From IMG/VR virus record IMGVR_UViG_3300027777_000028, positions 34,377 to 98,376 of that record: a stretch of DNA of 64,000 bases, one strand, 5' to 3'. Below the pieces are notes generated by a model that worked only from the letters and a program-made list of their open reading frames with translations, made no database searches and was not told where the DNA came from. A program made the position numbers and the translations under genes. The stretch comes from a virus. Positions 1 through 64,000 of the stretch are shown in pieces. The number at the start of each line of letters is the position of its first letter. The first letter of the stretch is position 1.

Positions 1-2172
1 AGATATATTGAAGACCCAATAATATACGGTCCTTATGAACAAGGAAATTTACCACCTCAAGTAAGTTTATCACAATCTAAACAACAAAATCCTAAAACAT
101 GGGAGGCTTTAGAATATTATGTTGGCAATTCATCGATACCAAAATTGAAATATTCAAATAATGGATCATATATAACAGATTTTTTCATTGACCTGAATGT
201 TTTATTTAATGAAAAAAATGTTCAAGACTTTGCTCCAATAATTAAAATATATGCAACTCAAAAACTGGCAAATAATAATTTGAATCTAAATAGTTTTTAT
301 AAACTTATGGATGCCTATATTGATGACTCAAACAAATATGTAGGAAACGTTTTAAACACGATGTTACCTGCGGTTAGAAAACAATTACCAAACATTTTTA
401 TAAGTGAAGACGGATCTGCAAATAGAGCAGATTTAGAAGCTGGTTTTACAGAACAAACAAGAACAGAACTATGGGAAACATTTAAGGCGTTAAACGATAC
501 ATGGATTGCAGGATTTGATTTTCAAAATAAAACTTTATTTGAAGATGTTATGTTGGTGGATAGAGCTAGTAGAAATGTGGGTGATAAAGTATTAGTTGAT
601 ATTTACGGAATTATTAATTTATTGGAAGATGGATCAACAGAAAAAAATAAAGGAAGTAGTTCATATAAAAATACTTTATTAGATATGGTTACGACCATTT
701 TAGTTGAAAACAATTTTCAGCACTTTATGTTACCGGCATATGTTAATTTCTATAATGTACAAGACGCACAAAAAAACCCAACACCAAGACCTGATGGGAC
801 AATGGAATTTGGTAATATGTTATTTGGTACTTTTTTAAATGTTGATTATAGACAAAGTTCTCCAAAATTTTTGTGTTACTATGTTAGTAAGCCAAGTGAA
901 CATTTAAATATGAATAACAATATTGATTATAGATTTAGAGACGATGCTTTTGATTTAAGAAGGGCAAGTGATAATCCTTTAATTGAAAATCAAGCAACCA
1001 AAATAGATTGGGACAAATCAAATAAAGTTGTTGGTTTTAATGTTGATCCAACAAAAGAAAATCAACAAATATTTAAATCTTTTAGCGTTTCACAAGATCC
1101 GGGAAAACCAACAAGTGAATCTTTACAGATTTTGGATCAAATGGCCAATGTTGAAAAAAACAGACGATCATCTACACAAAGTGTTTCATTATTTAATTTA
1201 TATAAGAATAGAAGTTATAGTTGTTCTGTTGATATGATGGGATGTGCTTTGATACAACCAATGATGTATTTTAATATTAGAAATATACCTATGTTTTCTG
1301 GACCATATATGATTACAAAAGTAAGTCACGATGTTTCTGAAAATGGATTTAATACGGTTTTTGAAGGAATAAGACAACCCTTTTATAGTTTACCAACAGT
1401 AGATAATTTTTTACAAACCTTAAATGTTAAAATTCTTTCACAATTACAAAGTAAAATACAAGAAAATGAATCAAAACAAAAACAAGATTCTGCAAATGTA
1501 TTGTTTCAAGCACAAAATACAATTGCGAATTTACAATCTCAAGACACTTTAACTAAAAATCAAGATTGTGCAAATCAATTAAATAGTAGGTATAATAATT
1601 TTACAGGAGTAGATACTCCACAACCAACATCTATTTCAGTAAAAACATTTTTAAATGAATTAAGAAACATTTTAATTGAATTAAAATATGATATGACAGG
1701 AGATACTACATATCAAACAGCGGCGTCAGTTTTTACATTCGTGTTTGTTGACTCAGGAAATAATAATGGAACAGAACTAAGTGCTTATGAAAATAATTAC
1801 AGCACAATAAATTTACAAGAAGTTTATGGTGACACTTTCTTTGAATTTATAAATAGAAAGTATTTTTGTGTTTCAAGAGGAACGGATAAAAATTTACCAA
1901 TTGTTGCTTTTAGATCTTTAAAAGATTTTATAAAGTTTGTTTTACTTAAAGTTGGAAATATCCCAACGTTCTTGAATCAAGACGAAAGTAAGTTTTCACA
2001 ATATGGTGATAACTCTCCACCATATAATTTGGCTAAACAATATGTGTTACATTATCCGATCAATCAAAACGCCGATGTTTATACTAAAATTGAGGCGGAC
2101 AACAATCAAATTGAATCATTAAGGTCAGAATTTTTAAAAGCTTATCAAATTTTTAAATCATTGTGGTCCTAA
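1..2172 (+). CDS. Large virion protein, baseplate/tail type (5' end outside window)
   Basis: The reading frame is open from base 1, so the gene begins before the window; the first in-window start-like codon (TTG at 145) is probably internal. About 723 residues are visible. A stretch reading NIPMFSGPYMITKVSHDV, followed by a GFNTVFEGIRQP segment, resembles the part of hub-like tail proteins that precedes a C-terminal helical tail; the remainder is Gln/Asn-rich with a long helical region (about residues 470-560 of the visible part). No enzymatic motif was recognised. It is followed by two small genes and sits upstream of the replication block. Virion function is inferred from composition and the hub-like stretch, not from a clear family match. 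Confidence 0.6.
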   Translation, partial: RYIEDPIIYGPYEQGNLPPQVSLSQSKQQNPKTWEALEYYVGNSSIPKLKYSNNGSYITDFFIDLNVLFNEKNVQDFAPIIKIYATQKLANNNLNLNSFYKLMDAYIDDSNKYVGNVLNTMLPAVRKQLPNIFISEDGSANRADLEAGFTEQTRTELWETFKALNDTWIAGFDFQNKTLFEDVMLVDRASRNVGDKVLVDIYGIINLLEDGSTEKNKGSSSYKNTLLDMVTTILVENNFQHFMLPAYVNFYNVQDAQKNPTPRPDGTMEFGNMLFGTFLNVDYRQSSPKFLCYYVSKPSEHLNMNNNIDYRFRDDAFDLRRASDNPLIENQATKIDWDKSNKVVGFNVDPTKENQQIFKSFSVSQDPGKPTSESLQILDQMANVEKNRRSSTQSVSLFNLYKNRSYSCSVDMMGCALIQPMMYFNIRNIPMFSGPYMITKVSHDVSENGFNTVFEGIRQPFYSLPTVDNFLQTLNVKILSQLQSKIQENESKQKQDSANVLFQAQNTIANLQSQDTLTKNQDCANQLNSRYNNFTGVDTPQPTSISVKTFLNELRNILIELKYDMTGDTTYQTAASVFTFVFVDSGNNNGTELSAYENNYSTINLQEVYGDTFFEFINRKYFCVSRGTDKNLPIVAFRSLKDFIKFVLLKVGNIPTFLNQDESKFSQYGDNSPPYNLAKQYVLHYPINQNADVYTKIEADNNQIESLRSEFLKAYQIFKSLWS

Positions 2173-2187
2173 ATAAAATAATACAGA

Positions 2188-2195
2188 TATTTATA
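2188..2195 (+). promoter_or_regulatory. TATTTATA late-promoter-like motif
   Basis: Copy of the recurring TATTTAT element, 14 nt (counted from the 7-mer) before the ATG at 2209. Confidence 0.5.
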
Positions 2196-2208
2196 ATAAA
2201 AATTATAT

Positions 2209-2433
2209 ATGAATACAAAACTTATATTAGATAACTACTTGGGTAAAAACACAAGAGTTTCAGAGAAGGATAAAGGTAATGGTTACAAAGAAGTTTGTGA
2301 TTTAGATACTGGAGACTGCTACACAGTAAGAATGAAAGATGGTTTAATTGAAAGAGTTGACAACACTAAAAATTCTTTTAAAAAAATCCAAGTTGAGACC
2401 AAGAATGGTATAAAAACATTATTAAACGGATAG
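2209..2433 (+). CDS. Hypothetical protein, 74 aa
   Basis: Small, lysine-rich soluble protein of unknown function with a VCDLDTGDCYTVRMKDG segment that looks like a short beta-hairpin with two cysteines. Preceded by a TATTTATA motif and followed after one base by the next gene, so the two are probably co-transcribed late genes. No family recognised. Confidence 0.65.
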   Translation: MNTKLILDNYLGKNTRVSEKDKGNGYKEVCDLDTGDCYTVRMKDGLIERVDNTKNSFKKIQVETKNGIKTLLNG

Positions 2434-2434
2434 T

Positions 2435-3121
2435 ATGAAATTAGATGAAAAAATATTAGAAGAAATCGCAAGATATAGATCAATCAACAACTATATTACA
2501 GAGCAAGAAGTTCCACCACCACCTGGAGACGTTCCACCACCACCTGTTGATCCGGCAGCGGCCCCATCACCTGATGCAGGAGCATCCCCAGCACCTGACG
2601 CAGGAGCAGCCCCAACACCACCAGCAGCTCCTGAAGGAGAACCAATTGATGTTGGTGCAGATCCTGACGTTGAAGAGGTTGGAGCAGAAGGAGAAGAAGG
2701 TGAAGGAGAAACTGAAGAGTTGGACATCACTGATTTGGTTGATTCTCAAAAAACAATGGCAGACAAACAAGAAGAATATTTTGAAAATCTTTTTGGTCAA
2801 ATAAAGAAAATGGAAGAAAAATTGTCAGAAATGGATAGTTTAGTTCAAAAAATAGATTCGTTAGATTCTAAAGTTGAAAAATATAGACCAAAAACGGCAC
2901 AAGAAAAACTACAATTAAGAAGTTTAGATTCAGGACCATTCAAACAAAATTTGGCAGACTTCTTTAAAGACAAAGAAGAGGAAATGGAAAAAACAGGAAA
3001 AAACGAATACGTTTTAACCCAAGACGAAGTTGAAAATTTTAGCCCATCAGAAATTGAAAAATCATTTAATGAACCAATGGAAGATGAAGACGACATATTA
3101 TTGAATAGATATAATTCGTAA
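2435..3121 (+). CDS. Pro/Ala-rich and acidic coiled-coil protein, possible scaffold or packaged protein
   Basis: 228 residues. The N-terminus is a short amphipathic helix (LDEKILEEIARYRS) like those of several other genes here. It is followed by a Pro/Ala/Gly low-complexity linker (about residues 26-75), a very acidic segment (about 76-100), and a coiled coil (about 105-150) with regular Leu/Ile/Met spacing. The acidic C-terminus and low complexity recall prohead core or scaffolding proteins; this is an inference. It ends at a strong Rho-independent terminator that closes the unit before the SSB gene. The high-GC linker DNA stands out from the AT-rich surroundings. Confidence 0.6.
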   Translation: MKLDEKILEEIARYRSINNYITEQEVPPPPGDVPPPPVDPAAAPSPDAGASPAPDAGAAPTPPAAPEGEPIDVGADPDVEEVGAEGEEGEGETEELDITDLVDSQKTMADKQEEYFENLFGQIKKMEEKLSEMDSLVQKIDSLDSKVEKYRPKTAQEKLQLRSLDSGPFKQNLADFFKDKEEEMEKTGKNEYVLTQDEVENFSPSEIEKSFNEPMEDEDDILLNRYNS

Positions 3122-3123
3122 GG

Positions 3124-3158
3124 TATAAGGTCACAAATTGTGACCTTATATTTTTTTT
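3124..3158 (+). terminator. Rho-independent terminator
   Basis: Perfect 13-bp inverted repeat TATAAGGTCACAA / TTGTGACCTTATA followed by eight T. Immediately downstream of the stop codon at 3121. Confidence 0.9.
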
Positions 3159-3230
3159 AAGAATACCATTTGACTATAACTTTTTATACCCTTATACTTT
3201 TTACATATAAACTTTTAATTTTAATTTTAC

Positions 3231-4094
3231 ATGGCGACAAATGTTTTAGACGCGGTTTTGGCTCAATATGAAAGTTCAAAACAAAGTGGTTCTTCTTCCA
3301 CTTCAAAAATGTCACAAGAAGAAAGAATGAAAAAATATTTCGCAGCTCTTTTGAAAGAGAACGAAAAACAAGGACAAAAACGTGTTCGAATTTTACCAAC
3401 AACAGACGGATCTTCACCCTTCAAAGAAGTATGGTTTCACGAAATTTCATTGGATGGAAAATGGCAAAAATTCTATGATCCAGGAAAAAATGACAATGAA
3501 AGATCACCTTTGAATGAGGTATATGAAGAACTTATGTCAACAGGAAAAGATTCTGATAAAGAATTGGCAAAACAATATAAGGCTCGCAAATTCTATATCG
3601 TTAAAGTTATTGACCGAGATAACGAACAAGATGGAGTTAAATTTTGGAGATTCAAACATAACTACAAACAAGAAGGAATCTTAGACAAAGTTATTCCAAT
3701 TTGGAAAGCAAAAGGAGATATCACAGACCCAACAACAGGACGAGATCTAATTTTGGAACTAACCAAAGCCAAAACACCAAAAGGAGCATTTTACACAGTT
3801 ATTCAAACTGTAATGTATGATGACCCATCACCAATTTCTAAAGATGAAGATCAATTAACAGAATGGGTTTCAGATGAAATGACATGGGAAGATGTTTATT
3901 CAAAAAAACCTGTTGAATATCTTGAAGCAATCGCAAGAGGAGAAACTCCACGTTGGGATTCTGAAAAAGGTGGATATGTTTATGCAAACGATGAAACCGC
4001 AGAATTTTCTATGGGAGGATCAAAATCCAAATCAATTAACGAAGTTGAAGATCCACAAGCAAACGATCAGGTTGACGAAGAATTACCATTCTAA
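3231..4094 (+). CDS. Single-stranded DNA-binding protein, T4 gp32-like
   Basis: Covers ssDNA at the phage fork and in recombination. 287 residues, close to T4 gp32. The N-terminal basic/Ser-rich region is followed by an OB-fold-like core with conserved RVRILP and FKHNY segments. The C-terminus is acidic and ends DEELPF, the typical SSB tail that recruits partner proteins. No cysteine is present, so the zinc site of T4 gp32 is missing, as in many distant gp32 relatives. It stands alone between two terminators, which fits high-level separate expression, and is directly upstream of uvsX. Confidence 0.9.
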   Translation: MATNVLDAVLAQYESSKQSGSSSTSKMSQEERMKKYFAALLKENEKQGQKRVRILPTTDGSSPFKEVWFHEISLDGKWQKFYDPGKNDNERSPLNEVYEELMSTGKDSDKELAKQYKARKFYIVKVIDRDNEQDGVKFWRFKHNYKQEGILDKVIPIWKAKGDITDPTTGRDLILELTKAKTPKGAFYTVIQTVMYDDPSPISKDEDQLTEWVSDEMTWEDVYSKKPVEYLEAIARGETPRWDSEKGGYVYANDETAEFSMGGSKSKSINEVEDPQANDQVDEELPF

Positions 4095-4113
4095 AAAAAA
4101 CCAAAGTATTATC

Positions 4114-4147
4114 AAAACACCGATTTACAATGTCGGTGTTTTTTTTT
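4114..4147 (+). terminator. Rho-independent terminator after SSB gene
   Basis: Stem AACACCGA / TCGGTGTT with a 9-base loop, followed by a run of nine T including the stem end. Confidence 0.9.
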
Positions 4148-4170
4148 ATCATTAAATTAAATAGAAAATT

Positions 4171-5178
4171 ATGGCAATTAAGAAAAATGATTTTAGTTCA
4201 TTAAAAAAGAAATTTTCCACATCAGCAAAATATAAACCACAAAGATTTTTTGATTTGGGTCAACCTTTTTTGGATGCTGTGGGACTTCCTGGTCCTGCTA
4301 TGGGACATATAAATATGTTTTTGGGACATTCAGATACAGGAAAAACAACAGCACTTGTTAAAACTGCGGTTGACGCTCAAAAGAAAGGTATTCTTCCTGT
4401 GTTTATTATTACAGAACAAAAATGGAGTTTTGATCACGCAAAACTTATGGGTTTTGACTGTGAAGAAGTTGTCGACACCGAAACAGGTGAGTTAGAATGG
4501 GACGGGTTTTACATATTTAACAATAACTTCAATTACATCGAACAAATTACAGATTACATTAATGAATTATTAGATGCTCAAGAAAAGGGGGATTTGGATT
4601 ATTCTTTATGTATTATGTGGGATTCAGTTGGATCTGTTCCTTGTAAAATGACTTACGAAGGTAAAGGAGGAAAGCAACATAATGCTAGCGTTTTAGCAGA
4701 CAAAATCGGTATGGGAATCAATCAAAGAATTTCAGGATCACGTAAGTCTGACTCTAAATACGAAAATACTTTAATTATCGTAAATCAGCCTTGGGTGGAG
4801 TTGCCGGATAATCCTTTTGGACAACCCAAGATTAAAGCAAAGGGCGGTGAGGCAATTTGGTTAAACTCTTCATTGGTATTTTTATTTGGTAATCAAAAGG
4901 GTGCAGGAACAACAAAAATTACAGCAACAAAAGACAAAAGAACTGTAAAGTTCGCATCAAGAACAAAAGTGTCAGTTATGAAAAATCACATCAATGGACT
5001 TGGTTTTGAAGATGGGAAAATAATTGTAACACCACACGGTTTTTTACCTGGCAAGGAAGCGTCTGAAGAAAAAGCATCAATCGAACAATACAAGAAAGAT
5101 TATGCTGAATATTGGAAAGAAATAATTGGAGTCGATGGTGACTTTGATTTGAAAGCAGAAAAAGAAGAAGTAGAGTAG
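4171..5178 (+). CDS. uvsX: UvsX/RecA-like recombinase
   Basis: Strand-exchange ATPase for recombination-dependent replication and repair. 335 residues. Walker A GHSDTGKT at residues 52-59; Walker B-like LCIMWDS ending in the Asp near 151; a RecA-type loop region with INQRISGSRK and an IIVNQPW segment follows. The C-terminus is acidic. Length is slightly below T4 UvsX. It lies between the SSB and the RNase H/flap nuclease genes, a classic T4 replication-recombination neighbourhood. Confidence 0.93.
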   Translation: MAIKKNDFSSLKKKFSTSAKYKPQRFFDLGQPFLDAVGLPGPAMGHINMFLGHSDTGKTTALVKTAVDAQKKGILPVFIITEQKWSFDHAKLMGFDCEEVVDTETGELEWDGFYIFNNNFNYIEQITDYINELLDAQEKGDLDYSLCIMWDSVGSVPCKMTYEGKGGKQHNASVLADKIGMGINQRISGSRKSDSKYENTLIIVNQPWVELPDNPFGQPKIKAKGGEAIWLNSSLVFLFGNQKGAGTTKITATKDKRTVKFASRTKVSVMKNHINGLGFEDGKIIVTPHGFLPGKEASEEKASIEQYKKDYAEYWKEIIGVDGDFDLKAEKEEVE

Positions 5179-5199
5179 TAATAATTTAAAAGACAAGAA

Positions 5200-6210
5200 G
5201 TGTCAAAAACGTTATTGGTTGACGGAAACAACCTATTAAAAATCGGATTTCACGGAGTAAGAGATTTCTTTAATAAAGGAGAACACGTTGGGGGTATTTG
5301 GCACTTTCTAAATACCCTAAAACGTTTCCTTGACGAGAATAACTATAACAAAGTAGTTGTGTTTTGGGATGGAGAAACAAGTTCATCACAAAGAAGATTA
5401 TTATATCCAAAATACAAACTTAATCGTAAAACTAGTAACCCCGAAGATTTTAAAGAAGAATCGTTTTTAAAACAAAAACAAAGGGTTAAAGAATACCTTG
5501 AGGAAATGTTTGTTAGACAATTGGACGTTGAAAATTCAGAAGCCGATGATCTGATTGCTTATTATTGTCAGATTTCTGAAGACGAAAGTAAAACAATATT
5601 TTCGACAGATAGAGACCTTACACAACTTATTTCTAAAGATGTGACAATATATTCACCAATAACAAAAAGGTATTATAAGAATGGAGATACGATTAAAATT
5701 GATCAAATAGAGATTCCCCACTATAATGTTAAAACATATAAAATATTAACTGGTGATAGTTCAGATAATATTGATGGTATTTTTTATCTTGGTGAAAAAA
5801 CTTTTGTAAAATTATTTCCTGAAATACTTGAAAAGGAAATTAGTATTACTGATATTTTAACAAAAGGTGAAGAATTATTAAAAGAACAGAAAGAAAATGT
5901 GGTTTTAAAAAATCTTTTAAGTGGAAAAACAAAAGAGGGAATATTTGGGGACGAGTTTTTTGTTATTAACGAAAAATTAGTTGACTTATCAAAGCCTTTG
6001 ATTTCCGAAGAAGGAAAAGAGTTAGTTCGATCGTATTACTCTGAGTCGTTGGATCCAGACGGAAGGGGACACAGGAATTTAATTCGTATGATGATGGACG
6101 ACGGATTCTTTAAATACTTACCAAAGGGTGACGACTCGTGGGTAAATTTTTTAAAACCATTTTTAAAACTATCAAGAAAAGAAAAAAGTAAGTTTAGAAA
6201 CAAAAAGTAG
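5200..6210 (+). CDS. rnh: RNase H / 5'-3' flap exonuclease, T4 Rnh-like
   Basis: PIN/FEN-family nuclease that removes RNA primers and 5' flaps. 336 residues. The metal-site acidic motifs are visible: LLVDGNNLL at the N-terminus, VVVFWDGE, the NSEADDLIAYY motif, FSTDRDLTQL, and TGDSSDNIDGI before the helix-turn-helix region. The start is GTG at 5200: the VDGNN motif begins only five residues in, and no upstream ATG fits. The C-terminus is strongly basic. It follows uvsX by about 20 nt. Confidence 0.9.
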   Translation: MSKTLLVDGNNLLKIGFHGVRDFFNKGEHVGGIWHFLNTLKRFLDENNYNKVVVFWDGETSSSQRRLLYPKYKLNRKTSNPEDFKEESFLKQKQRVKEYLEEMFVRQLDVENSEADDLIAYYCQISEDESKTIFSTDRDLTQLISKDVTIYSPITKRYYKNGDTIKIDQIEIPHYNVKTYKILTGDSSDNIDGIFYLGEKTFVKLFPEILEKEISITDILTKGEELLKEQKENVVLKNLLSGKTKEGIFGDEFFVINEKLVDLSKPLISEEGKELVRSYYSESLDPDGRGHRNLIRMMMDDGFFKYLPKGDDSWVNFLKPFLKLSRKEKSKFRNKK

Positions 6211-6224
6211 AAACCAAAAAAACT

Positions 6225-6674
6225 ATGAAAGAACAAGAAATAACAAAAGTAGAATTTTTGTTAATGTGTAATGAAAACATTGTTGTCCAAAGATTTTTTA
6301 ATGTTAGAGGATTCAATAAAAACGCTCACAAATCAGAAAATTTTTATGATCATATTAATTCGTTGTGTAACGAACTACAATATGATTTAAAGATGAGATC
6401 TGTAAGTTATTTATTGACTAATCAATACGAGATTTTTGAAAATCCCGAAATCTTAAACACATCAATTACGGATGGTCCAGAAAAATTTAATTTAATTATT
6501 AAGGTTGGAGACCTGACAATTTGTCATAGGCAGTTTGATGCCAAAGTATACCCTCCGAAGGTAAGATACACCGTAGACCTACGCCCAAAGTTAAAAACGA
6601 TAATGGCTGGTCTTACTGACATTTTTTCAGGTAAGAAATTTAATTATTTTTATCCCGAACTTATCAAAAATTAA
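6225..6674 (+). CDS. Hypothetical protein in replication block, 149 aa
   Basis: Soluble protein without recognised domain. Visible features are a FFNVRGFNKNAH segment, a central acidic region and a C-terminal RPKLKTIMAGLTDIFSGKK stretch. It sits 14 nt after rnh and before the helicase gene. In T4-like genomes the neighbourhood of rnh holds accessory replication or transcription factors (helicase loader, late co-activator); the position makes such a role possible, but there is no sequence support. Confidence 0.7.
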   Translation: MKEQEITKVEFLLMCNENIVVQRFFNVRGFNKNAHKSENFYDHINSLCNELQYDLKMRSVSYLLTNQYEIFENPEILNTSITDGPEKFNLIIKVGDLTICHRQFDAKVYPPKVRYTVDLRPKLKTIMAGLTDIFSGKKFNYFYPELIKN

Positions 6675-6677
6675 TAG

Positions 6678-6697
6678 TATTTATCATACGAAAGGAG
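6678..6697 (+). promoter_or_regulatory. TATTTAT motif and strong Shine-Dalgarno before helicase
   Basis: TATTTAT at 6678-6684 and AAAGGAG at 6691-6697, 10 nt before the ATG at 6708. A clear Shine-Dalgarno is rare in this window; most starts have only A-rich leaders, as in Bacteroidota. Confidence 0.55.
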
Positions 6698-6707
6698 AAA
6701 CAAGACA

Positions 6708-8108
6708 ATGGCAACGAGTAAAAATTTTGAGTATTTAGGAAATACATTTCAATTACAACTTTTAAATCAAATTATAGTAGACAAAGATTTTTCACATTCT
6801 ATTATTGATGTAATTGAGAACAACTATTTTGAAAACAAATACTTCAAAATAATCATTCAAATGGTGAGGGAATATTATTTAAAATATGATCACACACCAT
6901 CATTTGAAACCCTTGAACAAATAACTAAATCTGAACTTCAGCAGGAATTAGCATCCAAGATTGTAATGGACACAATCAAGAAAATTAAGGATGCACCTAT
7001 TGATGGCGTAGGTTTCGTTCAAGAAAAGGCTTTAAAATTCTGTAAACAACAAGAACTTCAAAAGGTAATGGGTCAGGCCCAAAAGATCATTGACGGAGGT
7101 GAGTTTGAAAACTACGACACTTTAGAGGAGTTGGTTAAGACAGCACTTCAAGTAGGAGCAAAAGACACATCAATGACGGATATATTTTCGAACCTTGATC
7201 AAGTGTTAGAAGAAGATTACAGACACCCAATTCCTATGGGAATCCCTGGTATTGACAGACTACTTAAAGGTGGTTTGGCTAAAGGAGAAATCGGTGTAAT
7301 CTTAGCACCAACTGGTGTGGGTAAATCAACAATTTTAACAAAGATTGCTAATCACTCATTTAATCTTGGGTTTAACGTCCTTCAAGTCTTTTTTGAGGAC
7401 AATCCAAAGGTTATTCAAAGAAAGCATATCACGTTGTGGACAAAGATTCACCCTGACGATTTGTCAGGAAAAAAAGACGAGGTAATGAAAAAAGTCAAAG
7501 AAGTTGAAGAGTCGATGCCAAATAAGTTGATAATGAAAAAGTTACCTTCAGATACAATGACTATGTTACAAATCAAAAATCAAATTAGAAAAATTATTTC
7601 TGATGGGATTAAAATTGACATGGTGGTTTTAGATTATATTGATTGTGTTGTTCCAGACAAAAACTTGGGTGATGAATGGAAAAGTGAAGGTTCGGTAATG
7701 AGAGCATTTGAGGCAATGTGTCACGAAATGGATCTTGTTGGGTGGACTGCAACACAAGGAAATAGGGCATCAATTTCATCAGAAGTTGTTACAACAGACC
7801 AAATGGGTGGGTCAATTAAAAAGGCACAAGTTGGTCACGTAATCATATCGGTAGCAAAAACATTACAACAAAAAGAACTTAAACTGGCAACAATCGCGAT
7901 AACCAAGTCAAGAATTGGGGATGACGGAATTGTGTTTGAAAATTGTAAATTTGATAACGCAATGATTGAAATCGACACAGAAAGTTCAATGACGTTCTTG
8001 GGAATTGAAGAACAAAAAGAAGAAAGACAAAGAGAAAGGGTAAAAGAACTTATTAAAAAACGACAAGAAAAGGAGTCACAAAAGCCACAATCTCCGGTAA
8101 ATAATTAA
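6708..8108 (+). CDS. Replicative DNA helicase, DnaB/gp41 family
   Basis: Hexameric 5'-3' helicase of the fork. 466 residues: N-terminal helical domain (about 1-150), linker, then the RecA-like DnaB C-terminal domain with Walker A APTGVGKST at about 200-208, a Walker B segment MVVLDYID near 305-312, and the ATQGNRAS segment corresponding to the DnaB TSQLNR motif. The C-terminus is charged and disordered. It follows the unknown 149-aa gene and precedes the ribonucleotide reductase. Confidence 0.92.
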   Translation: MATSKNFEYLGNTFQLQLLNQIIVDKDFSHSIIDVIENNYFENKYFKIIIQMVREYYLKYDHTPSFETLEQITKSELQQELASKIVMDTIKKIKDAPIDGVGFVQEKALKFCKQQELQKVMGQAQKIIDGGEFENYDTLEELVKTALQVGAKDTSMTDIFSNLDQVLEEDYRHPIPMGIPGIDRLLKGGLAKGEIGVILAPTGVGKSTILTKIANHSFNLGFNVLQVFFEDNPKVIQRKHITLWTKIHPDDLSGKKDEVMKKVKEVEESMPNKLIMKKLPSDTMTMLQIKNQIRKIISDGIKIDMVVLDYIDCVVPDKNLGDEWKSEGSVMRAFEAMCHEMDLVGWTATQGNRASISSEVVTTDQMGGSIKKAQVGHVIISVAKTLQQKELKLATIAITKSRIGDDGIVFENCKFDNAMIEIDTESSMTFLGIEEQKEERQRERVKELIKKRQEKESQKPQSPVNN

Positions 8109-8134
8109 ATCACAATTTTAAAAATTAAAAAAAA

Positions 8135-9994
8135 ATGGATATTTCACAAAGAATATTAAGCGACATTACGGTGTATATGAAATACGCAAAATTTGTCCCT
8201 GACTTAAACAGAAGAGAAACTTGGGAAGAGTTGGTGACAAGAAACAAAGAAATGCACCAAAAAAAATACCCCCAAATCAAAGAAGAGATTGAGGAAGTAT
8301 ATCAAATGGTATATGACAAAAAAATTCTTCCATCTATGAGATCTTTACAATTTGGTGGAAAACCAATTGAGATTTCACCAAACAGAGTTTACAATTGTGC
8401 TTATTTACCAATTGATCATGCTGATGCTTTTTCAGAAACAATGTTTTTGCTTTTAGGTGGAACAGGAGTTGGTTTTTCGGTTCAAAAACATCACGTTGAT
8501 AAACTACCCGAAATTAAAAGACCAAACCCAAATAGAACAAGAAGATATTTGATTGGAGATTCTATCGAAGGATGGGCTGACGCAATTAAAGTATTAATTG
8601 AATCTTATTTAGGATTAAAATCATCAACACCAATTTTTGATTTTTCTGACATCAGACAAAAAGGAGCATTGTTGGTAACATCAGGGGGAAAGGCACCTGG
8701 ACCACAACCACTTAAAGATTGTATTCATAATATCACAAAAGTATTTGAATCAAAACAAGATAGTGAAAAATTAACACCAATCGAAACTCACGATATTGTA
8801 TGTCATATTGCTGACGCAGTTTTAGCTGGAGGTATTAGAAGAGCAGCACTTATCAGTTTGTTTTCTGCTGATGATGAAGAAATGATTTCTTGTAAATCAG
8901 GAAATTGGTGGGAACAAAACCCACAAAGAGGAAGAGCAAACAATTCAGCAGTTTTACTTCGTCACAAAATAACCAAAGAATATTTTATGGATTTGTGGAA
9001 AAGAATTGAATTATCAGGAGCAGGTGAACCAGGAATTTATTTATCAAATGATAAAGATTGGGGAACAAACCCTTGTTGTGAAATCGGTCTTCGTCCTTAC
9101 CAATTTTGTAATTTATGTGAAGTAAACGCATCTGATATTGAATCACAGGAAGACTTTGAAAAAAGAGTAAAAGGGGCGGCGTTCATTGGAACATTACAAG
9201 CAGGATATACAGACTTCCATTATCTTCGTGATGTATGGAAAAGAACCACAGAAAAAGATGCTCTTATTGGTGTTGGAATGACTGGTATTGGATCAGGAGT
9301 TGTTTTAGGTTATGATATGGAAGCGGCCGCACAGGCAGTTAAAGATGAAAACGAAAGAGTCGCTGAACTTATTGGAATTAATAAGGCTGCAAGAACAACC
9401 ACAGTTAAACCATCAGGAACATCATCTTTGGTATTGGGAACTTCATCAGGAATTCACGCTTGGCATAATGACTATTATTTAAGAAGAATCCGTGTTGGAA
9501 AAAATGAAGCAATTTATTCTTATCTTGCAATTAATCACCCCGAACTTGTTGAAGATGAATACTTCCGTCCACACGACACTGCGGTAATTACAATTCCACA
9601 GATGGCACCTGAAGGATCAATTTTACGATATGAGTCCGTATTTGAGATGTTAGAAAGAGTTAAAAAAGTTTCAAAAGAGTGGATTAAAACAGGGCATAGA
9701 TCAGGACAAAATAGTCATAACGTATCTGCAACAGTTTCAATCAAAGAAAATGAGTGGGAATTAGTTGGAGAATGGATGTGGAAATCAAGAAAATTTTACA
9801 ACGGCTTATCAGTATTACCTTATTCAAACCATACTTATACCCAGGCACCTTTTGAAGATTGTAACAAAGAAGATTTTGAAAGATTGTTAAAATCACTAAA
9901 AAATGTTGATTTAACAAAAGTAATTGAATTACAAGACAATACAAATCTTAGTGGTGAAGCGGCTTGTGCTGGTGGAGCCTGTGAAATAGTATAG
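8135..9994 (+). CDS. nrdJ: Adenosylcobalamin-dependent (class II) ribonucleotide reductase
   Basis: Reduces ribonucleotides to deoxyribonucleotides for phage DNA synthesis, using B12 and therefore neither oxygen nor a separate small subunit. 619 residues, monomeric-type and shorter than the Lactobacillus enzyme. The active-site NPCCEI motif gives the thiyl Cys314 and Glu316; Cys88 and Cys325 fit the redox pair (Cys325 is 11 residues after Cys314, as in the Lactobacillus enzyme). The C-terminal pair is CAGGAC at 611-616. An N-terminal TGVGFSVQ segment is also conserved. It depends on cobalamin from the host or environment. Confidence 0.92.
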   Translation: MDISQRILSDITVYMKYAKFVPDLNRRETWEELVTRNKEMHQKKYPQIKEEIEEVYQMVYDKKILPSMRSLQFGGKPIEISPNRVYNCAYLPIDHADAFSETMFLLLGGTGVGFSVQKHHVDKLPEIKRPNPNRTRRYLIGDSIEGWADAIKVLIESYLGLKSSTPIFDFSDIRQKGALLVTSGGKAPGPQPLKDCIHNITKVFESKQDSEKLTPIETHDIVCHIADAVLAGGIRRAALISLFSADDEEMISCKSGNWWEQNPQRGRANNSAVLLRHKITKEYFMDLWKRIELSGAGEPGIYLSNDKDWGTNPCCEIGLRPYQFCNLCEVNASDIESQEDFEKRVKGAAFIGTLQAGYTDFHYLRDVWKRTTEKDALIGVGMTGIGSGVVLGYDMEAAAQAVKDENERVAELIGINKAARTTTVKPSGTSSLVLGTSSGIHAWHNDYYLRRIRVGKNEAIYSYLAINHPELVEDEYFRPHDTAVITIPQMAPEGSILRYESVFEMLERVKKVSKEWIKTGHRSGQNSHNVSATVSIKENEWELVGEWMWKSRKFYNGLSVLPYSNHTYTQAPFEDCNKEDFERLLKSLKNVDLTKVIELQDNTNLSGEAACAGGACEIV

Positions 9995-9996
9995 TT

Positions 9997-10224
9997 ATGA
10001 CTGTAAATGCATCAAACGATTGGATACAACAATTATATGTTCAGGAGACATCAAAAAAATCTCCTGAACCTGATTTTTATGAAAATGAAAACGGAAAAAT
10101 TGTTATGACCAAATCTTACCATATTAAGAGGGGTTCTTGTTGTGGATCAAAATGTTTAAATTGTCCCTACGAACCGAAATATGTCAAAGGAAATAAAATC
10201 GTAGAAAAATCACTAAGAAATTAG
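9997..10224 (+). CDS. Cys-rich small protein, DUF5522-like
   Basis: 75 residues ending in a compact KRGSCCGSKCLNCPYEP motif, the signature of the short DUF5522 proteins common in Bacteroidota. The four closely spaced cysteines could bind zinc or act in thiol chemistry. It begins 3 nt after the reductase stop, so a link to reductase redox cycling is possible but unproven. The stop codon lies inside the following terminator stem. Confidence 0.8.
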   Translation: MTVNASNDWIQQLYVQETSKKSPEPDFYENENGKIVMTKSYHIKRGSCCGSKCLNCPYEPKYVKGNKIVEKSLRN

Positions 10225-10235
10225 TGATTTTTTTT
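10205..10235 (+). terminator. Rho-independent terminator overlapping a stop codon
   Basis: 10-bp perfect stem AAATCACTAA / TTAGTGATTT with GAAA tetraloop and T-run; extends by further A-T pairs. Confidence 0.92.
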
Positions 10236-10247
10236 ATATATCTAAAC

Positions 10248-10254
10248 TATTTAT
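10248..10254 (+). promoter_or_regulatory. TATTTAT late-promoter-like motif
   Basis: Lies directly after the terminator and only 4 nt before the ATG at 10259; if used as a -10 element the mRNA would be leaderless or nearly so. Confidence 0.5.
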
Positions 10255-10258
10255 TTGT

Positions 10259-11026
10259 ATGTCGAATATTATTTCAGAAGAAATTCAAAAGATTAGAAAA
10301 ATGATGCTCTTGGAAGAACTAGTCCAAGAAGACGGAGCCAAGAAATTAAAACAAACTTTAGATATTCTACAAAAAAAAGATAAAGTTTTACTTTTGAGTT
10401 GTTCAAACAGATTTAACTGGGACCCTAAAAACATAGACGTTCCAAAATCAAAGATACTTGCAATGTATTTGAATGAGGAACTTGGAAAAAAATCTGTATT
10501 TATGGATGTGTCAGAACTTAAAATATTTCCTTGTGAGGGTAATGTTTCAAGGGAAGAAGGGAATAGTTGTGGTGTATTAAAATCATTATTAAAAGATAAT
10601 AAAAAAAATCCTTCAGGTCATCATAGGTGTTGGGCAAGTTTAAATAATAAAACTGATGAATTATGGAAGATCAGTAAAGAATTATTTGAATCAGACGCTG
10701 TGGTATTCTTTAGTTCAGTAAGGTGGGGACAAGCCAATATGTTTTATCAAAATCTAATAGAAAGATTAAATTGGATTGAAAACATGCATACCACTTTAGG
10801 TGAAAAAAATATTGTTAAAGATATTGAAACAGGTTTTATTTGTGTTGGTCAAAATTGGAATGGTGAAAATGTCACAGAAACCCAAATGGAGGTTCATAAA
10901 TTCTATGGATTCAAACCCAATAAAAAACTATATTGGAATTGGCAATATACAACCGATGCGTATGACGAAAGTAAATCTTCTTACAAAAAATCCCACAAAA
11001 AATTCATTGATGATATGGGTTTATAA
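10259..11026 (+). CDS. Flavodoxin-fold NAD(P)H/FMN reductase-like protein, possibly packaged
   Basis: 255 residues. Residues 1-25 form an amphipathic helix rich in Ile/Leu/Lys and ending in Glu (SEEIQKIRKMMLLEE), like the capsid-targeting peptides of T4 internal proteins. From about residue 40 a flavodoxin-like fold begins (VLLLSCSNR beta-strand and loop, then FFSSVRWGQANMFYQNLIERLNW), as in NADPH-dependent FMN reductases. Several cysteines (SCS, FPCEG, SCGV, HRCW) are unusual. The combination suggests a redox enzyme carried in the virion; this is inferred. It precedes a terminator and the gp25 gene. Confidence 0.7.
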   Translation: MSNIISEEIQKIRKMMLLEELVQEDGAKKLKQTLDILQKKDKVLLLSCSNRFNWDPKNIDVPKSKILAMYLNEELGKKSVFMDVSELKIFPCEGNVSREEGNSCGVLKSLLKDNKKNPSGHHRCWASLNNKTDELWKISKELFESDAVVFFSSVRWGQANMFYQNLIERLNWIENMHTTLGEKNIVKDIETGFICVGQNWNGENVTETQMEVHKFYGFKPNKKLYWNWQYTTDAYDESKSSYKKSHKKFIDDMGL

Positions 11027-11072
11027 AATCGGTTATTATAAATATAAATCATCGTCATAGGACAAAAAAAAT

Positions 11073-11109
11073 ATCCGATGTGTTTTTTCAAGATAGGTCG
11101 GGATTTTTT
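11073..11109 (+). terminator. Probable Rho-independent terminator
   Basis: ATCCGA pairs with TCGGGAT with one bulged G, followed by a T-run. Weaker than the other terminators in the window. Confidence 0.5.
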
Positions 11110-11146
11110 ATTTAATGTAATTTTTACTTAAAAAAAACCTAACCTA

Positions 11147-11154
11147 TATTTATA
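11147..11154 (+). promoter_or_regulatory. TATTTATA late-promoter-like motif before gp25
   Basis: 7-mer ends 7 nt before the ATG at 11161; head of the baseplate gene block. Confidence 0.55.
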
Positions 11155-11160
11155 TGTGAT

Positions 11161-11619
11161 ATGGCAAATGGTATTACTTATGGAATTTCTTTCCCTTTTG
11201 TTGACTCTTTCACAGGACGATATTTGGACGTAACAAATTCAACTGAAGGTGAAATAAGGGCTAATTTGGTTCATTTATTACTAACAAGAAAAGGATCGAG
11301 ATATTTTTTACCTGATTTTGGAACAAGACTTTATGAGTTTATATTTGAACCATTAGACGGACCAACTTTTTCTGATATTGAAGCCGAGATAAGAAGTACG
11401 ATTGGAACTTATATGCCAAATTTGCAAGTAACCAATATAAGTGTTGAACCGGCATCTGCGGGTTTAGAAGATAAAGGTTATACCGTGAATAGAGATGGAG
11501 AAAGGGAGTTTAAAGTTACAAATATCGCAACTTTAGAACACACCGCAAAAATTAAAATAGATTATCGTATAACAGATTCGGCTTTTGAATCTCAAGATTT
11601 TATCATTATCAATATTTAA
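11161..11619 (+). CDS. Baseplate wedge protein, gp25-like
   Basis: 152 residues, gp25/lysozyme-like baseplate wedge family. The typical region NLVHLLLTRKGSRYFLPDFGTRL followed by YEFIFEP is present (residues about 38-65), and a C-terminal beta-rich part. It forms the wedge core and sheath attachment site at the baseplate. It is directly followed by the gp6-like gene, the standard order in contractile tail systems. Confidence 0.92.
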   Translation: MANGITYGISFPFVDSFTGRYLDVTNSTEGEIRANLVHLLLTRKGSRYFLPDFGTRLYEFIFEPLDGPTFSDIEAEIRSTIGTYMPNLQVTNISVEPASAGLEDKGYTVNRDGEREFKVTNIATLEHTAKIKIDYRITDSAFESQDFIIINI

Positions 11620-11625
11620 TATTAT

Positions 11626-13467
11626 ATGGCTGAGAAAAAAATTTCCTATACCGTAAGGGACTTTCAAGGAGTTAGAACTGAATTAATTAATTTTACAAGA
11701 ACTTATTATCCTGATTTGGTTCAAAACTTTAATGATGCAGGTATTTTTTCTGTGATGTTAGATTTGAATGCTGCGGTTACGGATAACTTGAATTATCAAA
11801 TTGATAGAAGTATTCAAGAAACCGTATTACAATTTGCACAACAAAAAAATTCGGTATATAATATTGCAAGAACTTATGGATTAAAAGTTCCTGGACAAAG
11901 ACCATCGGTTGCTTTAATTGATTTTTCAATTACGGTTCCGGCTTTTGGAGATAGAGAAGATTTGAGATATTGTGGTGTTTTACGAAGAGGATCACAAGTT
12001 AATGGTGGAGGACAACCATTTGAAACGGTATATGATATTGACTTCGCGTCACCAATCAATGCTGAAGGGTCACCAAATAGAGTTAAAATACCTAACTTTG
12101 ATTCAAGTGGAAAACTATTAAATTATACAATTGTCAAAAGAGAAGTTGTTGTTAACGGTATTACAAAAGTATATAAAAGGGTAATAACACCAAATGATTC
12201 GAAACCTTATTTAGAATTATTTTTACCTGAAAAAAATGTATTAGGAATTACTAGTGTTTTATTGAAACCTGGAACTCAATATTCAACAATACCAAATCCA
12301 CAAGACTTTTTAACTTTGGGACAAGAAAGATGGTATGAGGTTGACGCATTAGTTCAAGATAGAGTTTTTATTGAAGATCCAACGAAAACTTCAGATCAAC
12401 CAGGTATAAAAGTAGGAAGATATATTACGACATCAAACAAATTTATTTCTGAATATACACCACAAGGATTTTGTAAAATGACGTTTGGTGGGGGAAATAT
12501 TTCTGCTGATGAACAATTAAGACAATTTGCAATTGATGGAAAAGGATTTGATTTGAGTAGGTATACAAACAATTATGCTTTGGGAGCGGCTCTTTCACCA
12601 AATACTACATTATTTGTTCAATATAGAATTGGTGGTGGTTTATCAAGTAATTTGGGTATTAATACAATAAATCAAATTGGTACGGTTTCATTTGCAGTAA
12701 ATGGACCTTCACAAAGTGTTAATAATAGTGTTATTAATAGTTTACAATGTAATAACGTAACTGCAGCAATTGGAGGAGCAAATCCACCAACAACTGAAGA
12801 TGTTAGAAATTTGGTGTCTTTTAACTTTGCAGCTCAAAACAGAGCGGTAACCGTAAATGATTATAATTCACTTATTAGAACTATGCCATCTCAATTTGGG
12901 GCACCAGCAAAAGTTGCTATCACGGAAGAAAACAACAAAATAAGAATTAAAATGTTGTCTTATGACGCTAATGGAACTTTAACAAATGTTGTATCAAACA
13001 CCTTAAAACAAAATGTTGCAAATTATTTATCAAACTACAGAATGATAAATGATTATATATCTATTGAGGCCGCTGATACAATAGACTTGGCTGTCACAGT
13101 TGACGTAGTTTTAGATAATAGTCAAAATCAGGGAGCAATCATTTCAAAAACAATTCAAATTATTACGGACTTCTTTAATCCGTTAGTTAGAAATCTTGGT
13201 CAAAATGTTAATATCTCTGAATTGAGAAGATTAATTCAATCAGAAAATGGAATTGTAAGTATTACAGATGTTTTATTCTTTAATCAAGTTGGAGGTCAAT
13301 ATTCGTCAAGTCAAACTTCTATGCCGTATGCAGATCCTGTTACAAGACAAATTCAACCAACGGCAGATACTTTATTCGCAACACCAACACAAACTTATCA
13401 GATTAGATATCCAAACAAGGATATTAATGTTAGAGTTTTGAACCTGAAATCAGTAAACTTCTCTTAG
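11626..13467 (+). CDS. Baseplate wedge protein, gp6/J-like
   Basis: 613 residues, the wedge-forming partner of gp25. The N-terminus YTVRDFQGVRTELINFTRTYYPD and the downstream DAGIFSVMLDLNAAVTDNLNYQIDR region match the conserved start of T4 gp6/baseplate J proteins. The C-terminal half, with an LRRLIQSENGIVSITDVLF segment, also fits. Begins 6 nt after the gp25 stop. Confidence 0.88.
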   Translation: MAEKKISYTVRDFQGVRTELINFTRTYYPDLVQNFNDAGIFSVMLDLNAAVTDNLNYQIDRSIQETVLQFAQQKNSVYNIARTYGLKVPGQRPSVALIDFSITVPAFGDREDLRYCGVLRRGSQVNGGGQPFETVYDIDFASPINAEGSPNRVKIPNFDSSGKLLNYTIVKREVVVNGITKVYKRVITPNDSKPYLELFLPEKNVLGITSVLLKPGTQYSTIPNPQDFLTLGQERWYEVDALVQDRVFIEDPTKTSDQPGIKVGRYITTSNKFISEYTPQGFCKMTFGGGNISADEQLRQFAIDGKGFDLSRYTNNYALGAALSPNTTLFVQYRIGGGLSSNLGINTINQIGTVSFAVNGPSQSVNNSVINSLQCNNVTAAIGGANPPTTEDVRNLVSFNFAAQNRAVTVNDYNSLIRTMPSQFGAPAKVAITEENNKIRIKMLSYDANGTLTNVVSNTLKQNVANYLSNYRMINDYISIEAADTIDLAVTVDVVLDNSQNQGAIISKTIQIITDFFNPLVRNLGQNVNISELRRLIQSENGIVSITDVLFFNQVGGQYSSSQTSMPYADPVTRQIQPTADTLFATPTQTYQIRYPNKDINVRVLNLKSVNFS

Positions 13468-13518
13468 TAATTTATTTTTTTCAACTTATAACTATTTTTA
13501 TCAAAATAGCAAATAAAC

Positions 13519-13525
13519 TATTTAT
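13519..13525 (+). promoter_or_regulatory. TATTTAT late-promoter-like motif
   Basis: 17 nt before the ATG at 13543, in the 75-nt gap after the gp6-like gene. Confidence 0.55.
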
Positions 13526-13542
13526 GAAAAAACGTTTTTTTA

Positions 13543-16500
13543 ATGGGTAAGTCGTATAGAATAAGAACTGAAGTTGGTGTAGACAAATACATAAATGTAA
13601 ATTTAGAACAAGATTGGGAATCTTTAGAGATATTGTCTTTAAAGATTTTGGCAAACGATGTGTATACTCGTTTTTGTTCTGACTATGGTGTTGTCACGGG
13701 TAGAGTTTTTGTAAACGGAGGATTTGGATTACCAAACGCTAAAGTCTCTGTTTTTATTCCGTTGGATGCTGCTGACGAATTAAACCCCGTAATCTCAGAA
13801 TTATATCCATATAAAACAATAACTGAAACCAACGCGGATGGTTATAGATATAATCTATTACCTAAATTACCTTCATATAACGGACACGTCTCGACAGGAT
13901 CATTTCCGAATAAGGGAGATGTTTTAATGGACGGATCGTATATTGAGGTATACGACAAATATTATAGGTTCACCGTAACAACAAATGAAAGTGGTGATTT
14001 TATGTTTTTTGGTGTTCCAGTTGGAACTCAAACAATCGTAATGGATGTTGATTTATCTGACATTGGTTGTTTTTCATTATCACCACAAGATCTAATACAA
14101 CAAGGATTAGCAACCGAAACTCAAGTTAATGGGGCCAAATTTAAATCATCAACAAACCTAAGAGAGTTACCACAAATTAAAAATTTAGTTTTTGACGTTG
14201 ATGTTCGACCATTTTGGGGTGATGCAGAACTTTGTCAAGTTGGAATAACACGAGTTGATTTTGATTTAACAAAACAAGCAAATATCAACATACAACCTAC
14301 GGCGATTTTTATGGGGTCGATTATCTCGACAACTGATGACGACGCTTTAAAGGTAAGTTGTAAACCAAAAAATAACACGGGTAATTTATGTGAATTAGTT
14401 GCAGGACCTGGTGAAATTCAAGCAATTAGACAAACCATATTTTCGGATGATAATGGACTTCCGATCTTAGAAAGATACCAAATAGAACAAGAAGGAAAGG
14501 TTATTGATGCTGACGGAACTTATTTATTAAATGTACCAATGAACCTTGATTATGTTTTTACCAATGAGTTCGGACAACAAGTAATATCTAATGATCCAAA
14601 AAAAGGAATACCAACAAAAGGGAAATATAGATTTAGGTTTAAGTGGCAAAACGAACAAGGACTTCAAGGAAGTTTTCAAAGAGCAAATTTTTTAGTTCCA
14701 AATATTAAAGAATATGGTTGGAATAACACATATAATTCATCAAACGACCCATTCACCAATTTATCACCAGGAACTTATACATATCCATCAATACCTGCTG
14801 GATCAATTACGGGTTTAACAGCAACAAATAATTTTGGTGTTAATTTAGGTCTGTCACAACCTACAACAAATAATGTTAGTTCATATTCAATTTATCTTAA
14901 TGGTCAATTGTATATTGGAAGTTTAAATTCAATACCTTTTAATATTGGTGATACGATACAAATTGTTGCAACTCCTGTTGATTCATCTCAACCTCAATCA
15001 ATCGTATTTACATCATATCAAGAGGAGTTATTTAATTTGTTAAGATCATACGCTTTTAGTACAGATTGGGATGATTATGCTAATGTACAAGAAGCTCTTA
15101 ACTGTGAAGACACATTTTATGAATTTCATTATAATAAGGTATATACCACCGCCATGTTTTTGGACCGATATAAAAAAGGTATTGGTAGAGCAAAACATTT
15201 AGGTATTAAAGAAATTGATAATAGATCTTGTAAATCAACCGTCAACACATTTCCAGTAAACGACATTATTAGAAATTTTGACGCAATATTTTTTGTTTTT
15301 AATATTCTTATAAACATTCTAACATTTCCAATTTTAACTCTTTTATTTGTTGCTCATTTTATTTCATTTTTATGGCCAATATTAAAGTATGTTCTTATTA
15401 TATTGGGTATTGTGTTGACAATACAGGCGGCCACTGATCTCCAAAATGTTTTTGAAAACACTTCTGAAGTTATAGAGGCAACACTAAGTGCGATAAGTGT
15501 TAATTTAGGAGGTCCTGTTGTAGATACTGGTGCGTTAATAAAGTCCGTTAGGTTACTTATAAAACAATTTATACTAATTGCAAAGGCAGCTTTTTCAGTA
15601 GTATTAGCAGCTTCGTTTACTGCATTTGCAATATTTGCCGCAGCAAAAATAAAAGGATTTCCAAGAATTGGATTACCAATGATTTCATATCCTGATTGTA
15701 CAAGTTGTGATTGTGACTGTAAAAATGCAGACATGAGTGATGATTTTGACTCAAATTCTGTTTACAATGAAATTAATACCGCAGCACAATCATCAGGTGG
15801 GGGAACAAACAATACTGTGTTGTCAACACCAAAAACATTGATTGCTCCTGTGAATTCTTCCGCGGCATATGCATTAGATCATCCAAATTTAAAAAATGAT
15901 CCAAATAATAATGACCCTTTTCCTCCTTGTAAATCATTAACAACTTTGATTGGTAACGGTGATATTACTATTGACGTTGTTGTTAAGGCTTCTTTAGATT
16001 ATATAAGAATTGCTTCTGGATCTGACGTTATTAGTTCAACAGACCCAAATAGGTATTTACCAAATGAAGCTTATTTATTAAAAGCACCACAACCATTTTT
16101 ATTTACCGCAGATAAAAATCCAGGGGCGGACGATAGATCTTTTGCATATCCTACTTCTGTGACATTTTCACAAAAATTAAATGAATTTAACACTAGAGAC
16201 AAATACTTCAAAAGTAGTACAACTTCAGCATTTGGTAGTGGTGTAAATAGGATTAAAACAGTTGTGAATCCAACATCAGGATCAACACCATATGAAGATC
16301 AGGTTATAGTTGTATTAATGAATCCTGGATCTACAGAATCATTAGGTGTTGGAAACGTAGTTACATTCCAAGATCCAAATTATATGGATTCAGGATCTAC
16401 TCTAAGAATGGTAAATTTGACGGGAGCAACAACAAACCAATTTCAAAATAACTCAATAACAGGAACGACATTAACAGGTCAAACATCTATATCAATAAAT

Positions 16501-19185
16501 TATGCAAACCCTAATAATCCTTTAGGATCATTGCCCGCCACGATCGTCATTAACTCACCACAAGTTAGTCAAAAGCCTGTAATTGGTAACCCCCAAGTTG
16601 AGCAGTCATACCTTCAATATCCCACAGATCTTGAGTACTTCCAATTAATAACAGGTGTGACTTATAGTGATTTTATTAATCAGTCAAATTATACAACTGC
16701 TTCAGGGTTTTTCCCCCAAGATTATTTACTACACGACATTAGTTATGTTGCCCCATGTGGTGCTAGTAAGACTCTTAATAATATAATTGGAGTAATGGAA
16801 AATTACCAAACCTATGAAATTTGTATTTTCGTAAGAGGTGTAGATCCGTTTACCGCAAAACAAACTATATCTTATGACTTATCTAAAATATTTGGTAAAT
16901 CTTATGGGAATATTTCAATACAAGGTGATTATTATTTAAATGTTCCAATACAACCATTACCCACATCATTAAAACCTACGACACATAACACAGTAAATAA
17001 TGGAAATCAAACATTATATTTCCCTTCATTTACTTTTACGCCTGATCCGACACAATATACCGCATTTACTTCTAACTTACCATATTATTATTTAAGTACT
17101 GATGATGTTTTATCTACGAACTATTCGCCATATCCAGGTCAATGGCAAACAAATCAACAAAGTACCACATCACTCCAACAAACAATTGCTAATGGACGCA
17201 ATATTCCAACATTAATACAACCTACATCCTTTTATACTGTCGGTGGGACATATTTAAGATGGGTAAATGATTTTCAGTCGACAAGTTTCTACATGCAAAC
17301 AGGAAACAATAATAGTAACCCACCTTGTAATCAAGATTGTCAAAAGGGTGAATATTTTAATACTGGTTCAACATTTTATACTTTTGTTAATAGTATGGGT
17401 AATTTATCAGCACTGTATTCTCCTGCATATTATAGATACGGATTGTCTCCAATATCATTTCCAACTGTAAATAGTAATCGTATTGTGATGAGATCTGATA
17501 GATTACCAACTTCATCAAACGTACAAAACGGACCATCAGGAACACAAACAGGATATGCTTTACATCAAAATGATAATTTTTCATTTTACACCCAAAATGG
17601 AAGTCAAAGTCAACCAACAATCAGTGCTGGTGGAGACTTGGTATCTGGTGAATCTCAAGATGACGATCCGGTTACATCAGGATTAACAGAAACACTAACT
17701 TGTGAAGGAATGGTTCCTTTGGCTTGTTATACAGGATCAGGAAGTAATGTTGGGGTAGTTCCTTCGGGACAATGTTCAGTACCCGAAAATAGAATGGTTA
17801 ACGGATGTTATTGTTTATTAAATTATATAGAAACAGATATTCCGGTCTTCAAAAAATTATATTTAATTCCAGAATACTTTAGAGATGCTAGATTGTTTTT
17901 AGAATGGAAAACAAGATTTACGATGAATTTTGCAGCTTGTAGAGGAGTTTTTGCTCAAGTTTTTCAAAACAATTGGGTAAACGGAGTTTTGTATATGTTT
18001 AATTTTAATAAAAGAACAACATTCAATATTTTAACACAACCAAATTATAATTATTGTGAAAATGTTATAGTTTTTAACGAACTTACAAATAATTTCTATT
18101 ATAGGTCTTCCCCTTGGAATGATACAATACAAGAATTTATTGGAAAAAATTCCCCTAGTTATAACTCACAAAGTTTTTTATCAAATTTTCCTGGATTTGG
18201 TTATAATGAAAAACAAATACAATTTCCAACAACCGTTGTTGACTTGGGGCCAAGAGATTATTTCATAAATGAAGTTTGTTGTTCTTCAGGTATTGATGGT
18301 TTTGGTTCTTATTATGCAAACCAATTAAAAGCAACGTCATACCAAGACAACTCTGACATTATACAACTTGGATTTCTTTCTAGAATACTTAATGATGGTG
18401 TTAGACAAAGAATGTTACCCATTCCAAGTGGGGATAATTCTACTGAAGGAAAAGGCATAATTCAATTTTTCAATAGCACACGAGGTGGATATAGAATTGA
18501 TGGTGATTGGGCTCAAATGTTATCAATAAATTCAGAATGGAAAGTTTTGCCGTTTATTACTGAAAACTTACCTCAGCCAAATCCAAATCAATATATTTTC
18601 TTTGGTGATAATGGGGCACCAAATGCTGACCTAATTAAACCTGTTATGGGATTATTTTTCCAAACTCCAACACCAAACTTAAGATATAGAAAAATAGAAT
18701 CACCTGGAATTGAAACCTATAATTTTACACCTTTAATTGAGGAAAAATTTGGGTATTCAAAATCACAAGTTGTTCCAAACTACAAGTGGTCTTTAAAAAA
18801 GAGTAGTCCATCATCAAACATATTTGGAACTGAAGATAATAACTGGTATACAAATACAATAGGTCCGGGAGGAGCAGGAGGCGTTGGAGGATTCTATAAG
18901 AAAAAATACCAAGATTTAGATTTTACAACGTTAAATGAAAAATATATTACAACAACCACTAAATTAGGTTATATTGCTAATTATGATATTAATGGAAATC
19001 CTGATCCACAACCACTTCCAAATACAATCATACAAGGACAACCTATTGGAGTTGCCAATCAACCAATAGGATTGAATCAAGCAATTATAGTAGGTGCTCC
19101 ATACCACTTCTATTTTGGGTTAAATAACGGAAAAACAGCCGTTGATAGATTTTATAAACTTTATGTTTCAACAGTAGAAGAATAA
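13543..19185 (+). CDS. Giant baseplate/tail protein with internal hydrophobic segments
   Basis: 1880 residues, the largest gene. The N-terminal about 240 residues contain a carboxypeptidase-regulatory-like beta-sandwich (VVTGRVFVNGGFGLPNAKV, then ESGDFMFFGVPVGTQTI). Around residues 580-625 and 675-705 are strongly hydrophobic stretches that look like transmembrane helices, followed by a Cys cluster (SYPDCTSCDCDCKN). The C-terminal two thirds are Asn/Thr/Ser/Pro-rich with aromatic residues, typical of beta-structured virion proteins. The position after gp25/gp6 indicates a baseplate component. It overlaps the next gene by one base (TAATG). Confidence 0.75.
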   Translation: MGKSYRIRTEVGVDKYINVNLEQDWESLEILSLKILANDVYTRFCSDYGVVTGRVFVNGGFGLPNAKVSVFIPLDAADELNPVISELYPYKTITETNADGYRYNLLPKLPSYNGHVSTGSFPNKGDVLMDGSYIEVYDKYYRFTVTTNESGDFMFFGVPVGTQTIVMDVDLSDIGCFSLSPQDLIQQGLATETQVNGAKFKSSTNLRELPQIKNLVFDVDVRPFWGDAELCQVGITRVDFDLTKQANINIQPTAIFMGSIISTTDDDALKVSCKPKNNTGNLCELVAGPGEIQAIRQTIFSDDNGLPILERYQIEQEGKVIDADGTYLLNVPMNLDYVFTNEFGQQVISNDPKKGIPTKGKYRFRFKWQNEQGLQGSFQRANFLVPNIKEYGWNNTYNSSNDPFTNLSPGTYTYPSIPAGSITGLTATNNFGVNLGLSQPTTNNVSSYSIYLNGQLYIGSLNSIPFNIGDTIQIVATPVDSSQPQSIVFTSYQEELFNLLRSYAFSTDWDDYANVQEALNCEDTFYEFHYNKVYTTAMFLDRYKKGIGRAKHLGIKEIDNRSCKSTVNTFPVNDIIRNFDAIFFVFNILINILTFPILTLLFVAHFISFLWPILKYVLIILGIVLTIQAATDLQNVFENTSEVIEATLSAISVNLGGPVVDTGALIKSVRLLIKQFILIAKAAFSVVLAASFTAFAIFAAAKIKGFPRIGLPMISYPDCTSCDCDCKNADMSDDFDSNSVYNEINTAAQSSGGGTNNTVLSTPKTLIAPVNSSAAYALDHPNLKNDPNNNDPFPPCKSLTTLIGNGDITIDVVVKASLDYIRIASGSDVISSTDPNRYLPNEAYLLKAPQPFLFTADKNPGADDRSFAYPTSVTFSQKLNEFNTRDKYFKSSTTSAFGSGVNRIKTVVNPTSGSTPYEDQVIVVLMNPGSTESLGVGNVVTFQDPNYMDSGSTLRMVNLTGATTNQFQNNSITGTTLTGQTSISINYANPNNPLGSLPATIVINSPQVSQKPVIGNPQVEQSYLQYPTDLEYFQLITGVTYSDFINQSNYTTASGFFPQDYLLHDISYVAPCGASKTLNNIIGVMENYQTYEICIFVRGVDPFTAKQTISYDLSKIFGKSYGNISIQGDYYLNVPIQPLPTSLKPTTHNTVNNGNQTLYFPSFTFTPDPTQYTAFTSNLPYYYLSTDDVLSTNYSPYPGQWQTNQQSTTSLQQTIANGRNIPTLIQPTSFYTVGGTYLRWVNDFQSTSFYMQTGNNNSNPPCNQDCQKGEYFNTGSTFYTFVNSMGNLSALYSPAYYRYGLSPISFPTVNSNRIVMRSDRLPTSSNVQNGPSGTQTGYALHQNDNFSFYTQNGSQSQPTISAGGDLVSGESQDDDPVTSGLTETLTCEGMVPLACYTGSGSNVGVVPSGQCSVPENRMVNGCYCLLNYIETDIPVFKKLYLIPEYFRDARLFLEWKTRFTMNFAACRGVFAQVFQNNWVNGVLYMFNFNKRTTFNILTQPNYNYCENVIVFNELTNNFYYRSSPWNDTIQEFIGKNSPSYNSQSFLSNFPGFGYNEKQIQFPTTVVDLGPRDYFINEVCCSSGIDGFGSYYANQLKATSYQDNSDIIQLGFLSRILNDGVRQRMLPIPSGDNSTEGKGIIQFFNSTRGGYRIDGDWAQMLSINSEWKVLPFITENLPQPNPNQYIFFGDNGAPNADLIKPVMGLFFQTPTPNLRYRKIESPGIETYNFTPLIEEKFGYSKSQVVPNYKWSLKKSSPSSNIFGTEDNNWYTNTIGPGGAGGVGGFYKKKYQDLDFTTLNEKYITTTTKLGYIANYDINGNPDPQPLPNTIIQGQPIGVANQPIGLNQAIIVGAPYHFYFGLNNGKTAVDRFYKLYVSTVEE

Positions 19186-20984
19186 TGGTAGATCCGACAA
19201 CAAATATAATTTTATCGACCCAAAGATATAAGGGAGCACCAAAAACAGATCAGTTTATCAATGTTCCTTTCGCACAAACAAATAAAGAACTTATTGAATT
19301 TGATAGAAGCGTTGATTTAAATCTTGCAACCGTTTTTGATGAAGAAAGACAACAATCTACAATATTTAGACCTGTAACCAAGTATTCTGTCATATTTGAA
19401 AATGCTTATACAGGATCAACAACTTATGTTCCATTTAGAGATAATCTTTATTATACAAATGCTTTGTCAAACGCAATATCGTATTATCCTTCTGGAAATA
19501 ATCCATCAGTTCCACCACTTCCAACAAATCAAAATGTTGCTTGGGATGGATTTCCTCAATACCCCGAATTTGATTTTATAAGAACTGATAATGATGTTCT
19601 TGGATATACAATTGGAAACGGAAGACATTTGGATTTTAAATCAGTAAGTGCAACAACATACAATTGGTCTCATTATTTAAGTTATGTTTATCAAAATGAT
19701 TATAACAAAAATCTTTATGCGATTGAACCAAATACAAACATTTCTTGGAATTGGGTGGCTTCAGACGGACTTCCTTATTATGTAATTGTTGGTAGTGATC
19801 AAACAACAAGAGTTATTAGTTTTAAGTGTCCTGTTATGCATGGTTTATCTGTTGGAGAATCCGTTCAATTATCTACTAATTATAATGGAAATGAATTTTT
19901 TCAGGTAACCAGTTTGGGTGATCCTGCATCGGGATCGGATGAATACATTTTTAATATTAGAAACGTTGGTTATACAGGAAATACTTTTTTAACTTTTACA
20001 CAAGGGACATTCAAAAGGGTTATAAATGTTTCAAATTCTGCTGATACAATTAGCAAATATTATGTTAGAAAACATAAAATATTGACAAACCCCGAATGTG
20101 CGGTTTTGGTAAATGCGGGATTTGAACAAAATGTTTATAACAATAAAACCAAGTGTGAAGTAAAGGCATTAACACCAAATCAAAAACAACGAACATCTGT
20201 TAAAGAAGGTGCAAGATCATATACATTATCTTTTAATTGTGATGTGGATATTCTTGATTTATTGGATAACGAAAACAGACCTGTTAGTGAATTATTTTTT
20301 ACAACAGTTTGGAGAGGTTATTTTGGTTGGACACAAAAATTAAAACAAGGTTGGTATTTTAATACTTATTTGGATCAAACAAACCCACAAATTTGGTGGG
20401 ATCAAAATAATCCTGATTCTAATACAAGTATAATCCAAAATCAATATAATTCATTAGTGAATCAAGGTCCGTTTTTTTATAATGAACTATTAAACACAGG
20501 AGATACAATAGACGGAGATTATTGTGAATGGAATAATTTTGAACAACTTGAAAGAGTAATTTCATTATATCAACATAAAATAACATATAACGAAAATTGG
20601 TTTAGTTTGTCAGCAACCACGTTGACACCAAATAACCAATATGGTTATTTTTATCAACCACATAGCCCAATTCAGATCAGGGCTTTTTCTGACTATATTG
20701 AGGAAGGTAGTTCTTTGAATGTTGTTGGAATACCTGATTATGCTTATTACTCAACGATGAACGCACTATTTAGATGGAGAGATTTATATCCTTATGGGTT
20801 TATTGATACAGATGGTGTTGGGGTTGATTTTCCGTTTTTAAATAATTCTCATTATCCGTTTACAAACACAATATTTAGAGTTACACCCGAAAATTACAAT
20901 ATACCGAGTGATTATGCTCAAACTGGAGCAGTTCCTGTGAACATAACAACAATTGCAGACCCAACGGCCGATGAATGCGAATAG
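19185..20984 (+). CDS. Tail/baseplate structural protein, 599 aa
   Basis: Aromatic- and Asn-rich beta-type protein without recognised domain. The N-terminus (TQRYKGAPKTDQFINVPFAQTNKELIEFDRS begins the protein) is compact, and a central NPECAVLVNAGFEQNVYNNKTKCEVKALTPNQK stretch stands out. Start ATG overlaps the previous stop in TAATG. By position it is part of the tail block; its precise role is unknown. Confidence 0.7.
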   Translation: MVDPTTNIILSTQRYKGAPKTDQFINVPFAQTNKELIEFDRSVDLNLATVFDEERQQSTIFRPVTKYSVIFENAYTGSTTYVPFRDNLYYTNALSNAISYYPSGNNPSVPPLPTNQNVAWDGFPQYPEFDFIRTDNDVLGYTIGNGRHLDFKSVSATTYNWSHYLSYVYQNDYNKNLYAIEPNTNISWNWVASDGLPYYVIVGSDQTTRVISFKCPVMHGLSVGESVQLSTNYNGNEFFQVTSLGDPASGSDEYIFNIRNVGYTGNTFLTFTQGTFKRVINVSNSADTISKYYVRKHKILTNPECAVLVNAGFEQNVYNNKTKCEVKALTPNQKQRTSVKEGARSYTLSFNCDVDILDLLDNENRPVSELFFTTVWRGYFGWTQKLKQGWYFNTYLDQTNPQIWWDQNNPDSNTSIIQNQYNSLVNQGPFFYNELLNTGDTIDGDYCEWNNFEQLERVISLYQHKITYNENWFSLSATTLTPNNQYGYFYQPHSPIQIRAFSDYIEEGSSLNVVGIPDYAYYSTMNALFRWRDLYPYGFIDTDGVGVDFPFLNNSHYPFTNTIFRVTPENYNIPSDYAQTGAVPVNITTIADPTADECE

Positions 20985-21777
20985 AATAAAAATAGTAAAA
21001 GACGATATAAATAAGTTTGTTAATATACCAATTAACATGCAATGGGATTTTATGGGTCGAGACGATAGTATTTCGGAATATGAAATCGATGCGATTAAAC
21101 AAGTTACAGGTGTAGCGGCAGATTTTGAAATCGCAAGATTTGCTCATAACGTATTTTACAATCAAGATTCTGCGATAAATTATGAATTTAACTTTTATGA
21201 TGATTCACAACCCATAACCGCAAATACAGTTGGAAACTGGTCTTCATCATATTTAAATAACGGATTTTCAGTTCAAGACATTTATTATTTTTCAAAACCT
21301 TTTACAAAGTCTTTTTTCAAACTTGATTTTTATGACACAAAAGAAGAAAAAACACAACAAATATATTTGTCAATTATTCTTCCCGTTCAACAAGGATTAA
21401 CACAAACCGCAGTTTTATCACCACTTGTCCCCCCAGTTGAAATTAAAAAACCAAAAATGGTGTTAGATTATATTGGGGCAGATAAAGAAGGGTTTTTTGT
21501 ATATTGGTTAAGAAGTAGAGATTTTATTGACATATCAACTTTTTTTATGACCGCCAAGTTTTTTGATGGAAGAGAAGGAGTTTTTAAACAAATGACAAAT
21601 ACAAGACAAGATTTAATCACACCTAATAAATTCCAATTCAACAATGAGGACTATTTTTATTATAAGGTGGATTTGGATTATAACAATAAAACTTACGAAG
21701 TGTTTTCGACATCAACAACTCTTAGGGTTGGAGATTCAAACTCACCGATAATTTGGTATGAATATGTTAACCCATAA
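20971..21777 (+). CDS. Tail/baseplate structural protein, 268 aa
   Basis: ATG at 20971, overlapping the previous gene by 14 nt, was chosen over an upstream TTG. Near the N-terminus an INMQWDFMGRDDSISEYEI segment is followed by helix; the rest is beta-rich with SPLVPPVEIKKPK before a second domain. Virion role inferred from position only. Confidence 0.65.
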   Translation: MNANRIKIVKDDINKFVNIPINMQWDFMGRDDSISEYEIDAIKQVTGVAADFEIARFAHNVFYNQDSAINYEFNFYDDSQPITANTVGNWSSSYLNNGFSVQDIYYFSKPFTKSFFKLDFYDTKEEKTQQIYLSIILPVQQGLTQTAVLSPLVPPVEIKKPKMVLDYIGADKEGFFVYWLRSRDFIDISTFFMTAKFFDGREGVFKQMTNTRQDLITPNKFQFNNEDYFYYKVDLDYNNKTYEVFSTSTTLRVGDSNSPIIWYEYVNP

Positions 21778-22952
21778 TGGAATTACAAGAATATAAGTTT
21801 ATTGTTTCACCAGAAAATATCAAAAGTGATATTATTTTTGTTAATTATACAGGTGAAACAGATATTACAACAATTATTGATCCGTGTTGTTTAACGGCAA
21901 CAACCACAAGTGCGACAACAACAGGAACAACTGGTGTTTATCTTCCTATGTCGTATGTTTTAAGTGGAAACACAGGAGGAACTTCATTTTTAACAGGTTT
22001 ATCTGTTAACATATTGATAACAGAGTCTGCGGTTGATCTTGGATATTACACTCCCTTTGATGGTTTAATATTACAGGCCGACGTATTAAACAATTTTATT
22101 GTAACCGCAAACACAATAAATCCATATACTTACACATTTTATAATACGTCAGATTTAGAGTTTATTAAGTTTTTACAACTTGTTACATACACATTAGATT
22201 GGGGAGATGGATCACCACCACAGGCGGTTTTGGGAATAACACCTATTTTTCATACGTATCCTACGGCAGATAATAATTATACGATAACCTTGACTGCCAA
22301 CTCGCCTTGGGGAATATCAAAAGTTCAAAAACCGGTTTTAACACCATATAGTGCCGCTACAATACCAAACCCACAAGGATCAATAACTTTTTATCCTGCT
22401 GGTGGATCGTGGTCTGCTAACCCAATAAGTTATGACTATATCTTTACGGGAGATTCAAATACAAACATCAACGACTACTATTCATACAACTACACTTCAG
22501 TTCCTTTTTTAATTACAGGTTTTACAGAATCAACCTTAAATGATTTGGCACAATTTGGACCAAAAATTAATTTGGCAGGAGGAAAATATAAATTGGGAAT
22601 ACAAGTAACAGGAAACACAGGAGGTATTGGTACTTACTATGGGGTTGATCCAACGGGAACTTATAGCGCCTACACAATGAACGGAACGATTTATCACGAT
22701 TATGAAAATTTTACAATTTATTTTACAGACTCATACGGATTAGTTCCTGGTGAATTAGAATTATCAGCAATAACAAAAAATGAAGCACTATTGAATGTTA
22801 TTGACCAACCAGAAATTATAACTAATGTTTATATTGAAAGGGGGAAATACACACCTTTAGAAAATGTTATGAGATTAGGTGAGGTTGATAACATGGGTGA
22901 TTTAGAAAAATACGGATACAAATATTTTACAATAGAAAAAGTATCAACATAA
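21777..22952 (+). CDS. Tail protein with PKD-like domain
   Basis: 391 residues. A PKD-type Ig-like domain is visible around residues 115-185: YTLDWGDGSPP followed by a HTYP turn and YTITLTANSPWG, the hallmark WDFGDG-like and HxY strands. Such domains are adhesive or structural in phage tails and bacterial surface proteins. The N-terminal part is Thr-rich. Starts at a TAATG overlap with the preceding gene. Confidence 0.7.
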   Translation: MELQEYKFIVSPENIKSDIIFVNYTGETDITTIIDPCCLTATTTSATTTGTTGVYLPMSYVLSGNTGGTSFLTGLSVNILITESAVDLGYYTPFDGLILQADVLNNFIVTANTINPYTYTFYNTSDLEFIKFLQLVTYTLDWGDGSPPQAVLGITPIFHTYPTADNNYTITLTANSPWGISKVQKPVLTPYSAATIPNPQGSITFYPAGGSWSANPISYDYIFTGDSNTNINDYYSYNYTSVPFLITGFTESTLNDLAQFGPKINLAGGKYKLGIQVTGNTGGIGTYYGVDPTGTYSAYTMNGTIYHDYENFTIYFTDSYGLVPGELELSAITKNEALLNVIDQPEIITNVYIERGKYTPLENVMRLGEVDNMGDLEKYGYKYFTIEKVST

Positions 22953-22953
22953 C

Positions 22954-22961
22954 TATTTATA
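22954..22961 (+). promoter_or_regulatory. TATTTATA late-promoter-like motif
   Basis: Ends (7-mer) 19 nt before the ATG at 22980. Confidence 0.55.
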
Positions 22962-22979
22962 AAAAAGTAATATTAAAAT

Positions 22980-23885
22980 ATGGCAACGGGAAATTATGGC
23001 GTAATAAGACCTTCAGATGTTAGTCCTGAAGATGTACAAATCGTGTTAGTTTATACAGAATCAAGAGATGACACACAAAATTTTACATTAACAACTTTGA
23101 ACGCACAAGACGTTCTTAGACCTTATTTTAATAATAATGCCACGGGAGGAAGTTCAGTAGAAATACTTGGTGGTTTATATAATCTAAAATTACCAGCAGA
23201 CCAATTCAATAAATTGGGAATCTATACTTTGATGATTAGACCTGCAGAAATTAGAACAATAATTACTGATTGTGGTGTTTTATCTGCATTACCAAACGTT
23301 AAAGGAATTGTAATTGATTTGAATAATGTTCCGGCACAAAGTCGAAACAAATTTGTAAATCAAGGATTAGTTGGATTTAGAGTTGAATATTTAAATCCTG
23401 ATGGAACAAAAATACCAAACTTTTTTAGAATTATCACATCATCTTTTTATTGTGAACCTGTGGTTCAAAACCTAACAAACACAATTCAAAAATCTATTAG
23501 ATATAAATATGTTGAAGGAGCAACTAACTTGTTATTTTGCACATTGTCTCCGTCATCATCACCAACTAATAAACCAAGTGCGACCCCTTATATTGGACAA
23601 CCAAACCAAAGTATTATCATTACAAACACATACTTTAATCCAATAAGTACTGAGATTGAAATTGTTGACCAAGACATTTCAACACTTGCAATTGCTCTTT
23701 ACGGAAACCAAACTAAATCTATTGAGGATGGTATTTACACCATTTACGATGCTAATAACAATATATACAAACAATACAACTTGTATGAAATTAAAGATCA
23801 GTTTAACGCTCTTCTTTATGAAGTTAGACAAGATCGTGGCGAAAATATCGATTTCTCAAAGGCGTTTAATAATATAACAGCTTAA
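22980..23885 (+). CDS. Tail structural protein, 301 aa
   Basis: Beta-rich protein with an N-terminal part similar in style to domains of neighbouring tail genes (YGVIRPSDVSPEDVQIVLVY) and a middle SPSSSPTNKPSATP linker. No family recognised. Co-transcribed with the following 995-aa gene, with which it shares a TAATG junction. Confidence 0.65.
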   Translation: MATGNYGVIRPSDVSPEDVQIVLVYTESRDDTQNFTLTTLNAQDVLRPYFNNNATGGSSVEILGGLYNLKLPADQFNKLGIYTLMIRPAEIRTIITDCGVLSALPNVKGIVIDLNNVPAQSRNKFVNQGLVGFRVEYLNPDGTKIPNFFRIITSSFYCEPVVQNLTNTIQKSIRYKYVEGATNLLFCTLSPSSSPTNKPSATPYIGQPNQSIIITNTYFNPISTEIEIVDQDISTLAIALYGNQTKSIEDGIYTIYDANNNIYKQYNLYEIKDQFNALLYEVRQDRGENIDFSKAFNNITA

Positions 23886-26872
23886 TGGCAACAAATAAAT
23901 TTACTTGTCCACCTCAAAGTAGTGCGGCAAATCAATTCTCTAACAATTTGGTTGGAGTTCAGTTGGTTACCGGTGGAGGATTAACGCAAGCAAATTTTAA
24001 TTTTACAACAGGTATTTCAGAAAAACAGAATCGAACTTTTACGATTGGAACTTTTTCTGACCCTATCAATTTGCAGTCCATGAATATGGAAAACAATATT
24101 GAATCTGCAGAAATTTTAGCCAACAATTATAGAGTTTATCCAAATTACGATTTATCACAAGTTACAAACTTTACACAATACGGATCTTTGGTTAAAAGAT
24201 TATCAACTTCAGTTACAAAGATCATTAACTTTTTTCCTGCGGGATTGGAAGTTTCTCCAAGTACACCAAAGTTCATAACACAAGAAACCGCAATCAACAT
24301 TTCATACGACTCGGTAGAAAACGACACAACATTTGAAGTTTATTTATCATCAATTCAAAATCCATTTGAAATTGATTATTCTACCAATTCAGAAATAAAC
24401 ATGATGTTTAATGAAATGGAAGTTTCTCCATTACGAAATATGAAATTACAATATAAAAAGTATGTTTTATATGTTAATGGAAATCAATACCCTGTAAATT
24501 ACTTATACCCAACAGATAGTTCATCAACAACATTAAAACTTATTGTAGACGGAAACCCATTTCAAGGAAACCAAATTTCTTATGATTATTTAATTGTTAG
24601 ACCAAGCGATTATGAAACGAACAAAGTTTTTAATTTAGATTTTGATCCGGTCGAAAACTTTTTATTAAATAGACAAATTACACCTGCATATACCGCAACA
24701 TTTACCGTACCTGTGGAACAAGAAAACGGGACATTCATTTTGACCAACGACACGGCAACTTGGCCAAGAGCAGGATTTTGGAATTTGGATATTAGATCTG
24801 GTTCTTTTGACAATTATTTGACAAAAATTAATGATTTTGCATATAATATGGATCAATATACCACAAATATTGTATCTAGATTTTTAACAACAGGTGCTCT
24901 TAAAGAATTTGACACACCTGATCAAAGGTTTGAAAAACTACTTCAAATATACGGAAGAAGTTTTGATGAAACAAAAACATTTATAAGTGCTTTAGGAAAC
25001 ATCAATAGCATTCATTATACAATTCAAAACGATATTCCTTCACAATTATTAAAAAATTTGGCACAAACATTAGGTTGGGTTACGAATTTTTCACCAATAT
25101 CTAATGAAGAACTATTACAGGCTGTGTTCACAACTCAACCAAATACTTTTCCTGGTCTACAAATAGGACAAACACCAGAGGAGATAAATTATCAGTTTTA
25201 TAGAAATTTAATTCTAAACTCGGCATATCTTTTCAAATCAAAAGGGACAAGAAAATCTATTGAATGTTTATTAAGAATGATCGGAGCCCCTGAGGCAATT
25301 ACCGAATTTAATGAATATGTTTATCTTGCCGACCAAAGAATTAATATGAGCGAGTTTAATCAACAATACGCTCAAATTAGTACTGGTACATTATTAACAC
25401 AAATTCCCGTTTATGATACAACCGATGTTTATTCAATTCAGGGAATTTCATATACAGGATTTACAACGACATCAACAAATACAAATGTTCTAACGACAAG
25501 AACCGACTATCCTGTTGATGAATTTGGTTGTCCTAAAATGCCAACACCAACAGAAACATACTTTTTTCAAATAGGAGGTGGATGGTTTGAATCGACACCA
25601 CAACATAGAATGCCTGAATTCGCAGTTCCGACAAATGCGGTTTTTACAGGAAACAATCCAAATTATCAAACACAACTTTTACCTTTTAATTATGGTGAAG
25701 AGTATTTGCAAGTTTATAGACATTTTCCTTATATGGATATGGGTTTTAAATTAAGAAACGTTATTGACAACAAAAAAAGTTGGGTAGACACAAATTCAAC
25801 TTTGAGAACAAGTTTTGATGGGGGATTTAATTCATATTATAATGTTGGAGAAGAATGTTTGGTCTTGAATGTTAAAAATGTTGATATAATGATGAATCCA
25901 GCTCAAGGGTTGGCTTATGATGTTTGGTATATGTCAAACAAATATAATTTTCCAATACCAGAACAAGGATTATTTTATCAACCACCTTCCCCATGTTATG
26001 TACCGAACCCATATCCAAAATTAGGTGGGGTTGATTGGACCACAATTGTTCCAAAACCAAAACAAAAAACTTTCTTTGAATTTGCTCAAACTTTTTGGCG
26101 AAACATGATCAATACAAGAAATCGTCAATTTATTACTGATGGAAAAACAGGAGGTTACCCAACACTACAATCAATATATTGGAGATATTTAGAATCACAA
26201 AAATTAGCAGGAGTGCCAAATGACAACTTTACTTATCAAACTATGATTGATTATGTAAATGGGATGGGAGATTATTGGATTCAAATGATTGAACAAATGG
26301 TTCCAGCAACAACTATTTGGAATACGGGAACAAGATTGGAAAATTCAATATTTCATAGACAAAAATTTGTGTGGAGAAGACAAGAAGGTTGTAAGTTTCT
26401 TCCAATTCCTTGTAAACCTTGTAATCTTACAACACAACTATATGTCTTGGATTGTCCGGTACAACAAGTTACTTGTGGTTTATATCCCTGGTCTACTGAT
26501 CCAAACACAACATCATTTGGTATTGTTTTGGCTCAAACTATGTTAGATTTCTTCACATCACAAGGGTTAGATCCAAATAATTGTCAAATAAATACTATTG
26601 TAAGTAATTGGTTTGTTGATGTGAGAGTGAATGGAACAATATTAACACAATATGGTTTCTTTGAAGGTATAGGAACAAATGGATTCCCAACTAGTAGTCA
26701 ATGGGTGACGGCATTATCCGAAGCTTTCGATGGTTTACTAACCGATGGGTATAGTTATAATATTGATGAAACGGATCAAGAGATTGTCGTATTTAATAAT
26801 AATTGTCAACCAAATTTTGACGAACTCCAAATTAATGTTGGAATAAACTTCGAGGTGTATTGTAACGGATAA
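23885..26872 (+). CDS. Large tail/baseplate protein with tail-protein-I-like central region
   Basis: 995 residues. The central region (about 300-480) contains SRFLTTGALKEFDTPDQRF, a KLLQIYGRSFDETKTFISAL helix and an NLILNSAYLFKSKGTRKSIECLLRMIG helix, an arrangement resembling the helical core of P2 gpI-type baseplate proteins, which bridge wedge and fibres. The flanks are beta-rich; the C-terminus has Cys pairs (FLPIPCKPCNLT). It lies just before the fibre genes, consistent with a fibre-attachment role. Family assignment is tentative. Confidence 0.65.
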   Translation: MATNKFTCPPQSSAANQFSNNLVGVQLVTGGGLTQANFNFTTGISEKQNRTFTIGTFSDPINLQSMNMENNIESAEILANNYRVYPNYDLSQVTNFTQYGSLVKRLSTSVTKIINFFPAGLEVSPSTPKFITQETAINISYDSVENDTTFEVYLSSIQNPFEIDYSTNSEINMMFNEMEVSPLRNMKLQYKKYVLYVNGNQYPVNYLYPTDSSSTTLKLIVDGNPFQGNQISYDYLIVRPSDYETNKVFNLDFDPVENFLLNRQITPAYTATFTVPVEQENGTFILTNDTATWPRAGFWNLDIRSGSFDNYLTKINDFAYNMDQYTTNIVSRFLTTGALKEFDTPDQRFEKLLQIYGRSFDETKTFISALGNINSIHYTIQNDIPSQLLKNLAQTLGWVTNFSPISNEELLQAVFTTQPNTFPGLQIGQTPEEINYQFYRNLILNSAYLFKSKGTRKSIECLLRMIGAPEAITEFNEYVYLADQRINMSEFNQQYAQISTGTLLTQIPVYDTTDVYSIQGISYTGFTTTSTNTNVLTTRTDYPVDEFGCPKMPTPTETYFFQIGGGWFESTPQHRMPEFAVPTNAVFTGNNPNYQTQLLPFNYGEEYLQVYRHFPYMDMGFKLRNVIDNKKSWVDTNSTLRTSFDGGFNSYYNVGEECLVLNVKNVDIMMNPAQGLAYDVWYMSNKYNFPIPEQGLFYQPPSPCYVPNPYPKLGGVDWTTIVPKPKQKTFFEFAQTFWRNMINTRNRQFITDGKTGGYPTLQSIYWRYLESQKLAGVPNDNFTYQTMIDYVNGMGDYWIQMIEQMVPATTIWNTGTRLENSIFHRQKFVWRRQEGCKFLPIPCKPCNLTTQLYVLDCPVQQVTCGLYPWSTDPNTTSFGIVLAQTMLDFFTSQGLDPNNCQINTIVSNWFVDVRVNGTILTQYGFFEGIGTNGFPTSSQWVTALSEAFDGLLTDGYSYNIDETDQEIVVFNNNCQPNFDELQINVGINFEVYCNG

Positions 26873-29058
26873 TGAGTATATCAATTTATAATTTAAACGT
26901 AACGGGAGATTGTAGTAATACAAATTCAGGTAGTGTATTTTTTAACATTACAGGAACAACACCCCCGTTTGCAGTTACCTGTATTACCTCTGGTTGTCCA
27001 TTACCAACATCAGCAGCCACATTAAGTTATTCGGCATCAAGTTTATCAGCAGACACTTATTTTTTACAAATTATTGATGGGGCTTCTAACTCTTATTTAC
27101 AATCAATTTACATATCATCAGGAACAACCGCCACGATTGATTCATTAAATACAAGTTGTGGTTTAGAAAACGGAGAGATTACAGGATTTACTTCGGGTGT
27201 TTATGGTATTGCAACATTTACACTTTATGATGGGGATGATAATTATGTGAGTTCTGCCACAACACCAAACTCAAATTATGTATTTACAAGTTTATCGGCA
27301 GGAACATATTATATTGTTGCTAATGACGGAGGTGGTTGCACAGGAATTACCGCATCTGTCATTTTAACCCCATCAACGGGACTTACATTTGGGGCATATG
27401 TTGTAAATGACGGAAGTTGTATAGGAACTCCAAGTGGAAAAATATTTATAACGGGATTAACACTTCCTGTTTCAGCATATACAATAACTTGGTCTCCAAA
27501 TGTCGGATCACAAACAGGAACAACAATTACAGGATTAACAAGTGGTGTTTATTTGGCGACCATAACAGATCCTAATAATTGCACGACAACAAATTCATTT
27601 ACCGTAAACTCTGTTGGAGCATTAACTTCAGCAGGTTTTATAACAATATCTCAACCAACTTGTTTTTCTAATAATGGGTCAGTTGAGTTTATAATAACAG
27701 GGGGGACTGCTCCATATTTTTTTAGTGGATCATCAGGTCAAGTTGAAATTACTTTTAATGACTCGGTTATTTTTACGGGACTTTCTTCTGGTGGTTATAG
27801 TTTTTTAGTCACAGATGCAGGTCTTTGTACAATTTATGATTCGGTTTCTTTATTAACACCAAACTCGTTTAGTACCGTTGCTGTTAATACAACACCATCA
27901 ACTTGTTCTGTAAATGACGGAACAATACAAGTAATAGTTGATAATGGTTTTGCCACAGAACCAAGTTTATTAATATCAGTGTCTGGTACATCAGGAACAC
28001 AACAAATTGGAACATTAGGAAACCCAAGTCAAACATTTTATGGATTACCAAACGGAACTTATTTGGTTATTGTTGAAACGGCAGGTTGTACATACACTGC
28101 AACAACAAATATAACGTCTATTAGTTTATATACCGTAAGCGCAACAACAACAGGAACTACTTGTGGGTCAAGTAATGGTGTGTTACAAGTTTTAGTGTCC
28201 ACTGGTGGAACATTACCTTATTTATTCACATTAGTTGGACCTTCTTACGCTCCTGTATCAACAACAACACCTGTAGGAACATTTACAAACCTTAGTTATG
28301 GGAATTATGTTCTTACGGTACAAGATTCAGGATCTCCTTCGTGTATTCAAACATTTCCTGTTTATATTAGTTATAGTCAAAATGTGTTTTTCAATCTTTA
28401 TCCCAATCAACCATTCAACGGAAATGACGGGTCAATAACCACAATTATTACATCAGGTGAACCTCCATTTACTTTAACGTGGTCTGGTAATGTTTCAGGA
28501 CAAACAGGGTCTACAATAACAGGTTTAACATCAGGATCTTATTCATTAACCGTAACAGATTCTAGTGGGTGTACGTTAACAAAAACCATAAAGTTATCGG
28601 GAACAAAAAAATATAGTAATTACAGATATTATAATATTTGTGAAAACACATTTGAAGATAGTGGAACAATTACCAAAAGAGATATTAGATCTATGTATTT
28701 GGAAGGATTTTCGGATCTTACAAGTGGAGATACTAATTGTATAATAAATGACGCGACATTTTCAATATATGCTCAAATCGGATCTCAATCTGCTCAAACT
28801 CAGTTTTTTGTTTCAACAGGATCAACCGATTATCCAAGTGATTCACTTTGGGCACAAACAATTACAAACACATTAGATTCGTTTTTAGGTATATCAGGAA
28901 CAACGGTTGATATTATATCAAATAGAATTACGGTTAAAACAACATGCGAAGACATACCAAAAGGATGTATAATTGAACCAATAAATCCATTACAAGATAA
29001 TCAAATAATTGTAAATCTAATTATTGATTACGACATATCTTGTGTTTCGTGTTCTTAA
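26872..29058 (+). CDS. Tail fibre with SprB-type repeats
   Basis: 728 residues made mainly of tandem beta repeats of about 75-90 residues, each with the SprB signature: a Cys-containing start (GSCIGTPSGKI-like), GGTxPYxxxxS, TGLTSGxY and VTDxxxCT. Clear examples end ITDPNNCTTTNSFTV and TVTDSSGCTLTKTI. SprB is the gliding adhesin of Flavobacteria; SprB-like repeats here mark a receptor-binding or elongated fibre protein. The last about 150 residues form a different domain. Starts at a TAATGAG junction with the previous gene. Confidence 0.8.
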   Translation: MSISIYNLNVTGDCSNTNSGSVFFNITGTTPPFAVTCITSGCPLPTSAATLSYSASSLSADTYFLQIIDGASNSYLQSIYISSGTTATIDSLNTSCGLENGEITGFTSGVYGIATFTLYDGDDNYVSSATTPNSNYVFTSLSAGTYYIVANDGGGCTGITASVILTPSTGLTFGAYVVNDGSCIGTPSGKIFITGLTLPVSAYTITWSPNVGSQTGTTITGLTSGVYLATITDPNNCTTTNSFTVNSVGALTSAGFITISQPTCFSNNGSVEFIITGGTAPYFFSGSSGQVEITFNDSVIFTGLSSGGYSFLVTDAGLCTIYDSVSLLTPNSFSTVAVNTTPSTCSVNDGTIQVIVDNGFATEPSLLISVSGTSGTQQIGTLGNPSQTFYGLPNGTYLVIVETAGCTYTATTNITSISLYTVSATTTGTTCGSSNGVLQVLVSTGGTLPYLFTLVGPSYAPVSTTTPVGTFTNLSYGNYVLTVQDSGSPSCIQTFPVYISYSQNVFFNLYPNQPFNGNDGSITTIITSGEPPFTLTWSGNVSGQTGSTITGLTSGSYSLTVTDSSGCTLTKTIKLSGTKKYSNYRYYNICENTFEDSGTITKRDIRSMYLEGFSDLTSGDTNCIINDATFSIYAQIGSQSAQTQFFVSTGSTDYPSDSLWAQTITNTLDSFLGISGTTVDIISNRITVKTTCEDIPKGCIIEPINPLQDNQIIVNLIIDYDISCVSCS

Positions 29059-29061
29059 GTT

Positions 29062-29286
29062 ATGGCAAATCAAGTAACCATATATACCATTTCAGGTTTA
29101 ACAACCCCATTTAGTGGATATTGTTGTGATGTATATGGAAATCAATGTTCTTATATTGGAATAATTAGTAGTTTACCAACAACAATAACATTACCAATTC
29201 AATTCAACACAGCCCCTGCGATAGGATTAAAACTAATCAAAGATAATGGATGTGAAAGAATAGAAACAATTAACTGCACCTCATAA
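29062..29286 (+). CDS. Small Cys-containing fibre-associated protein
   Basis: 74 residues. Paralogue of the minus-strand gene at 37431-37649: both begin with a Q-x-T-I-x-x-(I/L)SG segment, have a CD near a second Cys followed by YI, and end with GLKLIKDNGCE-like versus VVKVVDSNNCM. Possibly a fibre tip, adaptor or chaperone; function unknown. Follows the SprB-repeat fibre by 3 nt. Confidence 0.65.
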   Translation: MANQVTIYTISGLTTPFSGYCCDVYGNQCSYIGIISSLPTTITLPIQFNTAPAIGLKLIKDNGCERIETINCTS

Positions 29287-29320
29287 TACACTTGTTTTAA
29301 GTTTTTCATATAATTAAAAT

Positions 29321-30301
29321 ATGAAAGAAATTTTATTTGTTTCGGCACAACCTGACGTTCCTTATTTCATTTGGCAAATTAAATTATACGTTAACAATTT
29401 TATTGAAAACGGAATCGACCCAAGTCAAATTCACGTTGTGTTAGGACTTGTTCAAGGAAAAACAAAACCATCAAAAGAATCTGAAGAGTTAAAAAACTTA
29501 AATATAAATATTCATTATTTTGTTGACGAAAGAATAAAAAAACATTACATCCCGTCAATAAAACCATATTTAATTTCAAAATGGATTCAATCAAATACAA
29601 AGTTTGGTGAATTATTCTTCTTACACGATGCAGATATTATTTTTAGAGAACTACCGAACTTTGATCGGTTGTTGAACGATGATGTGAATTATTTATCTGA
29701 AACGATTGGATATATTGGATATAATTATATTATGGATTGTTGTGATAGATATGAAAATCGTCATCCATCTTCAGAAAAAGGTCAATTGATAAAAGAAATG
29801 GCCGGAGTTATTGGTATTGATGTTGAAACAATAAAGTTAAACCAAGAAAATTCTGGTGGTGGTCAATACCTTATAAAAAACACAAGTTGTGAGTTGTGGG
29901 ATAAGATATATAAAGATTCAACCAAACTTTATGATAAAATGATATCATACCAAAGAAGATTTCCAATATCCCCTGGTGAGATACAATTTTGGACAGCAGA
30001 GATGTGGTCCGTTCTTTGGAATTTGTGGTTGTATAATCATCAAACAAAAATAACAAAAGAATTGGATTTTTCTTGGGCAACAGATTCAGTCGATGTGTAT
30101 AATTCTAAACCCATATTACATATGGCAGGAGTTACTGAAAACCTTAAAACTACAAAATTTTATAAAGGGGACTATATTAATATTGACCCAATAACAAAAC
30201 TTAAAGAAACTCCTAATCATTTTGACTATGTCGATGTTAAGAGTTCAACAATTAAATATATTGAGAATATGAAATCTTATATTAAAAAATACGATGTTTG
30301 A
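29321..30301 (+). CDS. Glycosyltransferase-like protein (GT-A type)
   Basis: 326 residues. FFLHDADIIF at about 99-108 supplies a DxD motif (Asp103, Asp105) for binding metal and a nucleotide sugar, after a Rossmann-like N-terminal half. A downstream SGGGQYLIKN and a C-terminal ILHMAGV strand fit nucleotide-diphospho-sugar transferases. It stands inside the fibre cluster, so it could glycosylate fibre proteins or modify host surface glycans. No exact family was assigned. Confidence 0.7.
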   Translation: MKEILFVSAQPDVPYFIWQIKLYVNNFIENGIDPSQIHVVLGLVQGKTKPSKESEELKNLNINIHYFVDERIKKHYIPSIKPYLISKWIQSNTKFGELFFLHDADIIFRELPNFDRLLNDDVNYLSETIGYIGYNYIMDCCDRYENRHPSSEKGQLIKEMAGVIGIDVETIKLNQENSGGGQYLIKNTSCELWDKIYKDSTKLYDKMISYQRRFPISPGEIQFWTAEMWSVLWNLWLYNHQTKITKELDFSWATDSVDVYNSKPILHMAGVTENLKTTKFYKGDYINIDPITKLKETPNHFDYVDVKSSTIKYIENMKSYIKKYDV

Positions 30302-30302
30302 T

Positions 30303-30310
30303 TATTTATA
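30303..30310 (+). promoter_or_regulatory. TATTTATA late-promoter-like motif
   Basis: 7-mer ends 9 nt before the ATG at 30319; starts right after the stop codon of the glycosyltransferase gene. Confidence 0.55.
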
Positions 30311-30318
30311 ATTATTAG

Positions 30319-32394
30319 ATGATTGAAAATTGCTACATATTATATTCTTGTGACGGAAGTTTTGAACCCATTGTTTCAAACTTTAGTGGGTTGAGCGCAT
30401 ACTCTGAAACTTTTGTTTCAATAGATATTTTAGATTTGGGAGAAACTCCCGATACTTGTTTTTATGTTTTAAGTTTGGGTGAGATGGAATGTTCCCCAAC
30501 TTATAACATAGATGTTAATACTGGAACAACTTGTGTTTGTCAGTGTTATTGTTATTTTATTAGATCGGCAACTCAGACAACAGATGTCACTTATGTTGAT
30601 TGTAATAACACCATAGTTGTGGACACGATTCAAGAAGGGCAAACATATAATATTTGTAGTAAAGTATTTCCACAATTTGACACAGAAACTCAAATACCAA
30701 TTAAATTAACTGATATTTGTCAAAACAATCAGTGTCCACCAACAATACCAACAGTAAAACCACCAAATGAATGTGATGTTATTACTATTTTCCCAATGAC
30801 AATTGAATGTTTAACTTTACAGCCAACAAATGATAAGAGTTTTGATGGATCAACAACTTTGATTGTAACAGGAGGAACACCACCATACACAATTTTTTGG
30901 GAAGTTGGTAGTTTTGCTCCCGCTCTTACAAATTTAGGTGTAGGACAATATAAAGCAACAGTAACAGATTATTATGGTGATTTTACTGCCACCACAACAT
31001 GCGTGTTAACAGCGGACACATTAACATTGTCTGGTATGTGTTTTGCTGTTAGTGGAGTTTCAAATCAAACGACTTTTTATGTTTATAGTGAAAGTTCTGG
31101 TTTAAAAAATGGAAAACCATATTATAAAATTCAATACGGTGTTGAAACCATTGGATATGTTTTTTGGAGTTCAGAATTAAACTATTGGTCTTTTTGTCAA
31201 ACTTTGGAATGTCAAAATATATCAAACTATAACGATTTGATGACAACAACATTTTATCCGTCAGGAGAAACTGGAGATTGGGATTATATTTCTGACTCAC
31301 CATATTATTTATTACAATCTTATGTTGGACCATGTCAAATTCCAACAATACCAAAGGATTTAACTAGTTTATGTGTTACTTTAGTTGTTAGAAGCCCAAA
31401 ACCAGGAGTTGCAACACAAAGTCAACAAATACAATTAGATCCAAGCAACGACGTAAACGGACAACCAAGTTGGTCGTCATCAACAGGACAATACGTTATT
31501 TATTGGAACACAGGATCAACACCTAATCAATGGACGATGACGGGTTATTCAAGTCCTTACGTTAGTTTAATTAATAATGACCCCACATCACCCCCATTAA
31601 GTAATTGGCAAGTTCAAGGATCTCCTGAAGTGTTTAGTATGGCCGTGGCTCAAGGTGAATGTTTGACAAGTTATACAATAAGTGTAAGCGCTTCAGTAAA
31701 TGACGCCGCTTGCGAACAACAAGGAAGTATTACGGTTTCTGCCGTTGGGGGAGTTGCTCCTTACCAATATTCAATTGATGGGGGAGCGTCATACCAATCG
31801 TCACCAATTTTTAATAATTTAAGTCCTGGTATTTATTCAGTTTTTGTAAAAGATACTCAAACAACGGTAGGGTCTTTAACATCAATTCAAGTGAATAATA
31901 TTCTTCCGACAACATATACATTATTATTAAATGTAAACTATGGTAATGGAACTTTTTCAATAACAGCACCTGTTCTTCCAAATGGAGTTACAATTTCTTT
32001 GAATTTAACAATGACATCAACTTTTAGTTATTACCCAAGTACTTTAAGTCCGGCACCGACATATAATAATATAACAACAATAAATGGAACGACACCAATG
32101 ACGTTAACAAATACGACTTCAAGTACAGTTCCACTAACAGGTCCTTGTACTACTGATCTTCCAGTAACTGTGGTACAGACAAGTAAAACATATACAAATA
32201 CTTTAACTTTTACTAGCGGTCAAGTTATTACAGGTTCAACAACTTCAAGTATTATAAATAACCCAACAGGTTTTTGTGAAAAAGCAATAGGGTCATATAA
32301 TCTTTATATGTCAAGTCCTGTTGTGAATAATTGTGAATGTTGTCAAGTTATTTTAAATAACCCAAAATTAAATCCTGTACCACCAATAGTATAA
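30319..32394 (+). CDS. Tail fibre with SprB-type repeats and Cys-rich domains
   Basis: 691 residues. N-terminal Cys-rich domain (CVCQCYCYF near residue 72), then an SprB-like repeat (GGTPPYTIFWEVG ... GVGQYKATVTDYYG), a domain with NGKPYYKIQYG ... YVFWSSELNYW that recurs in the minus-strand fibre gene, and another SprB-like repeat (GGVAPYQYSIDGG ... LSPGIYSVFVKD). The C-terminus ends in a Cys cluster. Mosaic adhesin architecture; receptor binding is inferred. Confidence 0.75.
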   Translation: MIENCYILYSCDGSFEPIVSNFSGLSAYSETFVSIDILDLGETPDTCFYVLSLGEMECSPTYNIDVNTGTTCVCQCYCYFIRSATQTTDVTYVDCNNTIVVDTIQEGQTYNICSKVFPQFDTETQIPIKLTDICQNNQCPPTIPTVKPPNECDVITIFPMTIECLTLQPTNDKSFDGSTTLIVTGGTPPYTIFWEVGSFAPALTNLGVGQYKATVTDYYGDFTATTTCVLTADTLTLSGMCFAVSGVSNQTTFYVYSESSGLKNGKPYYKIQYGVETIGYVFWSSELNYWSFCQTLECQNISNYNDLMTTTFYPSGETGDWDYISDSPYYLLQSYVGPCQIPTIPKDLTSLCVTLVVRSPKPGVATQSQQIQLDPSNDVNGQPSWSSSTGQYVIYWNTGSTPNQWTMTGYSSPYVSLINNDPTSPPLSNWQVQGSPEVFSMAVAQGECLTSYTISVSASVNDAACEQQGSITVSAVGGVAPYQYSIDGGASYQSSPIFNNLSPGIYSVFVKDTQTTVGSLTSIQVNNILPTTYTLLLNVNYGNGTFSITAPVLPNGVTISLNLTMTSTFSYYPSTLSPAPTYNNITTINGTTPMTLTNTTSSTVPLTGPCTTDLPVTVVQTSKTYTNTLTFTSGQVITGSTTSSIINNPTGFCEKAIGSYNLYMSSPVVNNCECCQVILNNPKLNPVPPIV

Positions 32395-32408
32395 AATAAT
32401 AAAAACAA

Positions 32409-32415
32409 TATTTAT
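32409..32415 (+). promoter_or_regulatory. TATTTAT late-promoter-like motif
   Basis: 7 nt before the ATG at 32423. Confidence 0.55.
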
Positions 32416-32422
32416 CATATAA

Positions 32423-34921
32423 ATGGCTTATATAATTAAAAATACATCAGGTCTGGTAAATACCCGAGTTACTGACACGGGAAGACAAAGATTGTCTGAA
32501 GGTAGATTCAATATCGCTTATTTTGCTATCGGTGATAGTGAGATTTCATACAATCAATTACCTGAGACATATAATCAATCCAATACCGTTGTATTAGAAC
32601 CCCAATTTAATGCTCAAAATAGTTCAGGTGTTCCAGAATCAAATAGACAATATATTAAATACCCATATTTGGTAGATCAAGGACAAACAAATATTTATGG
32701 TATTCCTTTTATGGATTCACAAATCGAATCCGTATTTAATAGGGCCGCGATGAGGGGATTTTTCACAGGAAACACAACCGCTTCCACCGTTGATTGGAAA
32801 GCGTTGGTGAACAATCAATATGTTGTTACACCAAACTATGTTGTAAATATGTCTACTTTGAACGGAACTAACGAAATAAATGTTTATAGATTAGATTGTA
32901 ATGTTCAAAATAATAACACACCACAAATAGGTGATTTTATTACAATTTATTATGATGGGAGAGCAAAAACGGATTGTTCTTGTTCTAATTTTCCTACTCC
33001 AACACCAAGTGCTTCTGTAGGTCAAACACCGACACCAACTCCTACGCCATCATCAACAAATAGTGAACCTTGTTCGTCACCAACACCAACTCCTTCACCA
33101 ACACATACTCCTTGTTTAACACCAACACCAAGTGCTCAATGTCCATTACCACCACCACCTGATTGTTTAAAAGATGTCGTTAGTTGTTTTTCAATTTTAA
33201 CATATAGAATTATTTCGGTGTGTGAAAACAAATTAACATTAGATAGACCAACACCTGATTTTACAAACTTGGCGAGTGATTGTATTGCAAGAACATTAAT
33301 TTATCCACCACAGATGGTTCCGTTATATGATAGTTTTACACCTGAACCACACTGGGCACAAAGTGTTATTGATTTTGAATCAGTTTGTGATACAGATCAA
33401 TTTGATGTAAAAATTTGGAATATGAATATTCCGTGGACTGAAAGTCCGGCTGGTTTAATATCAAATCAGTTCCAAGATTATACGAATTTTGGATCTATAA
33501 ATTATATAGGACAAAAAGAATATTTTGGTTATACAACAAACGCTCAAACATCAACTGATGATGTTTATTATTACAACTCATTTGGTGAAAAACAAGTTGT
33601 AACACCTACAAATCAAAAAGCGATAGCGATTATTCACTACACAAATCAAACAATTGATTTCTTTTATGGTGAAAAGTTTGCTTTACAACCATACGATAGT
33701 CAAAACCCTGAAAATACGCAAGGACAAGCAAGAAACTTCAAATTACATATTCCAACTTTAATGTGGCATAAAAATCCTGAATGTTGTTTTGGTCAAACAT
33801 TTTATGTTGATCCTCCAGGATTTGATGGAAAAAACTTATTTCAAGTTCAATATACAAAATCAAACGTGTCAAATAATATGAACCAACCTGGTTTGAGATA
33901 TTATAACTTATGGGATACATTCGCACAACCAAACGGACTTCCAAGTAGAATAGGAAAAGTTTATCCTGATTCAAAATTAATTATTATTGATGATGAAGAA
34001 ATTGTTGCGGCACTTTCATATAAGTCAAATAGAAATTGGACTTTACCGGCACCTCAAGTTTCTTTATTAACACCAAATACTTGTGGAACATCAAACACTA
34101 CAGGAGTTTTAACTGGCGGTGGTGAAACTTTGTGGGTTACATATAGGTTATCAAATTCATATTTCTTTACCAATTCACTTCATTGTAATTATTACACAAG
34201 TGTTGTGGGAACAGAAAATGTTTGTACACCCGATACACCAAAAAATGTTGCCGTTAGATTCGGAGGAGATTTTCCTTGTTTAGTTCAACCTGGATATTCA
34301 CCAACAACAACAACTACCACTTATTTTCCAAATACAACAACCACAACAACAATAAATCCATATACAACTACTACAACAACATTATGTCCTACTTGTGTTG
34401 TACCAGCAGGGTTTTACTCTAATCAATTTCAGGTATTGGCACAAAAAGTTCCTGTGGGTCAAAGACCTGTTGCGGATAACTGGAAATTAATTGATTTCAC
34501 AGAACAAGCAAGTCAATTTTTTGTAAATGGATATGTAACACAAGAATCACTAACAGCCACCACATTTACTATTACGGCAGAAAATTATTCATCAGCACCA
34601 TATTATAATTTGAATGATTATGTTTCTTTAGTTCCAAAAGGGGACACAGGACCAAACCTTAATTTTGGTGATGAATATTATTTTTATGGTAATTTAGAAA
34701 CTGACATCCAAGCGACAATCTACGAAATGAAGTATAAGATTAATTTATCTTCAAATGAGTTTTTGGTTTCTCAAAACCCAACATGGACTTTTGGTACAAA
34801 ATCATATGTTACTGAAATCGCACTTTTGGATGCTAATGATGATATTCTTGTTATGTCAAAATTACAATCACCTGTGTTAAGACAAGGGATACAACAATAT
34901 GTAATAAAGTTGGATTTTTAA
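32423..34921 (+). CDS. Tail fibre-like protein with Thr/Pro and poly-Thr linkers
   Basis: 832 residues. The N-terminus (GLVNTRVTDTGRQRLSEG, then AYFAIGDSEISY) looks like the baseplate-anchoring start of a fibre. A PTPTPS-type linker with interspersed Cys spans about residues 190-245, and a second linker of Thr runs lies near 625-655. Between and after are beta-rich domains. The same linker style recurs in the minus-strand fibre gene. The linkers are likely flexible and could be sites of O-glycosylation, given the nearby glycosyltransferase; that is inference. Confidence 0.72.
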   Translation: MAYIIKNTSGLVNTRVTDTGRQRLSEGRFNIAYFAIGDSEISYNQLPETYNQSNTVVLEPQFNAQNSSGVPESNRQYIKYPYLVDQGQTNIYGIPFMDSQIESVFNRAAMRGFFTGNTTASTVDWKALVNNQYVVTPNYVVNMSTLNGTNEINVYRLDCNVQNNNTPQIGDFITIYYDGRAKTDCSCSNFPTPTPSASVGQTPTPTPTPSSTNSEPCSSPTPTPSPTHTPCLTPTPSAQCPLPPPPDCLKDVVSCFSILTYRIISVCENKLTLDRPTPDFTNLASDCIARTLIYPPQMVPLYDSFTPEPHWAQSVIDFESVCDTDQFDVKIWNMNIPWTESPAGLISNQFQDYTNFGSINYIGQKEYFGYTTNAQTSTDDVYYYNSFGEKQVVTPTNQKAIAIIHYTNQTIDFFYGEKFALQPYDSQNPENTQGQARNFKLHIPTLMWHKNPECCFGQTFYVDPPGFDGKNLFQVQYTKSNVSNNMNQPGLRYYNLWDTFAQPNGLPSRIGKVYPDSKLIIIDDEEIVAALSYKSNRNWTLPAPQVSLLTPNTCGTSNTTGVLTGGGETLWVTYRLSNSYFFTNSLHCNYYTSVVGTENVCTPDTPKNVAVRFGGDFPCLVQPGYSPTTTTTTYFPNTTTTTTINPYTTTTTTLCPTCVVPAGFYSNQFQVLAQKVPVGQRPVADNWKLIDFTEQASQFFVNGYVTQESLTATTFTITAENYSSAPYYNLNDYVSLVPKGDTGPNLNFGDEYYFYGNLETDIQATIYEMKYKINLSSNEFLVSQNPTWTFGTKSYVTEIALLDANDDILVMSKLQSPVLRQGIQQYVIKLDF

Positions 34922-34976
34922 AAAAACTTTAATTTTTATTATTATACCTTATTATATTAAAATATAACAATATTTT

Positions 34977-35582
34977 ATGGCAAAAAACCTTAAAAATTCC
35001 CCAAAAGTGTTAGGATTAGATATTTCTACTCGAACAATAGGATGGGCTCTCTTTGATATTAAAACAAAAGAGTTACTTGAATTAACACACGTTTCACCAA
35101 GACCAAAAATTGATGGTGATGATGATAAAATAAAAGAACTTTTATTGAAGTCTGAAATCTTCGCAGAAAAACTTAAACAATATAAAGGTTTAGGTATTGT
35201 TAGAGTAGTAATAGAAGAACCATTACTTAACTCCAATAATGTTTATACAATTCAAACATTATTACGTTTCAATAGTTTTGTGTTTAAAGAGATATACAAT
35301 ATTTTAGGGATTGTTCCTGAATTCATATCAACATACAACTCACGAAAATATGCATTCCCTGAGTTAGTACAAGAAAACGACAAAAAGAAATTTGTATTAT
35401 TTGGTGGATTACCAAAAGATGTTGATAAAAAAATGATCATTTGGGAAAAAGTTGCAAAACTTGAACCACAAATAAAATGGTTATACACAAAAAACAATAC
35501 TCTCAAAAAAGAAAATTTTGATCAAACAGATGCTTATACTTGTGTGTTAGGGTTTATGAGATTAAAAGAAATCTGGGAATAA
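34977..35582 (+). CDS. RuvC-like Holliday junction resolvase
   Basis: 201 residues, RNase H-fold resolvase that cuts recombination junctions before packaging. Catalytic residues are visible: Asp15 in LGLDISTRTIGWA, Glu80/81 in VVIEEPL, and the C-terminal Asp182/Asp185 in DQTDAYTCVLG. It replaces the unrelated T4 endonuclease VII. It stands alone between fibre modules and ends at a strong terminator. Confidence 0.85.
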   Translation: MAKNLKNSPKVLGLDISTRTIGWALFDIKTKELLELTHVSPRPKIDGDDDKIKELLLKSEIFAEKLKQYKGLGIVRVVIEEPLLNSNNVYTIQTLLRFNSFVFKEIYNILGIVPEFISTYNSRKYAFPELVQENDKKKFVLFGGLPKDVDKKMIIWEKVAKLEPQIKWLYTKNNTLKKENFDQTDAYTCVLGFMRLKEIWE

Positions 35583-35605
35583 TATCTTTTACATATTATT
35601 ATTTG

Positions 35606-35637
35606 AAATATCGGTTTTTTAGCCGATATTTTTTTTT
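35606..35637 (+). terminator. Rho-independent terminator between convergent genes
   Basis: Stem AAATATCGG / CCGATATTT, 8-base loop, then a run of T on the plus strand. On the minus strand the T-run is short, so it mainly ends the resolvase transcript. Confidence 0.85.
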
Positions 35638-37429
35638 AACACACAGTACCTAATTGTGTAATTTGGATGTTTTGTGGGTTATTAGTTGTTGGTGTTACAT
35701 TAGAACAAACAATAACCGAACTATTACCCCCCAATGACTCAGATACAGAGTTTGAAATACAATTGCTATATTTGATTGTAATTTTTGATGGACTTAAATT
35801 CGTGACACGATATTGATATTGAACACAAGGTGATGGACTTGGAGTTGGAGTTGGTGTCATAGATGGTGTAGGACAAGGAACTTCCAATGCCGTAGTATAG
35901 AAACCAGAACTACTATTGATACAAGTTTCATAAATAGAATTATCAACCCATTCCATAGTTGAACCAATCGGAAGTTCGGTGTCTAAATATAAGAACGATC
36001 CTGCAACATTTGTTCCATAATTTTCAGCAACCCATCTTACGTTCAAGTTATCCCAATATATTCTATATACCGTTGGATTTGATACATAACTCCAAATATA
36101 AGATAATTTACCGTTTATAAATCCATTTGGAGTTACATTAGTTGTACCACATTCTCCATGAATAACCAAACATTGTGTTACAGGTTCTTGAGGTGATGGT
36201 GTACATTTTAAACAAGAACCATCCAAAGTAGAACCGACTTCATTTGTTAAAGTAATATTATCAACTCCACTTATATTTTCAAATAATCCTTCATAGATTA
36301 CACAATAATTCATTCCGTTAATTATTGCGTTATACACATAATTTTCTTTTGGTGATGTTGATCCAGAAACCAATACAAGATCTGACGTAAAGTATTCAAT
36401 ACCTGTAAAGCAATCACGGAATTTTTTACTATTAGCACATTGTATAATTTCAGAAAACGTATTAAACACAACTTCACCCGAAAAATTACAAGGTCTATCA
36501 ACTTCTGGTGTTGGTGTAGGTGTTGGTGTAAAAGACGGAGTAGGTGTTGGTGTGACCCCTAATGAAGTAACCGCCATTGATACACCACCACATATGTTTG
36601 AAGTCGTTGGAGTTGGTGTGGGGGTTGGTGTTTTTGTAGGAGTTGGGCTAAAACTTGGTGTTGGTGGAATATAACAATCAAAAATTGCTTCAAAATCAAA
36701 ATCAACACAAGGGTTTGTAGTGGTTGTTGTAGTTGTACAAGGCCCAAAATAAACAACACTATCATCAAAATCGGGACAAGTTGAAACACTACCATAAGGA
36801 CCAAATTGATTACAAGGGTCTCCTATGTTTTGTGCTAAACACCATCTTGTTTCACCTGTTGAATAAAATATAAAATATCCGTTTGTTTGACCTGTATAAT
36901 ATGTATATGAACCATACATACCACTATATTGATATGTGTCATCATAGATATTATCGTTCTTAACACAAAAAATTCCAGGACAAGTACAAGTAGAAATTGA
37001 TAATATAGTTCCCGATGAATCAACTTCATAAATTGTAAGACCATCTGAATAAAAAGTATTTGTGGATGGTGTAGTACAACCTGAGTCGATATATACGACA
37101 TTTCCCACAAGTAATCCAGGTCCCCACAAATCAAAAATCAAAGGAGAAATACAAGATAAATTAGGATCTGAAGCGGATGCGAAAGTCCCCAAGAAATTAC
37201 AAGCACATGCAATAATTTCGATAATTTTACCTGATGAATTTGTTGTGTATAAATTAGATCCGTCACTTAAATACGAAGTGCTATATGGTATGGTACATCC
37301 AGAATCGGTATAAAGGAAGTCAAGTAAATCTACACCATCCCCATAAACAGGAGCTGTAAGTGCTGAAAAACACAACGAATAATTTGGACTAGTGTCCACC
37401 GCAAATAAACCTAAATTATTACAAGCCAT
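35636..37429 (-). CDS. Tail fibre/adhesin protein, minus strand, Cys repeats and Pro/Thr linkers
   Basis: 597 residues. Two N-terminal repeats of about 75 residues, each with a DSGCT(I/T)P motif, an SDG strand and an ending like CACNFLG or CTCPG. Then a YY-x-GQTNGYFIFYSTGETRWC domain and a related NPTVYRIYWDNLNVRWV domain, similar to one in the plus-strand gene at 30319. PTPTPTP linkers flank the middle domains, and there is a CTTTTTTTNPC run. Opposite in orientation to all neighbouring virion genes; together with the small gene upstream it forms an inverted fibre module. Confidence 0.72.
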   Translation of the reverse strand: MACNNLGLFAVDTSPNYSLCFSALTAPVYGDGVDLLDFLYTDSGCTIPYSTSYLSDGSNLYTTNSSGKIIEIIACACNFLGTFASASDPNLSCISPLIFDLWGPGLLVGNVVYIDSGCTTPSTNTFYSDGLTIYEVDSSGTILSISTCTCPGIFCVKNDNIYDDTYQYSGMYGSYTYYTGQTNGYFIFYSTGETRWCLAQNIGDPCNQFGPYGSVSTCPDFDDSVVYFGPCTTTTTTTNPCVDFDFEAIFDCYIPPTPSFSPTPTKTPTPTPTPTTSNICGGVSMAVTSLGVTPTPTPSFTPTPTPTPEVDRPCNFSGEVVFNTFSEIIQCANSKKFRDCFTGIEYFTSDLVLVSGSTSPKENYVYNAIINGMNYCVIYEGLFENISGVDNITLTNEVGSTLDGSCLKCTPSPQEPVTQCLVIHGECGTTNVTPNGFINGKLSYIWSYVSNPTVYRIYWDNLNVRWVAENYGTNVAGSFLYLDTELPIGSTMEWVDNSIYETCINSSSGFYTTALEVPCPTPSMTPTPTPSPSPCVQYQYRVTNLSPSKITIKYSNCISNSVSESLGGNSSVIVCSNVTPTTNNPQNIQITQLGTVC

Positions 37430-37430
37430 A

Positions 37431-37649
37431 TTATGTTAATTCTTGTGTTACCATGCAATTATTGCTATCAACAACTTTTACAACATACGACCCCATGTCT
37501 TCCATAATAAATGGAAGGTTGAAAACATATGGGATTTGACCCAAACCGATTGTGTTTATGTAAATACAACTTGTAAAACCTGTGTCACAAGTGTAAACAT
37601 CAAAAGGTGGGAAACCAGAAAGTGATGAAATTGTAATTTGCGTTGGCAT
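37431..37649 (-). CDS. Small Cys-containing fibre-associated protein (paralogue)
   Basis: 72 residues, paralogue of the gene at 29062-29286: the TISSLSGFPPFDVYTCD start, a second Cys followed by YI, and the KVVDSNNCM ending align. It precedes its fibre gene by 1 nt; the plus-strand copy follows a fibre gene. A TATTTAT motif lies just upstream on the minus strand. Confidence 0.65.
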   Translation of the reverse strand: MPTQITISSLSGFPPFDVYTCDTGFTSCIYINTIGLGQIPYVFNLPFIMEDMGSYVVKVVDSNNCMVTQELT

Positions 37650-37656
37650 ATCATTA

Positions 37657-37663
37657 ATAAATA
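37657..37663 (-). promoter_or_regulatory. TATTTAT late-promoter-like motif (minus strand)
   Basis: Reads ATAAATA on the plus strand; 7 nt before the ATG of the minus-strand gene ending at 37649. Confidence 0.55.
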
Positions 37664-37688
37664 TAAAAAAAGAAAAAAGTTTGTGTAG

Positions 37689-37719
37689 TTGATATAGTAA
37701 AAGATGTTTTTTATATTTT
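37689..37719 (+). promoter_or_regulatory. Possible host-type promoter for the primase operon
   Basis: TTG at 37689-37691, 20-nt spacer, then TATATTTT, one base off the Bacteroidota -7 element TAnnTTTG. Directly before the ATG at 37724. Confidence 0.4.
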
Positions 37720-37723
37720 AGTT

Positions 37724-37975
37724 ATGACAGAAAGAGAAATACAATTATTGGGATTTGAAAGACAAGACTCCGAAGACGGAGAATATTCATTTTATTATTA
37801 TATCTATAAAATTGTCGATGGGTTGGTGTTTATATCCAACGCAAATGATGACCTAATAGATGGAGACGAATGGTATATTGACATATTCAACACAGATCCC
37901 CACATTAGATTTACTGAGTTTGGTGATGTTCAGGGTTTAATCAATATTTTAGAAAAAAGACGAGTTGAAAATTGA
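37724..37975 (+). CDS. Hypothetical acidic protein, 83 aa
   Basis: First gene of the rightward replication/recombination run. Rich in Asp/Glu/Tyr, with DGDEWYIDIFNTDPHIRFTEF and a C-terminal helix. Overlaps the primase start in TGATG. No family recognised. Confidence 0.65.
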   Translation: MTEREIQLLGFERQDSEDGEYSFYYYIYKIVDGLVFISNANDDLIDGDEWYIDIFNTDPHIRFTEFGDVQGLINILEKRRVEN

Positions 37976-38874
37976 TGGATGAAAATGAAGCGTTAGTTGA
38001 ATTATTAGAGGAGGCTCTTGGAGATCACGGGCTTCACTATCCTAATCGCGGACAAATTTCTTTTAATTGTCCTGTCTGTGATGATGATAGAAACAAACAT
38101 AATTTAGAGGTTAATTACATAGACAACGTCTTCAAGTGTTGGTCGTGCGGAGATAGTGAAGGAACACACGGACCTTTGGGAAAGTTATTTGACAAATACG
38201 GAAACAAAAAACAAAAAAAACTTTATAATGTCTTAAAACCGGAAACAGTAGTTAAAAGAGAAAAACCAAAAAAACAACTCAAACTCCCCGACGGGTTCAC
38301 ACTATTCAAAGACTCAAGTCCGATATATCCCGTTAGAAGACAAGCCATGAATTATTTAAAAAGTCGTGGTATCACAGATGAGATGATTGAAAAATATCAA
38401 ATTGGTTTTTGTGATAAAGGAGACCATTCAGGTCGTATTGTAATTCCATCTTATAACACCAAAGGAGAACTTAACTATTATATTGCAAGAAGTTGGAATC
38501 CAATGTCAAGGGCCAAATACAAGAACCCTGAGGCAGAAAAAGATAAAATTATATTTTGGGAAAATCTTATTGATTGGAATAAGGACATATATCTTGTAGA
38601 GGGAGCATTTGATGGATTATTTGTGAATAACTCAATTCCAATGTTGGGTAAACATATGTCCGAACTTTTATTTGAAACCATATACACAAAAGCCAAAGGT
38701 GATATTATTATATGTCTTGACGCCGATGCGTGGCAAAACGCAATCAAACTATATCACGAATTAAGTGGGGGCGATTTATGGGGTAGAATAAAATTGGTTA
38801 AACTACCTGACGATAAAGATATTGCTGATTTAAGGGGTGAGATAAAAGATGAATATTATCATATAATAAAATGA
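37975..38874 (+). CDS. DNA primase, DnaG/gp61 type
   Basis: Makes RNA primers for lagging-strand synthesis. 299 residues with ATG at 37975 (TGATG overlap; a TTG one codon earlier is less likely). Zinc-binding cysteines 32, 35, 55 and 58 (CPVC ... CWSC) at the N-terminus; TOPRIM domain with Glu209 in YLVEGAFDG and Asp249/Asp251 in ICLDAD. Slightly shorter than T4 gp61. Works with the helicase encoded at 6708. It overlaps the next gene by 4 nt. Confidence 0.9.
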   Translation: MDENEALVELLEEALGDHGLHYPNRGQISFNCPVCDDDRNKHNLEVNYIDNVFKCWSCGDSEGTHGPLGKLFDKYGNKKQKKLYNVLKPETVVKREKPKKQLKLPDGFTLFKDSSPIYPVRRQAMNYLKSRGITDEMIEKYQIGFCDKGDHSGRIVIPSYNTKGELNYYIARSWNPMSRAKYKNPEAEKDKIIFWENLIDWNKDIYLVEGAFDGLFVNNSIPMLGKHMSELLFETIYTKAKGDIIICLDADAWQNAIKLYHELSGGDLWGRIKLVKLPDDKDIADLRGEIKDEYYHIIK

Positions 38875-39737
38875 CAGATCTAAAAAAAATATCACAAGAA
38901 ATTAGAGAAATTATCTCTGAAAGACAAAAAGAGTTCCAACTTACATTTGAGGAAGAAACACATACATATACAATGTTGAATTCAAAAGGAGAGTTGAGAT
39001 CTGATTTCCCATCTGTTTCAAAAGTGATGAAACTTTTTTATGACGAGTTTCCAACTGAACAAGCGGCATTTAGTAAAGCTGGAGGTGATCCTGATGAAGC
39101 CGAAAGATTGATTAATGAATGGGCTGAATTAGGGAGAAAATCAACAAATCTTGGATCTCGTTGTCATTACTTGTTAGAGGAACACACATTAAAAGAATTT
39201 GGTATTGAAAAAGAAGTTCGTCAACCAATATTTGATTGTGATGCTGAACAAATTATTAAAAGTGATTCGATGATTATGGCCGGAAAACATTATATTGAAC
39301 TTCTTAAAGAGAGGGGATGTGAATTGATTGATACGGAAATGGTTTTGGGACATCCTGAATTGGAATATACAGGACAACCCGATAAGGTTTGGTTGGTAGT
39401 TGGAACAAATGGTAATTTGGGTATTTTAATAACAGATTGGAAAAGTAATAAACCAAAAAACTTTGTGGTCACCCGTTATACAAAACAAATGAAAAAACCA
39501 TTTCAAGATCTTCCTGACAATGCTTTGGGACACTACAACACACAATTACCTTTTTATGGTAAGTTACTTTTGAAAATGTTGGAAGGAACCAAATATGAAA
39601 ACATACAATTATTAGGTTGTATTGTGGTATTGATTACTGAAGAAAGAGAATATCATGAACACAGAGTATCCAAAAAAACAATCAACACAATTTTAGAAAT
39701 GGATATAAAAAAGTATTTGACTAAACTTAAAAAATAA
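38871..39737 (+). CDS. PD-(D/E)XK nuclease, RecB/Cas4-like
   Basis: 288 residues. Nuclease motifs are in order: His99 in GSRCHYLLEE, Asp171 in GQPDKVWLV, DWK at 189-191, and a downstream QLPFYGKLL helix corresponding to the QxxxY motif. Such nucleases process DNA ends in recombination or degrade host DNA. Overlap ATGA with the primase gene suggests coupled translation and a replication/repair role. Confidence 0.82.
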   Translation: MTDLKKISQEIREIISERQKEFQLTFEEETHTYTMLNSKGELRSDFPSVSKVMKLFYDEFPTEQAAFSKAGGDPDEAERLINEWAELGRKSTNLGSRCHYLLEEHTLKEFGIEKEVRQPIFDCDAEQIIKSDSMIMAGKHYIELLKERGCELIDTEMVLGHPELEYTGQPDKVWLVVGTNGNLGILITDWKSNKPKNFVVTRYTKQMKKPFQDLPDNALGHYNTQLPFYGKLLLKMLEGTKYENIQLLGCIVVLITEEREYHEHRVSKKTINTILEMDIKKYLTKLKK

Positions 39738-39746
39738 ACTATAATT
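39733..39746 (+). promoter_or_regulatory. AATAAACTATAATT motif
   Basis: 14-base sequence identical to 57196-57209; here it begins inside the stop codon region of the nuclease gene and ends 4 nt before the small ORF at 39751. Candidate second promoter class. Confidence 0.45.
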
Positions 39747-39750
39747 AGAT

Positions 39751-39840
39751 ATGGAAACTACAACTACACCCATTTATTATATCAATACTACTTGGGATAA
39801 TGAAACAATAAAAATAAACATAAATTATATTATAAAATGA
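39751..39840 (+). CDS. Putative 29-aa peptide
   Basis: Tiny ORF starting ATGGAAACTACA after the AATAAACTATAATT motif and ending in an ATGA overlap with the next gene, which supports its translation. Product is Thr/Tyr/Ile-rich (METTTTPIYYINTTWDNET at its start). It may act as a leader peptide for the downstream gene. Unknown function. Confidence 0.45.
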   Translation: METTTTPIYYINTTWDNETIKININYIIK

Positions 39841-40085
39841 ATATTTACATGACAAAAACGTATTCGGTTTTTGAATCCTATGGACCGATTGAGGTTAATA
39901 TGGAAGATTATCCCGAATTAGAAGGAAAAACAGAAGAAGAAATCCTTGAACATTTCAACAGCATTATGTATGAAGAAAACATAAAGGGTGGTAGTGAGTC
40001 AACATTGGCTGACGAATTTCAGTTCAACACTGAAATGATAAAACAAAAATACTCAAATGAGGAAGAAGAAATTGTAAATTACTAA
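39837..40085 (+). CDS. Hypothetical acidic protein, 82 aa
   Basis: Very acidic (many Glu/Asp), with TYSVFESYGPIEVNMEDYPEL. Start 39837 chosen because of the ATGA overlap; a second ATG four codons later is possible. Function unknown. Confidence 0.6.
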   Translation: MNIYMTKTYSVFESYGPIEVNMEDYPELEGKTEEEILEHFNSIMYEENIKGGSESTLADEFQFNTEMIKQKYSNEEEEIVNY

Positions 40086-40088
40086 ATT

Positions 40089-40307
40089 ATGAGCGACGAT
40101 ATTATCAGACCAAAAATCGACTTACGACAACAACAAACAATTAAATGTGAAAAGTGTGAGTCAAAGTTCTTTAAAGAAATAACAATGTTGAAGAAAGTTC
40201 CAAAATTATTAACAGGAAGTCATGAAGACACAATTGTTCCATTCCCAACTTACATGTGTAATGATTGTGGTCATGTGAATTCTGACTTTGAATTATTCAT
40301 TGACTAA
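40089..40307 (+). CDS. Zinc-ribbon protein, 72 aa
   Basis: Two CxxC knuckles (CEKCESKFF at about 19-22, CNDCGHVNSDFE near 57-60) form a zinc ribbon. Such small ribbons in T4-like phages act in transcription or recombination complexes; the partner is unknown. The stop overlaps the next start in TAATG. Confidence 0.7.
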   Translation: MSDDIIRPKIDLRQQQTIKCEKCESKFFKEITMLKKVPKLLTGSHEDTIVPFPTYMCNDCGHVNSDFELFID

Positions 40308-40453
40308 TGGAAATAGGAAAAATGACTATTACTGAGGCGTATCCACACCTTCAAAGTATTGCAAACCTTTATGGTTTAAAACTTAATAGAGCGAAAGAAT
40401 TCAAATTGGCAAGGGCTATTTTAATTAATCTTTATTGTAGAGAATTATGTTAA
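40307..40453 (+). CDS. Small hypothetical protein, 48 aa
   Basis: Starts at a TAATG overlap and ends overlapping the next gene by 7 nt. Helical, with EAYPHLQSIANLYGLKLNRA; not recognised. Tight overlaps on both sides support it being real. Confidence 0.6.
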   Translation: MEIGKMTITEAYPHLQSIANLYGLKLNRAKEFKLARAILINLYCRELC

Positions 40454-40698
40454 GTTATAAAGAATTTTATATTTGGTTAGAAGGATTCATGACCAACAGA
40501 GATTGGACAACAATCAGACAGGTTGATATTGAAACTATCCAAGACAAGATGAAAGAGGTTAACGACGAACCACAGGAGTCAATTAAGATTACTCCATTTG
40601 AAAGAATACCGGTACCAATTAATCCTTTTCCAAAAATAGACCCATACCAACCACCATTTGAAGTATATTGCGGAGATAAAACACAATTAAACGATTAA
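40447..40698 (+). CDS. Hypothetical protein, 83 aa
   Basis: N-terminal YKEFYIWLEGFM helix followed by IRQVDIETIQDKMKEV, a pattern seen in short uncharacterised proteins of T4-like marine phages. Pro-rich C-terminus with a single Cys. Function unknown. Confidence 0.65.
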   Translation: MLSYKEFYIWLEGFMTNRDWTTIRQVDIETIQDKMKEVNDEPQESIKITPFERIPVPINPFPKIDPYQPPFEVYCGDKTQLND

Positions 40699-40702
40699 AA
40701 TT

Positions 40703-40897
40703 ATGAAAACAGAAATTAATGAGATGGCAATTACTCAACAAGTAAAAATTGCATTAGAAAACTCCAACTTAGATGTTGTTGTTACACCGATTATGTTTGA
40801 CCCCGACGCATTTAATCCTGTGTTAGGTGTATTAGTAAAAAACGAAGATTCAAGTTATAGTAGAAAATACACAATAACGGTTAAACCGAACAATTAA
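40703..40897 (+). CDS. Hypothetical protein, 64 aa
   Basis: Beta-type small protein directly before the gp47-like gene (adjacent stop and start). No family recognised. Confidence 0.6.
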   Translation: MKTEINEMAITQQVKIALENSNLDVVVTPIMFDPDAFNPVLGVLVKNEDSSYSRKYTITVKPNN

Positions 40898-41677
40898 ATG
40901 ATTAAAAAGTTAATACATTTTTCTGATCTACACATCCGTCTTTTTAAAGATCACGATTTGTATAAATCAATTTTGGAAACTGCAATTGAACAATGGAGAG
41001 AGTTAGAACCTGATCGTATTGTATTTACGGGAGATCTTGTTCATTCTAAAAACCAAATGACACCTGAACTTATTGAGATGGTTAGATGGTTATTGACTGA
41101 ATGTTCTAGTATTGCAAAAACAATCATTATACTTGGAAACCATGATACAAATTTAAACAATCAAGACAGGTTAGACTCCATTACACCTATTGTAAATACC
41201 TTACACGATGAAAATATTTTATACTTCAAAGATAGAGGTGTATATGAAGATGAAAACATCAGTTGGTGTGTGTATTCACAATATCAAGGAAATATTCCAC
41301 CTGACATTACAGAATCAAAAGGTAAAAGAATTGGATTGTTTCACGGACCAATTCAAGGAATGAAAACAGACCTTGGATTTGACTTTGGTGAAGAGGCTTA
41401 TGACGTTGAAAAGTTTGATGGACTTGAAACCGTACTATGTGGAGATATTCATAAAAGACAAGAGTTTAAATTCAATACGGGAAAGGGTTATATGATTGGG
41501 TCTATAATTCAGCAGAACATCGGTGAGAGTATTGGAAAACACGGTTATGGTATTTATGATGTTGAAACAAAGGAATATAAATACGTTGATCTACCAAACC
41601 CAAAACCATTTTTGAAGTTCTCCATAAAATCATTTGAAGATATTGAAAATGGATTTGAAAAACTCCAAAATATTTAA
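40898..41677 (+). CDS. Recombination nuclease subunit, gp47/SbcD-like
   Basis: Metallophosphoesterase subunit of the gp46-gp47 (Mre11-Rad50 type) complex that resects DNA ends. 259 residues, shorter than T4 gp47 (339). Metal ligands are visible: Asp10/His12 in HFSDLHI, Asp46 in FTGDLVH, Asn81-His82 in LGNHDTN, and CGDIHKRQ. The C-terminal capping region is short. The 3' end overlaps the next gene. Its partner is encoded at 44127, separated by several genes including an HNH insertion. Confidence 0.88.
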   Translation: MIKKLIHFSDLHIRLFKDHDLYKSILETAIEQWRELEPDRIVFTGDLVHSKNQMTPELIEMVRWLLTECSSIAKTIIILGNHDTNLNNQDRLDSITPIVNTLHDENILYFKDRGVYEDENISWCVYSQYQGNIPPDITESKGKRIGLFHGPIQGMKTDLGFDFGEEAYDVEKFDGLETVLCGDIHKRQEFKFNTGKGYMIGSIIQQNIGESIGKHGYGIYDVETKEYKYVDLPNPKPFLKFSIKSFEDIENGFEKLQNI

Positions 41678-42437
41678 TAGTCAAACAATGCAGGCGGTGT
41701 CTGCATTTTGTGAATCACAGGAAATTAAAGATATTGATAATTTTATTTACCTATGTTTCAAACAGGGATTTGATATAAAGAAGTATGGTCTTTTGGGAAA
41801 AACACTTAATGAAGGTGAAAAAGACTTAAAAACGGTTGGAGTTGAAGAAAAACAATTAATAAAAGAGATAATTGTTGAAAAACTGGTGGAAGTTCCTGTT
41901 GAAGTAATCAAAGAGGTTGAAAAAATAGTTGAGGTTATTAAAGAAATACCTGTTGAGGTTATTAAAGAGGTTGAAAAAATTGTCACAAAAATAGAATACA
42001 TTAGTGACAAAACAACTGAAAATGAACTGTTGTTAAAAATACAACAGTTGGAAATCGAACTGTCAAGAAATTCCGAACAGTTGGATGAATTGTTGTCAAA
42101 AATAGAACACTTAAACGGAGAAATTTCGATTAAGTCCACAGAAATTGACAACATTAGACAAGAATTTTCAATTAAAACAAAAGAAATAAAAAATTTTTAT
42201 CAAAATGAAATGTCTAAAAAAGATAATGAGTTAGACGAACTTAGACATAATTTAGACGATCCCGTAACAAATAATAAGGTAAATATGTTACAAGAGACTT
42301 TACAAAATCTAAGAAATGAACTACAACAAAAGAACGAACAAATAAAAGAATTAGAAAAAATAAACAGAGACTTTTTGAATGGTAATCAAAATCAAGCATA
42401 CCTCCTTAAAGGATCAAATTTAAATAGAAAATTATGA
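41649..42437 (+). CDS. Coiled-coil protein with VEVP/VIKEVEK repeats
   Basis: 262 residues with ATG 41649, which overlaps gp47 by 29 nt; ATG 41688 is an alternative. After a globular N-terminus (about 60 residues) come repeats such as EVPVEVIKEVEKIVEV (about residues 75-115), then a long coiled coil (about 125-245). The same repeat occurs in the membrane protein at 50767. The C-terminus reads NRKL, identical to that of the adjacent HNH protein because of a 16-bp direct repeat. Function unknown; structural or scaffolding is possible. Confidence 0.65.
   Translation: MDLKNSKIFNSQTMQAVSAFCESQEIKDIDNFIYLCFKQGFDIKKYGLLGKTLNEGEKDLKTVGVEEKQLIKEIIVEKLVEVPVEVIKEVEKIVEVIKEIPVEVIKEVEKIVTKIEYISDKTTENELLLKIQQLEIELSRNSEQLDELLSKIEHLNGEISIKSTEIDNIRQEFSIKTKEIKNFYQNEMSKKDNELDELRHNLDDPVTNNKVNMLQETLQNLRNELQQKNEQIKELEKINRDFLNGNQNQAYLLKGSNLNRKL
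42422..42437 (+). repeat. 16-bp direct repeat, left copy flanking HNH gene
   Basis: AAATAGAAAATTATGA, identical to 43279-43294. It covers the end of the coiled-coil gene and the start of the small ORF at 42434. Confidence 0.85.
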
Positions 42438-42508
42438 TAACAGAAATTTTAGTATGGTTTATAATGAGTTATGGTAGATCTAACCTAAATGATGGTTTAT
42501 ATAAATAA
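42434..42508 (+). pseudogene. 24-codon remnant resembling the start of the gene at 43291
   Basis: Reads MITEILVWFIMSYGRSN..., similar to the N-terminus MTQLILWIIIAYGLSN of the membrane protein at 43291, and sits in the same position relative to the upstream NRKL stop. It ends after 24 codons. Best explained as the truncated or duplicated start of a homologue left by insertion of the HNH gene. Confidence 0.55.
42500..42507 (+). promoter_or_regulatory. TATAAATA, T4-type late promoter match
   Basis: Exact match to the T4 late -10 element; a second copy is at 42535-42542, both upstream of the HNH gene. T4 free-standing endonuclease genes often carry late promoters. Confidence 0.4.
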
Positions 42509-42534
42509 AATTATGTAAAACATATAGGACATTT

Positions 42535-42555
42535 TATAAATAACACATATTTATA
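42535..42555 (+). promoter_or_regulatory. TATAAATA and TATTTATA before HNH gene
   Basis: TATAAATA at 42535-42542 and TATTTATA at 42548-42555; the latter 7-mer ends 17 nt before the ATG at 42572. Confidence 0.5.
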
Positions 42556-42571
42556 TAAAAAAAATATAATT

Positions 42572-43294
42572 ATGAAAGTATGTAAAAAATGTAATTTGAA
42601 AAAAACATATGAAGAATTTTCTAATAATAAAAATGAAAAAGATGGAAAAAATTCATATTGTAAAGAATGTGAAAAAAATAGGAAAAAACTTTACAGAGAA
42701 AAAAATAAAGATATATTAAATGAAAAAGCGAGAGAATGGAGAAAAAATAATCTCGATAGATATAACGAGAATATGAATAGATATTTGGAAAAAAATCCAC
42801 ATATGACCTCAAAGGAAAGAGCCCGAAAATATAGGGAAAAACAAGAATGGAGAGATAAATTTAATGAATCATGTAGGAAATATTATCTTAAGAACATCGA
42901 AGAAGAAAGAAAAAAAAGAAGAGAATATTATTTTAAAAACAAAGAAAAAGAAAGAAAAAAAAACGATGAGTGGAGAAAAAATAAATTAAAAACTGATGGT
43001 TTTTTTAGAATGAAAAGGAGATTAAGAGAAAGAATCAGGGATTACATGAAAGGAAACCATATTGGTAAAAAAACCAAAGAAATTGTGGGTCTTGATTATG
43101 AAGAATTCAAAACTTATATTTCTAATAAGTTTACTGAAAATATGAATTGGGATAATTATGGTGATTGGCATTTAGACCATATTATACCACTCTGCGAGGC
43201 TAAGACTGAAGAAGAACTATTTAAACTAAATCACTATACAAACCTTCAACCGTTATGGGCTGAAGATAATTTAAAAAAAAATAGAAAATTATGA
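42572..43294 (+). CDS. Free-standing HNH homing endonuclease
   Basis: 240 residues. N-terminal zinc-finger-like CxxC pairs (CKKCNLKK, CKECEKN), a long Lys/Arg/Glu-rich helical DNA-binding region, and a C-terminal HNH core: WHLDHIIPLCEA, then HYTNLQPLWAEDNLKKN. Selfish mobile gene lying between two otherwise adjacent genes, bounded by 16-bp direct repeats. Very high Lys content and A-richness set it apart slightly. Probably acquired by homing into this locus. Confidence 0.88.
   Translation: MKVCKKCNLKKTYEEFSNNKNEKDGKNSYCKECEKNRKKLYREKNKDILNEKAREWRKNNLDRYNENMNRYLEKNPHMTSKERARKYREKQEWRDKFNESCRKYYLKNIEEERKKRREYYFKNKEKERKKNDEWRKNKLKTDGFFRMKRRLRERIRDYMKGNHIGKKTKEIVGLDYEEFKTYISNKFTENMNWDNYGDWHLDHIIPLCEAKTEEELFKLNHYTNLQPLWAEDNLKKNRKL
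43279..43294 (+). repeat. 16-bp direct repeat, right copy flanking HNH gene
   Basis: Identical to 42422-42437; covers the end of the HNH gene and the start of the membrane protein gene. Confidence 0.85.
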
Positions 43295-43641
43295 CACAAT
43301 TGATACTATGGATTATTATTGCTTACGGATTAAGTAACATTGTTGTTTACGGAAGTATTTTTAACGGACCGAGAAATAAAATTAATAAATGGGCGGAAAA
43401 TGAATGGACAGCATTTAATGGTGTTTGGGTTTTTATATCTAATATGATTAAATGTATGATGTGTTTTGGGTTTCATTGTGGATGGTTCTTATCCATTACA
43501 ATTTACTCACCAACATACCAAATATTGGAAGTTACTCCTTGGGCATCTTGGTTCTTTGATGCTTTTTTAGCTTCAGGAGCGGTATGGGCGATAAATGGTG
43601 TAATAGAATGGTTTGAAGAAAATAGACCTAGTAATAATTAA
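43291..43641 (+). CDS. Small membrane protein, 116 aa
   Basis: Hydrophobic N-terminal helix (LILWIIIAYGLSNIVVYG), a second one near KCMMCFGFHCGWFLSIT with three Cys, and a third around AFLASGAVWAINGVIEWF. The CxxC in a membrane segment recalls DUF1360-like phage proteins; tentative. Its first codons overlap the HNH gene. Confidence 0.65.
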   Translation: MTQLILWIIIAYGLSNIVVYGSIFNGPRNKINKWAENEWTAFNGVWVFISNMIKCMMCFGFHCGWFLSITIYSPTYQILEVTPWASWFFDAFLASGAVWAINGVIEWFEENRPSNN

Positions 43642-43651
43642 AAATAAATAA

Positions 43652-43816
43652 ATGGAAACAAAAAAAGTTATCGAAGTAAATCTCGGAGTTGGAATGGATC
43701 AGATTTTTCCACAACCAATACAAATTGTTGTAAGCGACGAAATTGAAGAAATGAGAGATGAATATCCTGCAAATGTAGAAGGATCAGAAGAATTTAATAA
43801 TTTTAATAATAAATAA
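43652..43816 (+). CDS. Small acidic protein, 54 aa
   Basis: ATG 43652 to TAA 43816: METKKVIEVNLGVGMDQIF, then a short beta/helix segment and an Asn-rich end. It fits between two genes with short gaps. Unknown function. Confidence 0.55.
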   Translation: METKKVIEVNLGVGMDQIFPQPIQIVVSDEIEEMRDEYPANVEGSEEFNNFNNK

Positions 43817-43818
43817 AA

Positions 43819-44118
43819 ATGGGGAAAGCAGCAAAAAAACACAGAGCAAAAGTAGCGGCAAGAAATTTAAGATTGTCACAAAAAAAATCAGCAATGCAAA
43901 AAGCATTTGACACTTTGATACAACAACAAATGGAAAAAATGAAAGAAGACCAAGAGTTAACAGCTCAAGTTGGAGATCAAGAAATGAATTTTGAAATTGT
44001 TGAAGATAGAGTTGTTGAACACGCATTTAAATTCACACCAAACGAAGAAGAGTCGGCAAAAATCAATAAAGAATTTGATGAGGTTTTTGAAGAAGAAGAA
44101 ACATCCGAGAACCAATAA
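43819..44118 (+). CDS. Hypothetical protein with basic N-terminus, 99 aa
   Basis: N-terminal 35 residues are strongly basic (KAAKKHRAKVAARNLRLSQKK), the C-terminal half strongly acidic. Such bipolar proteins may bind nucleic acid; function unknown. Located directly before gp46. Confidence 0.65.
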   Translation: MGKAAKKHRAKVAARNLRLSQKKSAMQKAFDTLIQQQMEKMKEDQELTAQVGDQEMNFEIVEDRVVEHAFKFTPNEEESAKINKEFDEVFEEEETSENQ

Positions 44119-44126
44119 AGATTGAT

Positions 44127-46499
44127 ATGGATTTATTCAATCCACCAAAATTATTTAATTACAACATAATGATAAAAGATTTAGACTTTTCAAAGTTTGA
44201 AAACCCGACGATACAAGTCGTATGGGAAGATTTACCAGAAAATTTTACACAAGACAAACTTAAAAGTGTTAAACATTATTTTTCAAAAAAGTATAACACA
44301 ACAAACGTTAATGTTTTAACAAAGGCAAAGAATGTTGAAACTGAAACAACACAAAGTATTGATGTGTCGGTGAATATTACTGACACACAATACCAACTTG
44401 ATCTTATTACCAATTACCTTAAATCAAAAGGACATGAAGACAAAAGTGATGATGTGTTAAACATCAACAGAATGGTTGAAAATAAAATGTCTGGTGATGA
44501 AGAAACTTCAGCACAATTTAAGAAATGGTATATTCGAAATATTGAGTTTTCAAACTTTTTATCATACGGTGAAAATCAAAGATTAGATTTTGATAAGTTA
44601 AATGGAATTGTGGTGGTTGAATCTGATCCTCCTAATTTCGGTGGAAAAACCGTATTAACGGTGGATCTTTTAATGTTTTTGTTTTTTAACGAAACAACAA
44701 AGACAACAAAGGCCGAAGAAATATTTAACCGATTTTCAAACAAAGACAAAGTTCATGTTAAAGGTGAAATCACAATTGATGGTGAAGATTATATTATTGT
44801 TAGAAACATCGAAAGAAAAATGTCCAAAAAGGGTGAATGGAATGTCAAAACCGAATTGGACTTCTTTAAAAAATTATCTGATGGGTCTTTATTAAATTTT
44901 ACGGGAGAACAAAGAAGAGAAACCGAGGCCTTCATTAAAAATTCAATTGGAACAAAAGAGGACTTTTTAATGACAATTCTTACAACAGGATCAAACCTTG
45001 AAGATTTATTGGAATCAAAACCAACGGCAAGAGGTCAGGTATTATCAAGATTTATGGGACTTGAGTTTTTGAAAAGAAAAGAAGAAGTTGCAAAAGAAAT
45101 ATACTCTGAGTTCTCAAAACAAAAAATTTCAAACATATATTCTTCAGAACAATTAAAAAGTGATATTGAAACACACCAAACTTCGATCATAGAATTAAAG
45201 ACTACAATTGCGGAAAGCAAAAAAAGTTTATCTGAAGTTGATGAAGCGATTGTAAAAGGAAAAACATATCGTGATGATATGTTAAAAAGAAAAAATACCA
45301 ATATTGATCAAGAATTAAGTTTATTAAATCCTGATAAAACCAAAGATGAAATAAAAGAAATTGAACGTGAGAAATCAGGTTATTTAATAAAAATATCTGA
45401 AATTAAAGTCGTTGAACCATCTGAGTTTTACCATGAGGATAAACATGATGAGATTAAAGAACAATATAATAATGTTTATAAAGAGGTTATTCAAATTGAC
45501 ACTGAAATCGCATCAATCAACAAATTAAAGTCTTCAGTTGAGGGTGGAATTAAATGTGAACACTGTGGGATTGAGTTGATGAACGCAACAATCACAAATT
45601 CGAAAATTGCAGAATTAGATGGACTTATTGTGCAAAAAAACACAAAAACAACACTTATGACGGATTTATCCAACAAAGAACAAAGTTTTGTGAAACTCAA
45701 AAGAGAATTTGATGAATATGAAAAAAATAAGTTGGTTAAAGAAAAATATGAAATATCTGTTGAAAGTTGTGATTTAAAGATCGGTTCTTTAAACGATAAG
45801 ATTAAACGTTGGGAAGAAATACAAGATAAGATTTCTGAAAACCAAAAGATTGATTCATTGTTGATCAAAGCTGACGTTAGATTGGATGAATTGGAACTTC
45901 AAAGAAGAACGATCAGTAATTCAATTCTAACAAACGAGGGATCAATTAAATCACTTGACGAAAAGATTGATAACAACAAAAAAATGATTGTTAAAATCAA
46001 AGAGGAAGAAGAGAAAGAAAAAATCTTTAAGATCTATTTAGAACTTTATGGTAAAAATGGTATTTCAAAAATGATTATGAAAACTATGATGCCTCTAATT
46101 AATTCTGAACTACAAAGACTTATGGAAGATTCTTGTCATTTCAAATTGGAAATTAGAATTAATGATAAAAATGAGGTTGAGTTTATTATGACTGATAATG
46201 CTAGTGGTATTGAGAAATTAATGACTTCAGGATCAGGATTTGAAAAAACAATTTCATCTTTAGCTTTGAGATCAGTTCTTACTAAGATCGCAAGTTTGCC
46301 AAAACCAAATTTGGTAGTTCTCGATGAGGTGTTTGGAAAAATCGCCAATGACAACTTAGAAATGGTCTATGAGTTCTTCACTAAGATTAAAGATTACTTT
46401 GAAAAGATCTTTGTTATTAGTCATAATAGTATTGTGTCAACTTGGGGTGACCATGTGGTGAAAATTAAAAAAGAAAATAATTTGTCAAAAGTTTTGTAG
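44127..46499 (+). CDS. Recombination nuclease subunit, gp46/SbcC/Rad50-like, N-terminally extended
   Basis: SMC-like ATPase partner of gp47. 790 residues versus about 560 in T4. The ATPase begins only around residue 130 (KWYIRNIEFSNFLSYGENQ); the first about 130 residues form an additional domain. Walker A is atypical, PNFGGKT near 169-175. The zinc hook CEHC lies near 476-479 between two coiled-coil arms. Signature motif region TSGSGFEKT and Walker B LVVLDEVFG are in the C-terminal part. Ends at a host-type promoter for the next gene. Confidence 0.88.
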   Translation: MDLFNPPKLFNYNIMIKDLDFSKFENPTIQVVWEDLPENFTQDKLKSVKHYFSKKYNTTNVNVLTKAKNVETETTQSIDVSVNITDTQYQLDLITNYLKSKGHEDKSDDVLNINRMVENKMSGDEETSAQFKKWYIRNIEFSNFLSYGENQRLDFDKLNGIVVVESDPPNFGGKTVLTVDLLMFLFFNETTKTTKAEEIFNRFSNKDKVHVKGEITIDGEDYIIVRNIERKMSKKGEWNVKTELDFFKKLSDGSLLNFTGEQRRETEAFIKNSIGTKEDFLMTILTTGSNLEDLLESKPTARGQVLSRFMGLEFLKRKEEVAKEIYSEFSKQKISNIYSSEQLKSDIETHQTSIIELKTTIAESKKSLSEVDEAIVKGKTYRDDMLKRKNTNIDQELSLLNPDKTKDEIKEIEREKSGYLIKISEIKVVEPSEFYHEDKHDEIKEQYNNVYKEVIQIDTEIASINKLKSSVEGGIKCEHCGIELMNATITNSKIAELDGLIVQKNTKTTLMTDLSNKEQSFVKLKREFDEYEKNKLVKEKYEISVESCDLKIGSLNDKIKRWEEIQDKISENQKIDSLLIKADVRLDELELQRRTISNSILTNEGSIKSLDEKIDNNKKMIVKIKEEEEKEKIFKIYLELYGKNGISKMIMKTMMPLINSELQRLMEDSCHFKLEIRINDKNEVEFIMTDNASGIEKLMTSGSGFEKTISSLALRSVLTKIASLPKPNLVVLDEVFGKIANDNLEMVYEFFTKIKDYFEKIFVISHNSIVSTWGDHVVKIKKENNLSKVL

Positions 46500-46523
46500 A
46501 TTGAAATATTTTTCTTAGTTTTG
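46494..46523 (+). promoter_or_regulatory. Host-type (Bacteroidota) promoter
   Basis: TTG (46494-46496), exactly 19 nt, then TAGTTTTG (46516-46523), a perfect match to TTG-N19-TAnnTTTG. The transcript would start at or next to the ATG at 46528, giving a leaderless mRNA. Overlaps the end of the gp46 gene. Confidence 0.7.
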
Positions 46524-46527
46524 TCTT

Positions 46528-47433
46528 ATGAAAACAATTTTAACCAACTACATCTCAAAAAAAATATCTAAAGACGAAAAGGCGGAAAAATCAATCCTAC
46601 AAGCGATTTTAGGTTTGGCATCATACCTCAGCATTGATGATGATTTGATTTTGGATTTTATAGAGGATGCTGAGAATGATAATATCTTTAGTTCTTTAGA
46701 TTTTATTGATGGTGGAAATTGGTGCGATAGTTTGGTTGATGAAAAATATCTACCTTTTATGAAAGAACTATTCCAATGCAGACCTATTGGATTAGGAACA
46801 CCAAACGCGGCATGTGGTGAAGGAGAATTAATGTTAATTTTATCTTCACCACAAATAACAAGACCAACACAAAATGACATATTGATTGGTGAAAAAAAAT
46901 ACAATTTAAAAGATACTAAACCAAGAATATTCTCCGAAATCACAGGTAAGGACTTAAACAAAAAACTCATAAAAATTTGTGAAGAAATCGGGTTCCAACC
47001 TAACGTATATAATTCAGTTAATACTGTACAGTTAGTTAATAAAAACTATGTTGAAAACCATTGGAACAAACAATTCGAAAATTCAACCATAGAAAATGTT
47101 AAAAAACTTTTATCCGTGTTTTTAATTTCATTATTCCCCGATAAAAAAATTGAAACCGAAAAGATCGATGAGATTATTAATAATGTTTTAGAAAATAATC
47201 TTTTGGTTTGGGATAAATGGATTAAAGAGTTGATTATTTTTATATACAAAAATGGTGTTGAAAAAAATGAGAACTTAGTTCTTATGGAGGTTAATGGTAA
47301 TGTTAAATCATTACCAAGTGATCAAAATATTTTCTCAGAAAAAGTGATGAATAATCAAATAATCTTTACTGGTGATTATTTTAGAATGAATCAAAAAAAT
47401 AAAACAGGTTTGTATTTAAATTATGTAAACTAA
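46528..47433 (+). CDS. Possible restriction-type nuclease paired with methylase
   Basis: 301 residues. Residues about 90-145 contain GEGELMLILSS, then DILIGEKKYNLKDTKPRI, which resembles the E...D-x(n)-(E/V)xK core of restriction-type PD-(D/E)XK proteins, but the usual acidic residue two before Lys is Asn, so activity is uncertain. It has its own host-type promoter and terminator and is followed by an N6-adenine methylase gene. A restriction-modification-like or protective pair is inferred; otherwise unknown. Confidence 0.55.
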   Translation: MKTILTNYISKKISKDEKAEKSILQAILGLASYLSIDDDLILDFIEDAENDNIFSSLDFIDGGNWCDSLVDEKYLPFMKELFQCRPIGLGTPNAACGEGELMLILSSPQITRPTQNDILIGEKKYNLKDTKPRIFSEITGKDLNKKLIKICEEIGFQPNVYNSVNTVQLVNKNYVENHWNKQFENSTIENVKKLLSVFLISLFPDKKIETEKIDEIINNVLENNLLVWDKWIKELIIFIYKNGVEKNENLVLMEVNGNVKSLPSDQNIFSEKVMNNQIIFTGDYFRMNQKNKTGLYLNYVN

Positions 47434-47447
47434 GTTTACATATTTTT
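47422..47447 (+). terminator. Rho-independent terminator
   Basis: Stem TATGTAAAC / GTTTACATA with the stop codon TAA as the apparent 3-base loop, followed by TTTTT. Confidence 0.7.
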
Positions 47448-47458
47448 AATTTGATTGA

Positions 47459-47465
47459 TATTTAT
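47459..47465 (+). promoter_or_regulatory. TATTTAT motif before methylase
   Basis: 4 nt before the ATG at 47470. Confidence 0.4.
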
Positions 47466-47469
47466 TAAT

Positions 47470-48636
47470 ATGGATAAAGTAAAAAATTTTGGTCAGGTAT
47501 TCACCCCCGATAACATTGTGGATTTAATGATTAATCTATCAAAAAACCAAGGTAATATTTTAGAACCGAGTTCTGGTGATGGTGCCTTCACTAAAAAATT
47601 AAAGTTAATCCCAAACAGAGAATCTATGTCAATAGAAATTGACGAAATTTATAGTAATGATGACAATGTTATTATGGATTTTTTTGATCTACCATTAGAA
47701 TCAAAGTTTGATACCATAATAGGAAACCCGCCTTATGTTGCCTTTAAAAACATATTACCAGATACTATTAGTAAAATTCAAAATATAGAAACATTAAATG
47801 GTTTTGATAATAGAACAAATCTTTTTATTTATTTTGTTAGAAAATGTATTGATCATTTAACAGATAATGGTGAAATTATTTTTATAACCCCAAGAGAATT
47901 TATAAAACAAACCTCATCGATAAAATTGAATAATACATTGTATGAATACGGTACAATCACAGATTGGTATGAATACGGAGATAAAAATCTTTTTAAGGGA
48001 TACTCCCCGAATGTTGTTATTTGGAGATTTGAAAAAAATAATTTCACAAGAAAAACTAACACGTCAAATGGTGAAAAAAACTTCATAATTAGAAACGGAC
48101 AAGTATTATTCACTGATAATAATTTTACTGTTAAATTTAATGACCTTTTTTTTGTTAAAGTGGGTGCGGTTAGTGGGGCTGATGATATATTTACGAATGA
48201 TTTGGGTAATAAAAATTTTGTTTGTTCATTCACCAAAAAAACTGGAGAATTGAAAACTATGTATTATGAAGTAATAAACAACCATTTGACTCAAAATAAA
48301 GAAAAATTATTAACTCGAAAAATAAAAAAATTTGATGACACAAATTGGTGGAAATGGGGTAGAGGATATTATGAGAGTAATTCAGAAAGGATTTATGTTA
48401 ATTGTAAAACAAGAGATAATAATCCTTTTTTTACTAATGATTGTAAAAATTATGACGGATCCGTTCTTGCAATTTTTCCTAAGAAAAAAATTAATATTGA
48501 ACAAGTGGTTAATGATTTAAACTCCGTGGATTGGGATGATTTAGGGTTCAAAGTTGGAGGAAGGTTAGTTTTTTCTCAAAAATCATTAGAGAATACTTAT
48601 TTACCTGATTTTTTTTGTGAATATTTTGATAACTAA
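47470..48636 (+). CDS. N6-adenine DNA methyltransferase (Eco57I/TaqI-like)
   Basis: 388 residues with ATG 47470; an upstream TTG lies within the promoter-like motif and was rejected. SAM-binding motif I LEPSSGDGAF at 31-40, preceded by GQVFTPDNIV; catalytic motif IV NPPY at 86-89; the C-terminal part is likely the target-recognition domain. Gamma-type amino-methylase of type I/IIG/II systems. The upstream gene may be its nuclease partner. It could also protect phage DNA from host restriction. Confidence 0.85.
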   Translation: MDKVKNFGQVFTPDNIVDLMINLSKNQGNILEPSSGDGAFTKKLKLIPNRESMSIEIDEIYSNDDNVIMDFFDLPLESKFDTIIGNPPYVAFKNILPDTISKIQNIETLNGFDNRTNLFIYFVRKCIDHLTDNGEIIFITPREFIKQTSSIKLNNTLYEYGTITDWYEYGDKNLFKGYSPNVVIWRFEKNNFTRKTNTSNGEKNFIIRNGQVLFTDNNFTVKFNDLFFVKVGAVSGADDIFTNDLGNKNFVCSFTKKTGELKTMYYEVINNHLTQNKEKLLTRKIKKFDDTNWWKWGRGYYESNSERIYVNCKTRDNNPFFTNDCKNYDGSVLAIFPKKKINIEQVVNDLNSVDWDDLGFKVGGRLVFSQKSLENTYLPDFFCEYFDN

Positions 48637-48669
48637 TTGAAACAAATCCCAACTTTATTCTTATATTTG
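48637..48669 (+). promoter_or_regulatory. Possible host-type promoter
   Basis: TATATTTG at 48662-48669 is a perfect -7 element; the nearest TTG (48637-48639) is 22 nt upstream rather than 19. Lies 24 nt before the ATG at 48694. Confidence 0.5.
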
Positions 48670-48693
48670 TAGAACAATCTAAAACACGAAAAA

Positions 48694-49218
48694 ATGAATT
48701 ACTTACTTTTTACTTATTTTGACAACACAGTAGAAAATGCAGAAGAAAAAACCCAAGAAATCGGAACCAAACTAGCAGAACACATGACAAGTGGTCAAGT
48801 CAAATTTATGTTTGGTGAAAAACATTCAATTTTCCATTTTGCATACAAAGGAGATTTTCAAGATGTTTCAGACATATTGTTTTTTATTTCAGAGGAAGTT
48901 TCTGGTTTTGAATATGTTGTCATCAAAAAATCAAAAGACTACGCATCAAATTTCGAGAAAGACAACCTTGATCATTTAATGTCGTTGAGAACAGTAAAAC
49001 CAAAAAAACAAAACCCAGAGCCACCAAAATTAAGAACAAAAAATCTTGGAAACAACGAACCATTTTTTGATATTGCAGATCTTATTATGAATTTCAAACG
49101 GCCTGAAATTTGTGATATGACACTTGACGAACTACTTGATAAAATTGGTAGTGAAGGTATGGAATCATTATCAGAATTGGAAAGAAAAAAATTAGACGAG
49201 TATTCAAAATCACTTTAA
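48694..49218 (+). CDS. Hypothetical protein with DUF6576-like C-terminus
   Basis: 174 residues. The N-terminal about 95 residues form an alpha/beta domain of unknown type. The C-terminal MTLDELLDKIGSEGMESLSELE plus RKKLDEYSK resembles the short LDxILDKIxxxGxxSLTxxE motif (DUF6576) found at the ends of Bacteroidota proteins. It is co-transcribed with the sigma factor 9 nt downstream; a regulatory partner such as a modulator of the sigma factor is possible. Confidence 0.65.
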   Translation: MNYLLFTYFDNTVENAEEKTQEIGTKLAEHMTSGQVKFMFGEKHSIFHFAYKGDFQDVSDILFFISEEVSGFEYVVIKKSKDYASNFEKDNLDHLMSLRTVKPKKQNPEPPKLRTKNLGNNEPFFDIADLIMNFKRPEICDMTLDELLDKIGSEGMESLSELERKKLDEYSKSL

Positions 49219-49227
49219 TAAACATAT

Positions 49228-50028
49228 ATGAAACAAAAAAACACAGGATCTCCAATTAATCAGGAGGAAATTTCGCACTACCTTAAAGACATTAGAAAAA
49301 TTAAGGTAATGACCGCAGAAAGAGAACGAGAGTTGGCGAAAATTATGAAGTCTGATGATTTAGAATTAACCCAAAAACAAAGAATTGAAGAAGAACTTTT
49401 AACGGGAAACCTTCGTTTTGTAATTACGGTGGCAAAACAATATCAAAATCAAGGTTTGGATTTATCAGACTTGATTGCTGAAGGAAATTTGGGTTTAATG
49501 AAGGCGATTAAAAACTTTGATTGGAACAAAGATTTGAGATTTATATCATATGCGGTTTGGTGGGTAAAACAATCTATAATCCAATCTTTAAATGATAATT
49601 CAAGAACAATTCGTCTTCCAGTCAATGTGGTTCAGGATCTTCATAAGGCAAAGAAAGAGGTTGAACAGACCGGAAAGAAACTTGAGGATAAGTTTGCTTC
49701 ATTACCCTCAATGATAGACTTAGATATGAATATCAATGAAGACGGAGATACGTTATTGGATATGATTGCAAATAAAGATGCTGAATTACCTGATGCGATA
49801 TTTGACACAAAAGACATTTTAAAAGACAAATTACTAAAACTTTTGGATGTTTTGGATGATAGGGAGAGATCAATTGTTGGTGATTACTTTGGATTAACAG
49901 GAACACCAAGAACATTGGAAGACATTGGATCTGATTTTGGATTGACTAAAGAACGTGTTCGTCAGATTAAAGAAAAGGCTCTTCGAAGACTTAGAAATGA
50001 TTCTTCAGAATTGTTTGATTATTTCTAA
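49228..50028 (+). CDS. RpoD-like RNA polymerase sigma factor
   Basis: 266 residues, built like the short primary sigma factors of Bacteroidota. Region 1.2 about residues 13-40 (ISHYLKDIRKIKVMTAERE); region 2 about 60-130 with NLRFVITVAKQYQNQGLDL, DLIAEGNLGLMKAI and the promoter-melting FISYAVWWVKQSI segment; a shortened region 3; region 4 about 200-258 with the helix-turn-helix TLEDIGSDFGLTKERVRQI. Unlike the minimal T4 gp55 it has region 4, so it can probably read both promoter elements. Likely redirects host RNA polymerase to phage promoters. Confidence 0.9.
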   Translation: MKQKNTGSPINQEEISHYLKDIRKIKVMTAERERELAKIMKSDDLELTQKQRIEEELLTGNLRFVITVAKQYQNQGLDLSDLIAEGNLGLMKAIKNFDWNKDLRFISYAVWWVKQSIIQSLNDNSRTIRLPVNVVQDLHKAKKEVEQTGKKLEDKFASLPSMIDLDMNINEDGDTLLDMIANKDAELPDAIFDTKDILKDKLLKLLDVLDDRERSIVGDYFGLTGTPRTLEDIGSDFGLTKERVRQIKEKALRRLRNDSSELFDYF

Positions 50029-50035
50029 AAAAGTT

Positions 50036-50065
50036 TTGGCAAATTAAATATTTGTATTATCTTTG
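50036..50065 (+). promoter_or_regulatory. Perfect host-type promoter for the noncoding RNA
   Basis: TTG (50036-50038), 19-nt spacer, TATCTTTG (50058-50065). Matches TTG-N19-TAnnTTTG exactly. Predicted start about 50070-50073, with no protein gene on this strand before the terminator at 50275. Confidence 0.8.
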
Positions 50066-50071
50066 TATAAC

Positions 50072-50275
50072 AAACGACGATAGATATAATCAATTAAGTT
50101 TGTCGGGTTTGAATTTTTAGAATCGGACCAAAAAAAAAAAGGGTTGAACCGAGATTACCCTAACAACTCGGCGGAATGAGACACGAGGTTCTCAAGGTGA
50201 AAATCCTCAATCTTATCTATATGGTGAGATGAAACTACACTCCCCCACTGATATCGGTGGGGGTTTTATTTTTTT
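50072..50275 (+). ncRNA. Candidate structured noncoding RNA, about 200 nt, with tandem pseudoknots
   Basis: Between its own promoter and terminator. Pairings read by eye: ACAAAC (50070-50075) with GTTTGT (50098-50103); GGTTTGA (50106-50112) with TCGGACC (50123-50129); an 11-base A run; H-type pseudoknot with GGGT (50141-50144)/ACCC (50157-50160) and CCGAG (50149-50153)/CTCGG (50167-50171); a second possible pseudoknot with TGAGA (50177-50181)/TCTCA (50190-50194) and GAGG (50185-50188)/CCTC (50205-50208); an 8-bp hairpin 50210-50217/50223-50230; then the terminator. No known RNA family was recognised. Higher GC than its surroundings. An 18-codon ORF at 50176-50232 exists but is probably chance. 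Confidence 0.72.
50241..50275 (+). terminator. Strong Rho-independent terminator of the noncoding RNA
   Basis: Stem CCCCCAC / GTGGGGG extended by TG/CG closing pairs around an ATAT loop, then TTTTATTTTTTT. The strongest, most GC-rich hairpin in the window. Confidence 0.93.
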
Positions 50276-50723
50276 ATACCCAAATAACTAATTGATCTTT
50301 ACCAACTTTAAACGGGTTATCTAATGATTCTCTAAAAACAGTATATACTTTCAATATCCAGTAAGTCCCCCCTTGAAATTCAGCACCAATCGCAAGAGCC
50401 AACTCCCATTTCAAAGATTTTACCACAAATTCAGTTCCGTCATTAATTTCTCTTTCGACTATTTTTTCTGCAATTTCTTTTTTTGCTAAATTCAATACCT
50501 CTTTAATTTCTGAATTACTAATTTCTCTTTGATTATATTCATATGAGTGTTTGCCTGTTAGTTTGAAACCTTGACCTTCTAATTCTTTTCTATTTTTTCT
50601 ATTGAACGCATGAAGACCACGATCTACTTCTAAATTAAACGATACTTCAATATTTGACACTATTTGAGCAATAGTTTTTTCGATTAATAATTGTTTTTTA
50701 ATTGATTCTCTAAGTAAAGACAT
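50274..50723 (-). CDS. Hypothetical protein with possible capsid-targeting N-terminus
   Basis: 149 residues. The N-terminus SLLRESIKKQLLIEK is an amphipathic peptide ending in a Glu-Lys step like others in this window. The remainder is alpha/beta with KKEIAEKIVEREINDGTEF and a C-terminal strand TYWILKVYTVFRESL. A TATTTAT motif precedes it on the minus strand. Probably a late, virion-carried protein; no family known. Confidence 0.6.
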   Translation of the reverse strand: MSLLRESIKKQLLIEKTIAQIVSNIEVSFNLEVDRGLHAFNRKNRKELEGQGFKLTGKHSYEYNQREISNSEIKEVLNLAKKEIAEKIVEREINDGTEFVVKSLKWELALAIGAEFQGGTYWILKVYTVFRESLDNPFKVGKDQLVIWV

Positions 50724-50737
50724 ATAAATTGTTTATA

Positions 50738-50750
50738 ATAAATATTTATA
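50738..50750. promoter_or_regulatory. Overlapping TATTTAT motifs on both strands
   Basis: Minus-strand copy 50738-50744 lies 14 nt before the minus gene start (50723); plus-strand copy TATTTATA 50743-50750 has its 7-mer ending 17 nt before the ATG at 50767. A near-palindromic divergent element. Confidence 0.55.
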
Positions 50751-50766
50751 GAATAAACTTTAAAAC

Positions 50767-52092
50767 ATGAATAGCAAATTTTTACCTTGGTTATTATTGT
50801 TTTGTGCACTTGGACTATCGGGAACGGCAGCATATTATAGTGTATACGGACTTTCAATTATATTTTCAGGAGTTTCAATACCTGTAATCATTATGGGATC
50901 TTTTTTGGAGATCTCTAAAATATCAATTGCGACTTATCTTCACGATAGTTGGAACAAGGTATATGGTGTGTTAAAGTTGTATTTAACCATGGCTCTTGTG
51001 ACTTTATCGATTTTAACTTCAATTGGTATTTATGGACTTTTGGCCACAGGGTTTCAAAAGAGTATTGCTGGTCTTGAGATCAATAACAAAAAAATTAAAA
51101 ATGTTGAAGTAAAAAAACAAAGGTTTGAGGAAATTAAAAAAGAATTTCAAAAAGAAAAAAAGGGATTGGATAAGGACATCACAAGTTTAAGAACAGCCCT
51201 TTCAACAAGCACAACAACTCAAACTGTTGATAGAAGATCAGGACAAGTTGTTACAAAGGCGAACAATGAAAATAGGAAGGCATTTCAACAACAATTAAGT
51301 ATTGCTCAACAATCAAGGGACACTTTAAGTAAAAAAATTGATAATTTAAACGATAGTATAACAAACTTGGACATTCAAATTTTGGATATATCATCTAAAG
51401 AAATTGAATCGGGAGAATTGGGGGCGATTAAATATCTAAGTGAAATCACGGGATGGGAGGTTAAAAAAACTGCAAACTTTTTTATTTTAACTTTAATATT
51501 TGTTTTTGATCCCTTGGCAATTGCTCTTGTTATATCAACAAATCAAGCATTTAAAAAATATAGAAGAAAAGAAGAGGACGATGAAATCAAACCTGTTATT
51601 AAAGAAATTTTTGAAGAAGACGAAGTTGAGATTCCTGAAAGTTATTTTGCAAATTCTACCCCCCAAGTCACCCCTCAAGTCACCCCCCAAGTCACCCCCC
51701 AAGTTGAGACTGAAATAATTGAAAAAATTGTTGAAGTTCCTGTTGAAGTGGATAGAATTGTTGAAGTTCCTGTTGAAGTAATTAAGGAGGTTGAAAGGAT
51801 TGTTGAGATTCCTGTGGATAGAATTGTTGAGGTAGTTAGGGAAGTCCCCGTAGATAGAATGGTTGAGATAGTTAGAGAAATACCTGTTGAAGTAATTAAG
51901 GAGGTTGAAAAAATTGTTGAAGTTCCTGTTGAAGTGATTAAGGAGATTGAAAAGATTGTTGAAGTTCCTGTAAACTATTATGTTAAAGAAAATGGTGACA
52001 TTTTAGATCAAGAAGGGTATATGATGGACAAAGTCAAACTAGACAAAAAAAATGAAGAATCTAATAGGAGGGTATTATCTTATAAAAAATAA
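50767..52092 (+). CDS. Membrane protein with coiled coil and VEVP repeats
   Basis: 441 residues. Hydrophobic helices at about 5-27, 33-52 and 72-95, a coiled coil from about 108-210, another membrane helix near 240-262, then a cytoplasm-like acidic region. A 4x TPQV repeat (tandem 12-bp DNA repeat) is followed by about 80 residues of VEVPVEVIKEVEKI repeats, shared with the protein at 41649. Likely an inner-membrane protein active in infected cells; function unknown. Divergent from the preceding minus-strand gene. Confidence 0.7.
   Translation: MNSKFLPWLLLFCALGLSGTAAYYSVYGLSIIFSGVSIPVIIMGSFLEISKISIATYLHDSWNKVYGVLKLYLTMALVTLSILTSIGIYGLLATGFQKSIAGLEINNKKIKNVEVKKQRFEEIKKEFQKEKKGLDKDITSLRTALSTSTTTQTVDRRSGQVVTKANNENRKAFQQQLSIAQQSRDTLSKKIDNLNDSITNLDIQILDISSKEIESGELGAIKYLSEITGWEVKKTANFFILTLIFVFDPLAIALVISTNQAFKKYRRKEEDDEIKPVIKEIFEEDEVEIPESYFANSTPQVTPQVTPQVTPQVETEIIEKIVEVPVEVDRIVEVPVEVIKEVERIVEIPVDRIVEVVREVPVDRMVEIVREIPVEVIKEVEKIVEVPVEVIKEIEKIVEVPVNYYVKENGDILDQEGYMMDKVKLDKKNEESNRRVLSYKK
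51658..51705 (+). repeat. Tandem 12-bp repeat, four copies
   Basis: Units of ACC-CCC-CAA-GTC with one silent change (CCT) and a final GTT, encoding TPQV four times. C-rich island in AT-rich DNA. Confidence 0.9.
51715..51975 (+). repeat. Degenerate repeats encoding VEVPVEVIKEVEKI
   Basis: Repeated blocks such as GTTGAAGTTCCTGTTGAAGT occur several times; related DNA is at 41880-41990 in another gene. Confidence 0.8.
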
Positions 52093-52095
52093 AAT

Positions 52096-52689
52096 ATGAA
52101 AATAATTAAACAATTATTTGATACAAATTTTTCTAAAATTGATAATAAAAAACAAATTGTCTTGGTTCATACGTCAAGAAGTTTGTTCGACTATGTTGTA
52201 TCTTTAAAAACTAGATACAATGGAAAACCACAAAAATTACCACATTATATTGTGGGTCAAGATGGGAAAGTCATTCAACTTTTGGATGACAACGTTAATG
52301 GTAATTATTTTAATAACATCACAATAAATTACAAATCAATAGTAATTTCATTAGAAAATTTGGGTTGGTTAGAAAAAGAACCATTAAAAAATCATCACAT
52401 AAACTGGATCGGCAATATTTATAAAGAAAAAGTTGTAGATAGAAAGTGGAGGGATTATTTTTTTTGGCATCCGTATACGGAGATTCAGTTGGAAAATACT
52501 GCAAAACTTTGTAATAAGTTGTCAAAAAAACATAACATAAATTCAAAGTTTATCGGACATAATACCAAAGTAAAAGGATCGGAAACCTTTTTGGGTATTA
52601 TAACAAGATCCAACTTTGATGAATATGCCACAGACATAAGTCCGGCATTTGATTTTGAAAGATTTAATAACTTATTAAAAAATGAATAA
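52096..52689 (+). CDS. Endolysin, N-acetylmuramoyl-L-alanine amidase (AmpD/amidase_2 type)
   Basis: Cleaves the amide bond between muramic acid and the peptide in peptidoglycan. 197 residues. Zinc ligands expected at His25 (VLVHTSRS), His155 (FIGHNT) and Asp180 (TDISPAFDFERF, matching the DPGPxFD end motif of AmpD). LPHYIVGQDGKVIQLLDD and VISLENLGW are typical of the fold. No signal peptide, so release needs a holin or other membrane protein; spanin-like genes lie just downstream. Confidence 0.85.
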   Translation: MKIIKQLFDTNFSKIDNKKQIVLVHTSRSLFDYVVSLKTRYNGKPQKLPHYIVGQDGKVIQLLDDNVNGNYFNNITINYKSIVISLENLGWLEKEPLKNHHINWIGNIYKEKVVDRKWRDYFFWHPYTEIQLENTAKLCNKLSKKHNINSKFIGHNTKVKGSETFLGIITRSNFDEYATDISPAFDFERFNNLLKNE

Positions 52690-53272
52690 TTACGACGAAA
52701 TAAAAAAATTGATTGAAGCCTCAAGAAAGGCTCTTAATGGTAAGATCAATGAAAGTTCCAAGACTGAAATTAGAAAACAATATGGTTTATTGTTAGAACA
52801 AAATGAAGATGAGGTTGATTTGAACATTGACATTAAAAAAGAAGAGGGTAAAAATTCAGAACCAAAAGACTCTGATGATATTGGAACACCAAGAGACAAA
52901 CAAAAAGCGTTTAGAGTTCAAGGAAACATCATCGTATTACACGGAAAAACAAAATCTGATACACAATTAACCACAGATGAAAAAAACGCGTTTGTCGAAA
53001 GCGTTGACGAGTTTAGAAATCAAGTTGCTGAGTTAGTTGATTTTGGAAAATTAAATGTTTTTCCTGAAAATGTTGAATGGAGTGGAAAAATATTGGAACT
53101 AGATTTGGAGTTCTTCTACACAATAAATGAACCAAATGGGATTTATGTGAACGGACAAATGGTTAAAATTGATCAACAATATTTAGAAATGATTGGGAAA
53201 TTACAATCTTATTATGAGAAATTTAAAGCAAAATGGGGTAAAATAGTCTCATCAAGACAAGAAGACGTATGA
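52682..53272 (+). CDS. Hypothetical acidic protein, possibly virion-associated
   Basis: 196 residues; overlaps the endolysin by 8 nt. N-terminal helix (YDEIKKLIEASRKALNGKINESS) resembles the targeting-peptide group. An acidic linker is followed by an alpha/beta C-terminal domain with FRVQGNIIVLHGKTKSD and a final helix. No family recognised. Confidence 0.6.
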   Translation: MNNYDEIKKLIEASRKALNGKINESSKTEIRKQYGLLLEQNEDEVDLNIDIKKEEGKNSEPKDSDDIGTPRDKQKAFRVQGNIIVLHGKTKSDTQLTTDEKNAFVESVDEFRNQVAELVDFGKLNVFPENVEWSGKILELDLEFFYTINEPNGIYVNGQMVKIDQQYLEMIGKLQSYYEKFKAKWGKIVSSRQEDV

Positions 53273-53622
53273 AACAATTTTTAACATATAATTGGAAAAC
53301 AATCACTCTCACAATATTGGGGGTGATTTTTGTTTATTTATTAATTCGTGTTTTTACACCATTACCTGATCATAGCGATTTGAACAAATATAAGTTAGAA
53401 CAAATTGATAAAAAAACCGAAGAAATTAAAAAACTTCAAAAAGACCTTAAAGATTCGATAATATCTTATAAAATGAAAATAAAAGATATTGACACCAAAA
53501 TTTCAAATATAAAAATAGAAAAAAATCAAATTAATAATTATTACACCATTAAAGAGGAAGAAATTAAAAGTGCAGATAAGAAAAAAATTGATAGTTTATT
53601 AAGAAAAAGATATAAATTTTAA
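53269..53622 (+). CDS. i-spanin-like membrane-anchored coiled coil
   Basis: 117 residues: short N-terminal cytoplasmic piece, one transmembrane helix at about 12-30 (TITLTILGVIFVYLLIRVF), then a periplasmic coiled coil to the basic end SLLRKRYKF. This is the build of Rz-type inner-membrane spanins, which help breach the outer membrane at lysis. It overlaps the previous gene by ATGA and precedes a secreted partner. Confidence 0.6.
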   Translation: MKQFLTYNWKTITLTILGVIFVYLLIRVFTPLPDHSDLNKYKLEQIDKKTEEIKKLQKDLKDSIISYKMKIKDIDTKISNIKIEKNQINNYYTIKEEEIKSADKKKIDSLLRKRYKF

Positions 53623-53624
53623 AT

Positions 53625-54047
53625 ATGAAAAAAATATTTTCACTTCTTGTTATCATGTTAGTTGGGATAAATGGTTTTTCTCAAAAAAACAATAATTCAA
53701 ATTCAGATACATCAAAAATGTGTATTCCATATTCTGTTGTTCAAAAAATTCTTATAGATCTAAACGATTATGATAAGTTAAAAGAATTATCACAATTAGA
53801 TAAAAAAGAAATAACTCAGTTAAATAATAAAATTTTATTTCTTCAAAAAGAAAATAAAGCTTGGATGTCAGAAGACTCTTTGAATAGAGTTATTATTTCA
53901 GAAAAAAACGAAAAAATTAAGATTTATGAAGAAGAAAATCTTGATTTAAAAAAAGAAAACAAAAGAATTAAAACAAAAAACGTTTTATTTAATATAATTT
54001 CGGCAGTAATTATCGCTCCATTAACCTACATAGCAATTTTTAAATAA
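53625..54047 (+). CDS. Secreted coiled-coil protein, lysis-associated candidate
   Basis: 140 residues. N-terminal signal peptide (KKIFSLLVIMLVGINGFSQ, cleavage before Gln likely), a coiled coil at about 45-115, and a C-terminal hydrophobic helix (VLFNIISAVIIAPLTYIAIF). Pairs with the upstream spanin-like gene, but there is no lipobox Cys, so it is not a standard o-spanin. It could be a holin-like or periplasmic spacer protein instead. Confidence 0.55.
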   Translation: MKKIFSLLVIMLVGINGFSQKNNNSNSDTSKMCIPYSVVQKILIDLNDYDKLKELSQLDKKEITQLNNKILFLQKENKAWMSEDSLNRVIISEKNEKIKIYEEENLDLKKENKRIKTKNVLFNIISAVIIAPLTYIAIFK

Positions 54048-54292
54048 TGGCATTTTCATCTACAGAAAAAAAAGAAATTGAAGTATTGATTCGAAAGGAA
54101 ATTAAAGACTTTTTTGATTCAAGCACTTCTAAACAATTTGAAAAAAAATTGTTAGATAAAATTTCTCAAGATTTACAAAAGGGTGGGTTAAAAAGAGACG
54201 TTAAAGACATAGTCATAAAATCTTTCCAAGAATATTTTACTGTTATGTATCAACAGAGAGGATTTTGGGAACAAAAATTCAAAAGTATATAA
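54047..54292 (+). CDS. Hypothetical protein, 81 aa
   Basis: Helical charged protein (EKKEIEVLIRKEIKDFFDSS, later FQEYFTVMYQQRGFWEQKFK). Such short proteins are common next to lysis and structural genes of T4-like phages, without known function. TAATG overlaps at both ends show tight coupling. Confidence 0.65.
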   Translation: MAFSSTEKKEIEVLIRKEIKDFFDSSTSKQFEKKLLDKISQDLQKGGLKRDVKDIVIKSFQEYFTVMYQQRGFWEQKFKSI

Positions 54293-55044
54293 TGGACTCA
54301 AATGTAACAGAAAAATTAAAATCGGCCATGACAAGTGCTTTAGCTGGTCAACCAGAGTTAAGAAGAAATGTCGTTAAAAGTATTGAGAAGGCTGAAGTGA
54401 AAGAAGAAAAAACACCACGATATTTGAATTTTTTAAAAAATCAAAATGATATTATTGAAGTTTATCGTTTAATAAGGAATAAAAAACTTTCTAATAATCA
54501 GATAAGAACAAAAATCAAAGATTATTTGAAAAACCCTGATGATATAAAGAAATTTTTACAATCAATTTTGGATGAAAAAAATCCAAAAAAAGAAGAAAAT
54601 ACTGAGTCAACAGGTGCGGCATCCGCAGGTGGGTATTCTATGCCATTATTTTCTACAACAAAGGGGGATATTACAAAAGGTATAAAAACCGTTAGGGAAA
54701 GTTTAGAAGTTGAAGATTCTGAACTAAAAAAAACTGAAACTAAAGAAGCAACAACTTCAGCATCTTCAGGTCAATATTCACAACCGGCTATATGGGCTAA
54801 ATCCTTGAAGAAAAAAGATTTTAGAGGTTACGCTAAACCTTTATATAAGGGAGGAAAGTTTGTTCAAGTAAAAAAGAAGTGTAAAAAGTTTCCATATTGT
54901 AATCAAGGAGATATAAATGCTTTGAAAATATTTGAAAGTGAACAAGTACAAAAAGCAATTGAAAATGTGTCAGTAAAATATAAATTGAATAAAGAATATA
55001 TTTCTGATCTTATATTTGAAGAAATAATAAAAACGCAAAGATAA
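54292..55044 (+). CDS. Structural/packaged protein, 250 aa
   Basis: ATG 54292 chosen (TAATG overlap) over a TTG nine codons earlier. N-terminal amphipathic region, a RNKKLSNNQIRTKIKDYL helix, then two similar Ser/Gly-rich motifs (TGAASAGGYSMPLF and SASSGQYSQPAIWAK) separated by about 45 residues. A GGKFVQVKKKCKKFPYCNQGD segment is followed by a C-terminal helix. Similar arrangements occur in virion proteins of large marine phages; function unknown. Confidence 0.6.
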   Translation: MDSNVTEKLKSAMTSALAGQPELRRNVVKSIEKAEVKEEKTPRYLNFLKNQNDIIEVYRLIRNKKLSNNQIRTKIKDYLKNPDDIKKFLQSILDEKNPKKEENTESTGAASAGGYSMPLFSTTKGDITKGIKTVRESLEVEDSELKKTETKEATTSASSGQYSQPAIWAKSLKKKDFRGYAKPLYKGGKFVQVKKKCKKFPYCNQGDINALKIFESEQVQKAIENVSVKYKLNKEYISDLIFEEIIKTQR

Positions 55045-55047
55045 AGA

Positions 55048-55054
55048 TATTTAT
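55048..55054 (+). promoter_or_regulatory. TATTTAT late-promoter-like motif
   Basis: 16 nt before the ATG at 55071. Confidence 0.55.
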
Positions 55055-55070
55055 TAGAAAACAATTAGAA

Positions 55071-56642
55071 ATGAATAAAGAAGAATATATTGTATCAAGA
55101 TTTAAAAAAATCTTAAGAGAAAACATCAACGAAAAAAGTGAATCAATTTTGAACCAATTGAATTACAATAAAGAAGTACCTTTTAATCCTGCTGGAGAGT
55201 CTTTTGATTATGTCCAAGAAGGAGAAACTTGTGAATGTGGTGGAGAAATGTACGAAGGTGAATGTATGGAGTGTGGAAAAGGTTATGGAGAAGTTATGGA
55301 ACGTAAGAACAAATCTAAAGTTTCTATGGAAGATATTGAAGATCTTTTGGGTGATATCAAGGATGATATGGGAAAAGATGATGATGAGTTTGAATTTGAA
55401 TTGGAAGTTGATGAATCTGAATGTATGGAATGTGGTTCTTCATATGAAATGAAAGAAAAATTATACGGAAAACAAAACAAACTTGATAAAAATAAAAATG
55501 GAAAATTGGATTCTGAAGATTTCGAAATGTTAAGAAAACAACAAAATGAAGAAGAACAACTTTATGAAATTGAGTTTGAAAAAGAAGAAACTTATGAAGG
55601 TAATGCTTTTACAGGAGCCTTAGCAAGGGCAAAAAAACAAGGAGACGATTCTTTTGAAGTTGACGGAAAAAAATATGAGGTCACGGAAAAATGGGAAGGA
55701 GATGTTGAAGTGGAACACACAGGAGAATATTCTGACATGTCAATTGAAGAGTTGAACGCGGCGATTAAAAAACAAAAGGATAAAAACGATAGAACTAAAG
55801 AATCGGGAAAAAAAGTGCCTCATGCGGATCGTACAAAAATGAGTCAACTTTATTTTGCTAAAAGAGCAAAACAAGGGTGGAAAGGAAAAGGTAAAGCAAA
55901 AGTTAAAGAATCAATTTTATATACCGAATCTGACTTGATCGATATTATTGAAAAATTAGTTAAAGAAGAAACAAAATTTAAAGTTAAAGAACCAAAAGGT
56001 TACAGAGAATACGAAAGAGCACATAAAGCAGACAAAAAAGAAAATGACGATTATTTAAAAAGTGTTGCTAAAAAGATGACTGATTATTTGAAAGGAGCTT
56101 CTGATTCTGGATCAAAATATGAAATGAAAGAAACTCAAAAATTCCCAACTGAAAATGGGGGAATGAAAAAAGGAAATAGAAAAAAATATACACCATCAGA
56201 TGCTGTTGACGAATATATTGAGGCATTTTCTTATCCTGGACAAACTAACTTGGTTTACGATGAAATTAAACCTAATGATAAGAACATTGAAAAACATCTA
56301 AAAGGTCATAGAACAACAGGAAACGCTCAAGTTGATGATGATGGAAACGCATTGGGTAACGTAGTTCCAAGTGATGTTGGTGAGAAATTCTTCAAAAACT
56401 TTAAAGACAATCTTTATGGTCAAGAACAAATGAGTGCTTCATATAAGAGACAACCACAACCTGTTGATCAGGCTGGTGAACATACAGAAAGAGGTTCATT
56501 AAAGTCAAAAAAAGGTAAAAAAACATCTCAATCAATATTGAATAAAGTTGATGAATCTACAGACCTTAAAAAAGTAGAAAAACTTAACGAAGAATTTGAT
56601 AGAATCAATAATTTAATGTCTTATAATAGAAAGACTCAATAA
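55071..56642 (+). CDS. Virion/internal protein with zinc ribbons, EF-hand and targeting-type peptides
   Basis: 523 residues. N-terminal peptide EEYIVSRFKKILRENINEK (targeting-like). Cys pairs CECGGEMYEGECMECGKG near 44-61 and ECMECGSS near 107 could bind zinc. DKNKNGKLDSEDFEML near 130-145 is a canonical EF-hand loop. A second targeting-like helix (YTESDLIDIIEKLVKEE) lies near 285-300, suggesting processing into two parts. C-terminus ends FDRINNLMSYNRKTQ. Highly charged throughout. Likely packaged in the head and cleaved by the prohead protease; inferred. Confidence 0.6.
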   Translation: MNKEEYIVSRFKKILRENINEKSESILNQLNYNKEVPFNPAGESFDYVQEGETCECGGEMYEGECMECGKGYGEVMERKNKSKVSMEDIEDLLGDIKDDMGKDDDEFEFELEVDESECMECGSSYEMKEKLYGKQNKLDKNKNGKLDSEDFEMLRKQQNEEEQLYEIEFEKEETYEGNAFTGALARAKKQGDDSFEVDGKKYEVTEKWEGDVEVEHTGEYSDMSIEELNAAIKKQKDKNDRTKESGKKVPHADRTKMSQLYFAKRAKQGWKGKGKAKVKESILYTESDLIDIIEKLVKEETKFKVKEPKGYREYERAHKADKKENDDYLKSVAKKMTDYLKGASDSGSKYEMKETQKFPTENGGMKKGNRKKYTPSDAVDEYIEAFSYPGQTNLVYDEIKPNDKNIEKHLKGHRTTGNAQVDDDGNALGNVVPSDVGEKFFKNFKDNLYGQEQMSASYKRQPQPVDQAGEHTERGSLKSKKGKKTSQSILNKVDESTDLKKVEKLNEEFDRINNLMSYNRKTQ

Positions 56643-56660
56643 TTTACATTATTGGGTCTT
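56631..56660 (+). terminator. Hairpin at gene end, weak terminator
   Basis: 13-bp stem AAGACTCAATAAT / ATTATTGGGTCTT (one G-T pair), loop TTAC. No T-run follows directly, so termination is uncertain; it may protect the mRNA 3' end. Confidence 0.5.
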
Positions 56661-56672
56661 AACCTATAATTT
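56661..56672 (+). promoter_or_regulatory. CTATAATT motif, second promoter class
   Basis: AACCTATAATTT, a variant of the AAACTATAATT motif, 18 nt before the ATG at 56691. Confidence 0.35.
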
Positions 56673-56690
56673 TTTCATAGTTTACCTACT

Positions 56691-57158
56691 ATGACAAATT
56701 TTTTTAATTACATTACAAAAAATATTGATCCTGAACAAGTTGACACTTGGTTCAGATCAAATTATATAATTCCTGAAAAAATGGAGTTATATTATGATTT
56801 TTCATATAGTATTTTCTTGTTGATCAAAACTACATATTTGGGATCGTTAAATAATAAAAACGAAACAAATATTGAAATGACGGATGAAGACAATCAAAAA
56901 CATTTCGATTGGTGTTGGAAAAAAACAATAAAAAACTTTAAAAAAGAAAACATCAATTTTACGTTAGAGGGAGAGCACTACGATTATTTTTTATCACTAT
57001 TCAGTGAGATATATTACAATCAAAATAGTGAAGACATTAAAAACTCTATTGACATTTTCTTCAACGACCTATTCAACAGAGAAAAAGCTTTTACACAAGT
57101 TGATTTGGATTTAATTTATAATATATATAAATCGTTAGATAAAAATTTAATTAGATAA
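56691..57158 (+). CDS. Hypothetical protein, 155 aa
   Basis: Helical, acidic protein with DPEQVDTWFRSNYIIPEKMEL near the N-terminus and repeated Asn/Lys-rich stretches. No known family. Transcribed alone between a hairpin and the next motif. Confidence 0.65.
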   Translation: MTNFFNYITKNIDPEQVDTWFRSNYIIPEKMELYYDFSYSIFLLIKTTYLGSLNNKNETNIEMTDEDNQKHFDWCWKKTIKNFKKENINFTLEGEHYDYFLSLFSEIYYNQNSEDIKNSIDIFFNDLFNREKAFTQVDLDLIYNIYKSLDKNLIR

Positions 57159-57195
57159 TCTTTACAATGTGGAGATTACATATTATTTTATACTA

Positions 57196-57209
57196 AATAA
57201 ACTATAATT
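57196..57209 (+). promoter_or_regulatory. AATAAACTATAATT motif
   Basis: Identical 14 bases to 39733-39746; 10 nt before the ATG at 57220. Confidence 0.45.
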
Positions 57210-57219
57210 TTTTAAGAAA

Positions 57220-57390
57220 ATGGATACATTAGAAAAGATTAAAGAACTTACTGAGCAATTGAGTATTGATGTCACTAAGTTTTATGATGGAAACAACAGT
57301 GCAGGAACTAGAGCAAGAAAAACATCACAAGACTTGAAAACAATTTTGCAACAACTAAGAACTGAAATTTTAGAAGAAAGAAAAAAATGA
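57220..57390 (+). CDS. Hc1/histone H1-like small protein
   Basis: 56 residues, not long enough for standard ORF cut-offs. The core NNSAGTRARKTSQDLKTILQQL matches the conserved end of Bacteroidota histone H1-like (Hc1-type) proteins, where AGTRARKxSxxLxK is nearly invariant. These proteins bind and compact DNA; here the protein may act on host nucleoid or phage DNA. The ATGA overlap with the next gene supports translation. Confidence 0.75.
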   Translation: MDTLEKIKELTEQLSIDVTKFYDGNNSAGTRARKTSQDLKTILQQLRTEILEERKK

Positions 57391-57587
57391 TTATGATTAG
57401 TTTGGATATTTTTTTTAAATTTATTTTTGTTTTATCAATAGTATTTGTTGTTAATCAAACAATTAATGTTATTAAAAACATATTTAGTGATGAACCCAAA
57501 AAGATCATTTATGGTCTTCGGGAAAAAATATCCAACTATTTTTTCATTTCGTATCTTATAACATATTTTATTACAAAAATCCTATAA
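57387..57587 (+). CDS. Small membrane protein, 66 aa
   Basis: One hydrophobic N-terminal helix (ISLDIFFKFIFVLSIVFVV) and a C-terminal hydrophobic stretch. Two possible ATG codons; the first overlaps the histone-like gene. Function unknown. Confidence 0.55.
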   Translation: MIMISLDIFFKFIFVLSIVFVVNQTINVIKNIFSDEPKKIIYGLREKISNYFFISYLITYFITKIL

Positions 57588-57588
57588 A

Positions 57589-58008
57589 ATGTATAATGAA
57601 CTAAAAAGTATTTTCGAATATTTAGTTTCCGTAAGAAAATTAAAAACATATCTATCAATTGATATTGAATTTCCAATTAGTTGGAAGATACCAAAAAGAT
57701 TTGTCCAAGAAGATAAAATTGTTGAAAATCAAAAAGTCACTGAAAACACTAGATTTTTTTCATTTGTGTGTGAATTTGATGAAAAAGTATTGAACACTAC
57801 TGTTGAAAATATTAAAAATATCATTCATTACAATAAAGAAATTGAAATGAAAGAAAGACTTTTGAAACAAAAAATTGATGAACTCAAAAAAATATTTGAA
57901 AAAGAAAATCTTGAAAATTTACAATTATTAAAATTTGATATTTTAGAACAAGAAGAAAAATTAGAAGATGGAGAAGAAATTGTCGACACGAGGAGAACAA
58001 TCGATTAA
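57589..58008 (+). CDS. Coiled-coil protein, 139 aa
   Basis: N-terminal domain followed by a Lys/Glu-rich coiled coil (about 85-130). Overlaps the next gene by 41 nt in another frame. Unknown function. Confidence 0.6.
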   Translation: MYNELKSIFEYLVSVRKLKTYLSIDIEFPISWKIPKRFVQEDKIVENQKVTENTRFFSFVCEFDEKVLNTTVENIKNIIHYNKEIEMKERLLKQKIDELKKIFEKENLENLQLLKFDILEQEEKLEDGEEIVDTRRTID

Positions 58009-58168
58009 TTGGCTTAAAAGTGAGCTTGAAAAAGATAGAATTGAACTTGAAAACGAAAAGAAAAAATTAATTGAGTCAATTAAAGATCTTAAAAAAGAAA
58101 ACATAGTTAAACAAAAAGAAAGATTGACTTTATGGAAGAGAATAAAAAAAGTAATGATGGGGTCTTAG
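57968..58168 (+). CDS. Small coiled-coil protein, 66 aa
   Basis: Almost entirely coiled coil (SELEKDRIELENEKKKLIE). It overlaps neighbours at both ends (41 and 37 nt), which is unusual for this window; real but uncertain. Confidence 0.5.
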   Translation: MEKKLSTRGEQSINWLKSELEKDRIELENEKKKLIESIKDLKKENIVKQKERLTLWKRIKKVMMGS

Positions 58169-58467
58169 AAAATCTAGCTCTTATTACTGACGGACTCCAA
58201 ACACTTTTTCCTGACGGAAAAGTTATATGTGTTTACGAACTAAATAGGGTTGATTTCAAAAAAGTCCAAGATAATTTTAGAAAAATAGACAATCAGTTTA
58301 AAAAATTCTCTGTTGATATTTCTGGAGTTGAACATGTCTTTATTGACGAAGAGATTTCAAATGAATTGACTAAAGAAATTATTCCCCCCATTGAACCTGT
58401 TAAAAAATTAACATTAAAAGATAAGTTATTATCTTGGTTTAAAGGTGGTAGATCTTCTGTAAAGTAG
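58132..58467 (+). CDS. Hypothetical protein, 111 aa
   Basis: Alpha/beta protein with GKVICVYELNRVDFKKVQDNF and a basic C-terminus ending FKGGRSSVK. Its end overlaps the convergent gene at 58429 by 39 nt. Unknown function. Confidence 0.6.
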   Translation: MEENKKSNDGVLENLALITDGLQTLFPDGKVICVYELNRVDFKKVQDNFRKIDNQFKKFSVDISGVEHVFIDEEISNELTKEIIPPIEPVKKLTLKDKLLSWFKGGRSSVK

Positions 58468-59067
58468 TTGTTTATCAATTCCCATCTTTGATAAAATATC
58501 ATACAAATATTTTTTTTGTTCTTTTGATGCGTCAATAACAAATATTGAATCAATTCTATTTTCCATAAAAAAGTAATCGTTTAACGATTCTAAAAACCTT
58601 TTTGATTCATATTCATTTTTCAAAGAAAATAAATTAACCTTATCATCATTTTGGACCACAATTTTATTATTTAATCTTGACAGGAGTTTTATTGAAGTTT
58701 TTGGTAAATATTTTTTAATAAACTCTTTTATTGTGATTTTTTTGTTTTCTGAAATATCAAAAACCAACTCTTCAACTTTATAATTTGAAACATTAATTAT
58801 TTTATATTCGGGATCATCTGTTTCAATTTTTACTTGTCTACCTAAATTATCTCTAACATATAGGTTATCAAAATTGGAATCTTTTTTTTGAAGTAAACAT
58901 AGTTCAAAATTACAATCGTTTGCGTTTTCCACTTGTTTTTCAAATAAAACATTTTTGTTTTCTTCTATTTTTTTATTGAAAAAATCTTGTGCTCGATCGA
59001 AAGTCTTAAACTTATTTATTATTTTTTTTCTTTCCTTATTTTTAAACAATACTACAATATAGTTCAT
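58429..59067 (-). CDS. Hypothetical protein, 212 aa
   Basis: Lys/Asn/Asp-rich protein; N-terminal NYIVVLFKNKERKKIINKF followed by an alpha/beta pattern. Similar conserved proteins without function occur in large T4-like phages. Minus strand between two plus-strand units; convergent overlap with the 111-aa gene. Confidence 0.7.
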   Translation of the reverse strand: MNYIVVLFKNKERKKIINKFKTFDRAQDFFNKKIEENKNVLFEKQVENANDCNFELCLLQKKDSNFDNLYVRDNLGRQVKIETDDPEYKIINVSNYKVEELVFDISENKKITIKEFIKKYLPKTSIKLLSRLNNKIVVQNDDKVNLFSLKNEYESKRFLESLNDYFFMENRIDSIFVIDASKEQKKYLYDILSKMGIDKQLLYRRSTTFKPR

Positions 59068-59097
59068 ATTACCAATAATAATATTATATCTTAATAA

Positions 59098-60021
59098 ATG
59101 AATAATGAGAATTTTTATGATGTTTTGGGTTTAGATGAAACCGCAACTCAAGAAGAAATTAAAAAAAAATATAGAAAATTAGCGAAAGAAAATCATCCTG
59201 ATGCCGGCGGGAATGAGGAGTCGTTCAAAAAGATTTCAACCGCCTATGATATTTTGGGTGACGATCAGAAAAGAAAACAATACGACAATCAAAGAAAAAA
59301 TCCATTTGGGGGTAGTTTTAATATGAATGAGATGTTTAATAATGTTTTTAACCAAAGAACAAAAACACAACAAAGACCAACTCATACATCAAACATTACC
59401 ATTAATATTGGGACATTAAATTCTTTTAATGGTGGAAAACATACCTTAACATATAAAAGACAAGTTGTGTGTGATCCATGCAATGGTTCAGGTGGGGATA
59501 AAAAGACATGTCAAACTTGTGGTGGATCAGGAAATGTTGTAAAACAAGTTGGTTCAGGAATGTTTGTTCAATTAATACAAATGGCCTGTGATGGTTGTCA
59601 CGGTACTGGTTCATTTTTAATTAATCCATGTTTTATGTGTGGTGGTGCTGGATCCAAACCGGAGATGAAAATTTTGGATATTTCATTACCACATGGAATT
59701 GATAACGGACAATTTTTAAGACTTCAAGGGATGGGGGATTTTAGAAATGGTATATATGGTGATTTGGTTGTTAGAATTGATCTTAAACCACAAAATGGGT
59801 TTAATAAAGTGGATAACCATCTTATTTATGATGCATACTTCAACTTGGAAGATTTAAAAATGGGAAATATCACAATTCCTCATCCAGAGGGGACATTAAA
59901 CATTAAATTACCAAAACATATTGATACATCAAAACCCTTAAGAGTTAAGTCCAAAGGGTTCAAATTAGACACAGTTGGTGACCTAATTGTTAATCAGTTT
60001 GTTAAATTTGACAGAGATTAA
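59098..60021 (+). CDS. dnaJ: DnaJ (Hsp40) co-chaperone
   Basis: 307 residues, nearly full-length type I DnaJ. J domain at residues 5-65 with HPD at 33-35, which stimulates host DnaK; short Gly/Phe linker; zinc-finger region with four CxxCxG(x)G-like repeats ([32 protein letters not shown]); C-terminal substrate-binding domain. Probably recruits host DnaK to fold or remodel phage proteins. No dnaK in the window. Confidence 0.93.
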
Positions 60022-60179
60022 AAAATATTAATAAAATCTTTAATTGCTGAAACTAATCCATAGATTGCGAAAAAAGTAAAAATACCACCAAATACTAAAA
60101 CAAATGTTTGGGTATTTTTAACTTGTCTACTATCTTCACAAGCTTTACACTTAACTTCTGTTGCTTTTTGTTCTTCCAT
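60018..60179 (-). CDS. Small CxxC single-pass membrane protein, 53 aa
   Basis: ATG (complement of 60177-60179) to TAA at 60018, too short for usual ORF lists. N-terminal charged part with CKAC, then a hydrophobic helix ([19 protein letters not shown]). Fills an otherwise empty gap and is convergent with dnaJ, overlapping its stop. Function unknown. Confidence 0.6.
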
Positions 60180-60222
60180 ACCTATAATTTAATTACTATT
60201 CAGTTGAAAATAAATAATAAAA

Positions 60223-60233
60223 AAACTATAATT
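60223..60233 (+). promoter_or_regulatory. AAACTATAATT motif before Dam methylase
   Basis: 5 nt before the ATG at 60239; core identical to the motifs at 39733 and 57196. Confidence 0.45.
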
Positions 60234-60238
60234 ATATC

Positions 60239-61078
60239 ATGTTGAGCTATATCGGGGGTAAGAGTAAAATTGGCAAATGGATTGTTCCATTTTACGATAA
60301 AAATATGGAGGTCTATTTAGAGACCTTTGGGGGAATGTTTTGGTGTTTCTACAATATGGATCTAAAACAATTTCCCAATTTAAATAAAGTTGTTTATAAC
60401 GACTTTAACCCACTAAATTATAATTTATTCAAGTGTGTTCAAAACCCAACTGAATTGTTAAGGGCGATAAACTCAATTGATTGTCAAAAACAAGGTGTGG
60501 ATCTTACACCTGAAATATACAAACAACAATTTATCAGCTTTCAGGCTGAAGTTTTTAATGAAGGTTTCAGCGTAGAACCTGGCGATTATGAAGTGGCGGC
60601 CAAATACGTTTATATTCTAACACAAGTTTTTAGTGGATCAAAACCTGAAACATCTAACTTTATTGACCTTAAAGGAAAATACAAATCAAAATACCTTACA
60701 TTTAGAGATAAGTTATCTAAACCTGATTGGGTTGATCACTTTTTAAAGATCACTGATGTTGAAAATATGGATTTTTCTGATGTAATCAATAAGTATGACT
60801 CACCATCAACTTACATTTATTTAGATCCACCGTATTGGAAAACAGAGAATTATTACTCCAACCACGACTTTGACCGACAAGATCACGAGAGGTTGGCAAA
60901 TGTATTACACGGAGTTAAAGGTAAGTTTTCATTATCATATTACGACTTTGAATTACTACACGAATGGTTTCCTGAAGACCAATACACTTGGGTTAAAAAA
61001 GAGTTTGCAAAAGCCGCTTCCGCTAAAAAAGGTGAGAAACAAAATATGGGTGAGGAAATATTGATAATGAACTATTAA
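60239..61078 (+). CDS. dam: DNA adenine methyltransferase, Dam/D12 class
   Basis: Transfers a methyl group to N6 of adenine, probably in GATC-like sites; site specificity cannot be read here. 279 residues. N-terminal LSYIGGKSKIGKWIVPFY is the D12-class SAM-binding motif (FxGxK form), FETFGG-like LETFGGMF follows, and catalytic DPPY is near residues 195-198. May protect phage DNA from restriction or regulate transcription. Confidence 0.9.
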   Translation: MLSYIGGKSKIGKWIVPFYDKNMEVYLETFGGMFWCFYNMDLKQFPNLNKVVYNDFNPLNYNLFKCVQNPTELLRAINSIDCQKQGVDLTPEIYKQQFISFQAEVFNEGFSVEPGDYEVAAKYVYILTQVFSGSKPETSNFIDLKGKYKSKYLTFRDKLSKPDWVDHFLKITDVENMDFSDVINKYDSPSTYIYLDPPYWKTENYYSNHDFDRQDHERLANVLHGVKGKFSLSYYDFELLHEWFPEDQYTWVKKEFAKAASAKKGEKQNMGEEILIMNY

Positions 61079-61096
61079 TTTTTTATACTTGTCTAA

Positions 61097-61103
61097 TATT
61101 TAT
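61097..61103 (+). promoter_or_regulatory. TATTTAT late-promoter-like motif
   Basis: 14 nt before the ATG at 61118. Confidence 0.55.
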
Positions 61104-61117
61104 TATAAAATTATATT

Positions 61118-62500
61118 ATGTCGTTAAGATTTACAAACATTTTAAGAGATTTAATCGTTGAAAGTTCAAGATTTCAAGTATTATTCGATAAGTTCGTTAA
61201 ACCAAAAGAAAAAGGTCAAAGAGGTATAATGCCATTTGAAACTTTATTTGCTCTTATTGCTGCTGACCCAACCACAAAAATTCCTGAAGGGATGAATGTT
61301 GATACTGCTAAACCTGAACAAATGGAGAAGGTTAAAATCGGAAAATATGCTCAGTGGTTATTAAAAAACTTTGTTACACCTAAATTGGAGCCAAACCATC
61401 CTTTGATGGTATTAGATCCACAATCAGGTCAGTATAAATCGGCACTTAGAGAATTCCAAAATTTGTTTATGGAAGATTTATATAAGGTGACAACAAACCT
61501 TCAAAAGTTTGAAAGATTCAAAAATAGATTACCTCAAGAGTTTAGAGATATTAATAAACTAACTCCTGAGACTTTATATGATCAAGTTAAAGATTTCAGT
61601 TTAGAAAAAACTAAAGCGACTGCGGCTGAGAAAAAAGAAGCTTCTCAGACATATGCTCACCCTGGTGCTGAAATCGTTTATAGAGGTCAAGATTGGACGG
61701 TAGCTAAAATATCTGATAAAGGACCATTAGGTAAGGAAGCGGCTTGTTTCTACGGTGGATCACATAATGAGGCAAGAAGAGGTGAAACTAATTGGTGTAC
61801 GTCTTCACCTGGACTTCAGTGGTTTGATAGGTATATTGGTAAAGGACCTTTATATGTTGTAATTCCAAACACACCATCATCATTCAAAACATATGGTAAA
61901 GAAACTGGTGAAGTTTCGGGACTTCCAGCAAATCGTTATCAATTCCATTTCCCTGATAATCAATTTATGGATGCTGATGACAGACAAATTAATTTAATTG
62001 AATTCTTAAATACAAATGAGGAAGGATTGAAACAATTCTTTAAACCTGAGTTTATGAAGTCATTGGCAGGAGATAAAGGTGAAAAAGTTGTTATTGATTA
62101 TCCAAGTGATTCAGCATCTAAGTTTATCGCACTTTACGGATTTGATGAGTTCTTTGCAACTTTACCGGCAACTCTTAAACGACTTACATTTAAAAATACA
62201 TCAAGAGATAAAATATCTTTAAATATTCCTAACGACATTGGAAGATTCAAACAACTAAACGCAATTAATTTCGTTGGATGTGTTGCATCTATACCTGAGG
62301 CGATCTGTAGTTTAGAAAACCTACAATATTTATCGTTAGTTAATAACCCAGATTTACAAATGTTACCTGATTGTATTGGAAATATGCCAAACCTAATGGT
62401 TATTAACTTGGGTGGATCTGATGCTAAAAGAGTATTACCACAATCGGTATTCAACAGGGCTGAGGAAGACGAAGACTTCAACTTATTTACACACGGATAA
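61118..62500 (+). CDS. Possible packaged effector: targeting peptide, NWCTS domain, leucine-rich repeats
   Basis: 460 residues. N-terminal LRFTNILRDLIVESSRF resembles a capsid-targeting peptide. A central domain (about 180-290) carries ARRGETNWCTSSPG, then WFDRYIGKGPLYVVIP, a pattern seen in uncharacterised proteins of large phages. The C-terminal about 110 residues are leucine-rich repeats (LPATLKRLTF, IPNDIGRFKQLNAINF, IPEAICSLENLQYLSL, LPDCIGNMPNLMVINL). Leucine-rich repeats are typical of protein-binding effectors. Ejection into the host to bind a target is inferred. Confidence 0.7.
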   Translation: MSLRFTNILRDLIVESSRFQVLFDKFVKPKEKGQRGIMPFETLFALIAADPTTKIPEGMNVDTAKPEQMEKVKIGKYAQWLLKNFVTPKLEPNHPLMVLDPQSGQYKSALREFQNLFMEDLYKVTTNLQKFERFKNRLPQEFRDINKLTPETLYDQVKDFSLEKTKATAAEKKEASQTYAHPGAEIVYRGQDWTVAKISDKGPLGKEAACFYGGSHNEARRGETNWCTSSPGLQWFDRYIGKGPLYVVIPNTPSSFKTYGKETGEVSGLPANRYQFHFPDNQFMDADDRQINLIEFLNTNEEGLKQFFKPEFMKSLAGDKGEKVVIDYPSDSASKFIALYGFDEFFATLPATLKRLTFKNTSRDKISLNIPNDIGRFKQLNAINFVGCVASIPEAICSLENLQYLSLVNNPDLQMLPDCIGNMPNLMVINLGGSDAKRVLPQSVFNRAEEDEDFNLFTHG

Positions 62501-62519
62501 AATACTAATTAATACAAAT

Positions 62520-62552
62520 AAAAAAACCCACCTTTAAAGTGGGTTTTATTTT
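62520..62552. terminator. Bidirectional Rho-independent terminator
   Basis: Stem AAAACCCAC / GTGGGTTTT with T-rich tails on both strands, located between convergent genes ending at 62500 and 62551. Confidence 0.92.
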
Positions 62553-63204
62553 ATCCAACAACACCAACCAATCCATCCAGGTGATGGTCACCTGACATAT
62601 CTGACCCTACAGGTCTTTTATTCATCATTTTAATGATATCATCAATACTATACGGGTCCATACCGTTTCCGTCAACACCCACATCCATTCTTCTACCATT
62701 ACCAAATTTTCTATTTTCCGGTAAATGTACGTGACCGTGAAGATGGATTACACCTTTGTTAAGTCCGTGCCAACTTTGGAGTGGATAATGACACATTACA
62801 AAACTCGCATCATTTATTTTAACCTCCAGGTAATGGTTTATACTTAAGAATCTACTCTGAATATTTCCTCGGTTGTTTTCAATGTGGTGATCGTGATTTC
62901 CAAGAATAAGGTGAATGTTTTTACATACCAATCTGTCAAGGAATATTCCAATGTTTTCAAACCCCCCAAAAGAAACGTCACCCAACATAATTAAAGTATC
63001 ATCTTGTCCAACAAAGTGGTTTATACCATCAATCAAACGTTCATTCATTTGTTCAATAGTTTGAAAGTCACGAGTGGAATCTACCGGTACTTTACCATCT
63101 TGTGTTCTCCAATTGGTAGTTCCTCTTACAATATTTTTGTGACCAAAGTGAGTATCTGAGGTAATCCAAACTTTTCCTGTTGTCAATAATTTTTTAAAAC
63201 TCAT
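62551..63204 (-). CDS. Calcineurin-like metallophosphoesterase
   Basis: 217 residues. Metal ligands: Asp17/His19 in ITSDTHFGH, Asp76 in LGDVSFGG, Asn103-His104 in LGNHDHH, and a C-terminal HGHVH. The small family resembles phage and bacterial phosphodiesterases or polynucleotide phosphatases. Its start overlaps the kinase gene stop in ATGA, so the two are translated together; joint action on nucleic-acid ends is possible. Confidence 0.85.
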   Translation of the reverse strand: MSFKKLLTTGKVWITSDTHFGHKNIVRGTTNWRTQDGKVPVDSTRDFQTIEQMNERLIDGINHFVGQDDTLIMLGDVSFGGFENIGIFLDRLVCKNIHLILGNHDHHIENNRGNIQSRFLSINHYLEVKINDASFVMCHYPLQSWHGLNKGVIHLHGHVHLPENRKFGNGRRMDVGVDGNGMDPYSIDDIIKMMNKRPVGSDMSGDHHLDGLVGVVG

Positions 63205-63590
63205 AATTTTATACTAAATCTATCTTTCATCATTTGTAATTTATCTTCCGGAACTCCGTGTTGGTTTACTCCTCCGTGTCTATTTTCTACAATAATTGTA
63301 AAAACTTTATATCCATTTTCTTCGGCTAATTTGAAATAAGTCTCCATTTCCCACTCTTGAGTAAATGTGTTTGAAACAACAATTTTTGGTTCATCGTCAA
63401 CCATCGCTTTTTGTGTTTGAATCATACACCAATTGTGTGCTAATTTAATTTTTGATCCATCAAATTTATATTCACCGTTCCCATCTATGAAAAACATATC
63501 CGCTTCATAGTGTTGCCCACCCAAAGTTTTTGCAAATGTAGACTTACCAGATCCAGGAATTCCACGAACTATATATAATATTTTTTCCAT
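63201..63590 (-). CDS. P-loop kinase, polynucleotide-kinase-like
   Basis: 129 residues. Walker A GIPGSGKST at 10-18, then ADMFFIDGNGEYKFDGSKI and VVSNTFTQEWEMETYF, as in the N4BP2L1/T4-PNK kinase-domain group. T4 PNK phosphorylates 5' ends; here the phosphatase part is a separate, coupled gene of another fold. Substrate unknown. The minus-strand -7-like element TATATTTG lies 5 nt upstream, suggesting a leaderless transcript. Confidence 0.8.
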   Translation of the reverse strand: MEKILYIVRGIPGSGKSTFAKTLGGQHYEADMFFIDGNGEYKFDGSKIKLAHNWCMIQTQKAMVDDEPKIVVSNTFTQEWEMETYFKLAEENGYKVFTIIVENRHGGVNQHGVPEDKLQMMKDRFSIKL

Positions 63591-63594
63591 AAGA

Positions 63595-63602
63595 CAAATA
63601 TA
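63595..63602 (-). promoter_or_regulatory. Possible host-type -7 element (minus strand)
   Basis: TATATTTG on the minus strand; the nearest TTG is 23 nt upstream instead of 19. Confidence 0.4.
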
Positions 63603-63618
63603 ATAAGAAATTTAATAA

Positions 63619-63625
63619 TATTTAT
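63619..63625 (+). promoter_or_regulatory. TATTTAT late-promoter-like motif
   Basis: 6 nt before the ATG at 63632. Confidence 0.5.
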
Positions 63626-63631
63626 CAATAT

Positions 63632-64000
63632 ATGAAAATCATTGTAACCCAACATCAACTTGATTTAATAAACGAAACTTATAGAAGGGATCGTTTTGAT
63701 GCTGAATATGAAGACGAATATCCGAAGTATAAGAAGTTGTTTTTAAAGACCATTTCTAAAGATGTTAAAGGTTGGGGTGAATGGCCAGGATCGGTTTATC
63801 TAATGAACGAAAACGGAGAACCTTTATTTGTATATAGAATACCATCAAAAACCGTGTATTACGATTATTCAATAGACCGTGAGATGGAAGAACACATTCC
63901 TTCACACATCATATCAAGGCACTTGAAAAATGCGGTTTACGATTATTTTAAAGGGTTGTTTCCTGATCTTGACATAAAAGAGGTTAATGGGGCTAATATT
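63632..64000 (+). CDS. Hypothetical protein with possible targeting peptide (3' end outside window)
   Basis: Open from ATG 63632 to the window end, 123 codons visible. N-terminus MKIIVTQHQLDLINETYRR resembles the Q-x-x-x-(L/I)-I-x-E type of recurring phage N-terminal peptides. Downstream GWGEWPGSVYLMNENGEPLF and aromatic-rich segments; no family recognised. Confidence 0.6.
   Translation, partial: MKIIVTQHQLDLINETYRRDRFDAEYEDEYPKYKKLFLKTISKDVKGWGEWPGSVYLMNENGEPLFVYRIPSKTVYYDYSIDREMEEHIPSHIISRHLKNAVYDYFKGLFPDLDIKEVNGANI

Follow-up and report, generated by a model that had tools for sequence, protein, structure and literature searches.

What lies between a phage sigma-factor gene and its convergent neighbor, in an interval that had been predicted to hold one compact unit made of a promoter, an RNA with two possible pseudoknots and a terminator? 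The window, i.e. the whole analysed stretch of 64,000 nt, is part of a 98-kb IMG/VR phage contig. Its source is a freshwater phage of Bacteroidota; the baseplate protein is approximately 25–28% identical to its nearest matches, which come from Flavobacterium phage immuto and an uncultured jumbo phage. The upstream gene (49228–50028, plus strand) encodes a phage sigma-70-type factor with sigma-70 regions 2 and 4 (PF04542 and PF04545; phrog_351). The gene on the other side, cl2 (50274–50723, minus strand), has no match in Pfam, in PHROG or by PDB fold, and its predicted structure, which is of moderate quality, gave no significant PDB match. The original prediction was right in that positions 50070–50263 contain no credible protein gene. 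An 18-codon open reading frame with an ATG at 50176 was considered and is unlikely to be a gene, judging by its relatives, since it is interrupted in several of them (seven codons or fewer, or no start codon, in 7 of 46) and its amino acids mostly change.

We retrieved 80 relatives of the sigma gene for comparison. The conserved unit, further referred to as RNA A, occupies positions 50141–50263 of the window on the plus strand, is about 125 nt long and consists of an H-type pseudoknot, three hairpins and a terminator. Its signature, GGGTTGAACCGAGATTACCC..ACAACTCGGC, was found in about half of the 80 sigma relatives, mostly directly past the sigma stop codon. A scan with the pseudoknot motif yielded 90 viral contigs with 56 distinct forms of RNA A. 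A second scan, with a motif covering hairpins P4 and P5 and thus blind to the pseudoknot, yielded 62 contigs. All of these contain the exact pseudoknot motif with the exception of three contigs and one more that was retrieved in part only; in the three, the pseudoknot is kept and the differences are confined to its loops. The P3 motif was also used to look for members with an altered pseudoknot, and the 11 extra matches turned out to be unrelated DNA. Nineteen of 24 large contigs carry one strong copy of RNA A and the other five carry none, so that no tandem copies were seen in this set, each phage contig having one strong match at most.

The fold of the region is more stable than expected (z = −3.2), and none of 200 shuffled sequences was equally stable. 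We aligned 46 distinct RNA A sequences (alignment A1) and, separately, a more diverse set of 31 sequences. The two pseudoknot stems S1 and S2, hairpins P3, P4 and P5 and the terminator are formed in 97.2% of cells of A1, compared to 91.6% in shuffles and 39–53% when the partners are slid. Changes on both sides of a pair were observed at 15 pairs in 113 cells; the shuffles gave 37.5 cells, none of 500 reached the observed value, and the slid controls gave 2–26 cells. The picture for the diverse set is the same. Hence the compensatory substitutions that were to be sought in homologues beside the sigma gene do exist, and together with the fold and the occurrence in about 90 contigs they establish a structured RNA beyond chance.

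The covariation that supports the structure is located in P3, P4, P5 and the terminator. Hairpin P3 (50177–50194; TGAG..CTCA with the loop ACGAN or CTGAN) changes on both sides at pairs 39–52 (19 of 46 sequences) and 40–51 (16 of 46), and its closing pair turns from C-G into G-C in 2 of the 31 diverse sequences. Its members fall into two classes, TGAGACACGAGGTTCTCA and GGTGCCTGAAGTCACC, both of which retain the stem and the loop size. Hairpin P4 (50195–50207) has an outer pair that occurs as A-U, G-U or G-C, with nine double changes, and a 7-nt loop, UGAAAAU in the window and U-G-M-R-A-N-N in general (the third position being A or C and the fourth, A or G). The U, the G and the fifth-position A are invariant in A1; we take this loop to resemble a T-loop. 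In the 8-bp hairpin P5 (50210–50230), four pairs change on both sides, two of them in 19 and 21 sequences, respectively. It is followed by a single-stranded linker, GAAACTACACT (50231–50241), with an invariant GAAA and an ACAC conserved in at least 90% of A1. The intrinsic terminator (50242–50271; 9-bp stem at 50242–50263 and a T tract) forms the 3' end of RNA A, and seven of its nine pairs show double changes. Thus, the TGAGA/TCTCA hairpin, the 8-bp hairpin and the GC-rich terminator of the original prediction are all present.

The pseudoknot is a different matter. Stem S1 pairs GGGT (50141–50144) with ACCC (50157–50160), and stem S2, interleaved with it, pairs CCGAG (50149–50153) with CTCGG (50167–50171). 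The arrangement is present as predicted, and only 30 of 20,000 dinucleotide shuffles (approximately 0.15%) contain one as good. Both stems are invariant in all 46 and all 31 aligned sequences; one change is seen in the single bacterial copy (L239, see below), where S2 reads CCGGG/CTCGG and pairing is kept via G-U. Since the stems do not vary, covariation neither proves nor disproves the pseudoknot, and such ultraconserved sequence could also be a site for protein binding or base pairing that does not adopt this fold. RNAalifold offered an alternative helix between positions 2–5 and 94–97, in which GGTT (50142–50145) pairs with an AACT that is conserved in the 3' linker. Almost every sequence of A1 can form this helix, in part with G-U pairs, but none of its pairs changes on both sides, and in L033, L034 and L043 the helix is disrupted and the pseudoknot is retained. 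The second pseudoknot that had been proposed, with GAGG/CCTC interleaved with the P3 stem, is not conserved: of its four pairs, one is possible in just 11 of 46 sequences, and there is no covariation.

The 5' part of the predicted unit has a separate origin. A Bacteroidota-type promoter, TTG-N19-TATCTTTG, is present upstream of RNA A at 50036–50065 on the plus strand (TTG at 50036–50038, TATCTTTG at 50058–50065), and it drives the window copy. The same promoter precedes a second RNA, further referred to as RNA C, which in its full form is about 130 nt long and has its own promoter and terminator (L003, positions 4045–4200; L030, positions 3997–4170; L085, L088, L097, L100, L122 and L157). The core of RNA C is strongly conserved (GTCGGGAAGCTTACTCCTGGGGTCGTAAGTCGTCG..CACCGCGGTTAGTGTG). 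In the window, positions 50070–50135 are an internally deleted copy of it: alignment A6 shows that about 50 central nucleotides and the RNA C terminator are missing, and a 5' hairpin (ACAAAC/GTTTGT, 50070–50075 and 50098–50103) and a 3' hairpin (GGTTTGA/TCGGACC, 50106–50112 and 50123–50129) are left. The shortened form was found only in the window and in L019. In its origin the promoter at 50036–50065 is part of RNA C, which represents another family of phage RNAs. Because the copies in the window and L019 have lost the middle and the terminator, the RNA C promoter now drives RNA A, and this upstream fusion explains why the promoter was taken for a dedicated one. Its sequence was thus recognized correctly, whereas its dedication to RNA A does not hold: it comes from RNA C, and in the majority of the sigma-linked relatives no promoter is present. 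Likewise, the promoter and the first approximately 70 nt, treated earlier as one element with RNA A, are in fact the promoter and the ends of the deleted RNA C.

In most sigma-linked relatives, RNA A lies 2–17 nt past the sigma stop codon and has no promoter. Elsewhere it may have one of its own. Of 59 distinct upstream sequences, 18 have the motif TAnnTTTG at −40..−15, compared to 1.5 expected; these Bacteroidota-type promoters are located 19–31 nt upstream of RNA A (−19 to −31) and make it an independent transcription unit there. With a putative promoter and a terminator of its own in these 18 distinct sequences, RNA A has the organization of a free-standing phage small RNA. The host-type promoters suggest that it is expressed before late transcription. 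RNA A stays in one genomic region, and its setting varies mainly on the 5' side. RNA A is found directly 3' of the sigma gene in 31 loci and elsewhere behind unrelated genes (cl3, cl4, cl5 and others), and the gene 3' of it is nearly always cl0, which encodes a membrane protein, or the convergent cl2. As the next gene, cl0 is on the same strand in about 35 loci, and cl2 is convergent in about 30, including the window. Therefore RNA A does not depend on a particular mRNA.

The proteins and intergenic stretches around this region have further features. The cl0 protein (51660–51980 in the window) contains long EVPVEVIKEVEKIVEVPV-type repeats, and the same repeats are found in the open reading frame at 41634–42437. 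A similar amphipathic N-terminal stretch, LRESIKKQLLIE-like, occurs in the proteins encoded at 50274–50723 (minus strand), 52682–53272, 55071–56642 and 61118–62500; we take these stretches to be reminiscent of the capsid-targeting leaders of T4 internal proteins. Two more apparently structured non-coding stretches, at L075:3830–4050 and in L045, are located behind sigma genes and are unlike RNA A, RNA B (described below) and RNA C.

RNA A is a new RNA family, although the general kind, phage-encoded structured small RNAs, is known. The Rfam search that had been proposed as a check agrees with the earlier statement that no known family was recognized: at the gathering cut-off of Rfam 15 the window has no match, and permissive thresholds add nothing credible. 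The best sub-threshold match, L10_leader, scores 25.5 bits compared to 44 needed, and its paired part falls on the terminator. A search for tRNA and tmRNA gave none, blastn against isolated phages (INPHARED, E-value 10) gave just 19–20-nt chance matches, and no description of RNA A was found in the openly accessible literature. Bacteriophage T4 encodes two stable small RNAs, also named C and D, which are not known to have an assigned function. They are short, structured and non-coding like RNA A, and RNA A differs from them in having a pseudoknot, in adjoining a sigma gene rather than a tRNA cluster and in having no match in isolated phages. Compact pseudoknots with frozen sequence are shared with the H-type pseudoknot riboswitches SAM-II and preQ1; in contrast to these, RNA A in about half of its loci is not upstream of a same-strand gene and has no Rfam match. 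GOLLD, ROOL and other ornate RNAs, some of them from phages, are likewise structured and noncoding and were discovered through comparative analysis, but they are hundreds of nucleotides long and oligomeric (PMC12286853), whereas RNA A is about 125 nt long and matches no Rfam model.

We also scanned 84,980 GTDB genomes with two motifs. These scans detected a single cellular copy of RNA A, L239:392–492, which is part of a contig from a Bacteroidetes MAG. Its covariance-model score is 102.6 bits, and its pseudoknot is retained, one pair of S2 being G-U. It lies between a 57-aa open reading frame and a DUF7149/DUF7814 gene, which resembles part of a restriction-modification enzyme; folD and bshA are nearby. 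This copy may be chromosomal; alternatively, an error of binning or assembly could account for it. Two weak bacterial matches to the covariance model (L274 and L275), obtained from 299 genomes of the same order including that of L239, are inside protein genes and were dismissed as chance.

Taken together, the invariant 5' pseudoknot, the covarying hairpins, the terminator, the single copy, the optional promoter and the lack of a constant upstream cis neighbor point to a phage-encoded structured noncoding RNA of a new family, probably acting in trans. Where RNA A has its own promoter, transcription would start approximately 10–20 nt before the pseudoknot. The free RNA would be about 125–135 nt long, with its 5' end immediately upstream of GGGTTGAACC and its 3' end in the T tract of the terminator. 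In the window, RNA A would come either from the RNA C promoter, as the last portion of a transcript of approximately 195 nt, or from the sigma mRNA, whose 3' end it would form. The pseudoknot and the T-loop-like P4 may make up a rigid surface for the binding of one specific partner, with proteins of the host or the phage and the ribosome as candidates. Such a surface would explain why the sequence is frozen there, while in P3, P5 and the terminator only pairing is needed. The earlier suggestion of a decoy directed at host polymerase, ribosomes or defence is a possibility, and sequence singles out none of the three as the target.

The main rival to the trans-acting reading arises because the sigma-linked copies have no promoter. 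RNA A could be a cis-acting 3' UTR module, with the pseudoknot and the terminator forming a cap that keeps exonucleases off the mRNA of the sigma gene or another upstream gene, or that links folding to the termination of translation. The position a few nucleotides past the stop in most sigma loci, and directly past cl4 stops, again promoterless, agrees with this, as does the terminator at the end of RNA A. Yet the upstream gene varies, in 18 distinct loci the promoter is at most 31 nt away and nothing is capped there, and the conservation of the pseudoknot, loop and linker sequences exceeds the needs of a cap, so we regard such a role as unlikely. Ordinary terminators are common, and helices are frequent when single A+T-rich phage genomes are folded; that RNA A is nothing more than a terminator, structured by chance and without a separate function, is refuted by the compensatory changes and by an invariant 20-nt motif in about 90 contigs, and we give it practically no credence.

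A structured RNA immediately followed by a terminator, with cl0 next in about 35 loci, might act as a leader, similar to a riboswitch or an attenuator, by which read-through into cl0 is controlled. This is improbable: the convergent orientation of cl2 excludes a cis-leader role in about 30 loci, the window among them, and there is no conserved alternative antiterminator pairing. We hold it to be just as improbable that RNA A is a decoy directed at an RNA-binding toxin of the host defence, for example a type III toxin with an RNA pseudoknot antitoxin (ToxIN/AbiQ type). In the order and sizes of its stems and loops (4–5-bp stems, a short L1 and a 6-nt L3), the pseudoknot of RNA A may resemble those of the antitoxin RNAs ToxI and antiQ, and the sole cellular copy adjoins the DUF7149/DUF7814 gene, a weak hint from a single neighbor in one MAG. 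However, RNA A is a single copy rather than a tandem repeat, has three further hairpins and matches no Rfam family. No ToxN-type toxin was found beside it by Pfam or PADLOC; its phage neighbors are sigma, cl0 and cl2–cl7.

RNA A is not the only RNA of this region. RNA B, observed in 33 viral contigs by its tandem pattern (L221, L231, L233, L244, L248, L240–L272; L219–L222), consists of two to four tandem hairpins with wholly different stems and a constant loop of approximately 18 nt, GG.AACGATT[T/C/A]AGATACAA, often with a TAnnTTTG promoter in front. In loci that lack RNA A, related forms are found next to sigma or cl2. RNA B looks like a protein-binding sponge or an antiterminator; neither the tested members of RNA B nor RNA C have an Rfam match. 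The occurrence of RNA A, the unrelated RNA B and RNA C between sigma and cl0 of related phages could mark an "RNA island", where several RNAs aimed at the host are kept and swapped, their role early in infection being to remodel transcription or translation or to block defences; we offer this as a tentative and rather doubtful idea.

Few conserved dedicated noncoding RNAs that lack a catalogued family are known in lytic phages. RNA A is common in freshwater phages of Bacteroidota, and two further RNA families occupy the same region. Its frozen pseudoknot would point to one specific partner, and RNA A provides a compact and testable system for studying how such phages use RNA, rather than protein, to act on the host.
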